This document shows, in pieces, positions 1 through 64,000 of a stretch of 64,000 bases of DNA. The translations under genes and the position numbers were made by a program. The notes beneath the pieces were generated by a model, which saw only the letters and a list, made by a program, of their open reading frames with translations, was not told where the DNA came from and ran no database searches. Position 1 is the stretch's first letter. Each line of letters opens with the position of its first letter. The DNA is taken from contig NZ_CP108488.1 in assembly GCF_035987325.1 (NCBI RefSeq), forward strand, positions 2,728,001 to 2,792,000, read 5' to 3'. This DNA is from Streptomyces sp. NBC_01244. Lineage in GTDB: Bacteria > Actinomycetota > Actinomycetes > Streptomycetales > Streptomycetaceae.

Positions 1-9
1 ACTCACGGG

Positions 10-1140
10 TCAGCCCTCCAGGGCGCGGAAGTGCGGGATGACGCTCTCGCCCCACTGGCGGATGGTCTCCATACAGGCCTCCTGGGGGACGGTGCCCATC
101 TGGATCAGGCACATGACCTCGTCGACGCCGATCTCGCGCAGCTGCTCGACGTAGGCGATGGCCGTCTGGGCGTTGCCGTAGGCATGCTCGGCGTTGTAGG
201 TGCCGGTGTCTACGGGGCGGGCCGGGATGTTCGCTCCGTGGAGCTTGGCGACCAGCTCCTCGCGGCCCCTGTCCAGTGCGGCCACGTGCTCCTCGGCGGT
301 CTCGTCCTCGGAGTAGCCGGTCGGCTCGGGGGCGTTGCCGTACCAGTGGGCGATGGACTCGGCGAAGAAGCGCTGGCCGCGGGTGCCCAGGCGCAGGGCG
401 CGTTCGGCGTCGTCGAGGACGATGGTGGGGCAGAGCGCGGAGAGGTGGTCGTTGACCTCGGTGGAGACGAACCGGTCGCCGCTGCGGGTGGCGATGGCCT
501 CGTCGTAGACCTTGCGCATGGTGCGGACGTCGTCGGCGCCGGCGAAGCCCATCACGAGGGCTCCGATGCCCAGTTCGGCGGCGAGCTTGAGGGTGTCGTG
601 CTTGGAGCACGCCATGAAGAGCGGCGGGTGCGGGCCTTGGACCGGGCGGGGCAGGATCGCGCCGGGGCCGATGTCGATGGAGCCGTGCCACTCGAACTTC
701 TCCTCGCGCCACGCGGAGGAGAAGATCCGCAGCGCCTCTTCCATCTGCGGGTAGGTGTCCTCGGGGCGGACCCCGTACATGGACATCTCCTGGCGGGTGG
801 CGCCGCGGCCGGCGCCGATGTCCACGCGGCCGCCGGAGAGCACGTCGAGCATGGCGGCGCGTTCGGCCACGCGCACCGGGTGCTGGTAGCCGAAGGGCAT
901 GGTGACGACGCCGTGGCCGATGCGGATCTTCTCGGTCCGGGCGGCGACCCAGGTCAGGAAGATCTCGGAGGCGCTCATGTGGGCGTACTGGGTGAGGGCG
1001 TGGTGTTCCACGGCCCAGATCCGGTCGAAGCCCATCTCCTCGGCGAACACGGCCTGTTCGACGCAGTCGTGGATGACTTGGCGCTCGCGTTCGGGCGTCG
1101 GGTCGACGAGCTGCGCCTCGAAGATCATCGAGAACTTCAC
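10..1140 (-). CDS. LLM-class flavin-dependent oxidoreductase (luciferase-like monooxygenase)
   Basis: Predicted FMNH2/F420-dependent oxidoreductase of the bacterial-luciferase TIM-barrel family, 376 aa, near the usual family length. The luciferase-like core starts at the N-terminus (KFSMIFEAQ), with the typical WAVEHHAL segment near residue 45 and GAGRGATRQEM around residue 110. The GTG at 1140 is chosen because GGGAGGTCC lies just upstream; an in-frame ATG at 1215 would need translation through that Shine-Dalgarno and the likely operator. It is divergent from the padR gene and near a flavin reductase, the usual pairing for a two-component monooxygenase that receives reduced FMN. The substrate cannot be read from sequence; the acyl-CoA ligase and dehydrogenase nearby suggest a catabolic role (inference). 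Confidence 0.88.
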   Translation of the reverse strand: MKFSMIFEAQLVDPTPERERQVIHDCVEQAVFAEEMGFDRIWAVEHHALTQYAHMSASEIFLTWVAARTEKIRIGHGVVTMPFGYQHPVRVAERAAMLDVLSGGRVDIGAGRGATRQEMSMYGVRPEDTYPQMEEALRIFSSAWREEKFEWHGSIDIGPGAILPRPVQGPHPPLFMACSKHDTLKLAAELGIGALVMGFAGADDVRTMRKVYDEAIATRSGDRFVSTEVNDHLSALCPTIVLDDAERALRLGTRGQRFFAESIAHWYGNAPEPTGYSEDETAEEHVAALDRGREELVAKLHGANIPARPVDTGTYNAEHAYGNAQTAIAYVEQLREIGVDEVMCLIQMGTVPQEACMETIRQWGESVIPHFRALEG

Positions 1141-1183
1141 GGGGGACCTCCCAGCCGTGCGCTGCGCACGGCACATCAGAGAT

Positions 1184-1202
1184 GTATTTCGAATAGGAAT
1201 AC
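1184..1202. promoter_or_regulatory. Imperfect inverted repeat in the monooxygenase/padR divergent promoter
   Basis: GTATT(N9)AATAC lies between the two divergent starts at 1140 and 1266. It sits in an AT-rich patch inside GC-rich DNA, and its right half reads TAGGAATAC. PadR-type repressors bind AT-rich dyads and often regulate the neighbouring divergent gene, so this is a candidate autoregulatory operator. A related half-site occurs at 2415-2428. Confidence 0.45.
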
Positions 1203-1265
1203 TTCTAGCAGTCATAACCTGTCGGGGGAAGGGCCGCCACGAAGACCGGTCGTAGACTGCGCTGC

Positions 1266-1928
1266 GTGACGAACGAGGCGGCAGAAGAGACGAACGGGCG
1301 GACGCTCCCCGCGACCAGCTGGGCGGTGCTCGGGCTGCTCTCCTTCGGAGAGGAGCTCTCCGGTTACGACCTGAAGAAGTGGTCGGACTGGTCGCTGCGC
1401 TTCTTCTACTGGAGCCCGTCCTTCAGCCAGATCTACAGCGAGCTCAAGCGGCTGGAGAAGGCCGGCTACGCCTCTTCGCGGATGGTCGCCCAGGAGACCG
1501 GCAGCCGCGACAAGCGGGTGTACCGGATCACGGACGAGGGCATGACGGCCGTACGGCACTGGGCGCGCGAAGCACCCGTGGACCCGCCGGTGCTCAAGCA
1601 CGGGCCGATGCTGCGGCTGTGGCTCGGCCACCTGCTGGAGCCGGAGCAGATGCGCGAAGTCCTCGCACAGCACCAGGAGTTCGCGGAGAAGATGCGGCGG
1701 CGCGCGGTGGCCGACGCGGAGGGTGCCAGGGAAGAGGCCTCGTGGGCGTACCCGACGCTCACCCTCAAGTGGGCGGAGCGGTACTACGCCTCCGAGCGCG
1801 ACCTGGCCGCCGCCATGCTCGACGACATTGCGGCGCTGGAGAACGGGCGCACCCCGGGCCCCGCCCCGGCCCCGGATTCGGCGCCCGCCAAGCCCGCCAA
1901 GCCCGGCAAGCCCGGCAAGCGCCCGTAG
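1266..1928 (+). CDS. PadR-family transcriptional regulator
   Basis: Winged-helix PadR regulator, 220 aa. The PadR domain spans roughly residues 15-95 (SWAVLGLLSFGEELSGYDL, then the SQIYSELKRLEKAGY recognition-helix region and a DKRVYRIT wing). A helical C-terminal dimerisation domain follows to about residue 190. The last 25 residues are a Pro/Ala/Lys tail (PAKPAKPGKPGKRP). The GTG at 1266 is the first start consistent with the domain. It diverges from the monooxygenase gene, and its 3' end overlaps the end of the convergent flavin reductase gene by about 145 bp. It probably represses the divergent monooxygenase and perhaps the reductase and ligase genes in response to an aromatic or hydrophobic ligand (inference from family). 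Confidence 0.9.
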   Translation: MTNEAAEETNGRTLPATSWAVLGLLSFGEELSGYDLKKWSDWSLRFFYWSPSFSQIYSELKRLEKAGYASSRMVAQETGSRDKRVYRITDEGMTAVRHWAREAPVDPPVLKHGPMLRLWLGHLLEPEQMREVLAQHQEFAEKMRRRAVADAEGAREEASWAYPTLTLKWAERYYASERDLAAAMLDDIAALENGRTPGPAPAPDSAPAKPAKPGKPGKRP

Positions 1929-2389
1929 GTGCGCCGGAAGTAGAGCAGCGGCGCGCCTTCGCGGTGCGCCGTCAGGGCGGTGACCCGGCCCAGCGCGATG
2001 GCGTGGTCGCCGCCGTCCAGGACGGCCTCGAGATCGCATGCGACGGTGGCGAGGACCCCGTCCAGCAGGGGCGCGCCGTTCCCGCCGGCCCGCCAGGGGA
2101 CCCCGGCGAACTTGTCGCCCCCGGTGACGGCGAACCGACGGCACAGCTCCTGCTGGTCGGCGGCGAGGATGTTGACGGCGAAAGCTCCCGCCGCCTGGAT
2201 CCGGGGCCACGTGGTGGACGTGCGCGCCGGGCAGAAGCAGACCAGCGGCGGGTCCAGGGATACGGAAGAGAAGGACTGAACGGCCATCCCCACGGGACGG
2301 CCGTCGGCTCCGCATGCCGTGATGACGGCGACGCCGGTGCAGAAGCTGGACAGGACCGACTTCATGTCGGACATGGCTTCCTCCCTCAT
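1784..2389 (-). CDS. Flavin reductase (HpaC-like, FMN-binding split barrel)
   Basis: Short-chain flavin reductase domain over about residues 8-155: FCTGVAVITA, then GMAVQSFSSVSLDPPLV, the signature of HpaC/ActVB-like reductases that use NAD(P)H to make FMNH2 or FADH2 for a partner monooxygenase. The natural partner is the luciferase-like enzyme at 10-1140. Two starts are plausible: ATG 2389 (GGAGGG upstream) and ATG 2374 (GGGAGGA upstream). After YFRRTYGRL the protein has a non-conserved Gly/Ala/Ser tail of about 45 residues that lies antisense to the padR 3' end. A truncated C-terminus in the true protein is not possible without a frameshift, so the convergent overlap appears real. Confidence 0.85.
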   Translation of the reverse strand: MREEAMSDMKSVLSSFCTGVAVITACGADGRPVGMAVQSFSSVSLDPPLVCFCPARTSTTWPRIQAAGAFAVNILAADQQELCRRFAVTGGDKFAGVPWRAGGNGAPLLDGVLATVACDLEAVLDGGDHAIALGRVTALTAHREGAPLLYFRRTYGRLPGLPGLAGLAGAESGAGAGPGVRPFSSAAMSSSMAAARSRSEA

Positions 2390-2414
2390 GAGAACCCTCC
2401 CTGATTATTTCTAC

Positions 2415-2428
2415 TAGGTATATGCCTA
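2415..2428. promoter_or_regulatory. Near-perfect palindrome between flavin reductase and acyl-CoA ligase
   Basis: TAGGTATATGCCTA is a 14-bp palindrome with one mismatch pair. It lies upstream of the flavin reductase start (2389) and of the acyl-CoA ligase start (2492). It shares the TAGGnATA half-site with the element at 1184-1202, so both divergent promoter regions could be bound by the PadR protein encoded between them (inference). Confidence 0.45.
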
Positions 2429-2491
2429 ACCGAAACACCTGTGATTGGATACCGCCCACGCTCGCTCGTCAAGTAGGGAGGGTCCGATCCG

Positions 2492-4138
2492 ATGCCACCA
2501 CCCCCGCCCCAGCCCCGGCCTGAGGCGCAGCCACAGCCACCCGCCACGCTCGCCCGGCTCCCCGAGTACGCCGCCGCCGCGTACGGGGAGCGCGAGGCGC
2601 TCGCCGACGGAGAGGTCCGCTGGACCTTCGCCCGCCTCGCCGCCGAGATCTCCGCGGCCGCCCGCGCCGCCATCGCCCACGGCATCCGGCCCGGCGACCG
2701 GGTCGCGATCTGGGCACCCAACAGCCGCCGGTGGATCACCGCCGCCCTCGGCGCGGTCGGCGCCGGAGCGGTCCTCGTACCGGTCAACACCCGCTACAAG
2801 CCCGCCGAGGCCGCCGACGTCATCCGGCGCAGCGGCGCCCGCGTCCTGCTCACCGAGCGCGGGTTCCTCGGTACCGACTACGCCCGTGACCTGCACGCCT
2901 CCGGCGAGGACCTCGGGGCGCTCGCCTCGACGGTGATCCTGCGGGACGGGCGCGGGGGGCGCGGCGGCACGGGCGGTCCCGACGGCCCGCCCGGAACCCT
3001 CTCCTGGGAGGCGTACCTGCACGCCGGCGAGGCCGTCCCCGAGGCGGAGCGGGCCGCGCGCGCGGCCGCCGTACGCCCCGAGGACCTCAGCGACATCCTC
3101 TACACCTCCGGCACCACCGGCCGCTCCAAGGGCGTCATGACCACCCACGGCCAGACCGTCGGGCTCTACGCCTCCTGGTCCGGCCTCGTCGGCCTGCGCC
3201 CCGGAGACCGGTACCTGCTGGTCAACCCCTTCTTCCACACCTTCGGCTACAAGGCCGGAGTGCTCGCCTGCCTCCTGCGCGGAGTCACCATGCTCCCCGA
3301 GGCCGTCTACGACACCGACCGCATCCTGCACCGCATGGCCGCCGAGCGCGTGACCTGCCTGATGGGCCCGCCGACCGTCTTCCACGGCCTGATCCGCCAC
3401 CCGGCACGGGCCGCGCACGACCTGTCCGCGCTGCGCCTGGCCGGCACCGGAGCCGCCTCGGTGCCCACCTCCCTCGTCGAGGAGATCCGCGGCGAACTGG
3501 GGGCGCCCGAGGTGTTCACCGCGTACGGGCTCACCGAGTCCGGCGGGGTCGTGTCCGTCTGCCCCACCGACGCCGACGCCCGGACCCTCGCCCACACCGT
3601 GGGGCTGCCGCTGCCGGACACCGAGGTACGGATCACCGACCCGCTCGGCGCGGTGCTGCCCGCCGGGGAGCCGGGCGAGGTGCAGGTCCGCGGCTACCAC
3701 ATCACCCCCGGCTACCTGGACGACCCGGCGAGCACCGCCGAAACCGTGCTGCCCGGCGGCTGGCTGCGCACCGGGGACATCGGCGTGCTCGACGGGCGGG
3801 GCTACCTCGCCATCACCGACCGGCTGAAGGACATGTACGTGGTCGGCGGGTTCAACGCCTACCCGGCGGAGGTGGAGAACGTGCTGCTGACCCACCCCGC
3901 CATCACCGACGCGGCGGTCGTCGGCGCCCCCGACGAGCGGCTCGGCGAGGTCGGAGTCGCCTACGTCGTCACCACCGGGCCGGTCACCCCCGAGGAGCTG
4001 ACCGCCTGGACCCGGGAACGCCTGGCCAACTTCAAGGTGCCGCGCCGGTTCACCCTGCTGGAGGAGCTCCCGCGCAACGCGGGCGGCAAGCTGCTGAAGA
4101 CGGAGCTGCGCCGCACGGCGCGAGGGGAGTCGACGTGA
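2492..4138 (+). CDS. FadD3-like acyl-CoA ligase (AMP-forming)
   Basis: ANL-superfamily adenylating enzyme, 548 aa, expected to activate a carboxylic acid to its CoA thioester via an acyl-AMP. Visible motifs are the P-loop YTSGTTGRSKG (about residue 205), the A5 motif YGLTES (about 345), RTGDIG with the hinge region TDRLKD (about 425-445), and the C-terminal catalytic lysine motif GGKLLKTELR (about 530). The N-terminus carries a Pro/Gln-rich stretch before the domain. GGGAGGGTCC precedes the ATG. The closest family match by eye is FadD3 (in mycobacteria the ligase for the steroid C/D-ring propionate HIP), but the substrate here is not established. The gene overlaps the acyl-CoA dehydrogenase by GTGA. 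Confidence 0.88.
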   Translation: MPPPPPQPRPEAQPQPPATLARLPEYAAAAYGEREALADGEVRWTFARLAAEISAAARAAIAHGIRPGDRVAIWAPNSRRWITAALGAVGAGAVLVPVNTRYKPAEAADVIRRSGARVLLTERGFLGTDYARDLHASGEDLGALASTVILRDGRGGRGGTGGPDGPPGTLSWEAYLHAGEAVPEAERAARAAAVRPEDLSDILYTSGTTGRSKGVMTTHGQTVGLYASWSGLVGLRPGDRYLLVNPFFHTFGYKAGVLACLLRGVTMLPEAVYDTDRILHRMAAERVTCLMGPPTVFHGLIRHPARAAHDLSALRLAGTGAASVPTSLVEEIRGELGAPEVFTAYGLTESGGVVSVCPTDADARTLAHTVGLPLPDTEVRITDPLGAVLPAGEPGEVQVRGYHITPGYLDDPASTAETVLPGGWLRTGDIGVLDGRGYLAITDRLKDMYVVGGFNAYPAEVENVLLTHPAITDAAVVGAPDERLGEVGVAYVVTTGPVTPEELTAWTRERLANFKVPRRFTLLEELPRNAGGKLLKTELRRTARGEST

Positions 4139-5298
4139 AGGGAGTCGGCGTGAGGCCGCTGGAAGCGACCGCGGAACAGGAGGAACTCCGGGACGCGGTA
4201 CGGGCGGTCCTGGCCCGCCACCCCGGCCACACGGCCTGGGCTCCGCTGACGGCGCAGATCGGCGCGGCCGCGCTGGCCGTCCCCGAGGAGTACGGCGGGC
4301 TGGGCTGCGGGCCGGCCGAAGTCGCGGTGGTCATGACGGAGCTGGGGCGCGCGCTGAGCCCCGTACCGTACCTGGGCTCGGCGGTGCTGACCGTGGGGGC
4401 CCTGCTCGCGTCCGGCGACCGGGAGGCCTGCGCGAAGCACCTGCCGCACCTGGCGGAGGGCACGGTCGTGGGGGCCCTGGCCTGGGCGGAGTCCCCGGAA
4501 TCCGCGGACGGCCCGCTCGCCCCGGGGGGCGGGTGGGAGCCCGGCGACCTGTCGGCCCGGGCCGAGCCGGCCGGACCGGACTGGCTGCTCACGGGCACGA
4601 AACGGTACGTCCTGGCCGGCCCCGCCGAACCGTCCCTGCTGCTGGCGTTCGCCCGGATGGACGGCGCCGCCGGCACGGACCCGGACCGGCTCGGGCTGTT
4701 CGAGCTCCTCGCCGCACCGGCGGCCTTCACCGTACGGTCCACGATGGACCGCACCCGACCGCTCGCGGAGCTGACCCTGGACCGGACCCCGGCCCGGCTG
4801 CTCTCGGCCGACGGCGCCGGGGTCCTCGCCCGGGTCCGGGACCTGGCCTGCACGGCGCTCGCCGCCGAACAGGTGGGCGCGGCGGCGCGGGCGCTGGAGG
4901 CGACGGTCCGGTACGCGAAGGACCGGGTGCAGTTCGGGCGGCCCATCGGCTCCTTCCAGGCGGTCAAACACCGGCTCGCCGACCTGCACACCGCGGTGGA
5001 GGGCGCCCGCTCGCTCGCCCTCGCGGCGGCCGCTTCCGACGCGGCCCCGGAGCCGGCGGCCGCCGCCAAGTCGGCCTGCTCGGAGGCCTACGCGTACGTG
5101 ACGGGCGAGATGATCCAGCTGCACGGCGGCATCGGCATCACCTGGGAGCACGAGGCGCACGAGTACTTCAAGCGGGCGCACGGCTCGGCCCTGCTCTTCG
5201 GTTCCCCCGCCGCGCACCGTGAACGGCTGGCGGCCCGGCTGGGGTTCCTTCCGAACGACAGCGTGGGGACCGCGGGCTGTCGTACCCTCGGCCCATGA
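4135..5298 (+). CDS. Acyl-CoA dehydrogenase family protein
   Basis: FAD-dependent acyl-CoA dehydrogenase, 387 aa. The N-terminal helical domain carries the VPEEYGGLG signature (about residues 45-55), the central beta domain is around residues 115-215, and the C-terminal helical domain has DRVQFGRPIGSFQAVKH (about 265) and QLHGGIGITWEHE (about 330). The GITWEHE region is where steroid-type and short-chain dehydrogenases carry the catalytic base. It overlaps the upstream ligase by 4 bp, so ligation to CoA and alpha,beta-dehydrogenation are probably coupled. A second GTG at 4150 has a better-spaced GGGAG. Steroid-type enzymes often work as heterotetramers with a second FadE; no partner is visible here. 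Confidence 0.88.
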   Translation: MKGVGVRPLEATAEQEELRDAVRAVLARHPGHTAWAPLTAQIGAAALAVPEEYGGLGCGPAEVAVVMTELGRALSPVPYLGSAVLTVGALLASGDREACAKHLPHLAEGTVVGALAWAESPESADGPLAPGGGWEPGDLSARAEPAGPDWLLTGTKRYVLAGPAEPSLLLAFARMDGAAGTDPDRLGLFELLAAPAAFTVRSTMDRTRPLAELTLDRTPARLLSADGAGVLARVRDLACTALAAEQVGAAARALEATVRYAKDRVQFGRPIGSFQAVKHRLADLHTAVEGARSLALAAAASDAAPEPAAAAKSACSEAYAYVTGEMIQLHGGIGITWEHEAHEYFKRAHGSALLFGSPAAHRERLAARLGFLPNDSVGTAGCRTLGP

Positions 5299-6023
5299 CC
5301 GGCAGTGCGATAGACCTCCGGAAGATCGAACGGACCGCTCCGGCGCTCGTGAACCTCTACAAAAGCGCCGGGGTCTCGCTCCGCAAGCACGGCCTGGAGG
5401 GTGGACGCGCCGCGGTCTACCTCGTGCTCGATTACTCCGGCTCGATGCGCCCGTACTACGAGGACGGCAGCGTGCAGGCCCTCGCCGACCAGGTACTGGG
5501 ACTGTCTGCCCACCTGGACGACGACGGCCGCGTACCCGTTGTCTTCTTCTCCACGGAGGTCGACGCGATGGAGGAGATTTCCCTGGCCGGCCACGAGGGG
5601 CGGGTCACCGCGATCGCCGCAGGACTCGGCCACATGGGCAGGACGGCCTACCACGCGGCGATGGACGCTGTGATTGACCACTACCTGGATTCGGGGCCGT
5701 CCGCCCCGGCACTCGTCGTCTTCCAGACCGACGGCGGGCCCACCAGTAAGTCGGCCGCCGAGAAGTACCTGTGCAAGGCGGCCCGGCTGCCGCTCTTCTG
5801 GCAGTTCGTCGGCTTCGGCAACACGCGCAGCTCGCAGTTCGACTTCCTGCGGCGGCTGGACGAACTGCCCGTGCCGGGCAAGCGGGTCGTGGACAACGCC
5901 GGCTACTTCCATGCCGGCCCGGACCCGCGGACCGTCCCCGACTCGGAGCTGTACGACCGGCTGGTCGGGGAGTTCCCGGGGTGGCTGGCGGCGGCCCGGG
6001 CGGCCGGAATCGTGCGCGCCTGA
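5295..6023 (+). CDS. VWA domain protein, TerF-like
   Basis: 242 aa with a von Willebrand factor A domain. The MIDAS motif DYSGSM is at residues 46-51, a threonine-containing loop GRTAYHAAMDAV at about 115, and the third MIDAS aspartate in QTDGGPTS at about 148. The N-terminal ERTAPALVNLYKSAGVSL resembles the TerF family of the tellurite/stress-response Ter proteins, which are frequent in Streptomyces and thought to assemble metal-dependent complexes. The start codon overlaps the preceding stop (ATGA), but its own promoter may lie inside the dehydrogenase tail. No other ter genes are nearby, so the partner is unknown. Confidence 0.8.
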   Translation: MTGSAIDLRKIERTAPALVNLYKSAGVSLRKHGLEGGRAAVYLVLDYSGSMRPYYEDGSVQALADQVLGLSAHLDDDGRVPVVFFSTEVDAMEEISLAGHEGRVTAIAAGLGHMGRTAYHAAMDAVIDHYLDSGPSAPALVVFQTDGGPTSKSAAEKYLCKAARLPLFWQFVGFGNTRSSQFDFLRRLDELPVPGKRVVDNAGYFHAGPDPRTVPDSELYDRLVGEFPGWLAAARAAGIVRA

Positions 6024-6059
6024 GGGGCGGTTGTCGGTACCTCGCGCTTTGATGGAGGT

Positions 6060-6581
6060 ATGACGACGAACAACTGGGCCGTATTCGAGAAGGCGGAGCC
6101 GGACTTCGCGGCGGCCGTGCAGGCCCGCTTCGCACAGTTCCCGCATCACGTCCTGGCGACCCTGCGCAAGGACGGCTCCCCGCGCGCGACCGGACTGAAC
6201 GTCGAGATCCGCGGCGGCGAGCTGTGGCTGGGCATGATGCCGGGCTCGATGAAGGGGAAGGACCTGCGGCGCGACGGGCGCTTCGCCCTGCACACCAACC
6301 CGGGTCCGGGCGAGACCATGCCCGACGGGGACGTGCGGATCGCCGGGCGCGCGGTGGAGATCGTGGAACAGCCCGAGCTCCACCGGTACGCGGAGGAGGC
6401 CGAGGAGAACGACACCCCGCACCCCTTCGACCTGTTCCGCGCCGAGCTGACGGAGGTGGTGCACGTCGGCGTCGAGGGCGACGACCTGGTGGTCCGCTCG
6501 TGGACCCCGGAGCACGGGCTGCGCACCCTGCGCCGGGGCAATGACGACGAGCCGGCCCGCGAGGAGCCCGCGGCGGGCTGA
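6060..6581 (+). CDS. Pyridoxamine 5'-phosphate oxidase-fold protein
   Basis: 173 aa, single split-barrel domain of the PNPOx-like (PPOX/F420-FMN-binding) superfamily. It has the N-terminal strand pair HHVLATLRKDGSPRATGL (about residues 26-45) and ELWLGMMPGSMKGKDLRRDGR typical of the cofactor-binding groove. Members bind FMN, F420, biliverdin or haem; the sequence does not decide which. It is preceded by a short 36-nt gap and ends 7 nt from the convergent DUF1906 gene. True PNPOx (PdxH) is longer and has different substrate residues, so pyridoxal synthesis is unlikely. Confidence 0.8.
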   Translation: MTTNNWAVFEKAEPDFAAAVQARFAQFPHHVLATLRKDGSPRATGLNVEIRGGELWLGMMPGSMKGKDLRRDGRFALHTNPGPGETMPDGDVRIAGRAVEIVEQPELHRYAEEAEENDTPHPFDLFRAELTEVVHVGVEGDDLVVRSWTPEHGLRTLRRGNDDEPAREEPAAG

Positions 6582-6588
6582 GCCGGGC

Positions 6589-7998
6589 CTAGGTCCTGGC
6601 CGGGGTCCGGGTCAGGACGTCCGCCAGGATCCCGGGCGGGGTCTTGGCAGGGGCCTTCGGGTTCTTGGCGGGGGCCTTGGAGGTCTTGGGCGTCTTGCCC
6701 GGGGCCTTCGGAGCCTTCGCCGGGGCCGGGGCCTTCATGGCCGGGGCTCCGACGTCCAGCCAGCTCCGGTCGATGTTGAGCGTCACGTCCCCGTACGTGG
6801 CGTCGTGGTCCCCGCGGAACTGGTGGGCGCGGCGGCCCCCCGTCCACTGGGTCGTACCGGCGGGCAGCCCCAGGTCGGCGTCGGCGACGGAGGCCGCGCC
6901 GTTCCAGCGGGCCACCCACAGCACGTCGGGCATGGCCTCCGGGGCCTGGGCGTAGTGGGCGCTCAGCGCCTTGGCCCCGGAGCTCGCCGCGACGTAGGCG
7001 GCGGCGCCGTAGCCCAGTTCGTGCAGGCGCACCGTCCAGGCCGTGAGGTAGGCGACGACCGGGGCGTCCCAGGTGGCCCGGTCCGTGTAGTTCTCCAGGT
7101 CGTTGTAGAGGACGGTGCCCTCGGCCAGGCCCAGTGCCTCGGCCGCGTGGGCCGCGCCCTCGGCCTCGGCCCGGCCCTGCTCGTTGGCCTCCGAGGGGTC
7201 GGTGGAGAGCCCCGTGGAGGAGCTGTTCCAGGGCTGGGGGCCGACCCAGATCGGCATGAGGTGCCAGCCCGCCTCGGCCTGCCTGCTCACCCATCCGGCG
7301 GTGAGCTGCGGCTGGGCGCAGGCCCGGGCGCGGCCGCCGATGTAGACGCCGACGGCGCCGAAGGGCGAGTCGGCCCGCCACGCGTTCATGGTGCGCTGGG
7401 TGGGGGCCGTGCAGGCGTCGAAGCCCTCGCCGGTGAAGGGCACCTGGACGGTGGTGCGGGGACCCCCGCCGACGACCCCGGCCGGATCGACGGGGACCGG
7501 GCCGGGGGCCGCCGGGGGCGTGAGGGCGCGGGCCCGGGTGAGGACCGCGCGGACGGCCTCGGGGGTGGAAGCGTAGGAGACGGTGGCCATCACCCCGGCG
7601 CGGCGCAGGGCGTAGCGGATCTCGTTGCTGTCGCCCCGGACCTTGGCCAGGGGGTCGCCCTCGTCACCCCCGACGGTGGGGATGTCGGCGCGCGGCGGGG
7701 CCCCGTCGAGCGGCTCCAGGTGCAGGGTGTCGGAGCGGTGGGCGGCGGCGCGGGCGGCTCCGCATTCGCGTTGGCCGCCCGCGTGCCCGAGGTAGAGGGT
7801 GGGCAGGTCCAGGCGCAGGCAGGCGTCGGGGTTCCGGTCGAGGTCGACGACCCGCCAGTCGGCGGGCACGGTGAGGCGCAGCCCGCGGTAGTCGACGGTG
7901 CGGCCGTCGGCGGTGGGACCCTCGACGGCCCCGAGGGGGACGGGAGCGAGCAGCGCGGCGCCCAGCAGGCAGCTCAACATCATGTGGGTGGGGAGCAT
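6589..7998 (-). CDS. Secreted DUF1906 (Rv2525c-like glycoside-hydrolase-like) protein
   Basis: 469 aa from ATG 7998. It has a hydrophobic N-terminus (MMLSCLLGAALLAP) with a likely signal-peptidase site after PLGA. A variable domain of about 150 residues is followed by a DUF1906 TIM-barrel-like domain from about GEGFDACTAP to NIDRSWLDVG (roughly residues 190-415), with acidic motifs YNDLENYTD and HQFRGDHDATYG where GH25-like relatives have active-site carboxylates. The C-terminus is a Lys/Ala/Pro repeat (KAPAKNPKAPAKTP), perhaps a cell-wall tether. The family is thought to act on or bind cell-wall glycans, but no activity is proven. Start is uncertain; no good Shine-Dalgarno is visible. Confidence 0.75.
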   Translation of the reverse strand: MLPTHMMLSCLLGAALLAPVPLGAVEGPTADGRTVDYRGLRLTVPADWRVVDLDRNPDACLRLDLPTLYLGHAGGQRECGAARAAAHRSDTLHLEPLDGAPPRADIPTVGGDEGDPLAKVRGDSNEIRYALRRAGVMATVSYASTPEAVRAVLTRARALTPPAAPGPVPVDPAGVVGGGPRTTVQVPFTGEGFDACTAPTQRTMNAWRADSPFGAVGVYIGGRARACAQPQLTAGWVSRQAEAGWHLMPIWVGPQPWNSSSTGLSTDPSEANEQGRAEAEGAAHAAEALGLAEGTVLYNDLENYTDRATWDAPVVAYLTAWTVRLHELGYGAAAYVAASSGAKALSAHYAQAPEAMPDVLWVARWNGAASVADADLGLPAGTTQWTGGRRAHQFRGDHDATYGDVTLNIDRSWLDVGAPAMKAPAPAKAPKAPGKTPKTSKAPAKNPKAPAKTPPGILADVLTRTPART

Positions 7999-8136
7999 GT
8001 GACCCACTGTTACCAGAAGGCCCGGGGGTTGACGCAGAGGCACGAGAGCCCGCGGCCACCTGTTGACGGGACGGCCGCACCGCACCGCGCCGCGCCGCGG
8101 ACGGCCGCCCCCACTTCCCTCGCTCCCCCCGCTCCC

Positions 8137-8331
8137 CTACTCCGCCGCCGGGCGGCCCTTGCTCCGACGGGGGGCGGTGGCGCCGCGGATCTCCTCCGTG
8201 GCCGCGCGGAACGCGGGTGCGGCGCGGGCGAAGCAGTCGAAGAGCAGGGCCTGCTGCTCCGGGGTGTAGGACCCGATCACGGTCGCGATGTGCCGGCGGG
8301 CCGGTCCGACCACGTCCTCGATGCGGTCCGG
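8137..8331 (-). pseudogene. C-terminal remnant of a MarR-family regulator
   Basis: The minus strand encodes about 60 residues ending at TAG 8137 that read like the dimerisation end of a MarR regulator (VVGPARRHIATVIGSYTPEQ, then ALLFDCFARAAPAFRAATEE). Upstream, where the winged-helix DNA-binding domain should be, the frame runs antisense into the NTF2-like gene and loses any MarR character. No start codon or N-terminal domain is present. It therefore looks like a truncated, non-functional gene whose 5' part was lost at the junction with the divergent gene. Residue similarity was judged by eye only. Confidence 0.5.
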
Positions 8332-8342
8332 CCAATGGGGGA

Positions 8343-8813
8343 GTGGTCCGCCATGCAGCAGCCCACCGGCGAGTCCGTGGACTCCGCCTCCGTCCGGCCG
8401 TGCTCGACCGGCTCGCCGCCGCCTGGGAGCGCCACGACGCCGAGGCGTACGGCGAGCTCTTCAGCGAGGACGCCACGTACATCACCTACGTCGGCACCTT
8501 CTACCGGGGCCGCCGCGACATCGTGGACAGCCGCCGCACCCTCTTCGCCGGCTTCCTCAAGGGCACCCGGCCGGCCGACGAGATCCTCGACGTCCGCTTC
8601 TACGGGCCCGGCACCGCCGTGGTGAACGGCCGCGGGGACACCTACAGGGGCAAGCGCCCGGCGAAGCCCACCAAGATCCAGACGCACACCCTCGTCCGCG
8701 ACCCGGACGGGCCGTGGCGGATCGCCGCGTTCCAGAACACCAAGCGCAGGCCCCTGATGGAAGCCGTGTCCCACCGCTTCTCCCCGGGCCTCGTCCCGTC
8801 CTCCGAGCGCTGA
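8343..8813 (+). CDS. NTF2-like (SgcJ/EcaC, SnoaL-type) protein with an apparent 5' frameshift
   Basis: About 130 conserved residues of the SgcJ/EcaC nuclear-transport-factor-2-like fold: AVLDRLAAAWERHDAEAYGE, DATYITYVGTFYRG near residue 45, FYGPGTAVVNGRGDT, and the end WRIAAFQNTKRRPLME. The best-supported start is ATG 8353 (GGGGGAG upstream). It opens MQQPTGESVDSASVR in a different frame and would read straight into AVLDRL if one base were restored near 8391-8397. In the present sequence the domain can only be entered from an upstream in-frame GTG such as 8343, giving an unnatural Arg/His-rich N-terminus. It is either a recent frameshift or a sequencing error. Function unknown; the fold is used by polyketide cyclases and small dehydratases. 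Confidence 0.65.
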   Translation: MVRHAAAHRRVRGLRLRPAVLDRLAAAWERHDAEAYGELFSEDATYITYVGTFYRGRRDIVDSRRTLFAGFLKGTRPADEILDVRFYGPGTAVVNGRGDTYRGKRPAKPTKIQTHTLVRDPDGPWRIAAFQNTKRRPLMEAVSHRFSPGLVPSSER

Positions 8814-9120
8814 CCGCACGCCGCGGCCGCCAGGCCGTCTCTTTCGGACCTCTCCCGGCGCGGCGCAGCCTTCGGACTTTCCCGGCCCGCGCCGCCCGGC
8901 ACCGCACCTCGCGCACTGCCGGGGCACCCGATACGTCCGGTACGCGGGAGCCCCGGCCCCACCGCCGCGGGTCCGGAGTCGGAGCCGACGTCCCCGGCCC
9001 CGGACCCGCCCGCACCCCCACACCCGCCTGGCCCAGAGGCCGGAGGCCGTGGTGCGCGCCGCTCTGTGCGCCCTGGGCCGCCGCACCACCCGCCCGACCG
9101 TCGTCCCGGGGGACGCTCCG
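8814..9120. other. Gap without a recognisable gene
   Basis: About 300 bp of very GC-rich DNA between the NTF2-like gene and the helical-repeat protein that converges on it. Open frames exist on both strands, but none shows a domain, a start with a Shine-Dalgarno, or third-position bias distinct from the background. No clear hairpin terminator stands out. Confidence 0.5.
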
Positions 9121-10209
9121 CTACTCCTGCTGTTCCCGGAATGCGGGCAGGGCGAAGATCCGCTCCTTCCCCGCCTCCTCCATCAGCTCGACCAGCGGCA
9201 GCACCAGCTCCCACAGGTCCTGCTTGTCGACCTCGCGCACGAGGCCATCGAGCTCCGCGTCGCCCAGTCCGGCGGCGGCATCGGCCACCACCTTGCGCGC
9301 CTCCTCGGGCAGTGCGCCGACCAGCGGCAGGAAGGCGCCCCACAGTGCGGTCGCCACGACGGCCCGTACCACCCCGGCCAGCACGAGCGGGTCCCGCAGG
9401 GACTCCAGCCGGGCCACCGCGAGCCGGTCCTCCTCGCCGAGCAGGGCCACGAGCGGGAGCAGGGACTCCCACAGGCCCTCGGCGTGCGTCACCCGTACGA
9501 GCGAGTCGAGTTCGGCCGCGCCGAGGCGGGCGGTGAGCTCGGCGATCCGCAGCCGCTGGTCGCCGCCGACCATCGCGGCCACGCCCAGGGCCTCTTCCCA
9601 GAGCCCCTCGGCGGCAGCGGCCCGTACGACCGCGCCGAGGCGGTCGTCGCCCATGAGTTCCAGGATCCGGGGCAGCCGCTCGGGCAGGTCCACGTAGAAA
9701 CCGGCGCGCAGCACCGCCGCGTCGTCGACCTGGTCCAGGATCCGGCGGAGCACCTGGTCCCGCATGTGGCCGACGAACCGGCCCATGGTGAGGTGGTCGC
9801 GGTTCTCGGCGAGGGTGGTGGCGATCCGTACGACGAGCCCCTCGTCGAGCCGGTCGACGATCCCGGAGATCTTCCGCGGGTCCAGGTGTCCGCAGGCCTC
9901 GGCGGTGAAGGAGACGGGCAGCTTCTCGATGATGGCGGCGGCCCGGCCCGACTCCAGCCGGCCGGCGACGCCTGCGGCCAGTCGGGGCCCGAGCGCCTTC
10001 TGTGAGATGGCGGCCGCCACCCCGGCGGGCACGAGCTTGGTCGCGGCGGCGATCCGGTCGAGCATCTCGGGTGCGCCGTCGTTCAGGACGCCGCTGACCT
10101 GTTCGCGGAACGCCCGTACGTCCTCGTCCGGCAGCCCGCGCAGGAAGCCGAGCTCCCCGGCGTCCGTGCCCACCAGCCGGGCGATCTTCTCCACTTCGGC
10201 GCGGCTCAC
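9121..10209 (-). CDS. Helical-repeat protein of unknown function
   Basis: 362 aa, not recognised as a named family. It is predicted almost wholly alpha-helical, with internally repetitive units of about 50-60 residues built on a pattern like LVRxxxxxxLWExxLPLVxLxxxxxR (for example EGLWEEALGVAAMV, EGLWESLLPLVALL, TALWGAFLPLVGAL, QDLWELVLPLVELM). The layout vaguely resembles the MgtE N-terminal helical superhelix, but no CBS domain or membrane segment follows. It starts with a GTG that overlaps the TGA of the small gene upstream (GTGA), so the two are translated together. A scaffold or protein-binding role is a guess. Confidence 0.65.
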   Translation of the reverse strand: MSRAEVEKIARLVGTDAGELGFLRGLPDEDVRAFREQVSGVLNDGAPEMLDRIAAATKLVPAGVAAAISQKALGPRLAAGVAGRLESGRAAAIIEKLPVSFTAEACGHLDPRKISGIVDRLDEGLVVRIATTLAENRDHLTMGRFVGHMRDQVLRRILDQVDDAAVLRAGFYVDLPERLPRILELMGDDRLGAVVRAAAAEGLWEEALGVAAMVGGDQRLRIAELTARLGAAELDSLVRVTHAEGLWESLLPLVALLGEEDRLAVARLESLRDPLVLAGVVRAVVATALWGAFLPLVGALPEEARKVVADAAAGLGDAELDGLVREVDKQDLWELVLPLVELMEEAGKERIFALPAFREQQE

Positions 10210-10430
10210 CGGAAGAGCACCTTGCGCACGGCCCCGCGCGCGAGGGCGGGGACCAGCCCCAGCGCCTCCTCGGCGGCCTGGTTCAGGCCTTCGGCCTGGC
10301 GCGCCCGCTCCGCTTTGAGCGCTTCGGCGAGCCGCGCGAGCTCCCCGGCATCCAGCTCCGCGAAGGAGGCGGGAGGCCGGGCGCCTCCCAACTCCCCTGC
10401 CAAACGGCCCATTTCCTCATCTGTACGCAC
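10206..10430 (-). CDS. Small helical protein paired with the repeat protein
   Basis: 74 aa from GTG 10430, chosen because GGGAGG lies about 8 nt upstream; a longer frame from 10502 would cover the promoter region and lacks that signal. It is mostly helical and charged (FAELDAGELARLAEALKAER) with a short hydrophobic C-terminal part (ALGLVPALARGAVRKVLF). No family recognised. It overlaps the following gene by 4 bp, so the products are probably partners. The AT-rich patch GACTAATAGTCAATA just upstream (about 10489-10503) may belong to its promoter. Confidence 0.55.
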   Translation of the reverse strand: MRTDEEMGRLAGELGGARPPASFAELDAGELARLAEALKAERARQAEGLNQAAEEALGLVPALARGAVRKVLFR

Positions 10431-10530
10431 GGGACGACCTCCCACACCAAAGACGACACGACGGCTCGCGTCGAGCGTGGGCCCGAATTGACTAATAGTC
10501 AATACTCGCGGGTAGGGGCGCCTGGGGGTA

Positions 10531-11448
10531 TCAGCTCCCGCTCTCCACCAGCTCCTTGAGGACGAGGTCCAGCGCGGTGGCCCGTACGCCGAGCACTCGC
10601 TCGGTCTCGGAGGCGTCGAGGCGCAGCGCCCGGTCGTACAGGTACGCCATCTCCGGGACCTCGGCCATCACCGCATCCCGGGCGGCCAGCTCCGCCAGCT
10701 CCCCGGGGGTCATCCGCCGCAGCCGCGGGTCCGGCGCACCCGCGGCTGCGGCGAGCCGGCCGGCCAGGGCCCGGACGGACAGCTCCGAGGTGGACGGCAC
10801 GTGCCAGGCGCGGCCCCAGCCGTCCTCCCGGCCGCCGACCGCGATGAGCGTGCGGGCCACGTCGTCCGCGTAGGACCAGGCGTGCGCCTCGTCGAGGCCG
10901 ACGGGGAGCAGCGCCTCCGTGCCCGCGAGCACGGCGGGGACGACCGTCCAGGTGAACAGGGAGAGCGCCCCTTCGCCGAGGAAGTCGCTGGCCCGGACCT
11001 CGGCGACGCGCACGCGCCCGGCCTTGTGGGCGGCCAGCGCCTCCTCCCACATCGCGGCGCGCACCCGCCCCTTGTCCGAGGTCGGCCGCAGGGGCAGGCC
11101 GGGGGTCAGGGGCTCGGCCACGGGCCCGTACCCGTAGAGGTTCCCCAGCATCACGTAGTCCGTGCCGGTCCGCTCCGCGGCGGTGAGCAGGGAGGCCGCC
11201 AGCGGCGGGAAGGCGGTGCGCCAGTCCTGGTAGGCGGGAGCGGCGGCGTTGTAGAGGGTGCGCGCACCCCGGAGCAGCTCGGTGAGGCGGTCGGTGTCGG
11301 TGATGTCGGCGGCGACCCGCTCGACGAGCGGATGCTCGGGCCCGCCGCCGGTGCGGGTGACGACACGGACCCGCTCGCCGGATGCGGCGAGCAAGCGCGC
11401 GGTGGCGGTACCGATCGGACCGGCGCCGGTGATGACGTGCACGGACAT
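10531..11448 (-). CDS. NAD(P)-binding Rossmann-fold epimerase/dehydratase-like protein
   Basis: 305 aa. An atypical-SDR/NmrA-like Rossmann domain starts at the N-terminus with the dinucleotide-binding motif ITGAGPIGTATARLL (residues 6-20). YVMLGNLYGYGPVAEP near residue 110 is the epimerase-type active-site region, although the canonical YxxxK is not obvious. The C-terminal half carries AWSYADDVARTLIAVG, the usual substrate-domain strand and helix of nucleoside-diphosphate-sugar epimerase relatives. GGGGAGTACAGCC precedes ATG 11448. It is divergent from a DJ-1/AraC regulator, the classic pairing of an oxidoreductase with its regulator. Substrate unknown. Confidence 0.82.
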   Translation of the reverse strand: MSVHVITGAGPIGTATARLLAASGERVRVVTRTGGGPEHPLVERVAADITDTDRLTELLRGARTLYNAAAPAYQDWRTAFPPLAASLLTAAERTGTDYVMLGNLYGYGPVAEPLTPGLPLRPTSDKGRVRAAMWEEALAAHKAGRVRVAEVRASDFLGEGALSLFTWTVVPAVLAGTEALLPVGLDEAHAWSYADDVARTLIAVGGREDGWGRAWHVPSTSELSVRALAGRLAAAAGAPDPRLRRMTPGELAELAARDAVMAEVPEMAYLYDRALRLDASETERVLGVRATALDLVLKELVESGS

Positions 11449-11473
11449 GGCTGTACTCCCCTGCTGAAAGCTT

Positions 11474-11499
11474 GAGTTGTGCACTCGATGAATCAACTC
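11474..11499. promoter_or_regulatory. Inverted repeat in the epimerase/AraC divergent promoter
   Basis: GAGTTG(N14)CAACTC lies between the two divergent starts (11448 and 11560), and a shorter dyad GAGT(N5)ACTC sits inside its left half. The placement suits an operator for the GlxA-like AraC regulator acting on the divergent reductase gene (inference). Confidence 0.4.
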
Positions 11500-11559
11500 T
11501 CGCTCCGTGCCGCGCCGTACAGTAGTGGCCTGAATGCCAGCAATCCGGAGATTCGAGCC

Positions 11560-12546
11560 ATGACGACTCCTCCTGAATCCCTTCTTGCACCCCACCGTCC
11601 GCACCGGGTGGCGGTCATCGCGGTCCCCCCGGTGACCACCTTCGACCTGTCGATCCCGGAGGTGGTCTTCGGCGCGACGCGCGTCGGGGCGGACCCGGCC
11701 TACGAGGTGACGATCTGCACGCCCACCCCCGGCGTCGTCCCTGCGGCGATCGGCATCGACATCGTCGTACGCCACGGCCTGGAGGCGGTCGAGGGGGCCG
11801 ACACGGTGATCGTCACGGGGACGGGCGCCCGGGTCAGCGGAGACCCGCGGGCACTGGACGCCCTGCGGGCCGCCGCCGCGCGGGGCCGGCGCATCGCCTC
11901 CATCTGCACGGGCGCCTTCGTCCTCGCGCAGGCCGGTCTGCTCGACTCCCGCCGCGCCACGACCTTCTGGAGCATGTCGGAGGAGTTCAGGGAGCGCTTC
12001 CCCGCGGTCGACCTCGTGCCGGGCGTGCTGTTCGTCGAGGACGACGGAGTGCTGACCTCGGCGGGGCTCTCCGCGGGGATCGACCTGTGCCTGCACATGG
12101 TGCGCGGCGACTACGGGGCCGCCGTCGCGAACGCCACCGCCCGTCTGGTGGTCGCGGCTCCCGTACGACCGGGCGGCCAGGCGCAGTTCATCGAGACGCC
12201 GCTCCCGGCCGACCACGGCACCTCCCTGGCCGCGACCCGCGCGTGGGCCCTGGCCCGCCTGCACGAACCGACCGCCCTGGCCGACCTGGCCCGGCACGCG
12301 GGTCTGAGCGTGCGCACCCTGACCCGCCGCTTCCGCTCCGAAACCGGTCTCAGCCCCCTGCAGTGGCTCCTGCACCAGCGCCTCCACCGAGCCCGCGAGA
12401 TCCTGGAGACGACCGGCCTCCCCGTGGACCAGGTGGCCGCCCGGAGCGGCCTCGGCACGGCGGACTCCCTCCGCGCCCACCTGGTCCGCTCCACGGGCCT
12501 CACTCCGACCGCCTACCGGGCCATGGCACGGGTGCGGCAGCCGTAG
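11560..12546 (+). CDS. GlxA-type transcriptional regulator (DJ-1/PfpI + AraC HTH)
   Basis: 328 aa. The N-terminal DJ-1/PfpI-like domain (about residues 10-195) contains the nucleophile-elbow sequence RIASICTGAFVLAQAGLLD. It is followed by a C-terminal AraC/XylS double HTH (about 225-325) with LADLARHAGLSVRTLTRRF and VAARSGLGTADSLRAH. This architecture is the GlxA/FtrA regulator group, usually activators of a neighbouring gene; the DJ-1 domain probably senses a ligand or reactive species rather than acting as a peptidase. ATG 11560 is preceded by CCGGAG. It most likely regulates the divergent epimerase-like gene. A strong hairpin follows the stop. Confidence 0.88.
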   Translation: MTTPPESLLAPHRPHRVAVIAVPPVTTFDLSIPEVVFGATRVGADPAYEVTICTPTPGVVPAAIGIDIVVRHGLEAVEGADTVIVTGTGARVSGDPRALDALRAAAARGRRIASICTGAFVLAQAGLLDSRRATTFWSMSEEFRERFPAVDLVPGVLFVEDDGVLTSAGLSAGIDLCLHMVRGDYGAAVANATARLVVAAPVRPGGQAQFIETPLPADHGTSLAATRAWALARLHEPTALADLARHAGLSVRTLTRRFRSETGLSPLQWLLHQRLHRAREILETTGLPVDQVAARSGLGTADSLRAHLVRSTGLTPTAYRAMARVRQP

Positions 12547-12574
12547 GGACGGGGGCGCGGGCCGAACGTCCGTC

Positions 12575-12608
12575 CGTCCGGCCGGCCGGTCGGACGGCCG
12601 GCCGGACG
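12575..12608. terminator. Bidirectional hairpin between araC-type and molybdenum hydroxylase genes
   Basis: Perfect 14-bp stem (CGTCCGGCCGGCCG paired with its complement at 12595-12608) and a 6-nt loop GTCGGA. It lies between convergent stop codons at 12546 and 12609. No U-tract is present, as is common in Streptomyces. Confidence 0.65.
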
Positions 12609-13577
12609 CTAACCGGCAGGGGTGGGGGCGGGGGCCGCGGCCCGTTCCAGTACCTCCAGGACGGTGTCGCGGAACAGGGTGGTCTTGTAGCCGGTCTGCG
12701 GCAGCGGGCGGCAGCGGGCGAGCACCGTCGCGGCCGCGGCCTCGAGGACCTCGGGGGTGGCCTCCCGCCCGATCAGGGCGGCCTCCACCTCCGGCAGCCG
12801 CAGCGGAACCCGTGCCACCCCGCCCGCCGCGACCGCGGCGTGCGTGACGGTGGCGCCGTCCAGCGCGAGCCGGGCGGTGGCCTCGACCAGGGGCCATTCG
12901 CCGAGGGCCCGGCTGGTGGCGCGGTGGCATGCGGCGCGTTCGCCCGGCAGCGGCGGCGGCAGCAGGACCGCGGTGAGGATGCGGTCCGGTGCCAGCAGGT
13001 GGTCGGCTTGGTGGAGCCGGTCGCCGTCCCCGTACAACTCGGCGACGGTGCGCGGCGATTCGCCGTGGATCTCGGCCCCGGCGTCGTAGGTGAGCAGGGC
13101 CATCGCGAGGGTCGACGGGTGCGGGGCGACGCACGGGCCGTCGCCGCTGACCACGCCGAAGTGGTGGTCGCCCTCGCGCGCGGGGCAGCCGGAGCCGCCC
13201 TTCTGGAGGCAGCTGACGTGCGGATTGCGGTAGTACCAGCAGCGGTTGCGCTGGAGCAGGTTGCCGCCCAGGGTGCCGGCGGCGCGGATCTGCGGGGTCG
13301 CGGCGATCCCGGCCGACACCGCCAGGGCGGGCCAGCCGGAGCGCACCCGCGGATCTGCGGCCAGCGCGGCGAGCGTGGTCAGGGCGCCGATCCGCAGCCC
13401 GCCGCCGGGCATCGGCGTGCAGCCGCGCAGGCCGTCCACGCCGTCGAGGTCGGTGAACGGGCCCGGGGTGATGCCCGAGCGCTGCCGGGCGGTGGTGTCG
13501 GTGCCTCCGGCGCGCAGCTCCCCGCCGCGTGCCAGGACGGCGGCCGAGAGGTCGGTGAGGGTGGGCTCGGTGCTCAC
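12609..13577 (-). CDS. Molybdenum hydroxylase FAD subunit with 4Fe-4S insert (PaoB/YagS-like)
   Basis: 322 aa, FAD-binding PCMH-type domain (about residues 5-215) followed by the CO-dehydrogenase-type C-terminal domain. Flavin contacts are visible at TPQIRAAGTLGGNLLQ (about 93-108). Immediately after comes a cysteine-rich insert (NRCWYYRNPHVSC, then GGSGCPAREGDHHFG), which in E. coli PaoB and 4-hydroxybenzoyl-CoA reductase relatives holds an extra [4Fe-4S] cluster. GTG 13577 overlaps the stop of the upstream fused Moco subunit (GTGA), so the two form an obligate pair. It transfers electrons from the Fe-S centres to the final acceptor. The substrate is likely an aldehyde or N-heterocycle (inference). 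Confidence 0.87.
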   Translation of the reverse strand: MSTEPTLTDLSAAVLARGGELRAGGTDTTARQRSGITPGPFTDLDGVDGLRGCTPMPGGGLRIGALTTLAALAADPRVRSGWPALAVSAGIAATPQIRAAGTLGGNLLQRNRCWYYRNPHVSCLQKGGSGCPAREGDHHFGVVSGDGPCVAPHPSTLAMALLTYDAGAEIHGESPRTVAELYGDGDRLHQADHLLAPDRILTAVLLPPPLPGERAACHRATSRALGEWPLVEATARLALDGATVTHAAVAAGGVARVPLRLPEVEAALIGREATPEVLEAAAATVLARCRPLPQTGYKTTLFRDTVLEVLERAAAPAPTPAG

Positions 13578-16153
13578 GTACCCAGTCCTTCCAGGAGCCG
13601 GTCGGGGCGGATGGGCATGTCGTACGGGCGCCGGCCGGTGGCGTCGTGGACCGCGTTGGCCAGGGCGGCGGCGGTGGGCAGGGTGGAGATCTCGCCGAGG
13701 CCGACTCCGCCGCCGGGGACGTGGTCGAAGCCCTCCTGGTGGAAGTGGACGGTGATCTCGGGGGTGTCCGCGATGCCGGGGATGCGGTAGTCCTCCAGGT
13801 TGTCGGTCAGCACCCGGCCGGTGGCCGGGTCGGTGCGCCGCTCCTCGAACAGGGCGTAGCCGACGCCCTGGATGACGGCGCCCTCGCACTGGCTGCGGGC
13901 GAGGCGTTCCTCGTGGATGCGGCCCGCGGCGATGCCGCTCCACACGCGCAGCGGGCGGATCCGGCCGAGCCGGGTGTCCACCTCCACCTCGGCGACCTGC
14001 ACCGATCCGGTGAAGCCGCGGCCGATGGCCACGCCGCCCATGGTCAGGTTGAGGGGGGTCACGAAGCCCCGGTGGTCCCGGGTGCGCCGGCCGGTGACCC
14101 GTACGCCGTGTGCCCCGTCCAGCCGGGCGGCCATGTCGCCGCCGCCGTCACCGCCGCCCTCGCCGAGCGCCTTGCGCAGCCGTGCGGCGGCGTCCGCGGC
14201 GGCGGGCACGATCGACGGCGTGGTGCGGCTGCCGCCGGAGGTGGGGCCGTGGACGGTGTCGCTGTGCCCGACCTCCGCCCGGACCCTGTCCTCCGCCACG
14301 CCGAGTCCTTCGGCGACGGCCCGGCGCAGCACGGTGCGCGCGCCCGTACCCATGTCCTGTACGGCGCAGCGGGCGACCACGATCCCGTCCTCGACGGTGA
14401 GCTCGACCTCGGTGGCGGGGTCGAGGAAGTACAGCCAGTTGGCCGCCGCGACGCCGACGCCCCGGCGGAACCGCCCGGTGCCGCCGCGGGTGCCCGACCA
14501 GGCCGGAAGGGCCGCGGCCAGGTCGTACAGGGCGTGGCGTTTGGGGTTGCCGTCCCAGCGGCGGCGCAGGGCGATGGGGTCCTGGCCGAGCCGGTGGGCC
14601 ATCTCGTCGACGGCCTGTTCCAGGGCCCAGCACATCGTGGGTCCGCCCGGGCCGCGGAAGGGCGCGCCCGGAGGCCGGTGGGTGACGGTGTCGAAGTCCC
14701 GTAGCCGGCGCGGTGCCTTGCCGTACATGAACCGGGCCAGCGCCGCGACGGTGCCGCCCACCGAGACCCCGCCGTCGGTGTCCACGTCGATGGCCAGCGC
14801 GCTCAGCTCCCCGGCGGCGTCCGCGGCCATCGCCAGCCGGATCCGGGTGCCGGGCCGGTACCCGCCGTCGGTGAGCTCCTCGTCCCGGTCCAGCACCACC
14901 CGCACGGGGGCGCCGTGCAGCCGGGCCAGCTCCACCGCGGCGACCACGTCGGAGGTCAGCCCCATCTTGCAGCCGAAGCCGCCGCCCACGTGCACGGCCC
15001 GGGCCACCACCCGTTCGAGGGGCACGCCGAAGCGCTCGGCGGCGAGTACGGCCACCTGTTTGACCGACTGCGTGGACACCTCCAGGTGGAGGGTGCCGTC
15101 GTCCCAGCGGGCCAGGCAGGCGTGCGGTTCGAGCGGGGTGTGGGTCTGCGCGGCGGTCGTGAACAGCCCCTCCACCACCCGCTCGGGGCTGTTCTTGCGC
15201 GCCTCGATGATCCGGCGCACGGCCGTGGCGGGCCGCTTGCTCATGGCGGAGGGCCCGCGCCGGTTGCCGCGCCAGCGGGCGGGCGTCAGCTGTGGGGCCT
15301 CACCCGATCCGGGCGCCAGCTTCCGCGCCGCCTTGTCCTCGTAGACCAGCGGCCCCTCGCCGGCCCGCGCCCGATCCACGTCGAGGGCCGCCGGCAGCAC
15401 CTCGTACTCCACCGTGACCCGTCCGGCGGCCGCCCGCGCGGAGGCCCGGTCCGCCGCGGCGACCGCCGCCACGGGCTGCCCGACGTACCGCACCACGCCG
15501 TCGGGCGGCAGCAGCGGCACCAGCGGCAGATCCCCGGCTTCCAGGGACCGTACGTACGCATGCGCGTGCGGCGAGCGGATGATCACCCCCTCCAGCAGCC
15601 CCTCGGGCCGCTGATCGGTGGTGTACCGGGCCGACCCGTCGACCTTCTCGGCGGCCTCGGCACGCGGGACCGGCCCCTGCACCGCATCCGTCTCGTACTC
15701 GCCCGCGCAGGCCGCCGCCACGGCTCTGAAGATCCCCTCATAGGCGCCGCAACGGCACAGGTGGCCCGCCAGCGCCTCGGCGATCTCCTCCCGCCCCGGC
15801 CTGGCCCGCCCGTGCGCGGCCCGCCACCGCTCGAAGAACGCGGCCGCCTCGACCACGAACCCGGGCGTGCAGTACCCGCACTGCAAGGCGTCCTCCCCGG
15901 CGAAGGCACGCCCGACCGGGTGACCGGCCAGCCCCTCCACCGTCGTCACCCGCCGCCCGCTCAGCCGCGCCGCCGGCGTCAGACACGCCACCCGTGGCTC
16001 GCCGTCGACCTGGATCGTGCACGCCCCGCAGACCCCGCCGGCGCAGACCAGCTTGGTCCCGGTCAGCCCCAACTGCTCCCGCACGACCTCCACGGCAGCC
16101 GGATCACCGTCCACGTCCACCGCACACGGGACGCCATTGACCTCGAACTCCAC
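13574..16153 (-). CDS. Fused 2Fe-2S plus molybdopterin-binding aldehyde/xanthine dehydrogenase subunit
   Basis: 859 aa fusion of two normally separate subunits. Residues 1-155 form a plant-type ferredoxin plus 2Fe-2S helical domain, with cysteines in CAGGVCGACTIQ, LQCGYCTPG and HLCRCGAYEG. From about residue 165 to the end is the xanthine-oxidase-family Moco subunit (VDGSARYTTD, VHVGGGFGCKMG, FRGPGGPTMCWALEQAVDEM, and the catalytic glutamate in GVGLGEIS). No Tat signal is present, so it should be cytoplasmic. The GTG at 16153 is chosen over the GTG at 16162 because GAGGAG lies at proper spacing only for the former. Together with the FAD subunit it would hydroxylate an aldehyde or heteroaromatic substrate using water. 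No Moco-insertion chaperone (XdhC/PaoD) is adjacent. Confidence 0.88.
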   Translation of the reverse strand: MEFEVNGVPCAVDVDGDPAAVEVVREQLGLTGTKLVCAGGVCGACTIQVDGEPRVACLTPAARLSGRRVTTVEGLAGHPVGRAFAGEDALQCGYCTPGFVVEAAAFFERWRAAHGRARPGREEIAEALAGHLCRCGAYEGIFRAVAAACAGEYETDAVQGPVPRAEAAEKVDGSARYTTDQRPEGLLEGVIIRSPHAHAYVRSLEAGDLPLVPLLPPDGVVRYVGQPVAAVAAADRASARAAAGRVTVEYEVLPAALDVDRARAGEGPLVYEDKAARKLAPGSGEAPQLTPARWRGNRRGPSAMSKRPATAVRRIIEARKNSPERVVEGLFTTAAQTHTPLEPHACLARWDDGTLHLEVSTQSVKQVAVLAAERFGVPLERVVARAVHVGGGFGCKMGLTSDVVAAVELARLHGAPVRVVLDRDEELTDGGYRPGTRIRLAMAADAAGELSALAIDVDTDGGVSVGGTVAALARFMYGKAPRRLRDFDTVTHRPPGAPFRGPGGPTMCWALEQAVDEMAHRLGQDPIALRRRWDGNPKRHALYDLAAALPAWSGTRGGTGRFRRGVGVAAANWLYFLDPATEVELTVEDGIVVARCAVQDMGTGARTVLRRAVAEGLGVAEDRVRAEVGHSDTVHGPTSGGSRTTPSIVPAAADAAARLRKALGEGGGDGGGDMAARLDGAHGVRVTGRRTRDHRGFVTPLNLTMGGVAIGRGFTGSVQVAEVEVDTRLGRIRPLRVWSGIAAGRIHEERLARSQCEGAVIQGVGYALFEERRTDPATGRVLTDNLEDYRIPGIADTPEITVHFHQEGFDHVPGGGVGLGEISTLPTAAALANAVHDATGRRPYDMPIRPDRLLEGLGT

Positions 16154-16312
16154 GAGACGCACTCCTCAACCGTGGGGGCGACGACCCCCACACCACCCGG
16201 GCTCGCCTTCACTCCCCTTGATAACCCGCCCCCACCGACACCGCAGCTCGGCATACTCCCCGGGTCACCGCGGGTCGTCCTCCTGGCCGAGCCACCGGCC
16301 AGGTGACCTCGG

Positions 16313-17314
16313 CTACGACGCCGTCGGCGCGGTGGAGGTCTCGGGGGACGCCGGGGACACCGGGGACACCGGGGTGACGGTGAAGATCTGCCTGGCGTCC
16401 TGGGCACACGGTTCGACCACGGCCTCCGTTCCCGGCTCGGCGCCGCCGCCCTTGATTCCCACGCAGCCCTGCCCGTTGACCCGGATGCGATAGCCGCTCG
16501 CGTTCGCGGCCCGCGCCGGCTCGAAGCGGAAGTGGCTCGCGAGGTCGCACTTGTCCCACGGCTCCAGCAGTTCGGCGCCCGCCCCCTGCCCGCGCAATCG
16601 AAGGCATCCGGCACCCAGCTCGGGCCGGTACCACTGGATGCGGTACGTGCCGACGCCCGCGTTCACCAGGGTCGTGCGCTGCGGCGCGGTCTCCTCGCAC
16701 GGACGCTGTACGGCCACCAGGGAGTCGTAGCGGTGGTCCCTGACGACGCCGTCGCTCAGGCAGAGCCCCGGCGCCAGAGCCGGCCGGATCCACAGCGCGC
16801 TGCCGACGGGCAGGTGCGCCGGCAGCGGTTCGCGCAAGGCCGACTTCGCCGGGGCGCCGGAGCCGGTGCGCGGCCAGCCGGTGATGCCCGCGACCACGGC
16901 CGCTGCCGCCAGCACCCCGACGACCGCCAGCCCCACCAGGAGCCGCCGGCGCCGGCCGGGCAGAACGGGCGACTCGGCCGACGGCGCGGCTGTCCGCTCG
17001 GCGGGAACGGCGGGAACGGTAGGCGGCTGCGCGGCGATGCGGCTCCATGCCCCGAGCCACTCATCGGCCCGCGCACCGTCGCCGCAGGCCCGTACGAAGT
17101 CCGAGAGGAGTTCGGGGCGCGGAAGCTTCTTGCCCGCCAGCACGTCGGCGAGCGTACTGCGGGCGAGCACCCCGCCCTGGTCGGCGGCGCGGCGTTCGAG
17201 CTGCCGGTAGGTCAGTCCGGAACGGCTCTTCAGCTCCCGGAGCAGAGCGATGAACGCGGTGGCGCTGTCGGCTCTTCCCGGTTCCAGGTCGTCGGCGGGA
17301 TCCATGGTGCACAT
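16313..17314 (-). CDS. Membrane-anchored HTH (XRE-like) protein with extracytoplasmic domain
   Basis: 333 aa. The N-terminal XRE-type helix-turn-helix is at about residues 18-95 (SGLTYRQLERRAADQGGVLA, STLADVLAGKKLP). A Pro-rich linker leads to one membrane segment (LLVGLAVVGVLAAAAVVAGI, about 125-145) and an exported domain of about 180 residues with paired cysteines (PGLCLSDG, RPCEE, GAGCLRL, DKCDLAS, GQGCVGI, EPCAQD), resembling a degenerate ricin-type beta-trefoil. The arrangement, cytosolic DNA-binding head and outside sensor, is recurrent in Streptomyces. It is divergent from a secreted CHAP hydrolase and could control or sense it. Start could be ATG 17314 or 17305. Confidence 0.75.
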   Translation of the reverse strand: MCTMDPADDLEPGRADSATAFIALLRELKSRSGLTYRQLERRAADQGGVLARSTLADVLAGKKLPRPELLSDFVRACGDGARADEWLGAWSRIAAQPPTVPAVPAERTAAPSAESPVLPGRRRRLLVGLAVVGVLAAAAVVAGITGWPRTGSGAPAKSALREPLPAHLPVGSALWIRPALAPGLCLSDGVVRDHRYDSLVAVQRPCEETAPQRTTLVNAGVGTYRIQWYRPELGAGCLRLRGQGAGAELLEPWDKCDLASHFRFEPARAANASGYRIRVNGQGCVGIKGGGAEPGTEAVVEPCAQDARQIFTVTPVSPVSPASPETSTAPTAS

Positions 17315-17560
17315 GCTTTCCAGTCCGAGGCCCTGTCAGCTACAGCAGAACCCGCCATCTTCCAGACCGAGTTGCCAGCCTCCCGGCCCCCTGACCAGCC
17401 CGGACGGCCGTCCGGTGTCCGGGACAGGGAGATCGCTGGACGCTGCTTTCCCGTCCGGGTGATGGTCGGTCGGCGGGCATCCAGGCCTGGGCTCAGCCCC
17501 ATGGGGCCGGCTCACCACCCCGCACCACCCCCATCCGGTCCGACTTCGCGAGGTCATGGC

Positions 17561-18331
17561 ATGACGACGCCAATTCCGATACCCCCGGCACCCCTTCACG
17601 GCACGGGACGACACCGCGCCCTCAAGGCGGCGGCCGTACTGGCCCTGACGGCCGGCCTGACACTCGGCGACCTCACCATGGCGGGGGCGGCACAGGCCGC
17701 CACGCTCGGCGACGGCATAGCCGCGCAGGCCCTCGGCCAGTACACCAGCGACAACGCCGAGGTCCGCAAGCGCAGGTACGAGGGCGCGGCCGACGGCGTC
17801 AACGCCAAGAACAACTGCAACTTCTACACGGGCTTCTGGACCGACCCGCGCAACCGCCGTTTCGACGGTACGAGCGCCCCGCGCACCGGCACCAACGGCG
17901 CCGCCTGCGGCAAGAGCAAGGGCTACATGTACGTCAACGGCACCAAGACCTGGACCACCGCGAACTGGAAGTCCCGCGCCTGGTGTTCCGACTTCGCGAA
18001 GTACACGTGGTACTGGGGCGGCGCCAAGGTCACCGGCCTCAACGCCTCGGCAGCCTCCTTCCGCGACTACGGCCGCGCCAACGGCACCTGGCACACGCGC
18101 GCCCAGGTGGAGGCCAAGGCATACGTCCCCAAGAAGGGAGACGTCGTCAGCTACGACTGGAACGCCGACGGCGTCATCGACCACGTCGGCGTACTGACCG
18201 CCTACAGCACCAGGTACAAGGCCTACTTCTCCGTGGAGGGCAACTCGAGCGACAAACTGACCTACAAGAACACCAAGCAGTCGGCGACATCCCGGTACGT
18301 GGTCGGCTACACCTCCCCCAGGCCCCTCTGA
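17561..18331 (+). CDS. Secreted CHAP-domain peptidoglycan hydrolase/amidase
   Basis: 256 aa with a clear signal peptide: RHRALKAAAVLALTAGLTLG core and AQAA cleavage region at about residue 45. The mature protein ends in a CHAP (NlpC/P60-like) domain with the catalytic cysteine in AWCSDFAKYTW, histidine in IDHVGVLTAY and the third polar residue in VEGNSSD. The region before it (NNCNFYTGFWTDP) carries additional cysteines. It probably cleaves peptide cross-links or amide bonds in cell-wall peptidoglycan. GAGG precedes the ATG. It is divergent from the membrane HTH protein, and a tiny ORF and a hairpin terminator follow. Confidence 0.85.
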   Translation: MTTPIPIPPAPLHGTGRHRALKAAAVLALTAGLTLGDLTMAGAAQAATLGDGIAAQALGQYTSDNAEVRKRRYEGAADGVNAKNNCNFYTGFWTDPRNRRFDGTSAPRTGTNGAACGKSKGYMYVNGTKTWTTANWKSRAWCSDFAKYTWYWGGAKVTGLNASAASFRDYGRANGTWHTRAQVEAKAYVPKKGDVVSYDWNADGVIDHVGVLTAYSTRYKAYFSVEGNSSDKLTYKNTKQSATSRYVVGYTSPRPL

Positions 18332-18383
18332 CGACCCCCGAACCTGCACATCACCAGTCGGCAACGGACCATCAGGAGGCACC

Positions 18384-18437
18384 ATGACCGACACCGGCTG
18401 GACCACAACGAGAGCAACCGCACCCCGGGCCGAGTAG
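18384..18437 (+). CDS. Possible 17-aa peptide downstream of the CHAP gene
   Basis: A short frame, MTDTGWTTTRATAPRAE then TAG, with a strong, well-spaced Shine-Dalgarno (AGGAGG, 6 nt before ATG). It begins 52 nt after the CHAP stop and ends 21 nt before a hairpin terminator, so it should be on the same transcript. No homology can be claimed; it is too short for coding statistics, and the main evidence is the ribosome-binding site. Confidence 0.35.
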   Translation: MTDTGWTTTRATAPRAE

Positions 18438-18458
18438 CCCGCATCCGGAACGCCACAA

Positions 18459-18492
18459 CGCCCGCCACCCCTGGTCGGGGACGTGGCGGGCG
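18459..18492. terminator. Hairpin terminator after the CHAP transcript
   Basis: CGCCCGCCAC pairs with GTGGCGGGCG at 18483-18492 (10-bp stem, 14-nt loop). It follows the CHAP/small-ORF unit and faces the end of gltD. The remaining 165 bp up to 18658 contain further short GC-rich dyads (GGCCGGAGGCCGGC, GCCGGGCGAAGCCCGG) but no gene. Confidence 0.6.
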
Positions 18493-18658
18493 CTGTGTCG
18501 GCGTGCCGTACTTCGTTGTACGGACCGTATGAGGGGTCCCGGCCGGGGCCGGGGGTACTGCGAGACCTCAGCCACCACCCGACGGCCGGAGGCCGGCGCA
18601 GCCGGGCGAAGCCCGGGAGGCCGCCTGCGGCCGAGCGGTGCGAGCACGGCGTCGAGAA

Positions 18659-20111
18659 TCAGACGGTGATCGAGCGGTCCGTCGGCTTGACCGGGTACGG
18701 GAGGGCGCTGGTGCCGGTCAGGAAGCGGTCCACGCCGCGGGCGGCCGAACGGCCTTCCGCGATGGCCCACACGATCAGCGACTGGCCGCGGCCGGCGTCG
18801 CCGGCGACGAAGACGCCGTCGACGTTGGTCGCGTAGGAGGCGTCGCGCTCGATGTTGCCGCGGGCGTCCATGGCCAGGCCGAACTGCGCCGTGAGGCCGT
18901 TCTCCTGGTCGGTGCCGGTGAAGCCCATCGCCAGGGTGACCAGCTGCGCGGGGAGGACGCGCTCGGTGCCGGGCTTCTGGACGAGCTTGCCGTCCTCGAA
19001 GGCGACCTCGACCAGGTGGAGGGCCTGGACGTTGCCGTCCTCGTCGCCCTCGAAGTGGGTGGTGGAGACGGAGTAGATCCGCTCGCCGCCCTCCTCGTGA
19101 GCAGAGGTGACCTTGTACAGCATGGGGAAGGTCGGCCAGGGCTGGCCGGTGGGCCGGTCCTCGGAGGGGCGCGGCATGATCTCCAGCTGCGTGACCGAGG
19201 CCGCGCCCTGGCGGTGGGCGGTGCCCACGCAGTCCGCGCCGGTGTCGCCACCGCCGATGACGACCACGTGCTTGCCCTCGGCCGTGATGGGGGGCGCCAT
19301 GAAGTCGCCCTCCTGGACCTTGTTCGCGAGGGGCAGGTACTCCATCGCGAAGTGGATGCCCTTGAGCTCGCGGCCCGGGACCGGGAGGTCGCGGGAGACG
19401 GTCGCGCCCGCCGCGATGACCACCGCGTCGAACCGCTTGCGCAGGTCGGTGGCGGTGATGTCGCGGCCGACCTCGACACCGGTACGGAACTTGGTGCCCT
19501 CCGCACGCATCTGCTCGATGCGGCGGTTGATGTGCACCTTCTCCATCTTGAACTCGGGGATGCCGTAGCGCAGCAGCCCGCCGATGCGGTCGGCGCGCTC
19601 GTACACGACCACGGTGTGGCCGGCCCGGGTCAGCTGCTGGGCCGCGGCGAGACCCGCCGGGCCGGAGCCGATGACCGCGGCGGTCTTGCCCGACAGGCGC
19701 TCGGGCGCCTGCGGGGTGACGTCGCCGTTGTCCCACGCCTTGTCGATGATCGAGACTTCGACGTTCTTGATGGTGACGGCCGGCTGGTTGATGCCGAGCA
19801 CGCAGGCGGACTCGCACGGCGCCGGGCACAGCCGCCCGGTGAACTCCGGGAAGTTGTTCGTCGCGTGCAGCCGCTCGGAGGCGGCGGTCCAGTCCTCGCG
19901 GTACGCGAAGTCGTTCCACTCGGGGATCAGGTTCCCGAGCGGGCAGCCGTTGTGGCAGAACGGGATGCCGCAGTCCATGCAGCGGCCGGCCTGCTTGCTG
20001 ATGATCGGCAGCAGCGAGCCCGGAACGTAGACCTCGTTCCAGTCCTTGAGGCGCTCGGCCACAGGACGGGTGCAGGCGGTCTCGCGCGGGGTGGTGAGGA
20101 AGCCCTTCGGG

Positions 20112-20119
<8 letters not shown>
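18659..20119 (-). CDS. gltD: Glutamate synthase (NADPH) small subunit
   Basis: 486 aa, the usual length for GltD. The N-terminal Fe-S domain has cysteines [17 protein letters not shown] and [13 protein letters not shown] that ligate two [4Fe-4S] clusters. An FAD-binding motif ([13 protein letters not shown], about residue 150) and an NADPH-binding Rossmann motif ([16 protein letters not shown], about 290) follow. It passes electrons from NADPH to the large subunit, where 2-oxoglutarate and glutamine become two glutamates. Its ATG lies inside the end of gltB (8-bp overlap), so the two subunits are translationally coupled. Confidence 0.97.
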
Positions 20120-24710
<4,591 letters not shown>

Positions 24711-25029
24711 CGGCTCTCCCGTCGTCGTCGTGGCATATGTGCATAGCCGAGGGACGACGTTGGCCCTCTGCGAAATTTCGTGCAGATTACATGATGACGA
24801 CAATCCCGAGAAGCGGATACGTCATTCCAGCATGCGGACACTGCACGGGGCAGACAAGAGGGGACTTTCGCGGGTGTCCTGCCATCGGGACACGGGACGA
24901 AGGTCCCGGCACGGGGCGGGCCTCATTGCCCGGCGCCCAGGGTCTGATGCCCGGCGGACACGGAATCGAAACCGCCGAGTAACTGACTACTTATGTTGCG
25001 TACTGCATAGTGTCTCACTCCCTGCACGG
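24711..25029. promoter_or_regulatory. gltB upstream region with a 10-bp palindrome
   Basis: About 320 bp without a gene between gltB and the end of the VIT transporter gene on the same strand. It is less GC-rich than its surroundings. It holds the perfect palindrome CGAAATTTCG at 24771-24780 and the dyad-like GCATATGTGCATAGC at 24733-24747, both within 80 bp of the gltB start. They are candidate operator sites; no known GlnR box (two GTnAC-type half-sites at the usual spacing) could be assigned confidently. Confidence 0.4.
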
Positions 25030-25761
25030 TCAGCCTACGGCCCCGCCGATCCAGGTTCCCAGGATGTACGTCACACCCGCGGCCGCGCCACCCAGGACGA
25101 GCTGGCGCAGCCCGCTGTACCACCAGGACCGGGCCGTGACCCGGGAGACCACCGCGCCGCAGGCGAAGAGGCCCAGCAGCGCCAGCAGGACCGCCGGCCA
25201 CAGGGTGACCGCGCCGAGCAGGTACGGCAGCAGCGGGAGCAGCGCGCCGAGCGCGAACGATCCGAAGGAGGACACCGCGGCGACCATCGGCGACGGCAGG
25301 TCGTCCGGGTCGATCCCGAGCTCCTCGCGGGCGTGGATCTCCAGCGCCTGCTCGGGGTCGCGGGAGAGCTGCATGGCGACCTCGCGGGCCAGCGCCGGCT
25401 CGACGCCGCGCGAGACGTAGAGCTCGGCCAGCTCCTCCATCTCGTCGATGGGGTGCTTGCGCAACTGCTGGCGCTCTATGTCGAGTTCGGCGAGCACGAG
25501 CTCACGCTGCGAGGCGACCGAGGTGTACTCCCCCGCCGCCATGGAGAAGGCTCCGGCGGCGAGGCCGGCCAGGCCGGTGACGACGATGACGTGCGGGGCG
25601 ACGGCGCCGCCCGCCACGCCGGTCATCAGCGCGAGGTTCGAGACCAGCCCGTCCATCGCACCGAAGACCGCCGGGCGCAGCCATCCGCCGTTGACGTCAC
25701 GGTGGGTGTGGTTGTCGCGGTGGGCGGCGTGAAGCGGTGCTTCGATATCAATGATGGACAT
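25030..25761 (-). CDS. VIT1/CCC1-family metal (Fe/Mn) transporter
   Basis: 243 aa, typical for the bacterial VIT family. The first membrane segments carry GAMDGLVSNLALMTGVAG (residues 34-51) and GLAAGAFSMAAGEYTSVASQ, the family hallmark. A cytosolic helical loop rich in Glu (AELDIERQQLRKHPIDEMEE, REELGIDPDD) corresponds to the metal-binding domain. Three further membrane helices follow to the end. The family moves Fe2+ or Mn2+ by proton antiport, here probably out of the cytoplasm. GGGGAG precedes ATG 25761. It is divergent from the ADP-ribosylglycohydrolase operon. Confidence 0.9.
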   Translation of the reverse strand: MSIIDIEAPLHAAHRDNHTHRDVNGGWLRPAVFGAMDGLVSNLALMTGVAGGAVAPHVIVVTGLAGLAAGAFSMAAGEYTSVASQRELVLAELDIERQQLRKHPIDEMEELAELYVSRGVEPALAREVAMQLSRDPEQALEIHAREELGIDPDDLPSPMVAAVSSFGSFALGALLPLLPYLLGAVTLWPAVLLALLGLFACGAVVSRVTARSWWYSGLRQLVLGGAAAGVTYILGTWIGGAVG

Positions 25762-25792
25762 GCCGACTATCTCCCCTTTTGTACGAGTGAGT

Positions 25793-25806
25793 GCACAGAG
25801 CTGTGC
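25793..25806. promoter_or_regulatory. Inverted repeat upstream of the VIT transporter
   Basis: GCACAG-AG-CTGTGC, a perfect 6-bp dyad 32 bp upstream of the transporter start, in the 268-bp divergent region shared with the ADP-ribosylglycohydrolase operon. A metal-responsive repressor would be a natural ligand, but the sequence does not match an IdeR/DmdR iron box that I can recognise. Confidence 0.3.
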
Positions 25807-26029
25807 CATGGACGACGCGCGGACACCCACTCCCCCGGAACACCTCGAAACTACGCACGATTTTTGCCGCCCGCCAGCAAGGAAGGCCGTACTTACCTGG
25901 GGTTTTGGGGATCGGCGACCGGGTGACGGCGGCCCGCGGCGGGTGTTTCGCGACGAGCGACAAACCACATGCCATGGCACAAATCCCCCAAGGGCTCAAT
26001 ATGAGTCCCATCAAGTGGAGAGGCGCGCC

Positions 26030-27016
26030 ATGGAGCTGATTGCATGCAATCCGCAGGTCCTCCTCGAACGGGCCCGGGGCGCTCTTCTCGGACTCGCGGT
26101 GGGTGACGCGCTGGGCGCCCCCGCGGAGAACATGAAGCCCTCGGAGATCCGGGCGAAGTGGGGCCGGATCGAGGGCTTCGTCTCGGACGACCCGGCGGGC
26201 ACGGACGATACGGAGTACGCGATCTTCTCGGGCCTGCTGCTGGCCCGCCACGGGTCGGCGCTGACGGTCGCCCACGTCGAACGCGCGTGGCACCACTGGA
26301 TCGCGGATCTGGACGAAGGCCCCTTCCGCGGCGCGGGCTTCTCGGAGCGCGGCACCCTGGAGAACCTCCGGCGTGGCCTGGCGGCCCCCATCTCCGCCCA
26401 GCACCGGCACGCCTGGTCGGACGGTCTGGCCATGCGGGCGGCCCCCTTCGGCGTCTTCGCGGCGGGCCGCCCGGCCGAGGCCGCCCGGCTCGTCGCCATC
26501 GACGGTTGCGTCAGCCACGACGGCGAGGGCATCTACGGCGGCCAGGCCGTCGCGGCCGGGGTCGCGGCGGCGATGGCCGGCGGGTCCGCGGCCTCCGTCA
26601 TCTCGGCGGCCCTCTCCGTCATCCCCTCCGACTCCTGGACGGCCCGCTCCCTGCGCCGAGCCGTGACGGCCGCCCCGCGCGGCGAGCGGGCGGTCCGCTC
26701 GGCGGTGGTCATCGGCGGCTACCCCTGGACGGACCTGGCCCCCGAGGCGGTCGGCCTCGCCTTCGGCGCGTTCGCCGCGTGCGGTGGCGACTTCGCCTCC
26801 TCCGTCCTCATGGCGGTCAACATGGGCCGCGACGCGGACACCACGGCGGCCGTTGCGGGCGCACTCGCCGGCGCGATGGCCGGCGCCCCCGCCATCCCGG
26901 CCGCCTGGTCCTCGGCGATCGGCCCGGTCCGCGGCAGCTGCCTCCCCTCGATGCGCGGCTACCACGTCCTGGACATCGCGGACCTCCTCACCCCGGAAAC
27001 CGAGACCCCCCGATGA
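26030..27016 (+). CDS. ADP-ribosylglycohydrolase family protein, copy 1
   Basis: 328 aa, all-helical DraG/ARH fold of near-canonical length. All three metal-site motifs are present: GDALGAP at residues 25-31, the TDDTEYA motif at 58-64 (two aspartates plus Thr), and NMGRDADTTAAVAGALAGA at about 263-281, which supplies the distal DxDT ligands. The family hydrolyses N- or O-glycosidic bonds of ADP-ribose and sometimes other ribosides using two Mg2+ ions. ATG 26030 is preceded by GGAGAGG. It is the first gene of a seven-gene operon joined by 4-bp overlaps. It is the most canonical copy along with copy 3; the substrate is not established. Confidence 0.9.
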   Translation: MELIACNPQVLLERARGALLGLAVGDALGAPAENMKPSEIRAKWGRIEGFVSDDPAGTDDTEYAIFSGLLLARHGSALTVAHVERAWHHWIADLDEGPFRGAGFSERGTLENLRRGLAAPISAQHRHAWSDGLAMRAAPFGVFAAGRPAEAARLVAIDGCVSHDGEGIYGGQAVAAGVAAAMAGGSAASVISAALSVIPSDSWTARSLRRAVTAAPRGERAVRSAVVIGGYPWTDLAPEAVGLAFGAFAACGGDFASSVLMAVNMGRDADTTAAVAGALAGAMAGAPAIPAAWSSAIGPVRGSCLPSMRGYHVLDIADLLTPETETPR

Positions 27017-28761
27017 CCCTGACCCCGACCTCCCCGCCCACCTCCCCCTCCACCTCCCCCGCCACCACCACGAACCCACCCCTCCCACCGACCGCCCCAC
27101 CCGAGGAGGCCACCCCCCAGGACGGCGCCCGGGCCGCGCGACCCCCGGAAGGCGACACCCTGACCCACGAAGCGGGCGAGCCCGTCGCCCCTGCGGCCTG
27201 CGGGCCCGAACCGGCGCGGGGCCGGGACGTGCCGGTGCCCGAGTTCCTTCGCGCCGCGACCGGGGTACGGGGCCATGCCGCCCCCGGGCCCGCCGAGGTG
27301 TCGGCCGCGCCGGTCCGGGGGCCCGGGAGCCCGCCCCCGGTGTCGGGAAGGGGCGGGGGCGAAGAAAGCCCGCCCGCCCCGGAGCCGACCGCCGCGGGGC
27401 ACGCCGCCCCGCCGCGCACGCAGGCCCGTACCGCCCCCACGGAGGCCACCGCAGGCCCGCTCACCGTCCCCCCGGCGGCCACCGCCGCTCCGCCGGGGCC
27501 GGCCCCGGCGGGACCCGCCGCTCCGCGGGGAGCGCAGCCCCGTACGGCCACGGCCACGGCCACCGCCGAGCCGCGCGCCGAGGCGACCCCCGGGCCCGCC
27601 CCCGCGGGGCCCCGCCGGATCGAGGGGCTGCTGCTCGGGCTCGCCGCGGGCGACGCCGCCGGGTGGCCCGCGGCACGCCACCGGGCCAGCCGCATGCCCG
27701 AGTGGACCCGTCGCCTCACCCGCGAGCTCGACACCTTCGCCGAGCAGAACGCCACCACCACGCTCCCCGTCCCGATCGCCCTCAACCAGCCCCCGGAACC
27801 GCTCCGACTCGGCCCCTCCGACGACGCCGAGTGGGCCGCCTTCGCCGCCGAGTCCGTCCTCACCGCCGCCGGAGTGCTGCTCAGCGACCTCTCCCGGTCC
27901 CGCCGCATGCGCGCCGCCATCGATCTCGCCTGGAACGCCCTGGCCAGCGAGGTGGCCGCGGCAGCGGAACGCGCGCCCGAGGTCGAGTCCGCCGTCCTTC
28001 CCCTGCGCGCCCGGATCTCCGTCCGCGCGGGCCTCGGCAACCTCGCCGCCGGCCTGCGCCCGCCCGCCACCGGCCACGACAACCCGCACTACTTCGACGA
28101 CGCCGCCTGCATCCGTGCCTGCGTCCTGGCCGTCGTCCATCCCGGGGACCCCGAAGCCGCCGCGGACCTCGCCGAGTTCGACGCCCGCTACACCCAGGAC
28201 GGCGACGGGGTCCACGGCGCCCGCGCCATGGCCGCCGCCATCGCCACCGCCCTCGCCTCCGCCGGGACCTGCACGGCCGCGGACACCGACGCCGCCGTCG
28301 ACGCGGCCCTCGCGCAGCTCCCGGAGTCCACCGAGATCGGCCGCAACGCCCGGCACGCGGTGAAACTCGCCCGCGCCGAGACGACCGGCGGGGCCTTCGC
28401 CATCGTCCCGCTCCTGGAGCACCAGATCGTCGACCACGTCTACAGCTACGGCATCGCCGCCGCGGAAACCGTTCCCGTGGCCCTGGCCCTCGCCACCGCC
28501 GCCCGCGGCCGGGTCGGCGAGGCGGTCCCGGCCGCCGCCTGCCTGTCACGCGTCGCGGACTCCGCCCCCGCCCTCGCCGGGGCGCTGACCGGCGCCCTCG
28601 GCGGCGGCGACTCGCTCCCCGCCGCCTGGCGCGAAGCGTGCCGCACCCTTTCCGGCTGCGCCCTCCCCCGCCTCGCGGGCACCGACCTCGTCGAACTGGC
28701 CGCGCTGCTCACCCGTACGGAACTCACCTCACCCAAGCCCCAAGGAAAGCCCCGGACATGA
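27013..28761 (+). CDS. ADP-ribosylglycohydrolase family protein, copy 2, degenerate metal site and disordered N-terminus
   Basis: 582 aa. The first roughly 195 residues are Pro/Ala/Thr-rich and predicted disordered. The ARH-like domain begins at about RRIEGLLLGLAAGDAAGWP (residues 200-217). The second motif is kept as PSDDAEWA. The distal motif is altered: where copy 1 has GRDADTTA this copy has SRVADSAPALAGALTGAL, so the first Asp is replaced by Val and Thr by Ser/Ala. Catalysis may be lost or changed. ATG 27013 overlaps the stop of copy 1 (ATGA). Part of the N-terminal region at about 27311-27370 resembles Streptomyces extragenic GC-rich palindromes read as protein. Confidence 0.8.
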   Translation: MTLTPTSPPTSPSTSPATTTNPPLPPTAPPEEATPQDGARAARPPEGDTLTHEAGEPVAPAACGPEPARGRDVPVPEFLRAATGVRGHAAPGPAEVSAAPVRGPGSPPPVSGRGGGEESPPAPEPTAAGHAAPPRTQARTAPTEATAGPLTVPPAATAAPPGPAPAGPAAPRGAQPRTATATATAEPRAEATPGPAPAGPRRIEGLLLGLAAGDAAGWPAARHRASRMPEWTRRLTRELDTFAEQNATTTLPVPIALNQPPEPLRLGPSDDAEWAAFAAESVLTAAGVLLSDLSRSRRMRAAIDLAWNALASEVAAAAERAPEVESAVLPLRARISVRAGLGNLAAGLRPPATGHDNPHYFDDAACIRACVLAVVHPGDPEAAADLAEFDARYTQDGDGVHGARAMAAAIATALASAGTCTAADTDAAVDAALAQLPESTEIGRNARHAVKLARAETTGGAFAIVPLLEHQIVDHVYSYGIAAAETVPVALALATAARGRVGEAVPAAACLSRVADSAPALAGALTGALGGGDSLPAAWREACRTLSGCALPRLAGTDLVELAALLTRTELTSPKPQGKPRT

Positions 28762-29960
28762 CGACCGACATGACGACCCTGACCCCCGTGGACCCCGCTC
28801 CCGGCACCCACACTTCCTCCCCCACCCTGGACGACCGGATCGTCGGCGCCCTCGTCGGCGCGGCCGTCGGCGACGCGCTGGGCGGCCCGGTGGAGGGCTG
28901 GACCCCGGAACAGATCGTGGAGCGGCACGGCGGCCGGGTGCGCGGCATCGTCGGCCCGTGGCACGAGGACTGGCGTACGGCGCGCCCGATCGCCCCGTAC
29001 CACAAGGGCGACGGCCACGTCACGGACGACACCCTGATGACGCACGCGCTGGTACGGGTCTACGAGGCCGTACGGGACCACCTGGACGCGTACGCGATCG
29101 CCGAGCACCTGGTGCCGGACCTGATGACCACCCCCCGCTGGATCCCGGAGCTGGAGGCGGACGCCCTCCCCCTCCAGCGGATCTTCCTCGCCGAGAAATG
29201 GATCGTGACCCGGCTGCACTACGCGCACGCGGACCCGCGGGAGGCGGGCAACGGCAACATCGTGAACTGCGGCGCGGCGATGTACATGGCGCCGGTCGGC
29301 CTCGTCAACGCGGGCAATCCGGCCGGGGCGTACGCGGAGGCACTGGACGTCACCGGCGCGCACCAGTCCTCGTACGGGCGGGAGGCGGCGGGCGTGTTCG
29401 CGGCCGCGGTGGCCGCGGCCTGCGTGCCGGGGGCGACGGCCGCCTCCGTGGTGGACACGGCCCTCTCCCTGGCCAAGGACGGCACCCGCGCGGCCATCGC
29501 GGCGGTCTGCGAAGTCGCCGCCGGGCACCGGGACTTCGAGTCGGCGCTGGCCCCCCTCCGGGCGGCGGTCGCCCCGTACGACTCGGTCGGCCCGGACTAC
29601 CGCACGCCGTCCCTGGGCGCACGGCGCCCCTCCCGCCTGCACTCCATCGAGGAACTCCCGGTCGCGCTCGGCATGCTGCTCGTCGGCGACGGCTGCTACG
29701 AGACCTCCGTGCTCGGCGCGGTCAACTACGGCCGGGACTGCGACTCCATCGCGACCATGGCCGGCGCGATCGCGGGCGCCCTGTCGGGCGTTCCTGCCGT
29801 CCCCCCCGCCTGGGCGGACCGGGTCGCGGAGGCCAGCCGCCTGGACCTGCGCGCCCCGGCCGTTGCGCTGGCCGCGGTGACCCGGGAGGTCTTCGCACGC
29901 GACCGTTCCCGCCGCCGGACCCACGAAGCCGCCTTCGCGGCGCTGACGGCCCCCCGATGA
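28758..29960 (+). CDS. ADP-ribosylglycohydrolase family protein, copy 3
   Basis: 400 aa with intact motifs: GDALGGPVEG at residues 38-47, GHVTDDTLMTHALV at about 92-105, and NYGRDCDSIATMAGAIAGAL at about 322-341. Compared with copy 1 it has a longer insert between the second and third motifs (WIPELEADALPLQRIFLAEK, NIVNCGAAMYMAPVGLVNAG). That belongs to a separate subfamily often found in carbohydrate or nucleoside operons, so the bond cleaved may not be ADP-ribosyl-protein. It overlaps both neighbours by 4 bp (ATGA at each end). No signal peptide; cytoplasmic. Confidence 0.88.
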   Translation: MTTDMTTLTPVDPAPGTHTSSPTLDDRIVGALVGAAVGDALGGPVEGWTPEQIVERHGGRVRGIVGPWHEDWRTARPIAPYHKGDGHVTDDTLMTHALVRVYEAVRDHLDAYAIAEHLVPDLMTTPRWIPELEADALPLQRIFLAEKWIVTRLHYAHADPREAGNGNIVNCGAAMYMAPVGLVNAGNPAGAYAEALDVTGAHQSSYGREAAGVFAAAVAAACVPGATAASVVDTALSLAKDGTRAAIAAVCEVAAGHRDFESALAPLRAAVAPYDSVGPDYRTPSLGARRPSRLHSIEELPVALGMLLVGDGCYETSVLGAVNYGRDCDSIATMAGAIAGALSGVPAVPPAWADRVAEASRLDLRAPAVALAAVTREVFARDRSRRRTHEAAFAALTAPR

Positions 29961-32098
29961 CCCCCACCCGGCCGGCGCCCCCGCCCGCTCCCCCGGCCCC
30001 GGACGCGGCCACCCTGGGCGCCACGGGAGCAGGGACCCTCGACTCGGCCCCACCCACGCCCACCCCCGGCCCGGCCCGGCCCGAGACTTCCCCCACCCCA
30101 CCCCACCCCGAAACCAGGGTCACCCCCCTGAACCCCGACCACCCGGGCCTGCCGGCCCCGGACGGCGAACCGGTCCCCACCCCCGGACCGAGCCTGCCCA
30201 CCCGGGACGCCGAACCGGCCCCGGCCGGCGGAGCCGGGCCCGTCCGGCTGACCTGGGTCCAGCCCGAGGACCTGGTCGGCCACGAGTTCCGGCAGGCAGC
30301 CGAGGACGGCCGCGGGGAAGCCGCGGAGCCGCTGCTGCGGGTCTGGCTCGCGGCGGGCGGCCACCTCGCCCCGGCCCGGGCGGGCGCCTCCCCCACACCG
30401 GCCCCACCGGCGCTCCGCGCCCTGGCCACGGACCTCCTGACGGCCCTCGCGGCCCTCCCCACACCCGCCGAACCGACCCCTCGGCCCGACCCCGCGGGTC
30501 ACCGGGCCGCCCGCGCCCCGGGGTCCAGGGGCCTGCCCCTGGCTCCGGGAAGGGGCGGGGTGGGGAAACTCTCCACCCCCACCCCGCCCCACCACCCAGA
30601 AACCGAGGCCGAGGCCGAGGCCGAGGCCGATGTCGTGCCCGAGGCCGAGTCCGATGTCGTGCCCGAGGCCGGAGCCAGGACCGGAGCCGTGCCCGGGGCC
30701 GAAGCCGGAGCCGTGCCCGTGCCCGAGGCCGGGGCCGGGGCCGGGGCCGGGGCCGGGGCCGGGGCCGGGGCCGGGGCCGGGGCCGGGCCTGGGCCCGAGG
30801 CCGGAGCAGGAGCCGGAACCGGAGCCGAAGCCGGAGCGGGGGCCGGGGCCGAGGCCGAGGCCGGAGCAGGAGCGGGGGCCGGGGCCGGAACCGGAGCAGG
30901 GGCCGGAGACGAGGCCGGAGACGAGGCCGGGGCCGGAGCCGAGGCCGGGACGGAGGTCCGGGTCGGAGCCGGGGCCGAGGCCCGGGCCCGCTTCGCAAGG
31001 GGCCCGGCGGATGCCGCCTCAGGCGGCCCCGCCCTGCGCCGCAGGCTGGAGGCGGCCTGGCTCGGCCGTGCCGTCGGCTGCGTGCTCGGGAAGCCCGTGG
31101 AGAAGCTGCCCCTGCACGGGATCCGGGCCCTGGCCCGGGCCGCGGGGAACTGGCCGCTCGACGACTGGTTCACCGAGCGCGGCGTACCGCCGGAGGTACT
31201 CGCCGCGCACCCCTGGAACCGCCGCTCCGCGCCCACCTCCCTCGCCGAGAACATCGACGGCACCCCCGAGGACGACGACCTCAACTACCCCCTCCTCGGC
31301 CTGCTCCTGCTCCAGCGCCACGGCAAGGGCTTCACCACCGCCGACGTCGGCCGGCTCTGGCTCGACGAGCTCCCGGCCGGCCGTACGTTCACGGCCGAGC
31401 GGGTCGCGTACCGCAACCTCCTCCAGGGCCTGGAGCCCCCCGCCACCGCCACCCACCACAACCCCTTCCGCGAATGGATCGGCGCCCTGATCCGCGCCGA
31501 CGTCCACGGCTGGACCAACCCGGGCGCCCCGGCCGCCGCCGCGGCCCAGGCGTACCGGGACGCCGCCCTCACCCACACCGGCAACGGCGCCCACGCCGCC
31601 ACCTTCGTGGCCGCCGCCACCGCCACCGCGGCCACCGGCCGGGCCGACGTGCACACCGCGCTCCGGGCCGGCCTGGCCGTCGTACCGCCCCGTTCCCGCC
31701 TCGCCGAGGCCGTCCGCTTCGGGATCCGTACGGCCTCGGACGCGCGGAACACCGGTACCGGATTCGATACCGTCGTCGACCTGCTCCACGCCCGCTACGG
31801 CCACTACCACTGGGTCCACTCCGTCCCCAACACCGCAGTGATCGCCGCCGCCCTCACCCACGCCGACGGGGACTTCACCCACTCCGTCTGCCGCGCCGTC
31901 TCCGGCGGCTGGGACACCGACTCCAACGGCGCCACCGCGGGCGCCCTCGCCGGACTGATCACCGGCTCCCCCGAAGCCATCCCGCACCGCTGGACCGCCC
32001 CGCTGAAGAACCGCCTCGCCACCACCGTCCCCGGCTTCGACGGCATCGGCTTCGACACCCTCGCCCACCTCACCGCACAGGAGGCAGCCCGCTCATGA
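29957..32098 (+). CDS. ADP-ribosylglycohydrolase family protein, copy 4, with low-complexity linker
   Basis: 713 aa in four parts. A Pro-rich start (1-94) precedes a small conserved-looking module (RLTWVQPEDLVGHEFRQAAE, about 97-116, through ALRALATDLLTALAAL). A long Gly/Ala/Glu linker (about 180-345), encoded partly by tandem GGGGCC units, follows, and then the catalytic-like domain from about 355. The first motif is GCVLGKPVEK, with Cys where copies 1 and 3 have Asp. The second is GTPEDDDLNYPLLG, and the distal one SGGWDTDSNGATAGALAGL is intact. This GCxLGKPxE variant group is distinct from ARH1/DraG. It overlaps copy 3 and the kinase gene by 4 bp. Exact start is uncertain because no Shine-Dalgarno is obvious and reinitiation is assumed. 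Confidence 0.78.
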   Translation: MTPTRPAPPPAPPAPDAATLGATGAGTLDSAPPTPTPGPARPETSPTPPHPETRVTPLNPDHPGLPAPDGEPVPTPGPSLPTRDAEPAPAGGAGPVRLTWVQPEDLVGHEFRQAAEDGRGEAAEPLLRVWLAAGGHLAPARAGASPTPAPPALRALATDLLTALAALPTPAEPTPRPDPAGHRAARAPGSRGLPLAPGRGGVGKLSTPTPPHHPETEAEAEAEADVVPEAESDVVPEAGARTGAVPGAEAGAVPVPEAGAGAGAGAGAGAGAGAGAGPGPEAGAGAGTGAEAGAGAGAEAEAGAGAGAGAGTGAGAGDEAGDEAGAGAEAGTEVRVGAGAEARARFARGPADAASGGPALRRRLEAAWLGRAVGCVLGKPVEKLPLHGIRALARAAGNWPLDDWFTERGVPPEVLAAHPWNRRSAPTSLAENIDGTPEDDDLNYPLLGLLLLQRHGKGFTTADVGRLWLDELPAGRTFTAERVAYRNLLQGLEPPATATHHNPFREWIGALIRADVHGWTNPGAPAAAAAQAYRDAALTHTGNGAHAATFVAAATATAATGRADVHTALRAGLAVVPPRSRLAEAVRFGIRTASDARNTGTGFDTVVDLLHARYGHYHWVHSVPNTAVIAAALTHADGDFTHSVCRAVSGGWDTDSNGATAGALAGLITGSPEAIPHRWTAPLKNRLATTVPGFDGIGFDTLAHLTAQEAARS
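30731..30784 (+). repeat. Nine tandem GGGGCC hexanucleotides inside a coding region
   Basis: Nine uninterrupted copies of GGGGCC in the linker of ADP-ribosylglycohydrolase copy 4, read in frame as Gly-Ala dipeptides. They sit in a longer zone (about 30600-30990) of degenerate GCC/GAG/GGG codons. A gain or loss of units would leave the frame intact and only alter linker length. It is also a spot where assembly may be unreliable. Confidence 0.85.
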
Positions 32099-33000
32099 CG
32101 GCCATCGCCGTGCTCGGCAGTACCAACATGGACCTCGTCGCCTACGTGGCCAAGGCCCCCCGTCTCGGGGAGACCGTCACCGGCCGCTCCTTCCGCACCG
32201 TTCCCGGCGGAAAGGGTGCCAACCAGGCCGTCGCCGCCGCCCGTTCGGGCGCGGAGGTGGTGATGATCGGTGCGGTCGGGGCCGACGAGTTCGGCGTACG
32301 GCTGCGCTCGGCGCTCGCCGGCGCCGGGGTCGAGACGGCGGCCCTGCGCACCGTCGAGGGCGCCAGCGGCACCGCGCACATCACCGTGGACGACGAGGGC
32401 GGCAACAGCATCATCGTCATCCCCGGCGCCAACGCCCTCGTCACCTCCCTTGAACCGGGCGACGCCGCCCGCATCGGCGCCGCCGACTCCCTGCTCCTCC
32501 AGCTCGAACTGCCCCTGGAGGCCGTGCTCGCCGGCGCCCTCGCCGCCCGCGCCCACGGGGTCCGGACCATCCTCACCCCGGCCCCCGCCCAGCCGCTGCC
32601 GGCCGAACTCCTCGCCGCGACCGACCTGTTGGTGCCCAACGAGCACGAGGCCGCCGCGCTCACCGGGCTCACCGACGTCCACCTGGCCGCGGCGGCCCTG
32701 CTCCAGGACGTGCCGGAGGTGGTCGTCACCCTCGGCGCGGCCGGGGTGCTGTACGCCGCCCGCGGCCGCGAGCCGCTGGCCGTGCCCGCGCCGCACGTAC
32801 GGGCCGTGGACACCACCGCCGCCGGAGACACCTTCGTCGGCGCGCTCGCCGTGGCCCTGAGCGAGGGCCGGCCGATGCCCGTAGCCCTGAGCTGGGCCTC
32901 GGCGGCAGCCGCCCTGTCCGTGCAGCGCCCCGGCGCCCAGGACTCGATGCCGACCCGCTCCCAGACCGACACCTTCGCCCGCTCCGGAGCCGCCTCGTGA
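32095..33000 (+). CDS. PfkB-family sugar kinase, ribokinase-like
   Basis: 301 aa. The N-terminal PfkB signature is GGKGANQAVAAARSGAEV (residues 38-55). The substrate-side motif VLGSTNMDLVAYV and the C-terminal signature DTTAAGDTFVGALAVAL (about 241-257) carry the catalytic aspartate and anion hole, and NEHEAAALTG matches ribokinases. It probably phosphorylates ribose or a related pentose/nucleoside released by the upstream glycohydrolases, giving ribose 5-phosphate (inference from order). It overlaps copy 4 (ATGA) and the CoA-transferase (GTGA). Ribokinase proper is the best call; adenosine kinase-like specificity cannot be excluded. Confidence 0.87.
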   Translation: MTAIAVLGSTNMDLVAYVAKAPRLGETVTGRSFRTVPGGKGANQAVAAARSGAEVVMIGAVGADEFGVRLRSALAGAGVETAALRTVEGASGTAHITVDDEGGNSIIVIPGANALVTSLEPGDAARIGAADSLLLQLELPLEAVLAGALAARAHGVRTILTPAPAQPLPAELLAATDLLVPNEHEAAALTGLTDVHLAAAALLQDVPEVVVTLGAAGVLYAARGREPLAVPAPHVRAVDTTAAGDTFVGALAVALSEGRPMPVALSWASAAAALSVQRPGAQDSMPTRSQTDTFARSGAAS

Positions 33001-34241
33001 CCTACACCGGCCAGGACACCACCGGGACCGGGACCGGGACCGGCACCACCGCCGCCGCCCCGCCCCTGCAAGGGCTCCGCGTCCTCGACCTCGCCACCCT
33101 CTTCGCAGGTCCCCTCGCCGCCACCCTCCTCGGCGACTTCGGCGCCGAGGTCGTCAAGGTCGAGCACCCGACCCGCCCCGACCCCTCCCGCGGCCACGGC
33201 CCCGCCAAGGACGGCATCGGCCTCTGGTGGAAGCTGCTCGGCCGCAACAAGCGGACGATGACCCTCGATCTGTCCACGCCCGGCGGCCGGGAGACCCTGC
33301 TGCGCCTCGTCGCCACCGCCGACGTGGTGATCGAGAACTTCCGCCCCGGAACCCTGGAGCGCTGGGGTCTGGGCTGGCCCGAGCTGTCCGCCGCGAACCC
33401 GCGGCTGATCCTGACCCGCGTGACGGCCTTCGGCCAGGAGGGCCCGTACGCCCACCGCCCCGGCTTCGGCACCCTCGCGGAGGCGATGAGCGGCTTCGCG
33501 GCGATCACCGGGGAGCCGGAGGGTCCGCCGACCCTGCCGCCGTTCGGGCTCGCGGACTCGATCGCCGCGCTGACCACCGCGTACGCCGTGATGGCGGCGC
33601 TCGCCGGACGCGACCGCACCGGGCACGGGCAGGTGGTGGACCTGGCGATCATCGAGCCGATCCTGACCGTCCTCGGGCCGCACCCGCTCTGGTACGACCA
33701 GCTCGGCTACGTCCAGCCGCGCACCGGCAACCGTTCCACCAACAACGCGCCCCGCAATACGTACCGCAGCCTGGACGGCCGCTGGCTGGCGGTCTCCACC
33801 TCCGCCCAGTCCATCGCCGAGCGCGTGATGCGGCTCGTGGGCCGGCCCGAGCTGATCTCCGAGCCGTGGTTCGCGTCGGGTTCCGGTCGGGCCGGTCACG
33901 CGGACGTGCTCGACGAGGCGGTCGGCGGCTGGATCGCCCGTCACAAGGCGGACGAGGTGACGGCCGCCTTCGAGGAGGCCGAGGCCGCGGTCGCGCTGGT
34001 CTACGACGTACGGGACGTCATGGCCGATCCGCAGTACGCGGCCCTGGACACGATCACCGAGGTCGAGGACCCGGAGCTGGGCCCGATCCGCATGCAGAAC
34101 GTCCTGTTCCGACTGTCGGAGACCCCCGGCTCCATCCGCTGGGCGGGCCGCCCGCACGGCGCGGACACCGATGCCGTCCTCGCCGAGATCGGCCTCTCCC
34201 CGGCCGAGATCACCGCTCTCCGCACGGAGGGGGCCCTGTGA
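32997..34241 (+). CDS. CaiB/BaiF family (class III) CoA-transferase
   Basis: 414 aa, family-typical length. It shows the N-terminal RVLDLATLFAGPLAATLLGDFGAEVVKVE motif region (about 23-52; quoted here only as RVLDLATLFAGPL and FGAEVVKVE), RNKRTMTLDL (about 82), and VIENFRPGTLERWGL (about 110). The nucleophile aspartate is in PFGLADSIAALTTAY near residue 186. Class III enzymes exchange CoA between two carboxylic acids through a mixed-anhydride/thioester intermediate. It is coupled by GTGA overlaps to the kinase upstream and the CitE-like lyase downstream. The acid substrate cannot be read from sequence; the pair with CitE suggests a hydroxy-dicarboxylate such as malate or citramalate (inference). 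Confidence 0.9.
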   Translation: MTYTGQDTTGTGTGTGTTAAAPPLQGLRVLDLATLFAGPLAATLLGDFGAEVVKVEHPTRPDPSRGHGPAKDGIGLWWKLLGRNKRTMTLDLSTPGGRETLLRLVATADVVIENFRPGTLERWGLGWPELSAANPRLILTRVTAFGQEGPYAHRPGFGTLAEAMSGFAAITGEPEGPPTLPPFGLADSIAALTTAYAVMAALAGRDRTGHGQVVDLAIIEPILTVLGPHPLWYDQLGYVQPRTGNRSTNNAPRNTYRSLDGRWLAVSTSAQSIAERVMRLVGRPELISEPWFASGSGRAGHADVLDEAVGGWIARHKADEVTAAFEEAEAAVALVYDVRDVMADPQYAALDTITEVEDPELGPIRMQNVLFRLSETPGSIRWAGRPHGADTDAVLAEIGLSPAEITALRTEGAL

Positions 34242-35059
34242 TCCTGACCTGGCTCTACGTACCCGGCGACCGCCCGGAGGTGGTGTCCAAGGCCCTGCAG
34301 GCCGGGGCCGACGCCGTCATCGTGGACCTGGAGGACGCGGTGTCGGCCTCCCGCAAGGAGTACGCCCGCGGCGCCACCGCCGAACTCCTCGGCGACCGGC
34401 ACCCGGTACCGGTCCACGTCCGCGTCAACGCCCTCGACTCCCCCTGGGGCGGCGCCGACCTCAGCGCGCTGGCCGGGCTCGGCGGCCTCGCCGGGCTGCG
34501 CCTGCCCAAGATCTCCTCGCCGGCGCAGATCGTCGCCACCGCCGACCGCACCGCGGGGGTGGCCCTGTACGCCCTGCTGGAGTCGGCGATCGGCGTGGAA
34601 CGTGCCTACGAGATCGCCCGCGCGCACCCCGCCCTGCGCGGCCTGTCCCTGGGCGAGGCGGACCTGCGGGCGGACCTGGGCGTCACCTCGGAGTCCGGCC
34701 TGGACTGGCCGCGCTCCCGGGTGGTGGTCGCGGCCCGGGCGGCCGGGCTGGCGCCGCCGGCCCAGTCGGTGTTCCCCGACATCCGGAACCTGGAGGCGCT
34801 GGCGGCCTCCTGCGCCCGGGGCCGGGCCCTCGGCTTCCTGGGGCGCGCGGCGATCCACCCGCGCCAGCTCCCGGTGATCGAGCGGGCCTACCTGCCCGGC
34901 CCGGCGGAGGTCAGCGCCGCCGAGGAGATCGTGGCCGCGGCCCGCCGCACCCCGGGCGCGGTGGCCCTGCCCGACGGCCGCTTCGTCGACCCGGCGATGC
35001 TGGCGGGCGCGGAACGGGTCGTGGCCCTGTCCCGCCGGGACGCGCCGGTCCTCTCCTGA
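34238..35059 (+). CDS. CitE-like CoA-ester lyase (HpcH/HpaI aldolase family)
   Basis: 273 aa TIM-barrel lyase. Conserved elements are TWLYVPGDRPEVVSKAL at the N-terminus, DAVIVDLEDAV (about 24-34), arginine-containing VHVRVNALDS (about 65), LRLPKISSP (about 85), and the Mg2+ ligands ALLESAIGVERAYEIA and SLGEADLRADLGV (about 112 and 133). Relatives include citrate-lyase beta chain, malyl-CoA and citramalyl-CoA lyases/thioesterases. Paired with the CoA-transferase it would cleave (or make) a beta-hydroxyacyl-CoA. It starts with GTG overlapping the transferase stop, and is the last gene of the operon, ending at a 22-bp hairpin. Confidence 0.88.
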   Translation: MILTWLYVPGDRPEVVSKALQAGADAVIVDLEDAVSASRKEYARGATAELLGDRHPVPVHVRVNALDSPWGGADLSALAGLGGLAGLRLPKISSPAQIVATADRTAGVALYALLESAIGVERAYEIARAHPALRGLSLGEADLRADLGVTSESGLDWPRSRVVVAARAAGLAPPAQSVFPDIRNLEALAASCARGRALGFLGRAAIHPRQLPVIERAYLPGPAEVSAAEEIVAAARRTPGAVALPDGRFVDPAMLAGAERVVALSRRDAPVLS

Positions 35060-35070
35060 CCCGGCGCACG

Positions 35071-35119
35071 CGAAACGGGAGGGGCGCCGCGCGGTGTGCG
35101 CGGCGCCCCTCCCGTTTCG
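35071..35119. terminator. 22-bp perfect hairpin, bidirectional terminator
   Basis: Arms 35071-35092 and 35098-35119 are perfectly complementary (left arm CGAAACGGGAGGGGCGCC followed by GCGC), with a 5-nt loop GGTGT. It ends with TTTCG on the plus strand and the equivalent on the minus strand. It lies between the convergent CitE-like gene and lgt. Confidence 0.9.
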
Positions 35120-35132
35120 ACCGGAATCCCGG

Positions 35133-36155
35133 TCAGAGCTTCTTGGCCCCGGGGGCCCCTGCCTTGTCCTCGCCGTCGGCTTCGGCTTCGCCTTCGGCGT
35201 CCGCAGCGTCCGCCGGCTCGGCCTCGGCGGCCGCGGCCCCGGCATCGGCCTCGTCGCCCTCGGCTGCGGCCTCCCCGGCCGGGGTGTCCCCGCCCTCGGC
35301 GCCGGCCACCGTGTCAGCGTCCTTGGCGCCGGGCACGGCGTTCGCGTCCGGTTCGACGACCGCCTCGCGGCCCGGCCGCAGCTTCGCCGACAGCACCAGG
35401 TAGACGACGGCGAGCACGAAGACGACGATCGAGGTCCAGACGTTGAGGCGCAGGCCGAGGACGTGGTGGGCCTCGTCGACCCGCATGTACTCGATCCAGC
35501 CGCGCCCCACGCAGTACGCGGCGACGTACAGCGCGAACGCCCGCCCGTGTCCGAGCGTGAAGCGGCGGTCGGCCCAGATCACCAGCAGGGCGACACCGAC
35601 GCACCAGAGGGACTCGTAGAGGAAGGTCGGGTGGTAGGTCCCGGCGACCCGGTTCGGGCCGTCGGTGATCTCCACCGCCCACGGCAGATCGGTGGCGCGG
35701 CCGTACAGCTCCTGGTTGAACCAGTTGCCCCAGCGTCCGCAGGCCTGGGCCAGCGCGATGCCGGGGGCCAGGGCGTCGGCCCAGGCCGGCAGCGGGATGC
35801 CCCGCCGGCGACAGCCGATCCAGGCACCGACGGCGCCCAGCGCGATGGCGCCCCAGATGCCGAGGCCGCCTTCCCAGATCTTGAAGGCGTCGACCCAGTC
35901 GCGGCCCTCGCCGAAGTAGAGCTGGTAGTCGGTGATCACGTGGTAGAGGCGACCGCCGACCAGGCCGAACGGCACCGCCCACACGGCAATGTCCGCGACC
36001 GTGCCCGGCTTACCGCCGCGCGCGATCCAGCGCTTGTTGCCGAGCCAGACGGCGACGAAGACGCCGATGATGATGCAGAACGCGTAGCCGCGCAGCGGGA
36101 TCGGTCCGAGTTGGAGCACGCCCGTCGACGGACTGGGAATGAAGGCAAGGTTCAT
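35133..36155 (-). CDS. lgt: Prolipoprotein diacylglyceryl transferase
   Basis: 340 aa integral membrane enzyme that moves diacylglycerol from phosphatidylglycerol to the lipobox cysteine of prelipoproteins. Seven membrane helices are visible. The Lgt signature GRWGNWFNQELYG is at about residue 140, with the HxGG-type region WEGGLGIWGAIALG near 95 and the last-helix motif RVDEAHHVLGLRL. ATG 36155 (MNLAFIPSPSTG) is the natural start; the frame upstream is untypical. The C-terminal 75 residues are an acidic Ala/Glu/Asp tail (AEAEPADAADAEGEAEADG) seen in Streptomyces Lgt proteins and predicted disordered in the cytoplasm. Confidence 0.96.
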   Translation of the reverse strand: MNLAFIPSPSTGVLQLGPIPLRGYAFCIIIGVFVAVWLGNKRWIARGGKPGTVADIAVWAVPFGLVGGRLYHVITDYQLYFGEGRDWVDAFKIWEGGLGIWGAIALGAVGAWIGCRRRGIPLPAWADALAPGIALAQACGRWGNWFNQELYGRATDLPWAVEITDGPNRVAGTYHPTFLYESLWCVGVALLVIWADRRFTLGHGRAFALYVAAYCVGRGWIEYMRVDEAHHVLGLRLNVWTSIVVFVLAVVYLVLSAKLRPGREAVVEPDANAVPGAKDADTVAGAEGGDTPAGEAAAEGDEADAGAAAAEAEPADAADAEGEAEADGEDKAGAPGAKKL

Positions 36156-36233
36156 GGCAAGACCCGACGCTACCTTGCCGGACGGTGGTGACCGCAACCC
36201 GTCCGGCAAGCTGCTGCCGAATCGAGACGGCCG

Positions 36234-37304
36234 TCAGTGCCCCATGGGCATCCCGGCGTGGTCCGGGGAGTCGTCGGCGGAGCCCGAACCGCCCGTGGCC
36301 GGCCGGCCCGCGGAGCGCGCGGCCGGGGATGAGGAGGAACCGGAAGAGGAACCCGCGGAGGAGCCCGAGGACGTGCCCGTGCGGGCGGAGGAGGCCTTCG
36401 CCGAGCCGGACGCGGACGCGGACGGCGACGCGGACCCGGATCCGGGCTTGGACTTGGCCGGGGAGCCGGACGCCGACGGGGACGGAGAGCCCTTCACCGC
36501 GCCCGGGCCGCCCTTGCCTGCCGCCTCCACCTTCTCCCTCAGCTTCTGCGGGGTCAGCGGGTTGGCCTGGTCCCCGAAGATGTCCTTGCCGTCGAGCAGC
36601 ACGGTCGGGGTCCCGCGGAACTTGCCCGCGCGGAAGGCCTCCTGCGACTTGTTCACCCAGCTGTCGTGCGTCCCGTCCTCGACGCACGTGCGGAACGCGG
36701 CCGTGTCGAGTCCGTCGACCTTCCCGGCCAGCTCCAGCAGCTTGGCGTTGTTGCCGTAGGCGTCGTTGGTCTCCTCGGGCTGGTTGTCGAAGAGCACGTC
36801 GTGGTACGGGGCGAACTTCCCGGAGTCCTGTGCGCAGGCGGCCGCGTTGGCGCTCTTGAGCGAGCCGGTGCCGCCCATGTTCCCGTCGATCAGGGTGACG
36901 AGGTGGTACTCGACCTTGAGGAGGCCCTTGGCCTCGAGGTCGTGGACGATGTCCCGGTAGTTGGTCTCGAAGGCCTTGCAGGCCGGGCAGCGGAAGTCCT
37001 CCCAGACGGTCAGCGTGGAGGGGGCCCCGTCCTTGCCGGTCTGGATGGCGAGGGCGTCCTTGCCCGTGGCCCCGGACGGGGCCACCAGCGGGCCGCCCTT
37101 GGCGGAGGACCCGCCCTTGCCGGTGTTCGCCGCGATCAGGCCGACGACGGCCGCCAGCCCGAGCACGCCGACCACCGCCGCCGACACGACGAGGGTCCGC
37201 CGGCGCTTGTCCCTCGCCTTCTGCTTCTCGCGCTCCGCCTGGAGTCGCTCACGGGCCGATCGTTTCGTCGCATCGCGGTTCGCACCGTCGTTCATGTCGC
37301 TCAC
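36234..37304 (-). CDS. Membrane-anchored DsbA-like thioredoxin-fold protein
   Basis: 356 aa. A basic N-terminal cytosolic segment (ARERLQAEREKQKARDKRRR) precedes one membrane helix (TLVVSAAVVGVLGLAAVVGL, about 38-57). An extracytoplasmic thioredoxin/DsbA domain follows (about 80-265) with redox motif CPAC in WEDFRCPACKAFE and cis-Pro loop RGTPTVLLDGK. The last 90 residues are a Ser/Gly/Ala/Pro tail with a His/Met end (DDSPDHAGMPMGH), possibly metal-binding. It probably oxidises or isomerises disulfides of exported proteins. GTG 37304 (VSDMNDG) matches the usual MSD-type N-terminus of relatives; ATG 37295 is an alternative, and neither has a strong Shine-Dalgarno. Confidence 0.87.
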   Translation of the reverse strand: MSDMNDGANRDATKRSARERLQAEREKQKARDKRRRTLVVSAAVVGVLGLAAVVGLIAANTGKGGSSAKGGPLVAPSGATGKDALAIQTGKDGAPSTLTVWEDFRCPACKAFETNYRDIVHDLEAKGLLKVEYHLVTLIDGNMGGTGSLKSANAAACAQDSGKFAPYHDVLFDNQPEETNDAYGNNAKLLELAGKVDGLDTAAFRTCVEDGTHDSWVNKSQEAFRAGKFRGTPTVLLDGKDIFGDQANPLTPQKLREKVEAAGKGGPGAVKGSPSPSASGSPAKSKPGSGSASPSASASGSAKASSARTGTSSGSSAGSSSGSSSSPAARSAGRPATGGSGSADDSPDHAGMPMGH

Positions 37305-37319
37305 GTTCGGCCAAACGAA

Positions 37320-37347
37320 GCAGGGAGGCACTCTCGTGCCTCCCTGC
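37320..37347 (-). terminator. Terminator after trpA
   Basis: Perfect 12-bp stem GCAGGGAGGCAC/GTGCCTCCCTGC with a 4-nt loop, followed on the minus strand by TTCGTTT. It lies 70 bp after the trpA stop and separates the trp genes from the thioredoxin-fold gene. Confidence 0.9.
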
Positions 37348-37417
37348 CCCTACTTCCACCCGATCGGGCTACAGAACCCGCTCAGGGGTCCGGTCGGCCG
37401 ATCGAACGCTCCGCCCG

Positions 37418-38230
37418 TCAGCTCCGGCGCACGCCCTCGGCGAGCTCGCCCGCCAGTGCCTTGACGGCGGCCAGCCCGGCGGGCAGGTCCGGCGCGTCGA
37501 GCAGCAGCTTCACGAAGGCGGAGCCGACGATCACGCCGTCGGCGAAGGCGGCGACCTCCTTGGCCTGGACGGCGTTGGAGACGCCCAGTCCCACGCAGAC
37601 CGGCAGGTCGCTGGTGGCGCGGGTACGGCGCACCAGGTCGGACGCCTGGTTGCCGACCGACTCGCGGGTGCCGGTGACGCCCATCAGCGACGCGGCGTAG
37701 ACGAAGCCGGAGCCGGCCGCCGTGATGGTGGCGAGGCGCTCGTCCTTGCTGCTGGGAGCCACGACGAAGACGGTCGCCAGACCGTGCTTGGCCGCGTGCT
37801 CGCGCCACAGCGCGGACTCCTGGACGGGCAGGTCGGGCAGGATGCAGCCCGCGCCGCCGGCCTCGGCGAGCTCGGCGGTGAACCGCTCGACGCCGTAGCG
37901 GTCGATGGGGTTCCAGTACGTCATGACCAGGATCGGGGCGCCGGTCGCCTCGTACGCCTCGCGGACGGTCCGCAGCGTGTCGGCGATCTTGACGCCGCCG
38001 CGCAGGGCGATGTCGTCGGCGGTCTGGATGATCGCGCCGTCCAGGACCGGGTCGCTGTGCGGGAGGCCGATCTCGACCACGTCCGCGCCGCCGGCGATGA
38101 CGGCCTTGACGGCCTCGATGGCACCGTCGACGGTCGGGAAGCCGGCCGGGAGGTAGGCGACGAGGGCCGCGCGGTCCTCGGACTTCGCCTTCGCGAGGGT
38201 CGCCGACAGGAGTTCGATGGTGCCGCTCAC
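37418..38230 (-). CDS. trpA: Tryptophan synthase alpha chain
   Basis: 270 aa, TIM barrel that cleaves indole-3-glycerol phosphate to indole and glyceraldehyde 3-phosphate. The catalytic glutamate is in [13 protein letters not shown] (about residue 53) and the catalytic aspartate in GCILPDLPV (about 130); the phosphate loop is GSAFVKLL near the end. GTG 38230 overlaps the trpB stop (GTGA), ensuring balanced production of the alpha2beta2 complex. It is followed by a strong terminator, marking the end of the trp unit. Confidence 0.97.
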
Positions 38231-39483
38231 TTGGACTCCCCCTCGGAGGCGTTCGCGTCGTACAGGTCGAAGTAACGGGCGGCGGTGTCCATGTCCTTGT
38301 CGCCGCGGCCGGACAGGTTGACGACGAGCAGGCCGTCCTTGCCGAGTTCCTTGCCGAGGTCCAGGGCGCCCGCGAGGGCGTGCGCGGACTCGATGGCCGG
38401 GATGATGCCCTCGGTGCGCGAGAGCAGCCGCAGGGCCTGCATCGCCTGGTCGTCGGTGACGGCCCGGTACTCGGCGCGGCCCGCGTCCTTGAGGTAGGAG
38501 TGCTCGGGGCCGATGCCCGGGTAGTCCAGACCGGCCGAGATGGAGTACGGCTCGGTGATCTGGCCCTCCTCGTCCTGGAGGACGTAGGAGCGCGATCCGT
38601 GCAGGATGCCGGGCTCGCCCGCGGTCAGCGTGGCCGCGTGCTCACCGGTTTCCACGCCGTGCCCGGCGGGCTCGAAGCCGACCAGGCGGACGTCCGCGTC
38701 CGGGATGAAGGCGTGGAACAGGCCGATGGCGTTGGAGCCGCCGCCGACGCAGGCCGCGACGGCGTCGGGCAGCCTGCCGGTGCGCTCCAGGATCTGGCGG
38801 CGGGCCTCGACGCCGATGACCCGGTGGAAGTCGCGGACCATGGCGGGGAAGGGGTGGGGGCCCGCGACGGTGCCGAAGAGGTAGTGGGTGCGGTCCACGT
38901 TGGCGACCCAGTCGCGGAACGCCTCGTTGATGGCGTCCTTCAGCGTCCGGGAGCCGGACTTCACCGCGATGACCTCGGCGCCCAGGATGCGCATCCGGGC
39001 CACGTTCAGGGCCTGGCGCTCGGTGTCGATCTCGCCCATGTAGATGGTGCACTCGAGGCCGAACAGGGCGCAGGCGGTGGCGGTGGCCACGCCGTGCTGG
39101 CCGGCTCCGGTCTCGGCGATGACGCGGGTCTTGCCCATGCGCTTGGTGAGCAGCGCCTGGCCCAGCACGTTGTTGATCTTGTGCGAGCCGGTGTGGTTCA
39201 GGTCCTCGCGCTTGAGGAAGATCCGCGCGCCGCCGGCGTGCTCGGCGAACCGGGGCACCTCGGTGAGGGAGCTGGGGCGGCCGGTGTAGTTGACCATCAG
39301 GTCGTTGAGCTCGGCCGCGAAGGCCGGGTCGCCCTTGGCCTTCTCGTACTCGACGGCGACCTCGTCCACGGCGGCGACGAGCGCCTCCGGGATGAACTTG
39401 CCGCCGAAGTCGCCGAAGTAGCCCTCGGCGTTGGGGATGTGACCCTCGGGGTCCGGGATGAAGAAATTGCTGGCGCTGGACAT
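38227..39483 (-). CDS. trpB: Tryptophan synthase beta chain
   Basis: 418 aa PLP enzyme joining indole to serine. The Schiff-base lysine is in [10 protein letters not shown] (about residue 98), the phosphate-binding glycine loop is GGGSNAIG (about 243), and [12 protein letters not shown] (about 120) contains the catalytic glutamate. This is the TrpB1 type that pairs with TrpA. TAGGAG lies upstream of ATG 39483. About 190 bp of untranslated sequence separate it from trpM, with no clear hairpin, so read-through from trpC-trpM is likely. Confidence 0.97.
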
Positions 39484-39676
39484 GCCCAGGTACTCCTACG
39501 GATGCGACGCGGATGTCTTCACCGTATGGCGCCGTCCGCCCGCGACGCGCACACCCCGCTGGGGCATGGACGTACGGCGGTGCGGAGCGGTCCGCCCCGG
39601 AGCCGGCGGCTCGGGGGGCGGTCCGTGCGGGGAGCCCGACGGGCGGTGTACGGCGTACACCATCCGGGAGCTCTCC

Positions 39677-39886
39677 TTACGACGCGGCTCCGGGTCGCCA
39701 TCGCATGCCGTTGACCTGACCGGGCTCGGAGCCGATCACGTACCGGACCCGCCGCCCGTGGACGCGCCGGGCCGGGGCGCGGCAGCCGCGAGGGCGGCAG
39801 CCGCGCGCCAGGGGCGCGTGCGCCGTCGGCACGGCGGCCAGGCCGGAGCCCGGTCGGGTGCGGACGGAGGGGCGGTTTTGGGCCAT
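39677..39886 (-). CDS. trpM: Tryptophan biosynthesis modulator TrpM (TrpX)
   Basis: 69 aa, very Arg-rich. The C-terminal half, APLARGCRPRGCRAPARR and then RRVRYVIGSEPGQVNGMRW, is the conserved signature of Streptomyces TrpM. In S. coelicolor the small trpM gene lies in the same place between trpC and trpB; it affects tryptophan-linked growth and development and its product has been reported to interact with the aminopeptidase PepA (established for that species). It begins 9 nt after the trpC stop without a strong Shine-Dalgarno, so translation is probably coupled to trpC. It is not an enzyme of the pathway. Confidence 0.85.
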   Translation of the reverse strand: MAQNRPSVRTRPGSGLAAVPTAHAPLARGCRPRGCRAPARRVHGRRVRYVIGSEPGQVNGMRWRPGAAS

Positions 39887-39895
39887 GGGTTCGGG

Positions 39896-40705
39896 TCAGC
39901 TCCGCCCGTGGCGCAGGGCGGGGTGGGCGCCGGCGGCGACGAGGTCGGCCACGGCCGACTTCGGGTCGCGGCCGGTCACCAGGGACTCCCCGACGAGGAC
40001 GGCGTCCGCGCCCTCGTTCGCATAGGCGATCAGGTCGTGCGGTCCGCGGATGCCGGACTCGGCAACCTTGACGATGTGGGCCGGGATCTCGCCGACGACG
40101 CGCTCGAAGGTGGAGCGGTCGACCTTGAGGTCCTTGAGGTTGCGGGCGTTGACGCCGATGATCTTGGCCCCGGCGGCGACCGCGCGCTCCACTTCCTCCT
40201 CGTCGTGGACCTCGACGAGCGGGGTGAGGCCGATGGACTCGGCCCGCTCGATGAGGGAGACGAGGGCCTCCTGCTCCAGGGCCGCGACGATCAGCAGCAC
40301 GAGGTCGGCGCCGTAGGCGCGGGCCTCCCACAGCTGGTACGCCGTGACGATGAAGTCCTTGCGCAGGATCGGGATGTCCACGCGGGCGCGGACGGCCTCC
40401 AGGTCGGCCAGCGAGCCACCGAAACGACGCTGCTCGGTGAGGACGGAAATGACCGCCGCACCGCCCGCTTCGTAGTCGGCGGCGAGCCCGGCCGGATCGG
40501 CGATGGCGGCCAGCGCGCCCTTGGAGGGGCTGGAGCGCTTGACCTCGCAGATCACCTTGACGCTGTCGCCGCGCAGGGCAGCGACGCCGTCCTTGGCCTG
40601 GGGCGCCTTGGCGGCACGCTCCTTGAGCTCGTCGAGGCTGACGCGCGCCTGCCGTTCGGCAAGGTCTTCGCGGACCCCTTCGATGATCTCGTCGAGCACA
40701 CTCAC
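39896..40705 (-). CDS. trpC: Indole-3-glycerol phosphate synthase
   Basis: 269 aa TIM barrel that closes the indole ring from CdRP. The catalytic lysines are in [11 protein letters not shown] (about residue 53) and [15 protein letters not shown] (about 115), with [13 protein letters not shown] (about 180) and SGIRGPHDL (about 213) forming the phosphate site. The GTG at 40705 ([11 protein letters not shown]) begins the conserved N-terminal helix. It heads the trpC-trpM-trpB-trpA group; the 160-bp leader upstream contains a dyad but no leader peptide with Trp codons. Confidence 0.97.
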
Positions 40706-40742
40706 GCGAGCGGCCCCCTTCCGGGTCGATGACGGTCGGCCG

Positions 40743-40768
40743 CCTTGCAGACACGTACAACTGCAAGG
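40743..40768. promoter_or_regulatory. Inverted repeat in the trpC leader
   Basis: CCTTGCAG(N10)CTGCAAGG, a perfect 8-bp dyad located 38-63 bp upstream of the trpC start, in a relatively AT-rich 160-bp gap. On the minus strand TTGAAC lies upstream at a distance compatible with a -35 element, which would put the dyad over the core promoter. It could act as an operator or as a 5' UTR stem. Confidence 0.4.
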
Positions 40769-40867
40769 TCAGCAGTTCAAATGGTATCCGCAGGACGCCT
40801 CGCCCTCCGCACGCGGTTGACGGCGTCCCATTAAATGGACATTCGGAATCTTTACTTCAGCTATACC

Positions 40868-41317
40868 TCAGGGCGCCAGGAAAGAGCCCAGGGGCAGGTT
40901 CCGGACAACGGAGAAAGCCAGGGCCACCACGCCGATCCCCCACCAGTACAACGGCCGTACGACGAGCCTCGGGGCGGGCACCCCGCGATAGGCGCGAACC
41001 AGCCACAGGACCATGAAACCGGCGAAGAAGAAGTAGCCGGCGACCGCCATGGCATTTGCCCCGATAGCTGTCACGAGATCGCCATGGGCGAACGCGTGCG
41101 CACTGCGCAATCCTCCGCAGCCCGGACACAGGACCCCGGTCAGGCGGAACAGCGGGCAGGCCGGATAGTGGCCGGGTTCGTTCGGGTCCACGGTCCCCAC
41201 GTACGCGAGGGCCGCGGCGGCCGCCGCCAGCGTGAGCGCCGGACGCGCCAGCCGGCCGGCCCGGGAGACGGGCGCGGGAGGCGGTGCGAGATCGGTCGTT
41301 CCGGAGGAGGGGTCCAC
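40868..41317 (-). CDS. DUF2752 membrane protein
   Basis: About 149 aa with two to three membrane helices. The DUF2752 hallmark CPLFRLTGVLCPGCGGLRSAH (quoted as CPLFRLTG and CPGCGGLRSAH, about residues 55-75) has two cysteines in a CPGCG motif preceded by an extracytoplasmic Cys-Pro. The family is widespread and unassigned. The GTG at 41317 has GGAGAG at good spacing; the ATG at 41338 lacks a Shine-Dalgarno and sits 5 nt from the terminator hairpin. It lies between trpE-linked genes and trpC, a placement seen in Streptomyces, but a role in tryptophan synthesis is unproven. Confidence 0.8.
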   Translation of the reverse strand: MDPSSGTTDLAPPPAPVSRAGRLARPALTLAAAAAALAYVGTVDPNEPGHYPACPLFRLTGVLCPGCGGLRSAHAFAHGDLVTAIGANAMAVAGYFFFAGFMVLWLVRAYRGVPAPRLVVRPLYWWGIGVVALAFSVVRNLPLGSFLAP

Positions 41318-41342
41318 CCGCTGATTCTCTCCGCTCATGACA

Positions 41343-41372
41343 AAAGGCGCAGCCCGACAGGGCCGCGCCTTT
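41343..41372 (-). terminator. Hairpin between HGxxPAAW gene and DUF2752 gene
   Basis: AAAGGCGC pairs with GCGCCTTT at 41365-41372, with an inner GCCC/GGGC stem; the minus strand continues into TTTTG. It is placed 28 bp after the HGxxPAAW stop, so it probably ends the hisI-trpE transcript, possibly with read-through into the DUF2752 and trpC genes. Confidence 0.75.
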
Positions 41373-41400
41373 CGAAAACCCGCGTACCGAATCCGTCAGG

Positions 41401-41652
41401 TCAGACCTTGGCGGCGACGCGGTTCGCGGCGATGACCTCGGCGAGGTCGTGGTGCGCGGCCTTCGGCGCGCCCATGCCCGCGGCCTTCATCGCCATGCCC
41501 ACGACACCGCCGATGACGACGACGACGAGGCCCGCGTAGAAGCCCAGCGGGTTCGCCAGCACCATGAAGGCGCCGGAGATGCAGAAACCGATGACCGCGA
41601 TGATGACACCGGTCCAGGCGGCCGGGGTGTGTCCGTGGCTAGTGCCCGCCAT
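41401..41652 (-). CDS. HGxxPAAW family small membrane protein
   Basis: 83 aa with two membrane helices (WTGVIIAVIGFCISGAFMVL and PLGFYAGLVVVVIGGVVGMA). The defining HGHTPAAW motif stands near the N-terminus. The family is conserved in Streptomyces at this trp position; function unknown. ATG 41652 has GAGGAG 6 nt upstream. It lies between the TIGR02234 protein and DUF2752 and is followed by a hairpin terminator. Confidence 0.85.
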   Translation of the reverse strand: MAGTSHGHTPAAWTGVIIAVIGFCISGAFMVLANPLGFYAGLVVVVIGGVVGMAMKAAGMGAPKAAHHDLAEVIAANRVAAKV

Positions 41653-41695
41653 GAGTTGCTCCTCGTACTCGGGTGTGCTCTGTCGCACGCCGCAC

Positions 41696-41725
41696 GTGCT
41701 GTGTCGAACGGTGCTGTGTCGAACG
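41696..41725. repeat. Perfect 15-bp tandem duplication
   Basis: GTGCTGTGTCGAACG occurs twice head to tail (41696-41710 and 41711-41725), in the leader of the HGxxPAAW gene. It may be a slippage product; no function is evident. Confidence 0.8.
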
Positions 41726-41762
41726 CTCGATGGTCATTGTCCCGTACCAGGCGGCGACCTCG

Positions 41763-41857
41763 TTCACGGGGTCGGCTCCGGGTTCACGGTGTCGTTCCCG
41801 GGATCACGGTGCCGGGTTCACGGCTCCGGGTTCACGGTGCCGGGTCGGGGTTCACGG
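41763..41857. repeat. Six degenerate repeats of TTCACGG(T)GCCGGG
   Basis: The core TTCACGG (once ATCACGG) starts at 41763, 41783, 41803, 41817, 41831 and 41851, with spacings of 14 or 20 bp. The last copy runs into the final codons of the Trp-associated membrane protein gene. A tandem-repeat array or multiple protein-binding sites are both possible. Confidence 0.7.
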
Positions 41858-42517
41858 TGCCGGGTCCGGGCCGGTGGGGTCCTCGCCCCGGTCCAGAGCC
41901 TTCCACAGGTCCTCCGGCCGGTCCGGGTCCACCACGGCCGCCTTGCGGGGTCGCGGGCTGCCGTCGCGCTCGTAGCGGCCGCCCATCGTGGGCCAGCTGC
42001 TCCCGAAGCGCAGCGCGAGCAGTCCGGCCAGCAGGATCAGCGCACCGCCGACGGCCGTCACGTACGGCCATGCCGTGTGGGTGAGGCCGGCCACGTGGGC
42101 CGCGGTGTCGGCCGTCGTACGGGCCGCCTGCGCGTCCAGGGCGCGTCGGCCGTCCGCGTTGGCCAGGGCGGCGGCCCCGGCGCCCAGGCCGCTCAGCGCG
42201 AGCAGCGCCGAGACCAGCAGCCGGCTCCTGCCGCGGACGGCGAAGACGGCGACCAGGGCGGCGAGCCCGACGATGGCCAGGGCGGCGGGCAGGCCGGTGA
42301 CGGCCCGCCCGTCGGCGGTCACCGGCAGCGAGCCGCCGCCGATGGCGGCGACGCCCCGGGCCCAGACGCGGCCGGAGGCGAGCAGGACGACGGTGGCGCC
42401 GAGCGCGCCGAACAGCAGCGCGACGGCCACGCTGCGGCGGCCGCCGCGACCCGAGGGGGGCCCGGGATCGGCGGCGGCATCGGCGTGTTCGGTTCGGGGC
42501 GGGGGTACGGCACTCAC
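41852..42517 (-). CDS. Trp biosynthesis-associated membrane protein (TIGR02234 family)
   Basis: 221 aa with four membrane helices (VAVALLFGALGATVVLLA, GLPAALAIVGLAALVAVFAV, LLVSALLALSGLGAGAAALA, YVTAVGGALILLAGLLALRF). The loop between the first two helices includes ASGRVW, characteristic of the actinobacterial family named for its constant position beside trp genes. The C-terminal cytosolic tail contains RPEDLWKALDRGEDPT. Start could be GTG 42517 or 42526. It begins about 23 bp after trpE and is presumably cotranscribed. Biochemical role unknown; transport of a pathway intermediate has not been shown. Confidence 0.85.
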   Translation of the reverse strand: MSAVPPPRTEHADAAADPGPPSGRGGRRSVAVALLFGALGATVVLLASGRVWARGVAAIGGGSLPVTADGRAVTGLPAALAIVGLAALVAVFAVRGRSRLLVSALLALSGLGAGAAALANADGRRALDAQAARTTADTAAHVAGLTHTAWPYVTAVGGALILLAGLLALRFGSSWPTMGGRYERDGSPRPRKAAVVDPDRPEDLWKALDRGEDPTGPDPAP

Positions 42518-42540
42518 GTACCCCACTATCCCCTACGGGC

Positions 42541-44031
42541 TCAGGCGCCGTGGAGGCGGTTCGCCGCTGCCACCGCCCGCAGCACCGCGGCGGCCTTGTT
42601 GCGGCACTCGGCGTCCTCCAGCTCGGGCACCGAGTCGGCGACGACACCGGCGCCCGCCTGGACGTACGCCTTCCCGTCGCGCAGCAGGGCGGTGCGGATG
42701 GCGATGGCGGTGTCGGAGTCCCCGGCGAAGTCGAGGTAGCCGACGCAGCCGCCGTAGAGCCCGCGGCGGGTGGGCTCCAGCTCCTCGATGATCTGCATGG
42801 CGCGCGGCTTGGGCGCCCCGGACAGGGTGCCGGCCGGGAAGCAGGCGGTGAGCACGTCGAAGGCGGTCCTGCCCTCGGCGACGCGACCGGTGACGGTGGA
42901 GACGATGTGCATGACGTGCGAGTACCGCTCGATGCTCATGAAGTCGACGACCTCCACCGATCCCGGCTCGCAGACCCGGCCGAGGTCGTTGCGGCCGAGG
43001 TCGACGAGCATGAGGTGCTCGGCGCGCTCCTTGGGGTCGGCCAGCAGCTCGTCGGCGAGCTCGTTGTCCTGCTGCGGGGTGGCGCCCCGGTGCCGGGTGC
43101 CGGCGATGGGGTGGACCATGGCCCGCCCGTCCTCGACCTTGACCAGCGCCTCGGGGCTGGACCCGACGACGTCGAAGCCGTTCTCGAAGCGGAAGAGGTA
43201 CATGTACGGGGAGGGGTTGGTGGCCCGCAGCACCCGGTACACGTCGAGCGCGGAGGCGCTGCACGGGGTCTCGAACCGTTGCGAGGGCACCACCTGGAAG
43301 GCCTCGCCGGCCCGGATCCGCTCCTTCACGTCCTCCACGGCGGCCTGGTACTTCTCGCCGCCCCACAGGGCCGAGTACTCCGGCAGCTCGGAGGCCGGCA
43401 GCGGCATCGGCGCGTACGGGGCCGGCCGCGCGAGGTCCGCCTCCATCGCGTCGAGGCGGGCCACCGCGTCCGAGTACGCCTCGTCCACGCCTGCGGCCAG
43501 GTCGTTGTGGTTGATGGCGTTGGCGATGAGCTGGACGGTGCCGTCCCAGTGGTCCAGGACCGCCAGGTCGGAGGTGAGCAGCATCGTCAGCTCGGGCAGC
43601 TGCAGGTCGTCCTCGGTGTGCTCGCCGATGCGCTCGAGGCGGCGCACGATGTCGTAGCCGAGGTAGCCGACCATGCCGCCGGTGAAGGGCGGCATGCCGG
43701 AGGCCAGGTCCCGGGGGGTGTGCAGGGCCTCCACGGTCTGCCGCAGGGCCTCCAGGGGGTCGCCGGAGGTCGGGACGCCGACGGGAGGCGTGCCGATCCA
43801 GTGGGCCTGGCCGTCCCGGACGGTGAGGGTGGAGTCGCTGCGGACGCCGACGAAGGAGTAGCGCGACCAGGAGCGGCCGTTCTCGGCGGACTCCAGGAGG
43901 AACGTCCCGGGGCGTTCGGCGGCCAGCTTGCGGTAGAGCCCGACGGGCGTGTCACCGTCCGCCAGCAGCTTGCGGCTGACGGGGATGACGCGGCGGTCGG
44001 CCGCGAGCTTGCGGAACGTCTCAAGATCCAT
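42541..44031 (-). CDS. trpE: Anthranilate synthase component I
   Basis: 496 aa. It converts chorismate to anthranilate with ammonia supplied by TrpG. The N-terminal regulatory region carries [16 protein letters not shown] (about residues 44-60), where tryptophan feedback inhibition acts (LLES motif). The chorismate-binding domain contains GTRHRGATP (about 307), [11 protein letters not shown] (about 345) and [12 protein letters not shown] (about 460). It starts 31 bp after hisI stops on the same strand with only a weak Shine-Dalgarno, so transcription from the hisI promoter is likely. No trpG or trpD is in the window, and no Trp-codon leader peptide precedes it. Confidence 0.96.
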
Positions 44032-44062
44032 GGCGTGGGACCTTACCTATGATCGGCTTCGG

Positions 44063-44443
44063 CTATTCGGCTTCGGCGGTGGGGCCGGAGGGACCGGCCA
44101 GGGGCAGGACGTCGGCATCGAAACACGTCCGGGCACCGGTGTGGCAGGCCGCCCCGACCTGGTCCACCTGGACGAGCACGGTGTCGGCGTCGCAGTCGAG
44201 CGCGACGGACTTCACGTGCTGGAAGTGGCCGGAAGTGTCCCCCTTCACCCAGTACTCCTGACGACTGCGCGACCAGTACGTGCAGCGGCCGGTGGTCAGG
44301 GTGCGGTGCAGGGCCTCGTCGTCCATCCAGCCGAGCATGAGCACCTCACCGGTGTCGTACTGCTGGGCGATGGCCGGGACCAGACCGTCCGCGGAGCGCT
44401 TGAGGCGGGCGGCGATGGCGGGATCGAGGGAGGACGTACTCAT
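44063..44443 (-). CDS. hisI: Phosphoribosyl-AMP cyclohydrolase
   Basis: 126 aa, monofunctional HisI (no fused HisE). It opens the purine ring of phosphoribosyl-AMP in histidine synthesis. Zn/Mg ligands are in [12 protein letters not shown] and in CHTGARTCF (about 85-110), with the early motif [12 protein letters not shown] and [16 protein letters not shown]. The start is ATG 44443 (MSTSSLDP) by comparison with relatives; ATG 44452 is possible, and neither has a good Shine-Dalgarno, so a leaderless start is conceivable. It is separated from the main his operon by two genes and sits directly upstream of trpE. Confidence 0.94.
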
Positions 44444-44536
44444 GGGAGCCATTGTGCCGGGCCGGGGGGACGATCAAGGATCCCTGTCCGCCTGATGGGC
44501 AGGCACGGGGCGGGTTCCAGCCGTAGGCTGGCCCGC

Positions 44537-45169
44537 ATGTCTACCCATGCGAAGCGTGAACGACTGCTGCTGGCCGACCTGTTGGAGTCGGCCGGCCCGG
44601 AGGCGCCGACGCTGTGCGACGGCTGGCGGACGCGGGAGCTCGCCGCGCACGTGGTGGTCCGGGAGCGTCGCCCGGACGCGGCGGGCGGACTCCTGCTGAA
44701 CGTGCTGAAGGCGCGCCTGGACAAGGCGATGGAGGAGTACGGGGCCAAGCCGTACGAGGAGCTCATCCAGCTGATCCGGACCGGCCCGCCGAAGATGTCC
44801 CTCTACTCGCTGAAGCAGATCGACGAGCTGGCGAACGCGGTGGAGTTCTACGTCCACTCCGAGGACGTCCGCCGCGCCCAGCCGGACTGGTCCCCGCGCG
44901 TCCTGGACCCCGTCTTCTCCGACTCCCTCTGGTCCCGCCTGGAGAAGCTGTCCCGCCTGACGGGCCGCCGCTCGCCGGTGGGCCTGGTCCTGCGCCGCCC
45001 GAACGGCCAGACGGCGGTGGCCCACAAGGGCGCGCCGGTGGTGACGGTCACGGGCGAACCGGGCGAACTGACCCTGTTCCTGTTCGGCCGCCAGGACGCT
45101 GCCGCGGTGGAACTGGACGGCCCGAAGGAAGCCATCGCCAAACTCACGGTGGCCCGCCTGGGCATGTAG
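44537..45169 (+). CDS. TIGR03085 family metal-binding protein (DinB/MDMPI-like)
   Basis: 210 aa. The N-terminal four-helix DinB-like domain has PTLCDGWRTRELAAHVVVRE (about residues 26-45), with histidine and downstream FYVHSEDVRRAQ (about 109) as likely metal ligands. A C-terminal SCP2-like beta domain is shared with mycothiol-dependent maleylpyruvate isomerases. The actinobacterial TIGR03085 group is of unknown reaction; mycothiol-linked chemistry is plausible because Streptomyces makes mycothiol. It is transcribed divergently from hisI and is the only plus-strand gene within the his/trp region. Confidence 0.83.
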   Translation: MSTHAKRERLLLADLLESAGPEAPTLCDGWRTRELAAHVVVRERRPDAAGGLLLNVLKARLDKAMEEYGAKPYEELIQLIRTGPPKMSLYSLKQIDELANAVEFYVHSEDVRRAQPDWSPRVLDPVFSDSLWSRLEKLSRLTGRRSPVGLVLRRPNGQTAVAHKGAPVVTVTGEPGELTLFLFGRQDAAAVELDGPKEAIAKLTVARLGM

Positions 45170-45186
45170 CCCCACCCCACCCTTCT

Positions 45187-45657
45187 TTACGCGCCGCTCG
45201 CGCGGCTCGGCCCTGGCGGGCCTCCCCGGCTTCGCGCCGCTGCGCCGGACTCCGTCCGGCGATGGCCGGGCGCGGTGCTCGCCACCGCCGTCCCGGCGCG
45301 GGGCCAGTGGGCGGGTGCGGGTGGGTCGGCCCTGCGGGGCAGAGTCCCCTACCCGCCCTTCCGCCGTTCCCCGGGCTCCGCCCGGACCCGGTCCTCAAAC
45401 GCCGGACGGGCTGAATGTGCCGCTGCGCGGCACAATCCAGCCTCGCCGGCGTTTGAGGCGCGGGGTCTGGGGCGGAGCCCCAGGGGGTCCGGGGCGCAGC
45501 CCCGGGGAACGGGCGAAGGGCGGGTAGGGGACCTCGCCCCGCAGGGCCCGACCACCCGGACCCGCCCACCCGCCCCAGGCCGAGACAGCGGCGGCGAGCA
45601 CCCCGACCAACCACGGCCGGACGGCATCCGGCGCAGCGGTGCGAGGGCGCGTAACAA
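45187..45657. repeat. Long imperfect inverted repeat filling a 500-bp convergent gap
   Basis: The gap between the TIGR03085 and MFS genes is mostly one large dyad. Arms of about 220 bp contain, in mirror order, TTTACGCGCC/GGCGCGTAAC, CCGCTGCGCCGGA/TCCGGCGCAGCGG, GGTGCTCGCC/GGCGAGCACC, GGCCCTGCGGGGC/GCCCCGCAGGGCC, CCCCTACCCGCCCTT/AAGGGCGGGTAGGGG and CAAACGCCGG/CCGGCGTTTG around the centre. A shorter relative occurs at 55845-55981. It contains no gene. It is probably a bidirectional terminator made of two inverted copies of a dispersed Streptomyces extragenic palindrome. Confidence 0.75.
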
Positions 45658-45669
45658 GGGGCGGCCCGC

Positions 45670-46911
45670 TCAGGCGAAGGCCAGCTCCGCGCGGCGGACC
45701 TCGGGGGCCGAGGTGCCGACTATCGCGCCCGCCATGCTCACCGCCGCCCCCGCCAGGAACACCGGGGTCACGCCCCACACATCCGCGGCGAAGCCGAAGA
45801 CGGGATAGGCCAGCGGGGCCAGGCCGACCGCCGTGAAGGCCATCACGGAGCTGACCCGCCCCAGGTACGAGGGGTCCGTGGCTGTCTGGATGAGGGCGAT
45901 GGCCAGGCCTCCGCAGATTCCGCAGACCAGCCCCGTCAGCACGGCCAGCCCGACCGCCACCGGCAGGCTCGGCGCCAGCACCAGGCCGCCGATGCCCGCG
46001 GAGCCGATGATGAGGGTGAGGTTCTGGATCGCCCCGGCCCGCGGGAACCTCGGGATCAGGGTCAGCACCAGCGCGCTCGACGCCGCGCCCAGGCCCATCC
46101 CGCCGATGATCCAGCCGACCCCGCCCGGCCCCCAGCCGCGCTCCTCCGAGACCAGGATCAGCCCCAGCGTCATCGGTGCGGACGTGCCGAGCTGGCTCAG
46201 TGCCCCCGACAGGACCAGGGGCCCGATCAGCCCGTGCCGCCGTATGTAGCCGAGCCCCGAGCGGAGCTGCCTCCAAGGACTCTCGGAGGAGGCGGCGGCG
46301 GAGGAGGAAGCCGCGGCAGGCTCCGGGGAAGCCGGCAGCGGGGCGATCCGTACCGCCACCAGCAGCACCAGCGACACCCCGAACAGCGCCGAGGCCACCG
46401 CGAAGGCCGAAGCCGGCCCGCCCAGCCCCATCGCGAGCCCCGCCACCGGCGGCCCGGCGGTGTGCCCGACGCGTTCCGCGAGGCTGCGCAGCCCCTGGAC
46501 CCGTACCAGCTGCCCGGGCCCCGCGATCCGCGGCGGCAGCGCGCCGACGGCCGGCATGAACAGCGCGTCCACGATGCCGAAGACCAGCGCGACGAGCACC
46601 AGGACCCACAGGCCCGGGGAGCCGAGGGCGAGGACGAGCGCCAGCGCCAGGACGACACCGCACCGCACCGCGTCGGAGGAGATGACCACGAGCCGGGGGC
46701 CGAAGCGGTCGGCTACCACCCCGCCGCCCAGCATGAGCAGGGCCCTCGGTATCGCACCGACCGCCATGACCAGGCCGACTTCGGCCGGGCCGGCGCTCTG
46801 GGCGGCCGCCCAGCCGAGGGCGAGGAAGTAGACCCCGTCCCCGACGAGCGATGCCCCGTAGGCGGCCAGCCAGCGCAGGACGTTGCCGTCCCGCCACACG
46901 TTCCCGTTCAC
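45670..46911 (-). CDS. MFS transporter
   Basis: 413 aa with 12 predicted membrane helices. Helix 2-3 loop motif VVADRFGPRLVV (about residues 52-63) matches the MFS motif A region (G-x-x-x-D-R-x-G). A Ser/Ala-rich central loop (ASPEPAAASSSAAASSES) divides the halves. It resembles MFS_3/enterobactin-exporter-like efflux proteins. GTG 46911 has GGGGGG about 7 nt upstream. It lies 29 bp after hisF, so it may be the last gene of the his operon; the substrate is unknown and no histidine link is established. Confidence 0.85.
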   Translation of the reverse strand: MNGNVWRDGNVLRWLAAYGASLVGDGVYFLALGWAAAQSAGPAEVGLVMAVGAIPRALLMLGGGVVADRFGPRLVVISSDAVRCGVVLALALVLALGSPGLWVLVLVALVFGIVDALFMPAVGALPPRIAGPGQLVRVQGLRSLAERVGHTAGPPVAGLAMGLGGPASAFAVASALFGVSLVLLVAVRIAPLPASPEPAAASSSAAASSESPWRQLRSGLGYIRRHGLIGPLVLSGALSQLGTSAPMTLGLILVSEERGWGPGGVGWIIGGMGLGAASSALVLTLIPRFPRAGAIQNLTLIIGSAGIGGLVLAPSLPVAVGLAVLTGLVCGICGGLAIALIQTATDPSYLGRVSSVMAFTAVGLAPLAYPVFGFAADVWGVTPVFLAGAAVSMAGAIVGTSAPEVRRAELAFA

Positions 46912-46940
46912 GAACCGGCCCCCCACGGGCGAAGTGAACC

Positions 46941-47696
46941 TCAGCGGACCGGGTGGCCCGCTTCCCTCAGCGCGTCCTTGACCTGGCCGATGCGCAGGTC
47001 TCCGAAGTGGAACACCGACGCCGCGAGCACCGCGTCGGCGCCCGCCGCGATCGCCGGCGGGAAGTGCGCGAGCTTGCCCGCGCCGCCCGAGGCGATCACC
47101 GGGACCGTGACGTGCTTGCGCACGGCCGCGATCATCTCGGTGTCGTAGCCGTCCTTGGTACCGTCCGCGTCCATCGAGTTCAACAGGATTTCCCCGGCGC
47201 CCAGCTCGGCCGCCCGGTGCGCCCACTCGACGGCGTCGATGCCGGCGCTCTGCCGGCCGCCGTGGGTGGTGACCTCGAAGGAACCGGAGGCGGTGCGGCG
47301 TGCGTCGACCGACAGCACCAGCACCTGCCGGCCGAAGCGCTCGGCGATCTCCTGGATGAGCTCGGGCCGGGCGATGGCGGCGGTGTTGACGCCGACCTTG
47401 TCGGCGCCGGCCCGCAGCAGCTTGTCGACGTCGTCGGCGGTGCGGACGCCGCCGCCCACGGTCAGCGGGATGAAGACCTGCTCGGCGGTGCGGCGCACCA
47501 CGTCGTAGGTGGTCTCCCGGTTCCCGGAGGACGCGGTGATGTCGAGGAAGGTCAGCTCGTCGGCGCCTTCGGCGTCGTAGAGCTTGGCCATCTCGACGGG
47601 GTCGCCGGCGTCGCGCAGGTTCTGGAAGTTGACGCCCTTGACCACGCGGCCGTTGTCCACGTCCAGGCAGGGGATCACCCGTACGGCGAGGGTCAT
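46941..47696 (-). CDS. hisF: Imidazole glycerol phosphate synthase, cyclase subunit
   Basis: 251 aa TIM barrel. The N-terminal catalytic aspartate is in [16 protein letters not shown] (residue 12) and the second in [15 protein letters not shown] (about 131), with phosphate loops [10 protein letters not shown] and [11 protein letters not shown]. It condenses PRFAR with ammonia from HisH to form imidazole glycerol phosphate and AICAR. Its ATG overlaps the ridA stop by 4 bp, part of a strictly coupled chain. Confidence 0.97.
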
Positions 47697-48109
47697 GCCG
47701 CGCCTCCCGCTACGGGGCCGAAGGCCTCGACCTCCACCTCGACGACCATGCTCGGGTCCACGAACCCGTTGACGATGATCAGCGTCGAGGCGGGGCGGAT
47801 CTTGTCGAAGAGCTCGCTGTGGGCGCGGCCGACCTCGTCCACGTCACGGGCGTGCGTGAGGTAGAGGCGGGTGCGGACCACGTGCTCGGGGCCGAGTCCG
47901 GCCTGCTCCAGCGCCTTGAAGGCCACGTCGAAGGCCTTCTTCGTCTGGTCGTACGGGCCGCCCGCGTCGGCCCCGGTGCAGCCGGAGACCAGGACCAGCC
48001 CGTTGGGGAGCTGGACGGCGCGGGAGTAGCCGAGTACGTCCTCGTAGGCGCCGCCGGAAGAGATGCGTCGGACGTCGGAACTGTTCGCGGAACCGTTCTC
48101 GGAACTCAT
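47693..48109 (-). CDS. RidA/YjgF family protein within the his operon
   Basis: 138 aa, single RidA domain. The conserved arginine region [20 protein letters not shown] (about residues 78-97) and the C-terminal VEVEVEAF strand suggest the trimeric fold that hydrolyses reactive enamine/imine intermediates. The first strands ([20 protein letters not shown]) are typical. It is inserted between hisA and hisF with ATGA overlaps on both sides, so it is made stoichiometrically with the pathway. Whether it protects PLP enzymes such as HisC, or acts on a his intermediate, is not known. Confidence 0.88.
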
Positions 48110-48840
48110 GCGGAGACCACCTTCAGGGCTTCTTCGAGCGTGAACGCCTTGGCGTACAGGGCCTTGCCTACGATGGCGCCCTCGACGCCGGCCCCGACGA
48201 GTCCGGCGAGTGCGCGCAGGTCGTCGAGGGAGGAGATGCCGCCGGAGGCGACGACGGGCCGGTCGGTGGCGGCGCAGACGTTCTTCAGCAGCTCCAAGTT
48301 GGGGCCGGTGAGGGTGCCGTCCTTGCCGATGTCGGTGACGACGTACCGGGCGCAGCCCTCGGAGTCCAGGCGCGCGAGGGTCTCGTAGAGGTCCCCGCCC
48401 TCGCTGGTCCAGCCGCGGCCCTTGAGGGTGGTGCCGCGTACGTCGAGGCCGACGGCGATCTTGTCGCCGTGCTCGGCGATGGCCTTGGCCGCCCAGTCGG
48501 GCGTCTCCAGGGCAGCGGTGCCGAGGTTGACGCGGGTGCAGCCGGTGGCGAGGGCCGCGGCGAGCGTGGCGTCGTCGCGGATGCCGCCGGACAGCTCGAC
48601 CTTGATGTCCATCGCGCCGGTGATCTCGGCGACGAGCGCGCGGTTGTCACCGGTGCCGAAGGCGGCGTCGAGGTCGACCAGGTGGAGCCATTCGGCGCCG
48701 GAGGCCTGCCAGGCGAGGGCGGCCTGGAGCGGGGAGCCGTAGGAGGTCTCGCTGCCGGAGACACCATGGACGAGGCGGACGGCCTGGCCGTCGCGGACGT
48801 CGACGGCGGGGAGCAGTTCGAGCTTCTTCGACGTCGTCAT
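48106..48840 (-). CDS. priA: Bifunctional phosphoribosyl isomerase A (HisA/TrpF)
   Basis: 244 aa. Catalytic aspartates are in [15 protein letters not shown] (residue 14 region) and [15 protein letters not shown] (about 172), with phosphate loop [10 protein letters not shown]. In Streptomyces and Mycobacterium this protein, PriA, isomerises both ProFAR (histidine) and phosphoribosyl anthranilate (tryptophan) because no separate trpF exists; no trpF is seen among the trp genes here. The ATG overlaps the hisH TGA by one base (TGATG). Bifunctionality is inferred from family and context. Confidence 0.93.
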
Positions 48841-49490
48841 CACAGGGTCTCGATCCAGTTGGTGAGGAGCTGGGCGCCGGCGTCCCCGGACTTCTCGGGG
48901 TGGAACTGGGTGGCCCACAGGGCCCCGTTCTCCACCGCCGCGACGAACCGCTCGCCGTGCGTGGCCCAGGTGACCTTGGGGGCCTTGATCAGCGGGTTGG
49001 TGACTTCCAGCGACCAGTCGTGGGCCGCGTAGGAGTGCACGAAGTAGAAGCGGGCGTCCTCGTCCAGGCCGGCGAAGGCCTGGCTGTCGGACGGCGCGTC
49101 CACGGTGTTCCAGCCCATGTGGGGGACGATCGGGGCCTGGAGCGGGCCGACCGTGCCGGGCCACTCGTCCAGTCCCTCGGTCTCCACGCCGTGCTCGATG
49201 CCGCGCTCGAAGAGGATCTGCATGCCGACGCAGATGCCCATGACCGGGCGGCCGCCGGAGAGCCGGCGGCCGATGATCCAGTCGCCGCGCGCGTCCTTGA
49301 GTCCCTGCATGCAGGCGGAGAAGGCTCCGACACCGGGGACGAGGAGTCCGTCGGCGTCCATGGCCTTGTCGTAGTCGCGGGTGATCTCCACGTCCGCGCC
49401 GGCGCGCGCGAGGGCGCGCTCGGCGGAGCGGACGTTTCCGAAGCCGTAGTCGAAGACCACGACCTTCTTGGTGGGGCTGACTGCGCTCAT
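48840..49490 (-). CDS. hisH: Imidazole glycerol phosphate synthase, glutaminase subunit
   Basis: 216 aa class-I glutamine amidotransferase. Triad residues are the cysteine in [13 protein letters not shown] (about residue 87) and the His/Glu pair in [13 protein letters not shown] (about 200). It supplies ammonia through a tunnel to HisF. ATG 49490 is preceded by AGGGA and overlaps the stop of a small membrane-protein gene (ATGA); the in-frame codons further upstream belong to that gene's sequence. Confidence 0.97.
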
Positions 49491-49654
49491 TCCCAAATTC
49501 CCTGGATCCGCAGGACTCCGGCGACCAGGCACATCACGGAGCCGATGGCGAGCAGGGCGATGACCGAGGCGGGCATCCCCTGCTTCTTGAAGGAGTAGAC
49601 GCCGCCGGCCAGGAACAGGCCGAGGACGATCAGGATCGTGTTGAGCCCGTTCAC
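49487..49654 (-). CDS. Small two-helix membrane protein between hisB and hisH
   Basis: 55 aa, GTG start one base after the hisB TAG and an ATGA overlap with hisH, so it is locked into the operon. It reads as two hydrophobic helices ([18 protein letters not shown] and [19 protein letters not shown]) separated by KKQGMPA, with a polar end RIQGIWE. No named family was recognised. Its exact coupling to both neighbours and the sense of the frame (hydrophobic segments, high G/C at third positions) support a real gene. Function unknown. Confidence 0.75.
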
Positions 49655-49655
49655 G

Positions 49656-50249
49656 CTAGAGGGCGCCCTTCGTGGAAGGCAGGATCCCGGCGGCGCGCGG
49701 GTCGAACTCGGCGGCGTAGCGCAGGGCCCGGGCCAGCGCCTTGAACTGGCACTCCACGATGTGGTGGGCGTTGCGGCCGTACGGCACGTGGATGTGCAGG
49801 GCGATCTGGGCCTGCGCGACGAAGGACTCGAAGATGTGCCGGGTCATCGTCGTGTCGTACGAGCCGATCATCGGCGCCATGTTCTCGGGCTCGGTGTGCA
49901 CGAGGTACGGGCGGCCCGACAGGTCGACGGTCACCTGGGCGAGGGACTCGTCGAGCGGCACGGTGCAGTTGCCGAAGCGGTAGATGCCGACCTTGTCGCC
50001 GAGGGCCTGCTTGAAGGCGGCGCCGAGCGCGAGCGCGCTGTCCTCGATGGTGTGGTGGCTGTCGATGTGCAGGTCGCCCTCGGTCTTGACCGTGAGGTCG
50101 AAGAGGCCGTGGCGGCCGAGCTGGTCGAGCATGTGGTCGTAGAAGCCCACGCCCGTCGAAACGTCGACCTTGCCGGTGCCGTCGAGGTTTATCTCGACGA
50201 CGACCGAGGTCTCCTTCGTGGTCCGTTCGACCCGTCCGATGCGGCTCAT
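49656..50249 (-). CDS. hisB: Imidazoleglycerol-phosphate dehydratase
   Basis: 197 aa, monofunctional HisB (no phosphatase domain). Mn-binding histidine motifs are [14 protein letters not shown] (about residue 38), [14 protein letters not shown] (about 65), [18 protein letters not shown] (about 137) and [18 protein letters not shown] (about 162). It forms the 24-mer that makes imidazole acetol phosphate. Its ATG overlaps the hisC stop. Confidence 0.97.
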
Positions 50250-51415
50250 GCGTGCTGCTCCTTCTTCAGTGCGCGAACCGCTTCCAGGAACGCGTCGTTC
50301 TCGGCCGGGGTGCCCGCGGTGACCCGCAGCCATCCCGGTACGCCGTTGTCCCGGACCAGGACGCCCTGGTCGAGGATCTTCCGCCAGGCGGTGTGGGAGT
50401 TCTCGAACCGGCCGAACTGTACGAAGTTCGAGTCGGAGTCGGTGACCTCGAAGCCGATCCCCCGCAGCTCGGTGACCAGGCGGTCGCGCTCGGCCTTGAG
50501 CTGCTCGACGTAGCCGAGCAGGGTGTCGGTGAATTCCAGGGCGGCCAGCGCGGTCGCCTGGGTGACGGCCGACAGGTGGTACGGCAGGCGTACGAGCTGT
50601 ACGGCGTCGACCACGGCCGGGTGCGCGGCCAGGTAGCCCAGGCGCAGGCCCGCGGCGCCGAAGGCCTTGGACATGGTCCGGGAGACCACCATGTTCGGGC
50701 GGCCCTCGATCAGCGGCAGCAGCGAGTCCCGGTGGCTGAACTCCACGTAGGCCTCGTCCACGACGACCAGGCTGGGCCCGGCCGCCTGCGCGGCCTCGTA
50801 GAGGGCCAGGACCGTCTCCGCCCCGACCGCGGTGCCCGTGGGGTTGTTGGGCGAGGTGATGAAGACGACGTTGGGCCGGTGCGCGGCGATCGCCTGCTCG
50901 GCGGCCTCCACGTCGATGGTGAAGTCGGCGTTGCGCGGGCCCGAGATCCACTCCGTGCCGGTGCCGCGCGCGATCAGCGCGTGCATCGAGTACGAGGGCT
51001 CGAAGCCGATCGCGGTGCGGCCGGGCCCGCCGAAGGTCTGCAGCAGCTGCTGGAGGACCTCGTTGGACCCGTTGGCCGCCCATACGTTCTCCCGCGCGAC
51101 CGGGTGCTTGCCGGTGCGGGTGAGGTAGGCGGCCAGCTCGGTGCGCAGCTCGACGGCGTCCCGGTCGGGGTACCGGTTGAGGGTGCGGGCCGCCTCGGCG
51201 ACCCGCTCGGCGATGCGCGCGACGAGCTCCTCGGGCAGCCCGTACGGGTTCTCGTTGGTGTTGAGCTGGACGGGCACGTCCAGCTGCGGGGCGCCGTACG
51301 GGGTCTTGCCGCGCAGCTCGTCCCGGATGGGAAGGTCGTCGATGCCGATGACGGCCGTGGTACCCGGGGCGTCGGTGCCGTCAGTGCTGTCGGTGCTGTC
51401 AGTGGGTTCGATCAT
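50246..51415 (-). CDS. hisC: Histidinol-phosphate aminotransferase
   Basis: 389 aa, PLP fold-type [14 protein letters not shown] (about residue 52), [11 protein letters not shown] (about 178) and the Schiff-base lysine in [17 protein letters not shown] (about 240) are clear; the C-terminal arginine motif [12 protein letters not shown] binds the phosphate. The first 20 residues are a Ser/Thr/Asp-rich repeat ([10 protein letters not shown]) not found in most family members. It overlaps hisD and hisB by 4 bp each. Confidence 0.96.
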
Positions 51416-52734
51416 GCCTGCGGAACCTTCCACCCGAAACGTGCCTTGAGAGCCGCGCCGTGGGCGGGCAGGTCCTCGGCCTCGGCGAGGGTCACCACGT
51501 GGTGGGTGACCTCGGCGAGGGCGTCGCGCGTGTAGTCGACGATGTGGATGCCGCGCAGGAAGGACTGCACGGACAGGCCCGAGGAGTGGCAGGCGCAGCC
51601 GCCGGTGGGCAGCACGTGGTTGGAGCCGGCGCAGTAGTCGCCGAGCGAGACCGGGGACCACGGCCCGACGAAGATCGCGCCGGCGTTGCGCACGCGGGCG
51701 GCCCAGGCGGCCGCGTCGGCGGTCTGGATCTCCAGGTGCTCGGCGCCGTACGCGTCGACGACCTTGAGGCCGTCCTCCAGGCTGTCGACCAGCACGATCG
51801 CGGACTGGCGGCCGGCCAGCGCGGGCTTGATCCGGTCCTCGACGTGCTTGGTGGCCGCGACCTGCGGCTCGAGTTCCTTCTCGACGGCGGCCGCGAGTTC
51901 CGCGGAGTCCGTGACGAGGACGGCGGCGGCCAGCGGGTCGTGCTCGGCCTGGCTGATCAGGTCGGCGGCGACGTGCACCGGGTCGGCCGTGGAGTCCGCG
52001 AGGACCGCGATCTCGGTCGGGCCGGCCTCGGTGTCGATGCCGATCTTTCCGGTGAAGTAGCGCTTGGCGGCGGCGACCCAGATGTTGCCGGGGCCGGTCA
52101 CCATGTTGGTGGGCAGGCAGTCTTCCGTCCCGTACGCGAACATCGCGACGGCCTGGGCCCCTCCGACCGCGTACACCTCCGCGACGCCGAGCAGCGCGCA
52201 CGCGGCGAGGATCGTCGGGTGCGGCAGGCCCCCGAACTCTTTCTGCGGCGGGGACGCGAGCGCGATGGACTCGACGCCCGCCTCCTGGGCCGGTACGACG
52301 TTCATGACGACGGAGGACGGGTACACCGAGCGGCCGCCCGGGGCGTACAGCCCCACGCGCTCCACGGGAACCCACTTCTCGGTCACGGTGCCGCCGGGGA
52401 CCACCTGGGTGACGTGCTCGGACCGGCGCTGGCTGCGGTGCACGATCCGGGCGCGCCGGATCGACTCCTCCAGGGCGGCGCGGACGGCCGGGTCGAGCTG
52501 GTCGAGAGCGGCCTGCAGGGCCTCGACGGGCACCCTGACCTGCTCGAGCTCGACCCCGTCGAACTTCTGCGCGTACTCGATCAGCGCCGCCGTTCCACGA
52601 TGGTGGACGTCCTCGCAGATGGGCCGCACCTTCTCCAGGGCGGCTTCCACGTCGAACTCGGCACGGGGCAGCAGATCGCGCAGGGCTCCACCCTCGGGGA
52701 GGGTGTCGCCGCGCAGGTCGATACGAGAGATCAC
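51412..52734 (-). CDS. hisD: Histidinol dehydrogenase
   Basis: 440 aa, Zn-dependent, performs the last two NAD-linked oxidations to histidine. Visible motifs are [14 protein letters not shown] (about residue 220), the metal/catalytic stretch [16 protein letters not shown] (about 258), [12 protein letters not shown] (about 365) and the end of the active site around [19 protein letters not shown] 52734 ([10 protein letters not shown]) is the first gene of the his operon, with GAGAG 9 nt upstream and an operator-like palindrome 41 bp upstream. Confidence 0.97.
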
Positions 52735-52774
52735 CTGCCAATTCTCTCAGACCGCCTCGCGGCACTGTTCGTCC

Positions 52775-52791
52775 GTATCACTGGCTGATAC
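52775..52791. promoter_or_regulatory. Palindrome upstream of hisD
   Basis: GTATCA-CTGGC-TGATAC, a perfect 6-bp dyad with a 5-bp spacer, 41 bp upstream of the hisD start. It is in the right place for an operator controlling the his operon, and no histidine-rich leader peptide is visible downstream of it. Confidence 0.45.
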
Positions 52792-52837
52792 AGGCCACGG
52801 ACGTTTCCCGATGTCACAGCGGCCCTCTAGCGTGCAG

Positions 52838-52945
52838 GTACGCGCGGCTCGTCCGCGCGTACAAGAGGGAGGGGCCGCGCGGCTCGTCCGCGCGTACCTG
52901 CGAGAGGGGCCGCGCGGCGACCGTCCGCGCGGACGAGCGGAGGGG
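52838..52945. repeat. Three tandem 35-bp repeats each containing a palindrome
   Basis: A 22-bp block (CGCGCGGCTCGTCCGCGCGT plus AC) starts at 52841 and again, identical, at 52876; a diverged third starts at 52911. The period is exactly 35 bp. Each block is a dyad of CGCGCGG and CCGCGCG around CTCGT; the first extends to GTACGCGCGG/CCGCGCGTAC. The array lies just upstream of the beta-helical membrane protein start (52953) and about 105 bp from hisD. Confidence 0.8.
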
Positions 52946-52952
52946 GGCCGCC

Positions 52953-54545
52953 ATGGCCGAAGCACGCCCGGGCGGGGAACCGTCCGATCTCACCGGTCCC
53001 GAACGGCTCATGTGGGACGCGTACCGGACCGGCAGCGTCTGCGATCTCAGCACCCGCACCGCCGAACGGGACGATCCGCACGCCGACCGGGTCTGGGGCC
53101 ACGAGCGCAGCGTCCGCGCGGCGGTGGTGGCGCTGCTGCTGCTCCACGGGCCGGGCCCGGTGCCGGGCCGGGTGGCCTCGCTGAAGCTGCGGGGCGTGCG
53201 GATCACCGGCCGCCTCGACCTCTCCGGAGGCACGGTCGCCCCGTACGTCGAGCTGCAGTCCTGCCGCTTCGACGGGGAGGTGCAGCTCTCGGAGACCCGG
53301 TTCGGCACGCTTCGCCTGGTCAACTGCGCGATACCCCGGCTGGAGGCGGCCCGCCTGCAGACGGAGGGCGACCTGCACCTGCCGCGCTGCCGGGTGGCGC
53401 GCGGGATCCGGCTGACCGACGCGCAGATCGGCACCGACCTGCTGATCAGCGAGGCGGTGGTGCAGCGCGACGGCAAGGGCCGGGCCCTGGCCGCCGACGG
53501 CATGTCGGTGGCGCAGGACTTCCAGGGCGAGCTGCTCCAGACGTACGGGGAGCTGAGCCTGCGCGGCGCCAAGGTGGGCGTGTCGATGAGCCTGCGCGGG
53601 GCCCGCCTGAGCAATCCGACCGGGAAGCGGGCGCTGAACGCCCCGCAGCTCACCGTCGAGCGCACCCTCTACCTGACCTCCATCGCCATGGACGACTCCG
53701 GCTCCACCACTCCCGCCTACGGGCAGGGCTACACCCCCCTGCGGGGCGAGCCCGCGCGGCACTTCGAGTGCCGGGGCGGCCTGCGGCTGGACGACGGCCG
53801 CTTCGGGGACGCCGTGGACTTCTACGGGGCCCGGTTCACCCTCACGGAGGACCAGGAGGTCTCGCTGCGCCGCATCCACACCCCGGAGCTGCGGTTCGTC
53901 GGCGAGCGGCCGGAGCGGGGGCGGGTGGTGCTGTCGGGCTCGCAGGTGGTCAAGCTCGTGGACACGGCCACGAGCTGGCCGGCCCGCCCGGGCCGGCTGT
54001 CCATCGAGGGCTTCGCCTACGAGAACCTCGCGCCCCGGGGCCTCTTCCCGACGGCCCGCCGGCTGGAGTGGGTCGAGGCGGCCACCCCCGAGTACTCCCC
54101 GGAACCGTACGAGCGGCTCGCCTCCGTCCTGCGGGCCTCCGGGGAGGACGCGGACGCCCGCGCGGTGCTGCTGGCCAAGCAGCGGCGCCGGCGCACGACG
54201 CTGCCGCCGGCGCTGCGCGCGTGGGGGTACCTCCAGGACTGGACGGTGGTCTACGGCTACCGGCCGGGGCGGGCGGCGCTGTGGATGGCCGTGCTGTGGG
54301 CAGCCGGAGCCGTGCTCTTCACGGTGCACGGCGAGCCACCGCCGCTCAAGGCGGAGGAGCACCCGGACTGGAACCCGGTGCTGTTCGCCCTGGACCTGCT
54401 GCTCCCGGTGATCGACCTGGGCCAGCAGGACCAGTGGATTCTGCGGGGCGGCTGGCAGTGGGGCACGGCGGCCCTGGTCATCCTGGGCTGGATCCTGGCC
54501 ACAACGGTCGCGGCGGGCGCTTCCCGCGTGCTGAGGCGGGGGTGA
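52953..54545 (+). CDS. Beta-helical (pentapeptide-like) membrane protein of unknown function
   Basis: 530 aa. A cytosolic N-terminal part (residues 1-80) leads into a stretch of short regular strands (about 80-330) such as LRGVRITGRLDLSGG, LQSCRFDGEVQLSETRF and LRGAKVGVSMSLRGARL, which suggests a pentapeptide-like right-handed beta-helix. Near the C-terminus come three hydrophobic segments (AALWMAVLWAAGAVLFTV, VLFALDLLLPVIDLG, GTAALVILGWILATTVAAG). Similar Streptomyces proteins are often loosely called oxidoreductases, but no cofactor motif is seen. Start ATG 52953 follows GGAGGGGGG. It sits downstream of a tandem palindromic repeat and diverges from hisD. Confidence 0.75.
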   Translation: MAEARPGGEPSDLTGPERLMWDAYRTGSVCDLSTRTAERDDPHADRVWGHERSVRAAVVALLLLHGPGPVPGRVASLKLRGVRITGRLDLSGGTVAPYVELQSCRFDGEVQLSETRFGTLRLVNCAIPRLEAARLQTEGDLHLPRCRVARGIRLTDAQIGTDLLISEAVVQRDGKGRALAADGMSVAQDFQGELLQTYGELSLRGAKVGVSMSLRGARLSNPTGKRALNAPQLTVERTLYLTSIAMDDSGSTTPAYGQGYTPLRGEPARHFECRGGLRLDDGRFGDAVDFYGARFTLTEDQEVSLRRIHTPELRFVGERPERGRVVLSGSQVVKLVDTATSWPARPGRLSIEGFAYENLAPRGLFPTARRLEWVEAATPEYSPEPYERLASVLRASGEDADARAVLLAKQRRRRTTLPPALRAWGYLQDWTVVYGYRPGRAALWMAVLWAAGAVLFTVHGEPPPLKAEEHPDWNPVLFALDLLLPVIDLGQQDQWILRGGWQWGTAALVILGWILATTVAAGASRVLRRG

Positions 54546-54579
54546 CGACCCCGGGGCCACGGCCACTACCCTGTGCCTG

Positions 54580-55317
54580 GTGACCACCGTTCGCCTGCCC
54601 CTCTTCCCGCTGAACTCGGTGCTGTTCCCGGGACTCGTCCTCCCGCTGAACATCTTCGAGGAGCGTTATCGCGCCATGATGCGCGAGCTGCTGAAGGCGG
54701 GAGAGGACGAGCCCCGCCGTTTCGCGGTCGTCGCGATCCGCGATGGCCGGGAAGTCGCCCCGACCGCGCCCGGCCTGCCGGACCAGACGGCCGTGCCCGA
54801 GCGCGGGCCGGCCGCCGGTTTCGGCGCGGACCCGGTCCAGGCCTTCCACCGGGTGGGCTGCATCGCGGACGCGGCCTCGATCCGGGAGCGGGAGGACGGC
54901 AGCTTCGAAGTCATGGCGACCGGCACCGTCCGGGTCCGGCTGCTGTCGGTCGACGCCTCCGGCCCCTTTCTCGTGGCGGAACTGGAGGAGCTTCCGGAGG
55001 ACGCGGGCGAGGGCGCGGGCGCGCTGGCGGAGGGCGTGCTGCGGGCGTTCCGCGCGTACCAGAAGCGGCTGGCGGGGGCCCGCGAACGGTCCCTGACCGG
55101 CATGGACCTCCCCGACGAGCCCTCGGTGGTCTCGTACCTGGTGGCGGCGGCCGCGGTGCTGGACATCCCGGCGAAGCAGCGCCTGCTCCAGGCCCCGGAC
55201 ACGGCGACCCGCCTCGCGGAGGAGCTGAAGCTGCTGCGTACCGAGACGGCCGTCATCCGCCACCTGCCCTCGCTCCCGGCCGTGGACCTCACCCGCGCCC
55301 CGACGAGCCCCAACTGA
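54580..55317 (+). CDS. Lon protease substrate-binding-domain (LON-N) protein
   Basis: 245 aa, no protease or AAA domain. The LON-N fold begins at once with RLPLFPLNSVLFPGLVLPLNIFE (quoted as RLPLFPLNSVLFPG) and continues through GCIADAASIREREDGSFEV to a helical C-terminal part (about 150-235). Such stand-alone domains are common in actinobacteria and are thought to bind peptides or proteins. It starts with GTG 54580, 35 bp after the previous gene, and is followed 12 bp later by the YbaK gene, so an operon is likely. Function uncertain. Confidence 0.83.
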   Translation: MTTVRLPLFPLNSVLFPGLVLPLNIFEERYRAMMRELLKAGEDEPRRFAVVAIRDGREVAPTAPGLPDQTAVPERGPAAGFGADPVQAFHRVGCIADAASIREREDGSFEVMATGTVRVRLLSVDASGPFLVAELEELPEDAGEGAGALAEGVLRAFRAYQKRLAGARERSLTGMDLPDEPSVVSYLVAAAAVLDIPAKQRLLQAPDTATRLAEELKLLRTETAVIRHLPSLPAVDLTRAPTSPN

Positions 55318-55329
55318 CGCGAAGGACCC

Positions 55330-55818
55330 ATGGCGAAGAAGAAGCCGGCGGGCACCCCGGCGATCGTGGCCCTGACGGCGGCCGGCGCCGATTTCACCGT
55401 GCACGCCTACGAGCACGACCCGGCCCACCCGTCCTACGGCGAGGAGGCGGCCCAGGCCCTCGGGGTCTCGCCCGCGCAGGTCTTCAAGACGCTGCTGGCG
55501 GAAGTGGACGGCTCGCTGGTGGTAGCGGTGGTCCCGGTCTCGGGCAGCCTCGACCTGAAGGCCCTGGCCGCCGCGGTGGGCGGCAAGCGCGCGGCGATGG
55601 CCGACCCGGCGCTGGCGGAGCGCACCACGGGGTACGTACTGGGCGGCATCTCCCCGCTGGGCCAGCGCAAGCGCCTCCGCACGGTCCTGGACGCCTCGGC
55701 GTCGGAGTTCCCCACGATCTGCGTCTCGGCGGGCCGCCGCGGCCTGGAGGTCGAACTTGCCCCGGCCACCCTCGCCGCTCTGACCAAGGCCGACTTGTCC
55801 CCGATCGCCCGCGCGTAA
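55330..55818 (+). CDS. ybaK: Cys-tRNA(Pro)/Cys-tRNA(Cys) deacylase, YbaK/EbsC family
   Basis: 162 aa single YbaK domain. The catalytic-region lysine is in QVFKTLLAEVDGSLVVAVVP (about residue 53), the Gly-Gly loop in GYVLGGISPLGQRKRL (about 100-115), and FPTICVSAGRRGLEVELAP near the C-terminus. It hydrolyses mischarged Cys-tRNA(Pro) that ProRS produces. GAAGGA lies before ATG 55330. It converges with the membrane protein at 56015 across a palindromic element. Confidence 0.9.
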   Translation: MAKKKPAGTPAIVALTAAGADFTVHAYEHDPAHPSYGEEAAQALGVSPAQVFKTLLAEVDGSLVVAVVPVSGSLDLKALAAAVGGKRAAMADPALAERTTGYVLGGISPLGQRKRLRTVLDASASEFPTICVSAGRRGLEVELAPATLAALTKADLSPIARA

Positions 55819-55844
55819 CGCCCCGGGAACGCTGCGCGCGGAGT

Positions 55845-55981
55845 TCCCCTACCCGCCCTTCCACCGTTCCCCGGGGCTCCGCCCCGGACCCGGCGTTTGA
55901 GGCGATCTTTTCAGCCCGTCCGGCGTTTGAGGACCGGGGTCCGGGCAGAGCCCGGGGAACGGTGGAAGGGCGGGTAGGGGA
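55845..55981. repeat. Palindromic element related to the 45.2-45.7 kb inverted repeat
   Basis: Arms TCCCCTACCCGCCCTTCCAC... and the matching GGTGGAAGGGCGGGTAGGGGA, plus inner CCGGGGCTCCGCCCCGG and two CGGCGTTTGAGG copies, form an imperfect hairpin of about 137 bp. It shares CCCCTACCCGCCCTTCC, CCGTTCCCC and GGCGTTTGAGG with the longer element at 45187-45657. Like that one it lies between convergent genes, so a bidirectional terminator role is likely. Confidence 0.75.
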
Positions 55982-56014
55982 CAGCCCCGCAGGGCCCGCC
56001 TCCCCCGGCCGGGC

Positions 56015-56719
56015 CTACCGCCGCGGAGGCTCCGTGCCGGACGGGTCCGCAGGCGGGTACACGGCGGAGCCGGAGGAGTCGGCAGGGCCCGCAGGGGCCT
56101 GGTAATAACCCGAAGGCCACAGCGCGAGCTCAGGCGCCGGATCCCGCGTGCCCCACAGGGCCGTCAGGGCCAGGTGGACGACGACCGCGGCCATCGGCCA
56201 GCCGAGCAGCGCCCCGTGCGCGAGGAGCTCCAGCGGGGCCTCGAAGGGGACACCCTTCCCCGCCTTCCGCGCGGCCGCCACCAGGTCCGAGGACGGGCCC
56301 AGCCACAGGCCCACGCGCCAGCCGACCAGCGCGGCGAAGACCGAACCGACCGCGAGCCCGATCACCTGCGCGGCGCCCCCGCCGCGGCGCCACAGGAAGA
56401 CGGCCAGCGCGCTCAGCACGCCGAATCCCACCGACAGCAGCAGGAAGGTTCCGTCGGCCCCGATGCGGGCCTCGCTCTCGGTGTCCCGGAGGAACACCGC
56501 CTCACCGTTGGAGACGTACTGCACCCTCGGCGCGAGCCATACCCACAGCAGCCCGAGGAGTACGCCGGCCACGCCGATCACGAGGGCGATGGCGGCCCCG
56601 TCGCGGATGTCGGACGGGGAGAAGGCGGGCTCGGACGCGGGCGCGGCCGGAGCGGAAGACGGCTCCGCCGGCGGCTGGTCGGGCTTGTCATAGGGGGTCA
56701 CGGCTTCGGTCACCCCCAC
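56015..56719 (-). CDS. DUF2567-like four-helix membrane protein
   Basis: 234 aa. A Pro/Ala/Ser-rich N-terminal cytosolic tail (about 1-35) is followed by four membrane helices (GAAIALVIGVAGVLLGLLWV, GTFLLLSVGFGVLSALAVFL, AQVIGLAVGSVFAALVGWRV, GALLGWPMAAVVVHLALTAL) and a Pro-rich tail. The loop WLAPRVQYVSNGEAVFLRDTE matches the DUF2567 family of actinobacteria, whose role is unknown. The start is GTG 56719 or GTG 56713; neither has a clear Shine-Dalgarno. Confidence 0.7.
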   Translation of the reverse strand: MGVTEAVTPYDKPDQPPAEPSSAPAAPASEPAFSPSDIRDGAAIALVIGVAGVLLGLLWVWLAPRVQYVSNGEAVFLRDTESEARIGADGTFLLLSVGFGVLSALAVFLWRRGGGAAQVIGLAVGSVFAALVGWRVGLWLGPSSDLVAAARKAGKGVPFEAPLELLAHGALLGWPMAAVVVHLALTALWGTRDPAPELALWPSGYYQAPAGPADSSGSAVYPPADPSGTEPPRR

Positions 56720-56764
56720 ATCGTGCCAGGAAGTGTTTGATTTAACGATCGGCCCCGGCGGGCG

Positions 56765-57592
56765 TCAGCGGACCGCTGCCCGCCGATAGGCCCAGGTCGC
56801 GACGGCGAGGGACAGGACCCCCACCCCCGCGCACACGCCGAGGTCGAGGAGGACCGCCGTCCAGTCGGGATGCGGCTCGAAGGTCCGGGCGAAGGCCTCC
56901 ACGCCGTACGTGGACGGCAGCAGGTCCCGTGCCCAGACGATGACGTCCGGCATCCGCTCGGGCGGAAGGACGCCCAGCAGCAGGGCCGCGGACATGCCGA
57001 GCTGTCCGGCGAGGGTGGCCAGCTCCTGCCGGGGGGCGAGCAGGCCCAGGGCCGCGCCGAGTCCGGCGAGGGCGGCGCCGGCCAGCGGCACGACGGCGGC
57101 CAGGATCCACAGGCCGCCCATCGGCAGCCCGAACAGCACGCTGCCGAAGACGGCCGTCACGAGGGTGCCGGGCAGCGTGAAGGAGGCGTACGCGCCGGCC
57201 GCGCCCAGCACCACGGAGGCGGGCGGCACCGGCAGGGTGGCGTAGTGGTCGAGTCCGCCGCCGGCCCGGAGCTGCCCGAAGTACTGCGCGAGCAGGTTCA
57301 GCGCGACGAAGGCGACGACCAGGACGGAGGAACCGGCGACGACGGCCCGTGCTTCGGAGCCCCCGTCGACCACGCCCCGCATCAGGATCATGATCCCGAC
57401 GGACTGGAAGGTGGCCACGAACAGCAGGGGGATCCGCGAGACCCGCGCGCGGGACAGCTGGGCCCGGTAGACGGCGGCCAGCGCCGGGAAGAACCGGGCG
57501 CGCGGGGCCAGGGCGCCCACCGTTGTGAGTGCGGCCGGGTTGGCGGGTCCGGCCGGGGTGGCGGCCGTGGCCGTGGTCGCGATGGCGCTCAC
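56765..57592 (-). CDS. ABC transporter permease (ABC-2 type)
   Basis: 275 aa with six membrane helices. The N-terminal Ala/Thr-rich stretch precedes FFPALAAVYRAQLSRARVSR, the amphipathic entry region of ABC-2 exporters. The middle has LLAQYFGQLRAGGGLDHYATLPVPPASVV, common in drug/lipid exporter permeases. GTG 57592 overlaps the stop of the ATPase gene (GTGA), so the two make one exporter. Substrate unknown. Confidence 0.88.
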   Translation of the reverse strand: MSAIATTATAATPAGPANPAALTTVGALAPRARFFPALAAVYRAQLSRARVSRIPLLFVATFQSVGIMILMRGVVDGGSEARAVVAGSSVLVVAFVALNLLAQYFGQLRAGGGLDHYATLPVPPASVVLGAAGAYASFTLPGTLVTAVFGSVLFGLPMGGLWILAAVVPLAGAALAGLGAALGLLAPRQELATLAGQLGMSAALLLGVLPPERMPDVIVWARDLLPSTYGVEAFARTFEPHPDWTAVLLDLGVCAGVGVLSLAVATWAYRRAAVR

Positions 57593-58629
57593 GCCTTCAC
57601 CAGTCCCTTCGAGGTGCGTCCGCCCAGGGCGAGGTACACGTCCTCCAGGCTCGGCGTGGCCAGCGTGAAATCGTCGAGGGCGGCGAAGGCCGGGCCGCCG
57701 GTGACGGCCGCCACCGCCGCCCGCGCCTCGTCGGGTCGCAGGCGCAGCACCCAGCGCCGCCCGGATTGGGTGGCCGCCGTGGCGAGCGAGGCGACCTCCG
57801 GGAGCTCCAGCGGCGGCGCGGTGCGCCAGACCAGTTCGAGCCGGACCTCTCCGGACACCTGGGCCTTGAGCCCGGCCGGGGTGTCGCAGGCGATGACCCG
57901 GCCCTGGTCGATGACGGCGACCCGGTCGAGGACGGTTTCGGCCTCGATGACGTTGTGGGTGACCAGCAGCACGGTGGCCCCGGCCTCGGCGCGGCGCCGG
58001 TCGACGGCGGCCCAGACGGCCCGCCGGGCCACCGGGTCCATGCCGGTCGTGGGCTCGTCGAGCACCAGGACGGGCCGCTCCCCCACCAGGGCGGCGGCGA
58101 AGCACGCGAGGCGCCGCTGCCCGCCGGACAGCTTCTTCAGGGGGCGTCCGGCGATCCCGGTCAGTCCGAGTTCTTCCAGTACGGAGTCCCGTGCGGCCCG
58201 CGCCTCGCGCAGGCCCAGCCCGCGCAGCCGGCCGGTCGTCTCGGCGGCCAGCGAGACCGTGAGCTCGTCGAGGGCGGTGGATTCCTGGCCGAGGTAGGCG
58301 AGCAGCCGGGCCGACCGGTCGGGGTGGCGTACGAGGTCGTGGCCGAGCAGGGTCACCGAGCCGGAGTCGGGCCGCAGGAGGCCGGTGAGCTGGCGGACCA
58401 GGGTCGATTTGCCGGCGCCGTTGGGGCCGAGCAGCCCGAAGATCTCGCCGCGCCGCACGTCCAGGGAGATCCCGTCGGTGGCACGGGTCTCGGGCAGGGC
58501 CGGGGCCCCGCGCCGTCCTCGTACCGCGGGATACGTCTTGACCAGGTCACGTACCACGCAGATCACGTCGGGGGCCGGTCCAGCGGCTCCTGCCGTGTCC
58601 GTATCCGCCTGTGCTGTCCCCGTACTCAC
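57589..58629 (-). CDS. ABC transporter ATP-binding protein
   Basis: 346 aa from GTG 58629 (VSTGTAQ). Walker A GPNGAGKST (about residue 70), signature LSGGQRRLAC (about 165), Walker B PVLVLDEPT (about 190), and switch histidine VTHNVIEAE (about 222) are intact. A C-terminal DUF4162-like tail (RLELVWRTAPP to SLEDVYLALGG) is typical of DrrA-type exporters. The longer frame to 58722 lies over the promoter region and is Pro/Arg rich. Forms an export complex with the overlapping permease gene. Confidence 0.92.
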   Translation of the reverse strand: MSTGTAQADTDTAGAAGPAPDVICVVRDLVKTYPAVRGRRGAPALPETRATDGISLDVRRGEIFGLLGPNGAGKSTLVRQLTGLLRPDSGSVTLLGHDLVRHPDRSARLLAYLGQESTALDELTVSLAAETTGRLRGLGLREARAARDSVLEELGLTGIAGRPLKKLSGGQRRLACFAAALVGERPVLVLDEPTTGMDPVARRAVWAAVDRRRAEAGATVLLVTHNVIEAETVLDRVAVIDQGRVIACDTPAGLKAQVSGEVRLELVWRTAPPLELPEVASLATAATQSGRRWVLRLRPDEARAAVAAVTGGPAFAALDDFTLATPSLEDVYLALGGRTSKGLVKA

Positions 58630-58657
58630 GAGGGAGCAGCCTACGGGGTTGCGGCCC

Positions 58658-60016
58658 CTACTCGGCTGCCGGGGCCGCCGGGGCGACCGCGACGGGGGCC
58701 ACGGCGGGGGCCACGGGGGCACCGGGGGCGGCGGCCGGACCGGCCGCCGATCCGGCGCCGGCCACGTGTTCCGCGGCCGCCCGTACGTCGATCTCGCGCC
58801 AGAACCCGGCCCGGATGGCGTAGCGGTCGTGCTCGTCGATCTGGTCGTCCTTGTGCGCGAGGAGTCCGAACCGGGCGGCGTAGCGCAGCAGCTCGCCGTC
58901 GATGCGGTGCGGGATCCGCGGGTACATGGTGGCGAGCTTCTGCAGGTGCACGGTCTCGGGGAGCCGTTCCATCCAGCGGCGGGCGAACACCTGGCCGACC
59001 TCGAAGGGGTCGCCGCCGACGGTGGTGATGTCCTCCTCGCGGTCCGCCCAGCGCTGCTCGGCGGAGGTGAGCTGGGCGAGGGTGGGCAGCGAGGCGGTCT
59101 CGGCGGGCTCGCCGAGCGGCCCGGCGCGGTCGATCCACCCCTTGTCGGAGGACCACCGCAGGGCGCTGCCGGCCGGGGCCGCGCCGAGGGCCTGGGCCTG
59201 GCCGGGCCCGGGGGCGGGTGCGGCGGCGCCGGGTGCGCGCAGGGCTCCCGCGAGGTCCTTCGGGGTGGGGACGGTCTTGCCGTTGGCGGTGGCGGCGGAG
59301 CCGGTGGCCGCCGCGCCGCCCTCCTCGGGCTCCACGGGGGCCGCGGGCCGGGTTCCGTTGCCGTTGCCGCGGGCGGCTTCGGCGAGGGCGGCCTCGGGCA
59401 GCGGTGCGGAGAGGATGGCGGCGATCTCGGGGCGCGGGGCCGGCGCCGGGGCGCAGAGTCCGGTGAGGTCGCGGGCGCGGACGGCGCGGGTGATCCAGGT
59501 GCGGTCCAGGACGCGGCGTTCGTCGGCTTCGGCGACGAGGTCCTCGGACTGGTTGTAGTCGCCGTCGGCGGCCTGGACGGCCCACAGGTGGACGGCGACC
59601 CCGTGTTCCTTGGCGGACATGAGGCCGGGCAGCAGGTCCCCGTCGCCGGTGACGAGTACGACGTCCGAGCAGGCCCGGTTGCGGGCGAGTTCGGTGAGCT
59701 CGGCGTGCATGGCCGCGTCGACGCCCTTCTGGGCCCAGCGGCCGTCGCTGCGGGTCAGTGCGCCGAGGCGGACGGTGACGCGGGGCATGACGCGCAGTCG
59801 CCGGTGCTCGGGCTGGGGGACCCGGTCGGGTGCGCCGTCGAACCAGTAGATCCGCAGGAGCGGCTGCTCGGTGTCGGCTTCGGCGCGCTCGCGCAGGCCC
59901 TGGATGAGCGCCGCATGGTCGACGGTGATCCGGGAGCGGGACGGCTCTCCTGCGAGGAGGCTCGCGGCGGCGCCCAGCAGATAGCCGGCGTCCACCAGGA
60001 CGACGCAGCGGTCCAC
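58658..60016 (-). CDS. NYN-domain (PIN-like ribonuclease-fold) protein
   Basis: 452 aa. The N-terminal NYN domain (about residues 1-165) has acidic positions in CVVLVDAGYLLG, WFDGAPDR, KGVDAAMHAEL and VLVTGDGDLLPGL, where PIN-like nucleases coordinate Mg2+. A low-complexity Ala/Pro/Gly section (about 180-285) leads to a second conserved region (YPRIPHRIDGELLRYAARFG, KDDQIDEHDRYAIRAGFWRE) and an Ala/Pro tail. GTG 60016 is preferred because GAGGG sits at workable spacing; GTG 60025 has none. Probably RNA-acting; target unknown. Confidence 0.83.
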   Translation of the reverse strand: MDRCVVLVDAGYLLGAAASLLAGEPSRSRITVDHAALIQGLRERAEADTEQPLLRIYWFDGAPDRVPQPEHRRLRVMPRVTVRLGALTRSDGRWAQKGVDAAMHAELTELARNRACSDVVLVTGDGDLLPGLMSAKEHGVAVHLWAVQAADGDYNQSEDLVAEADERRVLDRTWITRAVRARDLTGLCAPAPAPRPEIAAILSAPLPEAALAEAARGNGNGTRPAAPVEPEEGGAAATGSAATANGKTVPTPKDLAGALRAPGAAAPAPGPGQAQALGAAPAGSALRWSSDKGWIDRAGPLGEPAETASLPTLAQLTSAEQRWADREEDITTVGGDPFEVGQVFARRWMERLPETVHLQKLATMYPRIPHRIDGELLRYAARFGLLAHKDDQIDEHDRYAIRAGFWREIDVRAAAEHVAGAGSAAGPAAAPGAPVAPAVAPVAVAPAAPAAE

Positions 60017-60180
60017 GCGTACCACCCTCTTCTTCCCTGGGGGTCCTCTGTGTCTTTCGCGGTTTCCCCGAGTCTGCCCGACGGCAACGGCCTTGACGGC
60101 CGGAACTCGATCATCGGCGTGGCGTATCTCTCGGAGTCCCCCGGCAGGAGCCCCGACTACGCGCGGTAATGATCCAAAAT

Positions 60181-60196
60181 GCGCCGTTTACGGCGC
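60181..60196. promoter_or_regulatory. Palindrome between NYN gene and the small basic protein gene
   Basis: GCGCCG-TTTA-CGGCGC, a perfect 6-bp dyad with a 4-nt loop, 53 bp upstream of the 56-aa gene and within the divergent region. It could be an operator or a small leader hairpin. Confidence 0.35.
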
Positions 60197-60248
60197 TGTG
60201 TGAGTGTGAAGGCGGCCCTGGCCCCTAAACCCCCCACGGAGGCATCCC

Positions 60249-60419
60249 ATGGCCAAGAACAAGAACCGCCAGCAGCCCGCCAAGTCACAGGACCGCTCGG
60301 CCGCACAGGATCCGGCGAAGACCTCGATGGAGTCCTCGCCCGCGGCCTCCGCCCCGGCGGCCCCGAGTCCGCTGCAGATGGCCGGCAAGAAGAGGGAAAA
60401 GAAGTTCGGCCACAACTGA
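60249..60419 (+). CDS. Small basic protein, 56 aa
   Basis: MAKNKNRQQPAKSQDRSAAQ start, Ala/Pro/Ser middle, and a Lys-rich end (AGKKREKKFGHN). GGAGG lies 7 nt before the ATG, and a strong hairpin follows the stop, so it is a complete single-gene transcript. No membrane segment. Similar short, lysine-rich proteins of unknown role stand next to dnaE in other Streptomyces as far as I recall; nucleic-acid binding is a guess from charge. Confidence 0.75.
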   Translation: MAKNKNRQQPAKSQDRSAAQDPAKTSMESSPAASAPAAPSPLQMAGKKREKKFGHN

Positions 60420-60431
60420 CGACTCCCCACG

Positions 60432-60479
60432 CACGCGGGAAGGCCCGCCCCCGTCGACAGGGGCGGGCCTTCCCGCGTG
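60432..60479. terminator. 20-bp perfect hairpin between the small gene and dnaE
   Basis: CACGCGGGAAGGCCCGCCCC pairs perfectly with 60460-60479; the loop is CGTCGACA. It ends both the plus-strand small gene and the minus-strand dnaE. Confidence 0.9.
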
Positions 60480-60494
60480 TGGAGCGGGCAGTGC

Positions 60495-63400
60495 CTAGCC
60501 GGCCAGGCAGGACGGGCCGAGCAGCACCTTGAGGTCGCCGAAGAGCGCCGGGTCGGGCTTGACCCGGTGCTTGTCGAGCCGGAGCACGGTGGTGGTGCGC
60601 GGCCCCTGGAGCTTGATCCGCACCTCGCTGTTGCCCTGGTGGTGGCGCAGGATCTCGCCGAGCCGGGTCACCATCGGCGGGGTGACCTTGACGGTCGGGA
60701 TGGTGAGGACGACGGGGGCGTTCGTGCCGGCGTTGGAGAGGTCGGGGACCATCATCTCCATGGCGACCAGCCGGGGGACGTCCTCGCGCTTGTCCAGGCG
60801 GCCCTTGACGAAGACGACGGTGTCCTCGACCAGCTGGGTGGAGACGAGCTGGTAGGTCGCCGGGAAGAACATGCACTCGATGGAGCCGGCCAGGTCCTCG
60901 ACGGTGGCGATGGCCCAGGCGTTGCCCTGCTTGGTCATCTTGCGCTGGAGGCCCGAGATGATGCCGCCGATGGTGACGACCGCGCCGTCGCCGTGCTCTC
61001 CGCCGGTGAGCTGGGAGATGCCGGCGTCGGTCTTGTCGGAGAGCACGTGCTCCAGGCCGAAGAGCGGGTGGTCGGAGACGTAGAGGCCGAGCATCTCGCG
61101 CTCCTGGGCGAGCAGGTAGGCCTTCTCCCACTCGACGTCGGAGAACTCCACGTCGAGGCCGAACCCGGGCTCGTCGCCCGCGCTCTCGTCGCCCATTCCG
61201 CCGAAGAGGTCGAACTGTCCCTCGGCCTCCTTGCGCTTGACGGCGACCACGTTGTCGATCATCGGTTCGTGGTGGGCGACCAGGCCCTTGCGGGTGTGGC
61301 CCATCTCGTCGAAGGCGCCGGCCTTGATCAGGGACTCGACGGTGCGCTTGTTGCAGACGACGGCTTCGACCTTGTCGAGGAAGTCGGGGAAGGTGGAGTA
61401 CTTCCCCTTGGCCTTCCTGCTCTTGATGATCGACTCGACGACGTTGGTGCCGACGTTGCGCACGGCGGTGAGGCCGAAGAGGATCACGTCGTCGCCCTGT
61501 GCGGCGAAGTTCGCCTCGGACTCGTTCACGTTCGGCGGGAGCACCTTGATGCCCATCCGGCGGCACTCGTTCAGGTAGATCGCGGACTTGTCCTTGTCGT
61601 CCTTGACCGAAGTGAGCAGGCCCGCCATGTACTCGGCCGGGAAATTGGCCTTGAGGTAGGCGGTCCAGTAGGAGACCAGGCCGTACGCGGCCGAGTGGGC
61701 CTTGTTGAAGGCGTAGCCGGCGAAGGGGACCAGGACGTCCCACAGCGCCTTGATCGCCTGGTCGCTGAAGCCCTTCTCCTTGGCGCCCGCCTCGAAGATG
61801 ACGAAGTTCTTCGCCAGTTCGTCGGGCTTCTTCTTGCCCATCACGCGGCGCAGGATGTCGGCCTCGCCGAGCGAGTAGCCGGCGATGATCTGGGCGGCCT
61901 TCTGGACCTGCTCCTGGTACACGATGAGGCCGTAGGTGACGCCGAGGATCTCCCTGAGCGGCTCCTCCAGCTCCGGGTGGATCGGGGTGATCTCCTGCTG
62001 CTTGTTCTTGCGCAGGGCGTAGTTGGTGTGCGAGTTCATGCCCATCGGGCCCGGCCGGTACAGGGCCGAGACGGCGGAGATGTCCTCGAAGTTGTCGGGC
62101 TTCATCAGGCGCAGCAGGGAGCGCATGGGCCCGCCGTCGAACTGGAAGACGCCGAGCGTGTCGCCGCGGCCGAGCAGTTCGAAGGTCTTGGGGTCGTCGA
62201 GCGGCAGGCCGAGGAGATCGAGGTCGATCCCCTTGTTGGCCTTCACCATCTTGACGGCGTCGTCCATGATCGTGAGGTTGCGCAGGCCCAGGAAGTCCAT
62301 CTTGATCAGGCCGAGCGACTCGCACTGGGGGTAGTCCCACTGCGTGATGGTCACGCCGTCCGTGTGCCGGACCCAGACCGGGGCGTGGTCGACGATCGGC
62401 TCGCTGGACATGATCACGCCGGCGGCGTGCACGCCCATCTGGCGGACCAGGCCCTCCACACCGCGGGCGGTGTCGATGACCTTCTTCACGTCCGGCTCGT
62501 TCTCGTACATCGCCCGGATCTCGCCGGCCTCGCCGTAGCGCGGGTGCGAGGGGTCGGTGATGCCGTTGAGGTCGATGCCCTTGCCGAGGACGTCGGCGGG
62601 CATGGCCTTGGTGAGGCGGTCGCCCATGGCGTACGGGTAGCCGAGGACCCGGGCGGAGTCCTTGATGGCGTTCTTCGCCTTGATCTTTCCGTACGTGCCG
62701 ATCATGGCGACCTTGTCGTCGCCGTACTTGTCGGTCACGTACCGGATCACTTCGACGCGCCTGCGCTCGTCGAAGTCGATGTCGACATCGGGCATGGAGA
62801 CGCGCTCGGGGTTGAGGAAGCGCTCGAAGATCAGGCCGTGGGTGATCGGGTCGAGGTCGGTGATGCCCATGGCGTACGCGACGATCGAGCCGGCGGCGGA
62901 GCCACGGCCGGGGCCCACCGCGATGCCCTGGTTCTTGGCCCACATGATGAAGTCGGCGACGACGAGGAAGTAGCCCGGGAACCCCATCTGGATGATGACG
63001 TCCAGCTCGTACTCGGCCTGCTTCTGCCGGTCCTCGGGGACCCCTCCGGGGTAGCGGCGGGCCATGCCGCGCCGCACTTCCTCCTTGAACCAGGTGATCT
63101 CGGTGTAGCCCTCTTCGGGGATCTCGAACTTCGGCATGAGGTTCTTGGCCTCGAACATGCCGGTGGTGTCGATCTGCTCCGCCACCAGGAGGGTGTTGCG
63201 GCACCCCTCCTGCCAGGCGTCCGAGGAGTCGACGGCGTACATCTCCTCCGTGGACTTCAGGTAGTAGCCGGTGCCGTCGAAGCGGAAGCGGTCCGGGTCC
63301 GAGAGGTTCTTGCCGGTCTGGATGCACAGCAGGGCGTCGTGCGCGGCCGACTCGTGCGCGTACGTGTAGTGCGAGTCGTTGGTGACCAGCGGCGGGATGC

Positions 63401-64000
63401 CGAGCTTCTTGCCGACCTCCAGCAGCCCGTCGCGGACCCGGCGCTCGATCTCGATGCCGTGGTCCATCAGCTCCAGGAAGTAGCGGTCCTTGCCGAAGAT
63501 GTCCTGGTATTCGGAGGCGGCCTTCAGGGCCTCGTCGAACTGGCCGAGGCGCAGCCTGGTCTGCAGCTCACCCGAGGGGCAGCCGGTGGAGGCGATCAGG
63601 CCTTCGGACCACTGGGAGATGGTCTCCTTGTCCATGCGCGGCCACTTCGTGAGCCAGCCCTCGGCGTACGCGTCGGAGGACAGCCGGAAGAGGTTGTGCA
63701 GCCCGGTGGAGTTCGCCGCCCAGATCGTCTTGTGGGTGTAACCACCGGAACCGGAGACGTCGTCGCGCTTCTGGTGCGGCTGGCCCCACTGGATGCGCCG
63801 CTTGTTGCGCCGGGACTCCGGGGCGACGTACGCCTCGATGCCGATGATCGGCGTCACGCCGGCCTTCTTCGCCGTGTGGAAGAAGTCATAGGCGCCGTGC
63901 AGGTTGCCGTGGTCGGACATGGCGATGTGCGTCATGCCCATCTCGTTGCACGCGTTGAACATGTCCTTCAGCCGCGCGGCACCGTCCAGCAGGGAGTACT
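60495..64000 (-). CDS. dnaE: DNA polymerase III alpha subunit (5' end outside the window)
   Basis: The C-terminal 1168 residues of the replicative polymerase; the start codon and first few residues are beyond the right edge. The visible frame opens with EYSLLDGAARLKDMFNACNE and the PHP-domain motif SDHGNLHGAYDF. The polymerase active-site aspartates are in PDVDIDFDERRR (about 430 residues downstream of the edge), with GPGRGSAAGSIVAYAMGI before it and the beta-binding/OB region (WAIATVEDLAGSIECMFFP) near the C-terminus. It extends DNA with the beta clamp. It is DnaE1-like (replicative) by length and by its complete PHP and OB domains; it is not the shorter DnaE2 mutasome form. Confidence 0.97.
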   Translation of the reverse strand, partial: YSLLDGAARLKDMFNACNEMGMTHIAMSDHGNLHGAYDFFHTAKKAGVTPIIGIEAYVAPESRRNKRRIQWGQPHQKRDDVSGSGGYTHKTIWAANSTGLHNLFRLSSDAYAEGWLTKWPRMDKETISQWSEGLIASTGCPSGELQTRLRLGQFDEALKAASEYQDIFGKDRYFLELMDHGIEIERRVRDGLLEVGKKLGIPPLVTNDSHYTYAHESAAHDALLCIQTGKNLSDPDRFRFDGTGYYLKSTEEMYAVDSSDAWQEGCRNTLLVAEQIDTTGMFEAKNLMPKFEIPEEGYTEITWFKEEVRRGMARRYPGGVPEDRQKQAEYELDVIIQMGFPGYFLVVADFIMWAKNQGIAVGPGRGSAAGSIVAYAMGITDLDPITHGLIFERFLNPERVSMPDVDIDFDERRRVEVIRYVTDKYGDDKVAMIGTYGKIKAKNAIKDSARVLGYPYAMGDRLTKAMPADVLGKGIDLNGITDPSHPRYGEAGEIRAMYENEPDVKKVIDTARGVEGLVRQMGVHAAGVIMSSEPIVDHAPVWVRHTDGVTITQWDYPQCESLGLIKMDFLGLRNLTIMDDAVKMVKANKGIDLDLLGLPLDDPKTFELLGRGDTLGVFQFDGGPMRSLLRLMKPDNFEDISAVSALYRPGPMGMNSHTNYALRKNKQQEITPIHPELEEPLREILGVTYGLIVYQEQVQKAAQIIAGYSLGEADILRRVMGKKKPDELAKNFVIFEAGAKEKGFSDQAIKALWDVLVPFAGYAFNKAHSAAYGLVSYWTAYLKANFPAEYMAGLLTSVKDDKDKSAIYLNECRRMGIKVLPPNVNESEANFAAQGDDVILFGLTAVRNVGTNVVESIIKSRKAKGKYSTFPDFLDKVEAVVCNKRTVESLIKAGAFDEMGHTRKGLVAHHEPMIDNVVAVKRKEAEGQFDLFGGMGDESAGDEPGFGLDVEFSDVEWEKAYLLAQEREMLGLYVSDHPLFGLEHVLSDKTDAGISQLTGGEHGDGAVVTIGGIISGLQRKMTKQGNAWAIATVEDLAGSIECMFFPATYQLVSTQLVEDTVVFVKGRLDKREDVPRLVAMEMMVPDLSNAGTNAPVVLTIPTVKVTPPMVTRLGEILRHHQGNSEVRIKLQGPRTTTVLRLDKHRVKPDPALFGDLKVLLGPSCLAG

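Follow-up and report, generated by a model that had tools for sequence, protein, structure and literature searches.

Seven overlapping genes on the plus strand of the window (the whole 64,000-nucleotide stretch of Streptomyces DNA that was analysed) form a real unit, and we propose, with moderate confidence, that they make up the intracellular half of an Actinomycete system for the utilisation of a riboside or of a ribosyl ester. The unit is real because its genes are co-conserved: ARH1–ARH4 (proteins of the DraG/ARH fold), CaiB and CitE were found by tblastn in each of the 43 named Streptomyces loci longer than 20 kb, taken from the best 80 of at least 551 loci, a tblastn match not being proof of an intact gene. 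In relatives the same genes follow those for a LacI regulator and for an ABC importer of the sugar type, and for this reason the window, as judged from sequence, holds the enzymatic half of a system for import and breakdown, minus its importer, regulator and operator.

Layout and conservation of the operon

A check of the open reading frames confirmed all seven genes between 26030 and 35059 (Table 1), together with the six junctions that the first-pass annotation had listed as 4-bp overlaps (ATGA at four, GTGA at two). The ribokinase, class III CoA-transferase and CitE-like lyase that it had named were likewise matched by their Pfam families, and the four ARHs all score above the curated PF03747 cut-off of 26.2 bits (111.5–202). 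The terminator that it had placed at the end of the operon stands as a perfect hairpin, but no T-run follows it and it lies between CitE and lgt, which are convergent.

Table 1. Features of the operon, in window coordinates
Feature	Position	Strand	Match or score
ARH1, DraG/ARH-fold hydrolase, predicted active	26030..27016	+	PF03747 202 bits
ARH2, ARH-fold, predicted inactive ARH1 partner	27013..28761	+	PF03747 111.5 bits
ARH3, ARH-fold hydrolase, predicted active	28758..29960	+	PF03747 170 bits
ARH4, ARH-fold hydrolase, first metal motif altered (EDDD ... DTDS)	29957..32098	+	PF03747 158.7 bits
6-bp minisatellite CCGGGG, ~64 copies, within ARH4	30603..30988	+	
RbsK, ribokinase (PfkB)	32095..33000	+	PF00294; TIGR02152 313.8 bits
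CaiB-type class III CoA-transferase, GTG start	32997..34241	+	PF02515 406.9 bits
CitE-like acyl-CoA lyase, GTG start	34238..35059	+	PF03328
22-bp perfect hairpin, terminator-like	35071..35119	.	-57.5 kcal/mol, z -6.5

The overlaps recur in relatives, so the pattern in the window is more than chance. In Streptomycetaceae loci where ARH1, ARH3 and CitE were all called (starts being those of a simple gene caller), an ATGA or GTGA overlap follows ARH1 in 71/73, ARH2 in 51/60, ARH4 in 69/72, RbsK in 50/55 and CaiB in 73/73, and ARH3 in just 33/73. When the operon was compared with two relatives, dN/dS ranged from 0.06 to 0.38 across all seven genes.

The 80 named loci were ranked by similarity to a Jiangella ARH2; the simple caller has no ARH2 in 10 of them, and tblastn has it in 80/80. 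Of the 50 Streptomyces loci, seven fell short of 20 kb and were left out; among them ARH1 is missing from three, and ARH4, CaiB and CitE from one each. The neighbourhood check that the first-pass annotation had called for thus bore out the co-conservation of the paralogues with the CoA genes in Streptomyces. RbsK, on the other hand, was found by tblastn in 32 of the 43 Streptomyces loci and CaiB/CitE in just 3 of 20 Streptosporangiales-type loci (both within the best 80 of at least 551), the latter figure implying that the acid branch can be dispensed with or replaced. Individual exceptions are a Streptomycetaceae locus in which a deletion has removed the ARH3 end together with the beginning of ARH4 (L069), and L153, the short locus counted above as having no ARH4, which also lacks it by gene order. 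In L071 ARH4 was missed by tblastn and found by gene call.

The Streptomyces locus consistently lies between gltB and lgt, and in the six non-holder genomes examined there the whole operon is missing (gltB, VIT1 and lgt are adjacent in four, gltB and lgt without VIT1 in one, and other genes are present in one). In genus g204 the whole operon is found at a different genomic place. When the search was extended beyond the class Actinomycetes, to 396 genomes of the phylum, ARH3 was matched in 10, all of them from the window's genus.

The four ARH-fold proteins

Hydrolases of the DraG/ARH family bind two metals through the motif E...[T/S]DDT...DxDT/S, as set out in the excerpt of PMC6309922 that was available. 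In the window, ARH1 has these ligands as E33, TDDT 58-61 and DADT 268-271, and ARH3 as E46, TDDT 89-92 and DCDS 327-330. Counted over distinct rows (some genomes had been fetched twice, and duplicates were removed), ARH1 keeps TDDT/SDDT and DxDT in 120/120, the window included, and the flap Glu in 113 (gaps in the other 7); the ARH3 motif is intact in 119/119. Both are predicted to be active hydrolases. In ARH4 the Glu is kept in 114/118 rows (4 gaps), EDDD replaces [T/S]DDT in 115/118, and DTDS is present in 117/118. ARH2 has the flap Glu in 2/110 rows (26 gaps) and the first Asp of DxDT in 0/110, and with one metal ligand absent from all 110 distinct copies it is probably inactive, and probably a partner of ARH1, next to which it lies in 112/112 loci where both were called. 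Its domain, which starts at ~27595 after a Pro/Ala-rich N-terminus of ~200 aa, is under purifying selection (dN/dS 0.12-0.18), and its AlphaFold model (pLDDT 89.6) has solved ARH3 structures as its nearest folds. The annotation's four ARH paralogues therefore stand as four PF03747 proteins, of which perhaps three are glycohydrolases, ARH2 having lost ligands needed for catalysis; that all four are active was not upheld.

Both ARH2 and ARH4 of the window have long low-complexity N-terminal parts. In ARH4 the minisatellite sits between the catalytic domain and an N-terminal block of the TWVQPEDL type, which is present in 101/127 ARH4 calls; in the five relatives compared, ARH4 starts at this block or within ~15 residues of it. 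A recent tandem duplication of one ARH was rejected: in a quick tree, several of whose branches are long, ARH3 and ARH4 are old separate clades, and ARH1 and ARH2 share one 20-row group (SH-aLRT 91) with two other ARHs of the window genome.

The operon ARH1 and ARH3 share the fold and the two-metal motif of the DraG/ARH family (PF03747). The cluster differs from the characterised members in the loss of ligands in ARH2, in its link to sugar import in relatives and in its scores, which fall under the DraG and Tri1 cut-offs: the DraG equivalog TIGR02662, with a cut-off of 337.05 bits, gives 77.9 for ARH1, 60 for ARH3, 21.1 for ARH4 and no match for ARH2, and ARH scores against the Tri1 equivalog NF041672 are far below its cut-off.

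Importer, operator and separable modules

In Jiangella, Nonomuraea and S. gossypii the cluster genes come after the LacI regulator and the importer. Among the best 80 of at least 551 loci, both lie in the cluster in 19/20 loci of the Streptosporangiales type, in 10/10 of the Jiangella type and in 1/43 of Streptomyces, namely S. gossypii, where the cluster lies between gltB and lgt. The importer is of the CUT1 type, with an SBP_bac_1 binding protein whose nearest solved relative, at low similarity, is an arabino-oligosaccharide binder, so that ribose is not singled out by the importer. A strong operator, AAACGTTT, lies upstream of 43/48 distinct LacI genes (49/54 before deduplication), with 65 sites in 15,916 bp versus 6 in the 886,580 bp that make up the rest of these loci. 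LacI gene, CUT1 importer and operator accordingly occur together in relatives. No operator precedes LacI in L110-L112, L195 and L196, which are five of the six loci that have one module alone plus its LacI.

The window operon contains no importer or LacI gene, and a remnant LacI operator, searched for as AAACGTTT upstream of ARH1, was absent. The window genome has no close match to the binding protein, the best-scoring one being 27% identical, and given this and the missing operator the window operon may serve something else. Intact AAACGTTT sites do occur in three Streptomyces loci (L075, L158 and L189) that have no LacI gene at the locus.

The enzymes belong to two modules that are also found apart. 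One, consisting of the importer, ARH1 and ARH2, makes up L110-L112, with no kinase beside it; the other, consisting of the importer, ARH3, ARH4, in some cases a glycosidase-like protein, CaiB and CitE, is present in L195, L196 and the truncated L197. Genome G747 carries both, ~6 kb apart, as L112 and L198, the latter with the importer, ARH3, ARH4, a GH-like/FGE protein, CaiB and CitE. The model of the GH-like/FGE protein gives barrel matches, which with a mean pLDDT of 58.6 are to be taken as a lead.

A candidate pathway and its rivals

RbsK scores above the cut-off of the ribokinase equivalog TIGR02152 (299.65 bits) and, at 275.1, below that of a second ribokinase model, NF008353 (341). It is dispensable at the locus, as the 32/43 count above shows, and 8/8 tested genomes without the operon RbsK carry a 40-48% identical kinase elsewhere. 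In the window genome it matches only itself at E<=1e-25.

CaiB and CitE never occur one without the other in the 80 named loci, 62 of which have the pair (again the best 80 of at least 551), and the operon copies group together on trees. The NCBIfam models nearest to CaiB are the succinate-glutarate, formyl-CoA/oxalate and mesaconate transferases, all under their cut-offs, with a best named-family score of 226 of 750 bits; for CitE the nearest is RipC (NF038242), at 148.9 bits versus a cut-off of 375, and the nearest solved chains are 8khl, 9nzb and 3qll. Naming the acid from these families was dropped, as every specific-family score is far under its cut-off, so its identity is a guess and a class alone is proposed; CaiB-CitE pairs outside the cluster (L078-L084 and L089) gave no name for it either.

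In the complete form of the proposed system, a LacI-type repressor would control the enzymes together with a sugar ABC importer of the CUT1 type. Inside the cell, ARH1 and ARH3/ARH4 would each hydrolyse a glycosidic bond to ribose at a DraG-type two-metal site, ARH1 being paired with ARH2, a co-selected subunit without catalytic activity. RbsK, or a different ribokinase in hosts that lack it, would phosphorylate the freed ribose. The other product would most likely be a C4-C6 beta-hydroxy dicarboxylate (e.g., citramalate, malate or hydroxymethylglutarate), to which CaiB would attach CoA before CitE cleaves the thioester to acetyl-CoA and an oxoacid. The ARH1+ARH2 module and the ARH3+ARH4(+glycosidase-like protein)+CaiB+CitE module would have become joined, and most Streptomyces would afterwards have lost importer, regulator and operator, in which case the window's host would have to make the substrate available internally or take it up by some other transporter. 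Gene content, order and conservation, the modules, the operator and the ligand loss in ARH2 are directly established, and from them we infer every reaction, the identity of the released sugar as ribose, the acid class, the ARH1/ARH2 complex and the direction of loss. Natural ribosides of such an acid are not known to us. The first-pass annotation had itself suggested release of ribose and an acid from a ribosylated compound, an idea strengthened by the LacI/importer context, the ribokinase score and the company that CaiB/CitE keep with ARH3/ARH4, and weakened where it counted on four active ARHs.

The rival that we take most seriously, though we think it unlikely, is that ARH3/ARH4 cut another furanoside or a hexoside off an oligosaccharide, with RbsK as an accessory. 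It would suit the CUT1-type importer and its arabino-oligosaccharide-binding relative, the protein that joins the second module and has an FGE domain and, in a low-confidence model, a GH-like barrel, and the absence of RbsK from 11/43 loci (best 80 of at least 551) and from loci with ARH1+ARH2 only. The ribokinase score and the similar kinase kept by the 8 genomes without RbsK speak for ribose, however, as do the studied ARH active sites, which bind ribose hydroxyls with two metals in the available part of PMC6309922. Next in plausibility, and rather unlikely, is the turnover of ADP-ribosylation, with four ARHs stripping proteins, nucleic acids or small molecules of ADP-ribose, while by-products such as the acids of O-acyl-ADP-ribose are recycled by the remaining genes. 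PF03747 does include DraG and ARH3, the full metal motif is present in ARH1 and ARH3 of the operon, a relative of ARH4 adjoins NUDIX and Sir2 genes in other Streptomyces, and SCO2028-SCO2031 are named as DraG/ARH homologues in the excerpts of PMC9411070 and PMC5087735. Against this, a dedicated sugar importer, LacI regulator and ribokinase accompany the genes, Pfam finds no ADP-ribose transferase among the seven genes themselves, the DraG and Tri1 scores are far under cut-off, and SCO2028 and SCO2030 had no detectable activity on the single substrate uracil-alpha-ADP-ribose, according to the accessible text of PMC13036486.

That the operon matures or detoxifies a ribosylated natural product, in biosynthesis or self-resistance, seems to us highly improbable: most Streptomyces loci lack importer, regulator and operator and yet have enzymes under purifying selection, which speaks for it, but the steady gltB-lgt position is not a natural-product cluster and the importer-linked versions of other families look catabolic. 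Chance co-location without joint function was rejected and keeps next to no credence; the occasional absence of RbsK and CaiB/CitE would agree with it, whereas co-conservation, an order and overlaps shared across families, the intact operon elsewhere in g204 and its complete absence from the six non-holders examined do not.

The riboside scheme has partial counterparts. Bacteroides ribose-scavenging loci carry ARH-like genes. LacI-controlled CUT1 sugar-utilisation clusters are known in Actinobacteria, and the relatives' loci resemble them in repressor, palindromic operator, two permeases, SBP_bac_1 protein and intracellular enzymes; they differ in using DraG-fold cutting enzymes and in the added CoA-transferase/lyase pair, and the window copy in having no importer or regulator. 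In the itaconate/citramalate route, an itaconate CoA-transferase is followed by the citramalyl-CoA lyase RipC/Ccl, the same order of CoA-transferase and CitE-like lyase, and RipC is nearest to the window CitE; unlike that route, the operon has no hydratase gene, and its CaiB and CitE fall under the family cut-offs. The yegTUV operon of E. coli, in the part of PMC10819704 consulted, encodes a putative nucleoside symporter, a putative ADP-ribosylglycohydrolase and a putative sugar kinase; its function is unproven, a link to glycogen and ADP-glucose having been proposed. It is similar in combining transporter, ARH-family protein and sugar kinase in one operon with a dedicated repressor, and different in having one ARH instead of four, an MFS transporter, a GntR regulator and no CoA branch.

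A literature search, covering mostly titles and the beginnings of abstracts for part of the matches, found no description of the cluster; in the excerpts seen, PMC5036795 has SCO2028 solely in a primer and cloning description, and neither it nor PMC2217521 (on SAR11) is relevant to the cluster. The S. coelicolor proteins SCO2028-SCO2031, four of its eight DraG/ARH proteins in the available text of PMC9411070, would be ARH1–ARH4, going by gene order in S. violaceoruber (L151) and the published locus tags. We tentatively suggest that this is an undescribed Actinomycete pathway in which DraG-fold proteins were recruited as glycosidases, an active/inactive ARH1-ARH2 pair and an ARH3-ARH4 pair with the GH-like/FGE protein dismantling an imported pentosylated hydroxy-dicarboxylate, or an oligosaccharide bearing one, so that half of the S. 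coelicolor DraG/ARH set would be unrelated to ADP-ribosylation. If this is true, half of the DraG/ARH proteins listed as ADP-ribosylation hydrolases in Streptomyces would be enzymes of sugar metabolism, which would change the tally of ADP-ribosylation in the genus and would fit the inactivity of SCO2028 and SCO2030 on the one ADP-ribosyl probe reported in the excerpt. It would also point to a selected pseudoenzyme within the ARH fold, and to a compound for which several Actinomycete families have dedicated import and breakdown genes.

The seven-gene operon and its conservation

The first-pass annotation had described seven overlapping genes, with four ADP-ribosylglycohydrolase paralogues (ARH1–4) followed by a ribokinase (RbsK), a CoA-transferase (CaiB) and a lyase (CitE). 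This was confirmed by the open reading frames, by the six junctions, each of which is a 4-bp overlap, and by Pfam assignments (see the table). The operon holds four of the nine PF03747 genes of the whole genome. On the opposite strand upstream lie the VIT1-family gene and presumably gltB, and the downstream neighbours are taken to be lgt, a DsbA-like gene and trpA; apart from VIT1, all are named from their protein sequences and not by a Pfam run. Convergent genes flank the hairpin behind the operon and no T-run follows it, so it is regarded as terminator-like only.

Positions of the operon, its surroundings and features of related loci
Feature	Position	Strand	Remarks
Operon, seven genes	26030-35059	+	
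ARH1–4	first four operon genes	+	PF03747 (Pfam)
PfkB kinase, class III CoA-transferase, HpcH/HpaI (CitE-like) lyase	3' of ARH genes	+	Pfam
Minisatellite in ARH4	30603-30988		6-bp unit, about 64 copies
Perfect 22-bp hairpin	35071-35119		3' of operon
VIT1-family gene	upstream of operon	opposite	Pfam
Deletion in locus L069 (genome G397)	about 6606-7398		ARH3 start fused to ARH4 end
ARH4 relative with NUDIX and Sir2 genes, locus L044	8118-10545		Pfam
ARH4 relative with NUDIX and Sir2 genes, locus L045	9453-11900		Pfam
ARH4 relative, then similar small gene, locus L046	9156-10823		resemblance, without Pfam
FGE (SUMF1/EgtB) protein, locus L098	14030-16033		

Conservation was followed through CitE, which had a match at E<=1e-40 in 40 of 121 genomes of the family; all 30 genomes with a CitE identity of at least 63%, the window genome aside, made up the locus set. 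The proposal that the ARH paralogues and the CoA genes belong together was borne out, with matches to ARH1–4, CaiB and CitE throughout the 30 loci save two, one cut by a contig end before ARH1 (L058) and one carrying the L069 deletion, around which the neighbouring genes are still present. RbsK is absent from eight of the 30. Eight loci of another genus, as well as L076, carry the operon at a different place that is not next to gltB and lgt. It is whole there too, except that L076 lacks RbsK and has a similar kinase directly upstream of the cluster. An ARH2 domain was found in 62 of 394 genomes of the class, among them 29 of the 40 that belong to the window's genus. Of six genomes from this genus that lack the domain, four have gltB, VIT1 and lgt side by side, one has gltB next to lgt, and the last has other genes at this place. 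Compared with two near relatives, the operon genes gave dN/dS values of 0.06-0.38 (catalytic domain only for ARH2 and ARH4), indicating purifying selection, and the neighbours trpA, gltB and lgt gave 0.19-0.33. The seven genes are a real unit.

Two modules, an importer and an operator

A wider survey covered the best 80 of at least 551 loci, ranked by similarity to a Jiangella ARH2, and its members from other families reveal what is absent from the window. In Jiangella and its kin a LacI regulator, a pair of permeases and a binding protein of the SBP_bac_1 family accompany ARH1–4 in 10/10 loci, and LacI plus importer stand with the ARH genes in 19 of 20 Streptosporangiales-type loci. Among Streptomyces loci longer than 20 kb this holds for one of 43, that of S. 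gossypii, where the full cluster sits between gltB and lgt. The parts were assigned by Pfam in one locus, L098. They point to an oligosaccharide-type importer, and the nearest solved relative of its binding protein is an arabino-oligosaccharide binder (E 1.3e-16). A search of the window genome with the binding protein gave no close match, the best-scoring protein being 27% identical. The nearest named model of the L098 LacI protein is RbsR, with a score below the cut-off.

A palindrome core, AAACGTTT, usually in the context CCG[G/T]AAACGTTT[A/C]C, precedes 43 of the 48 distinct LacI genes, with 65 sites in 15,916 bp of LacI-upstream sequence versus 6 in 886,580 bp of other sequence from these loci. 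In S. gossypii it is found about 45 bp 5' of the called LacI start; none was found upstream of ARH1 in the window. The site is missing before LacI in L110-L112, L195 and L196, which disfavours a single regulator common to all versions. The simplest reading of these sequences is that import and control were presumably lost in most Streptomyces. In L075, L158 and L189, three Streptomyces loci that lack a LacI gene of their own, an intact GAAACGTTTC site is retained upstream of ARH1, and a regulator encoded elsewhere may exert control.

Some loci carry the set in parts. L110-L112 contain LacI, importer, ARH1 and ARH2 and nothing more of it. In L195, L196 and L198, LacI and importer are joined by ARH3, ARH4, CaiB, CitE and a protein that carries an FGE domain at its C-terminus, with RbsK in L196 only; L197 has the enzyme part of this second module on a short contig. 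L112 and L198 belong to one genome (G747), in which about 6 kb separates the two clusters. The window operon is both modules summed, minus the FGE protein. Other mixtures occur, L113 being without ARH4 and RbsK and L114 differently ordered, and the second module may be lost by itself, as the L069 deletion suggests. Versions of the cluster are kept in the small genomes of L113 (G696, 1.3 Mb) and L195 (G629, 1.8 Mb), which suggests a substrate worth its cost there. The N-terminal half of the FGE protein is conserved among its relatives, including those of L195-L198; it matched no Pfam family, but both the sequence and a model of low confidence (mean pLDDT 58.6) resemble a glycoside-hydrolase barrel. 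Among 7994 scored candidates 1995 proteins gave a match; in their source records the close relatives go by SUMF1/EgtB/PvdO, formylglycine-generating or hypothetical names, and many relatives are attributed to Microbacterium and Arthrobacter.

Active sites of the ARH proteins

According to Rack et al. (PMC6309922), the metal ligands of ARH enzymes follow the motif E...[T/S]DDT...DxDT/S, and even one ligand mutation abolishes activity in animal ARH1 and ARH3. The reading of all four paralogues as active glycohydrolases is compatible with the ligands of ARH1 and ARH3 but unsupported for ARH2: among distinct cluster copies, [T/S]DDT and DxDT are present in 120/120 rows of ARH1 and all ligands in 119/119 of ARH3, whereas in ARH2 the flap Glu occurs in 2/110 (26 gaps) and DxDT never has its first Asp (0/110). 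ARH4 has EDDD in 115/118 and DTDS in 117/118. ARH2 is nevertheless modelled with an ARH fold (pLDDT 89.6), closest among solved folds to ARH3 at a TM of about 0.5-0.6. It has its own set of invariant residues, is under purifying selection, and adjoins ARH1 in 112/112 loci where both were called. ARH2 would naturally be read as an inactive partner of ARH1.

The ARH4 minisatellite of the window encodes an Ala/Gly/Glu-rich linker; in five relatives compared, ARH4 starts close to the conserved TWVQPEDL block. The ARH4 relatives of L044-L046 show 44-47% identity, and the set with NUDIX and Sir2 genes would suit hydrolysis of sirtuin-made O-acyl-ADP-ribose.

Kinase, CoA branch and a possible route

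RbsK scores above the ribokinase cut-off and is the sole such kinase of the window genome at E<=1e-25; each of eight genomes tested without an operon kinase has a 40-48% identical one elsewhere (8/8). Free ribose as a product fits both observations. The models nearest to CaiB are succinate-glutarate, formyl-CoA/oxalate and mesaconate transferases, and that nearest to CitE is RipC, all far below their cut-offs, so that a beta-hydroxy dicarboxylate can be proposed only as a guess at the class of acid. CaiB and CitE are together present (62) or together absent in all 80 of the best 80 loci; both occur in 43/43 Streptomyces loci longer than 20 kb, in 10/10 Jiangella-type and in 3/20 Streptosporangiales-type loci. 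In quick trees the operon CaiBs and CitEs needed 2 and 3 label changes (38 and 35 rows) versus shuffled means of about 12-13. Further CaiB-CitE pairs (L078-L081, L083, L084, L089; CaiB 56-71% identical to that of the window) probably serve a different pathway that handles acids of this class; the L078 pair is accompanied by MmgE/PrpD and cyclase families by Pfam, the others by the look of their sequences.

Given RbsK, the models nearest to CaiB and CitE and the kind of importer, a riboside or ribosyl ester would be imported and then cut by the ARH enzymes; the freed ribose would become ribose 5-phosphate, and the acid would pass through its CoA thioester to acetyl-CoA and an oxoacid. The release of ribose and an acid, proposed at first pass, is partly supported and much extended, with RbsK and the linked importer and LacI in its favour, but the lack of CaiB and CitE in most Streptosporangiales-type loci counts against it.

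No description of the seven-gene cluster was found among the matches listed from the open-licence literature. In PMC5087735 and PMC9411070 the S. coelicolor genes SCO2028-SCO2030 or SCO2031, taken as counterparts of the ARH genes, are listed among uncharacterised DraG/ARH homologues, and in PMC13036486 activity of SCO2028 and SCO2030 on uracil-alpha-ADP-ribose was undetectable. The nearest known arrangement is E. coli yegTUV (PMC10819704), whose own function is unproven. The cluster would be a LacI/ABC glycoside-utilisation system with DraG-fold proteins as its cutting enzymes and an attached CoA branch.
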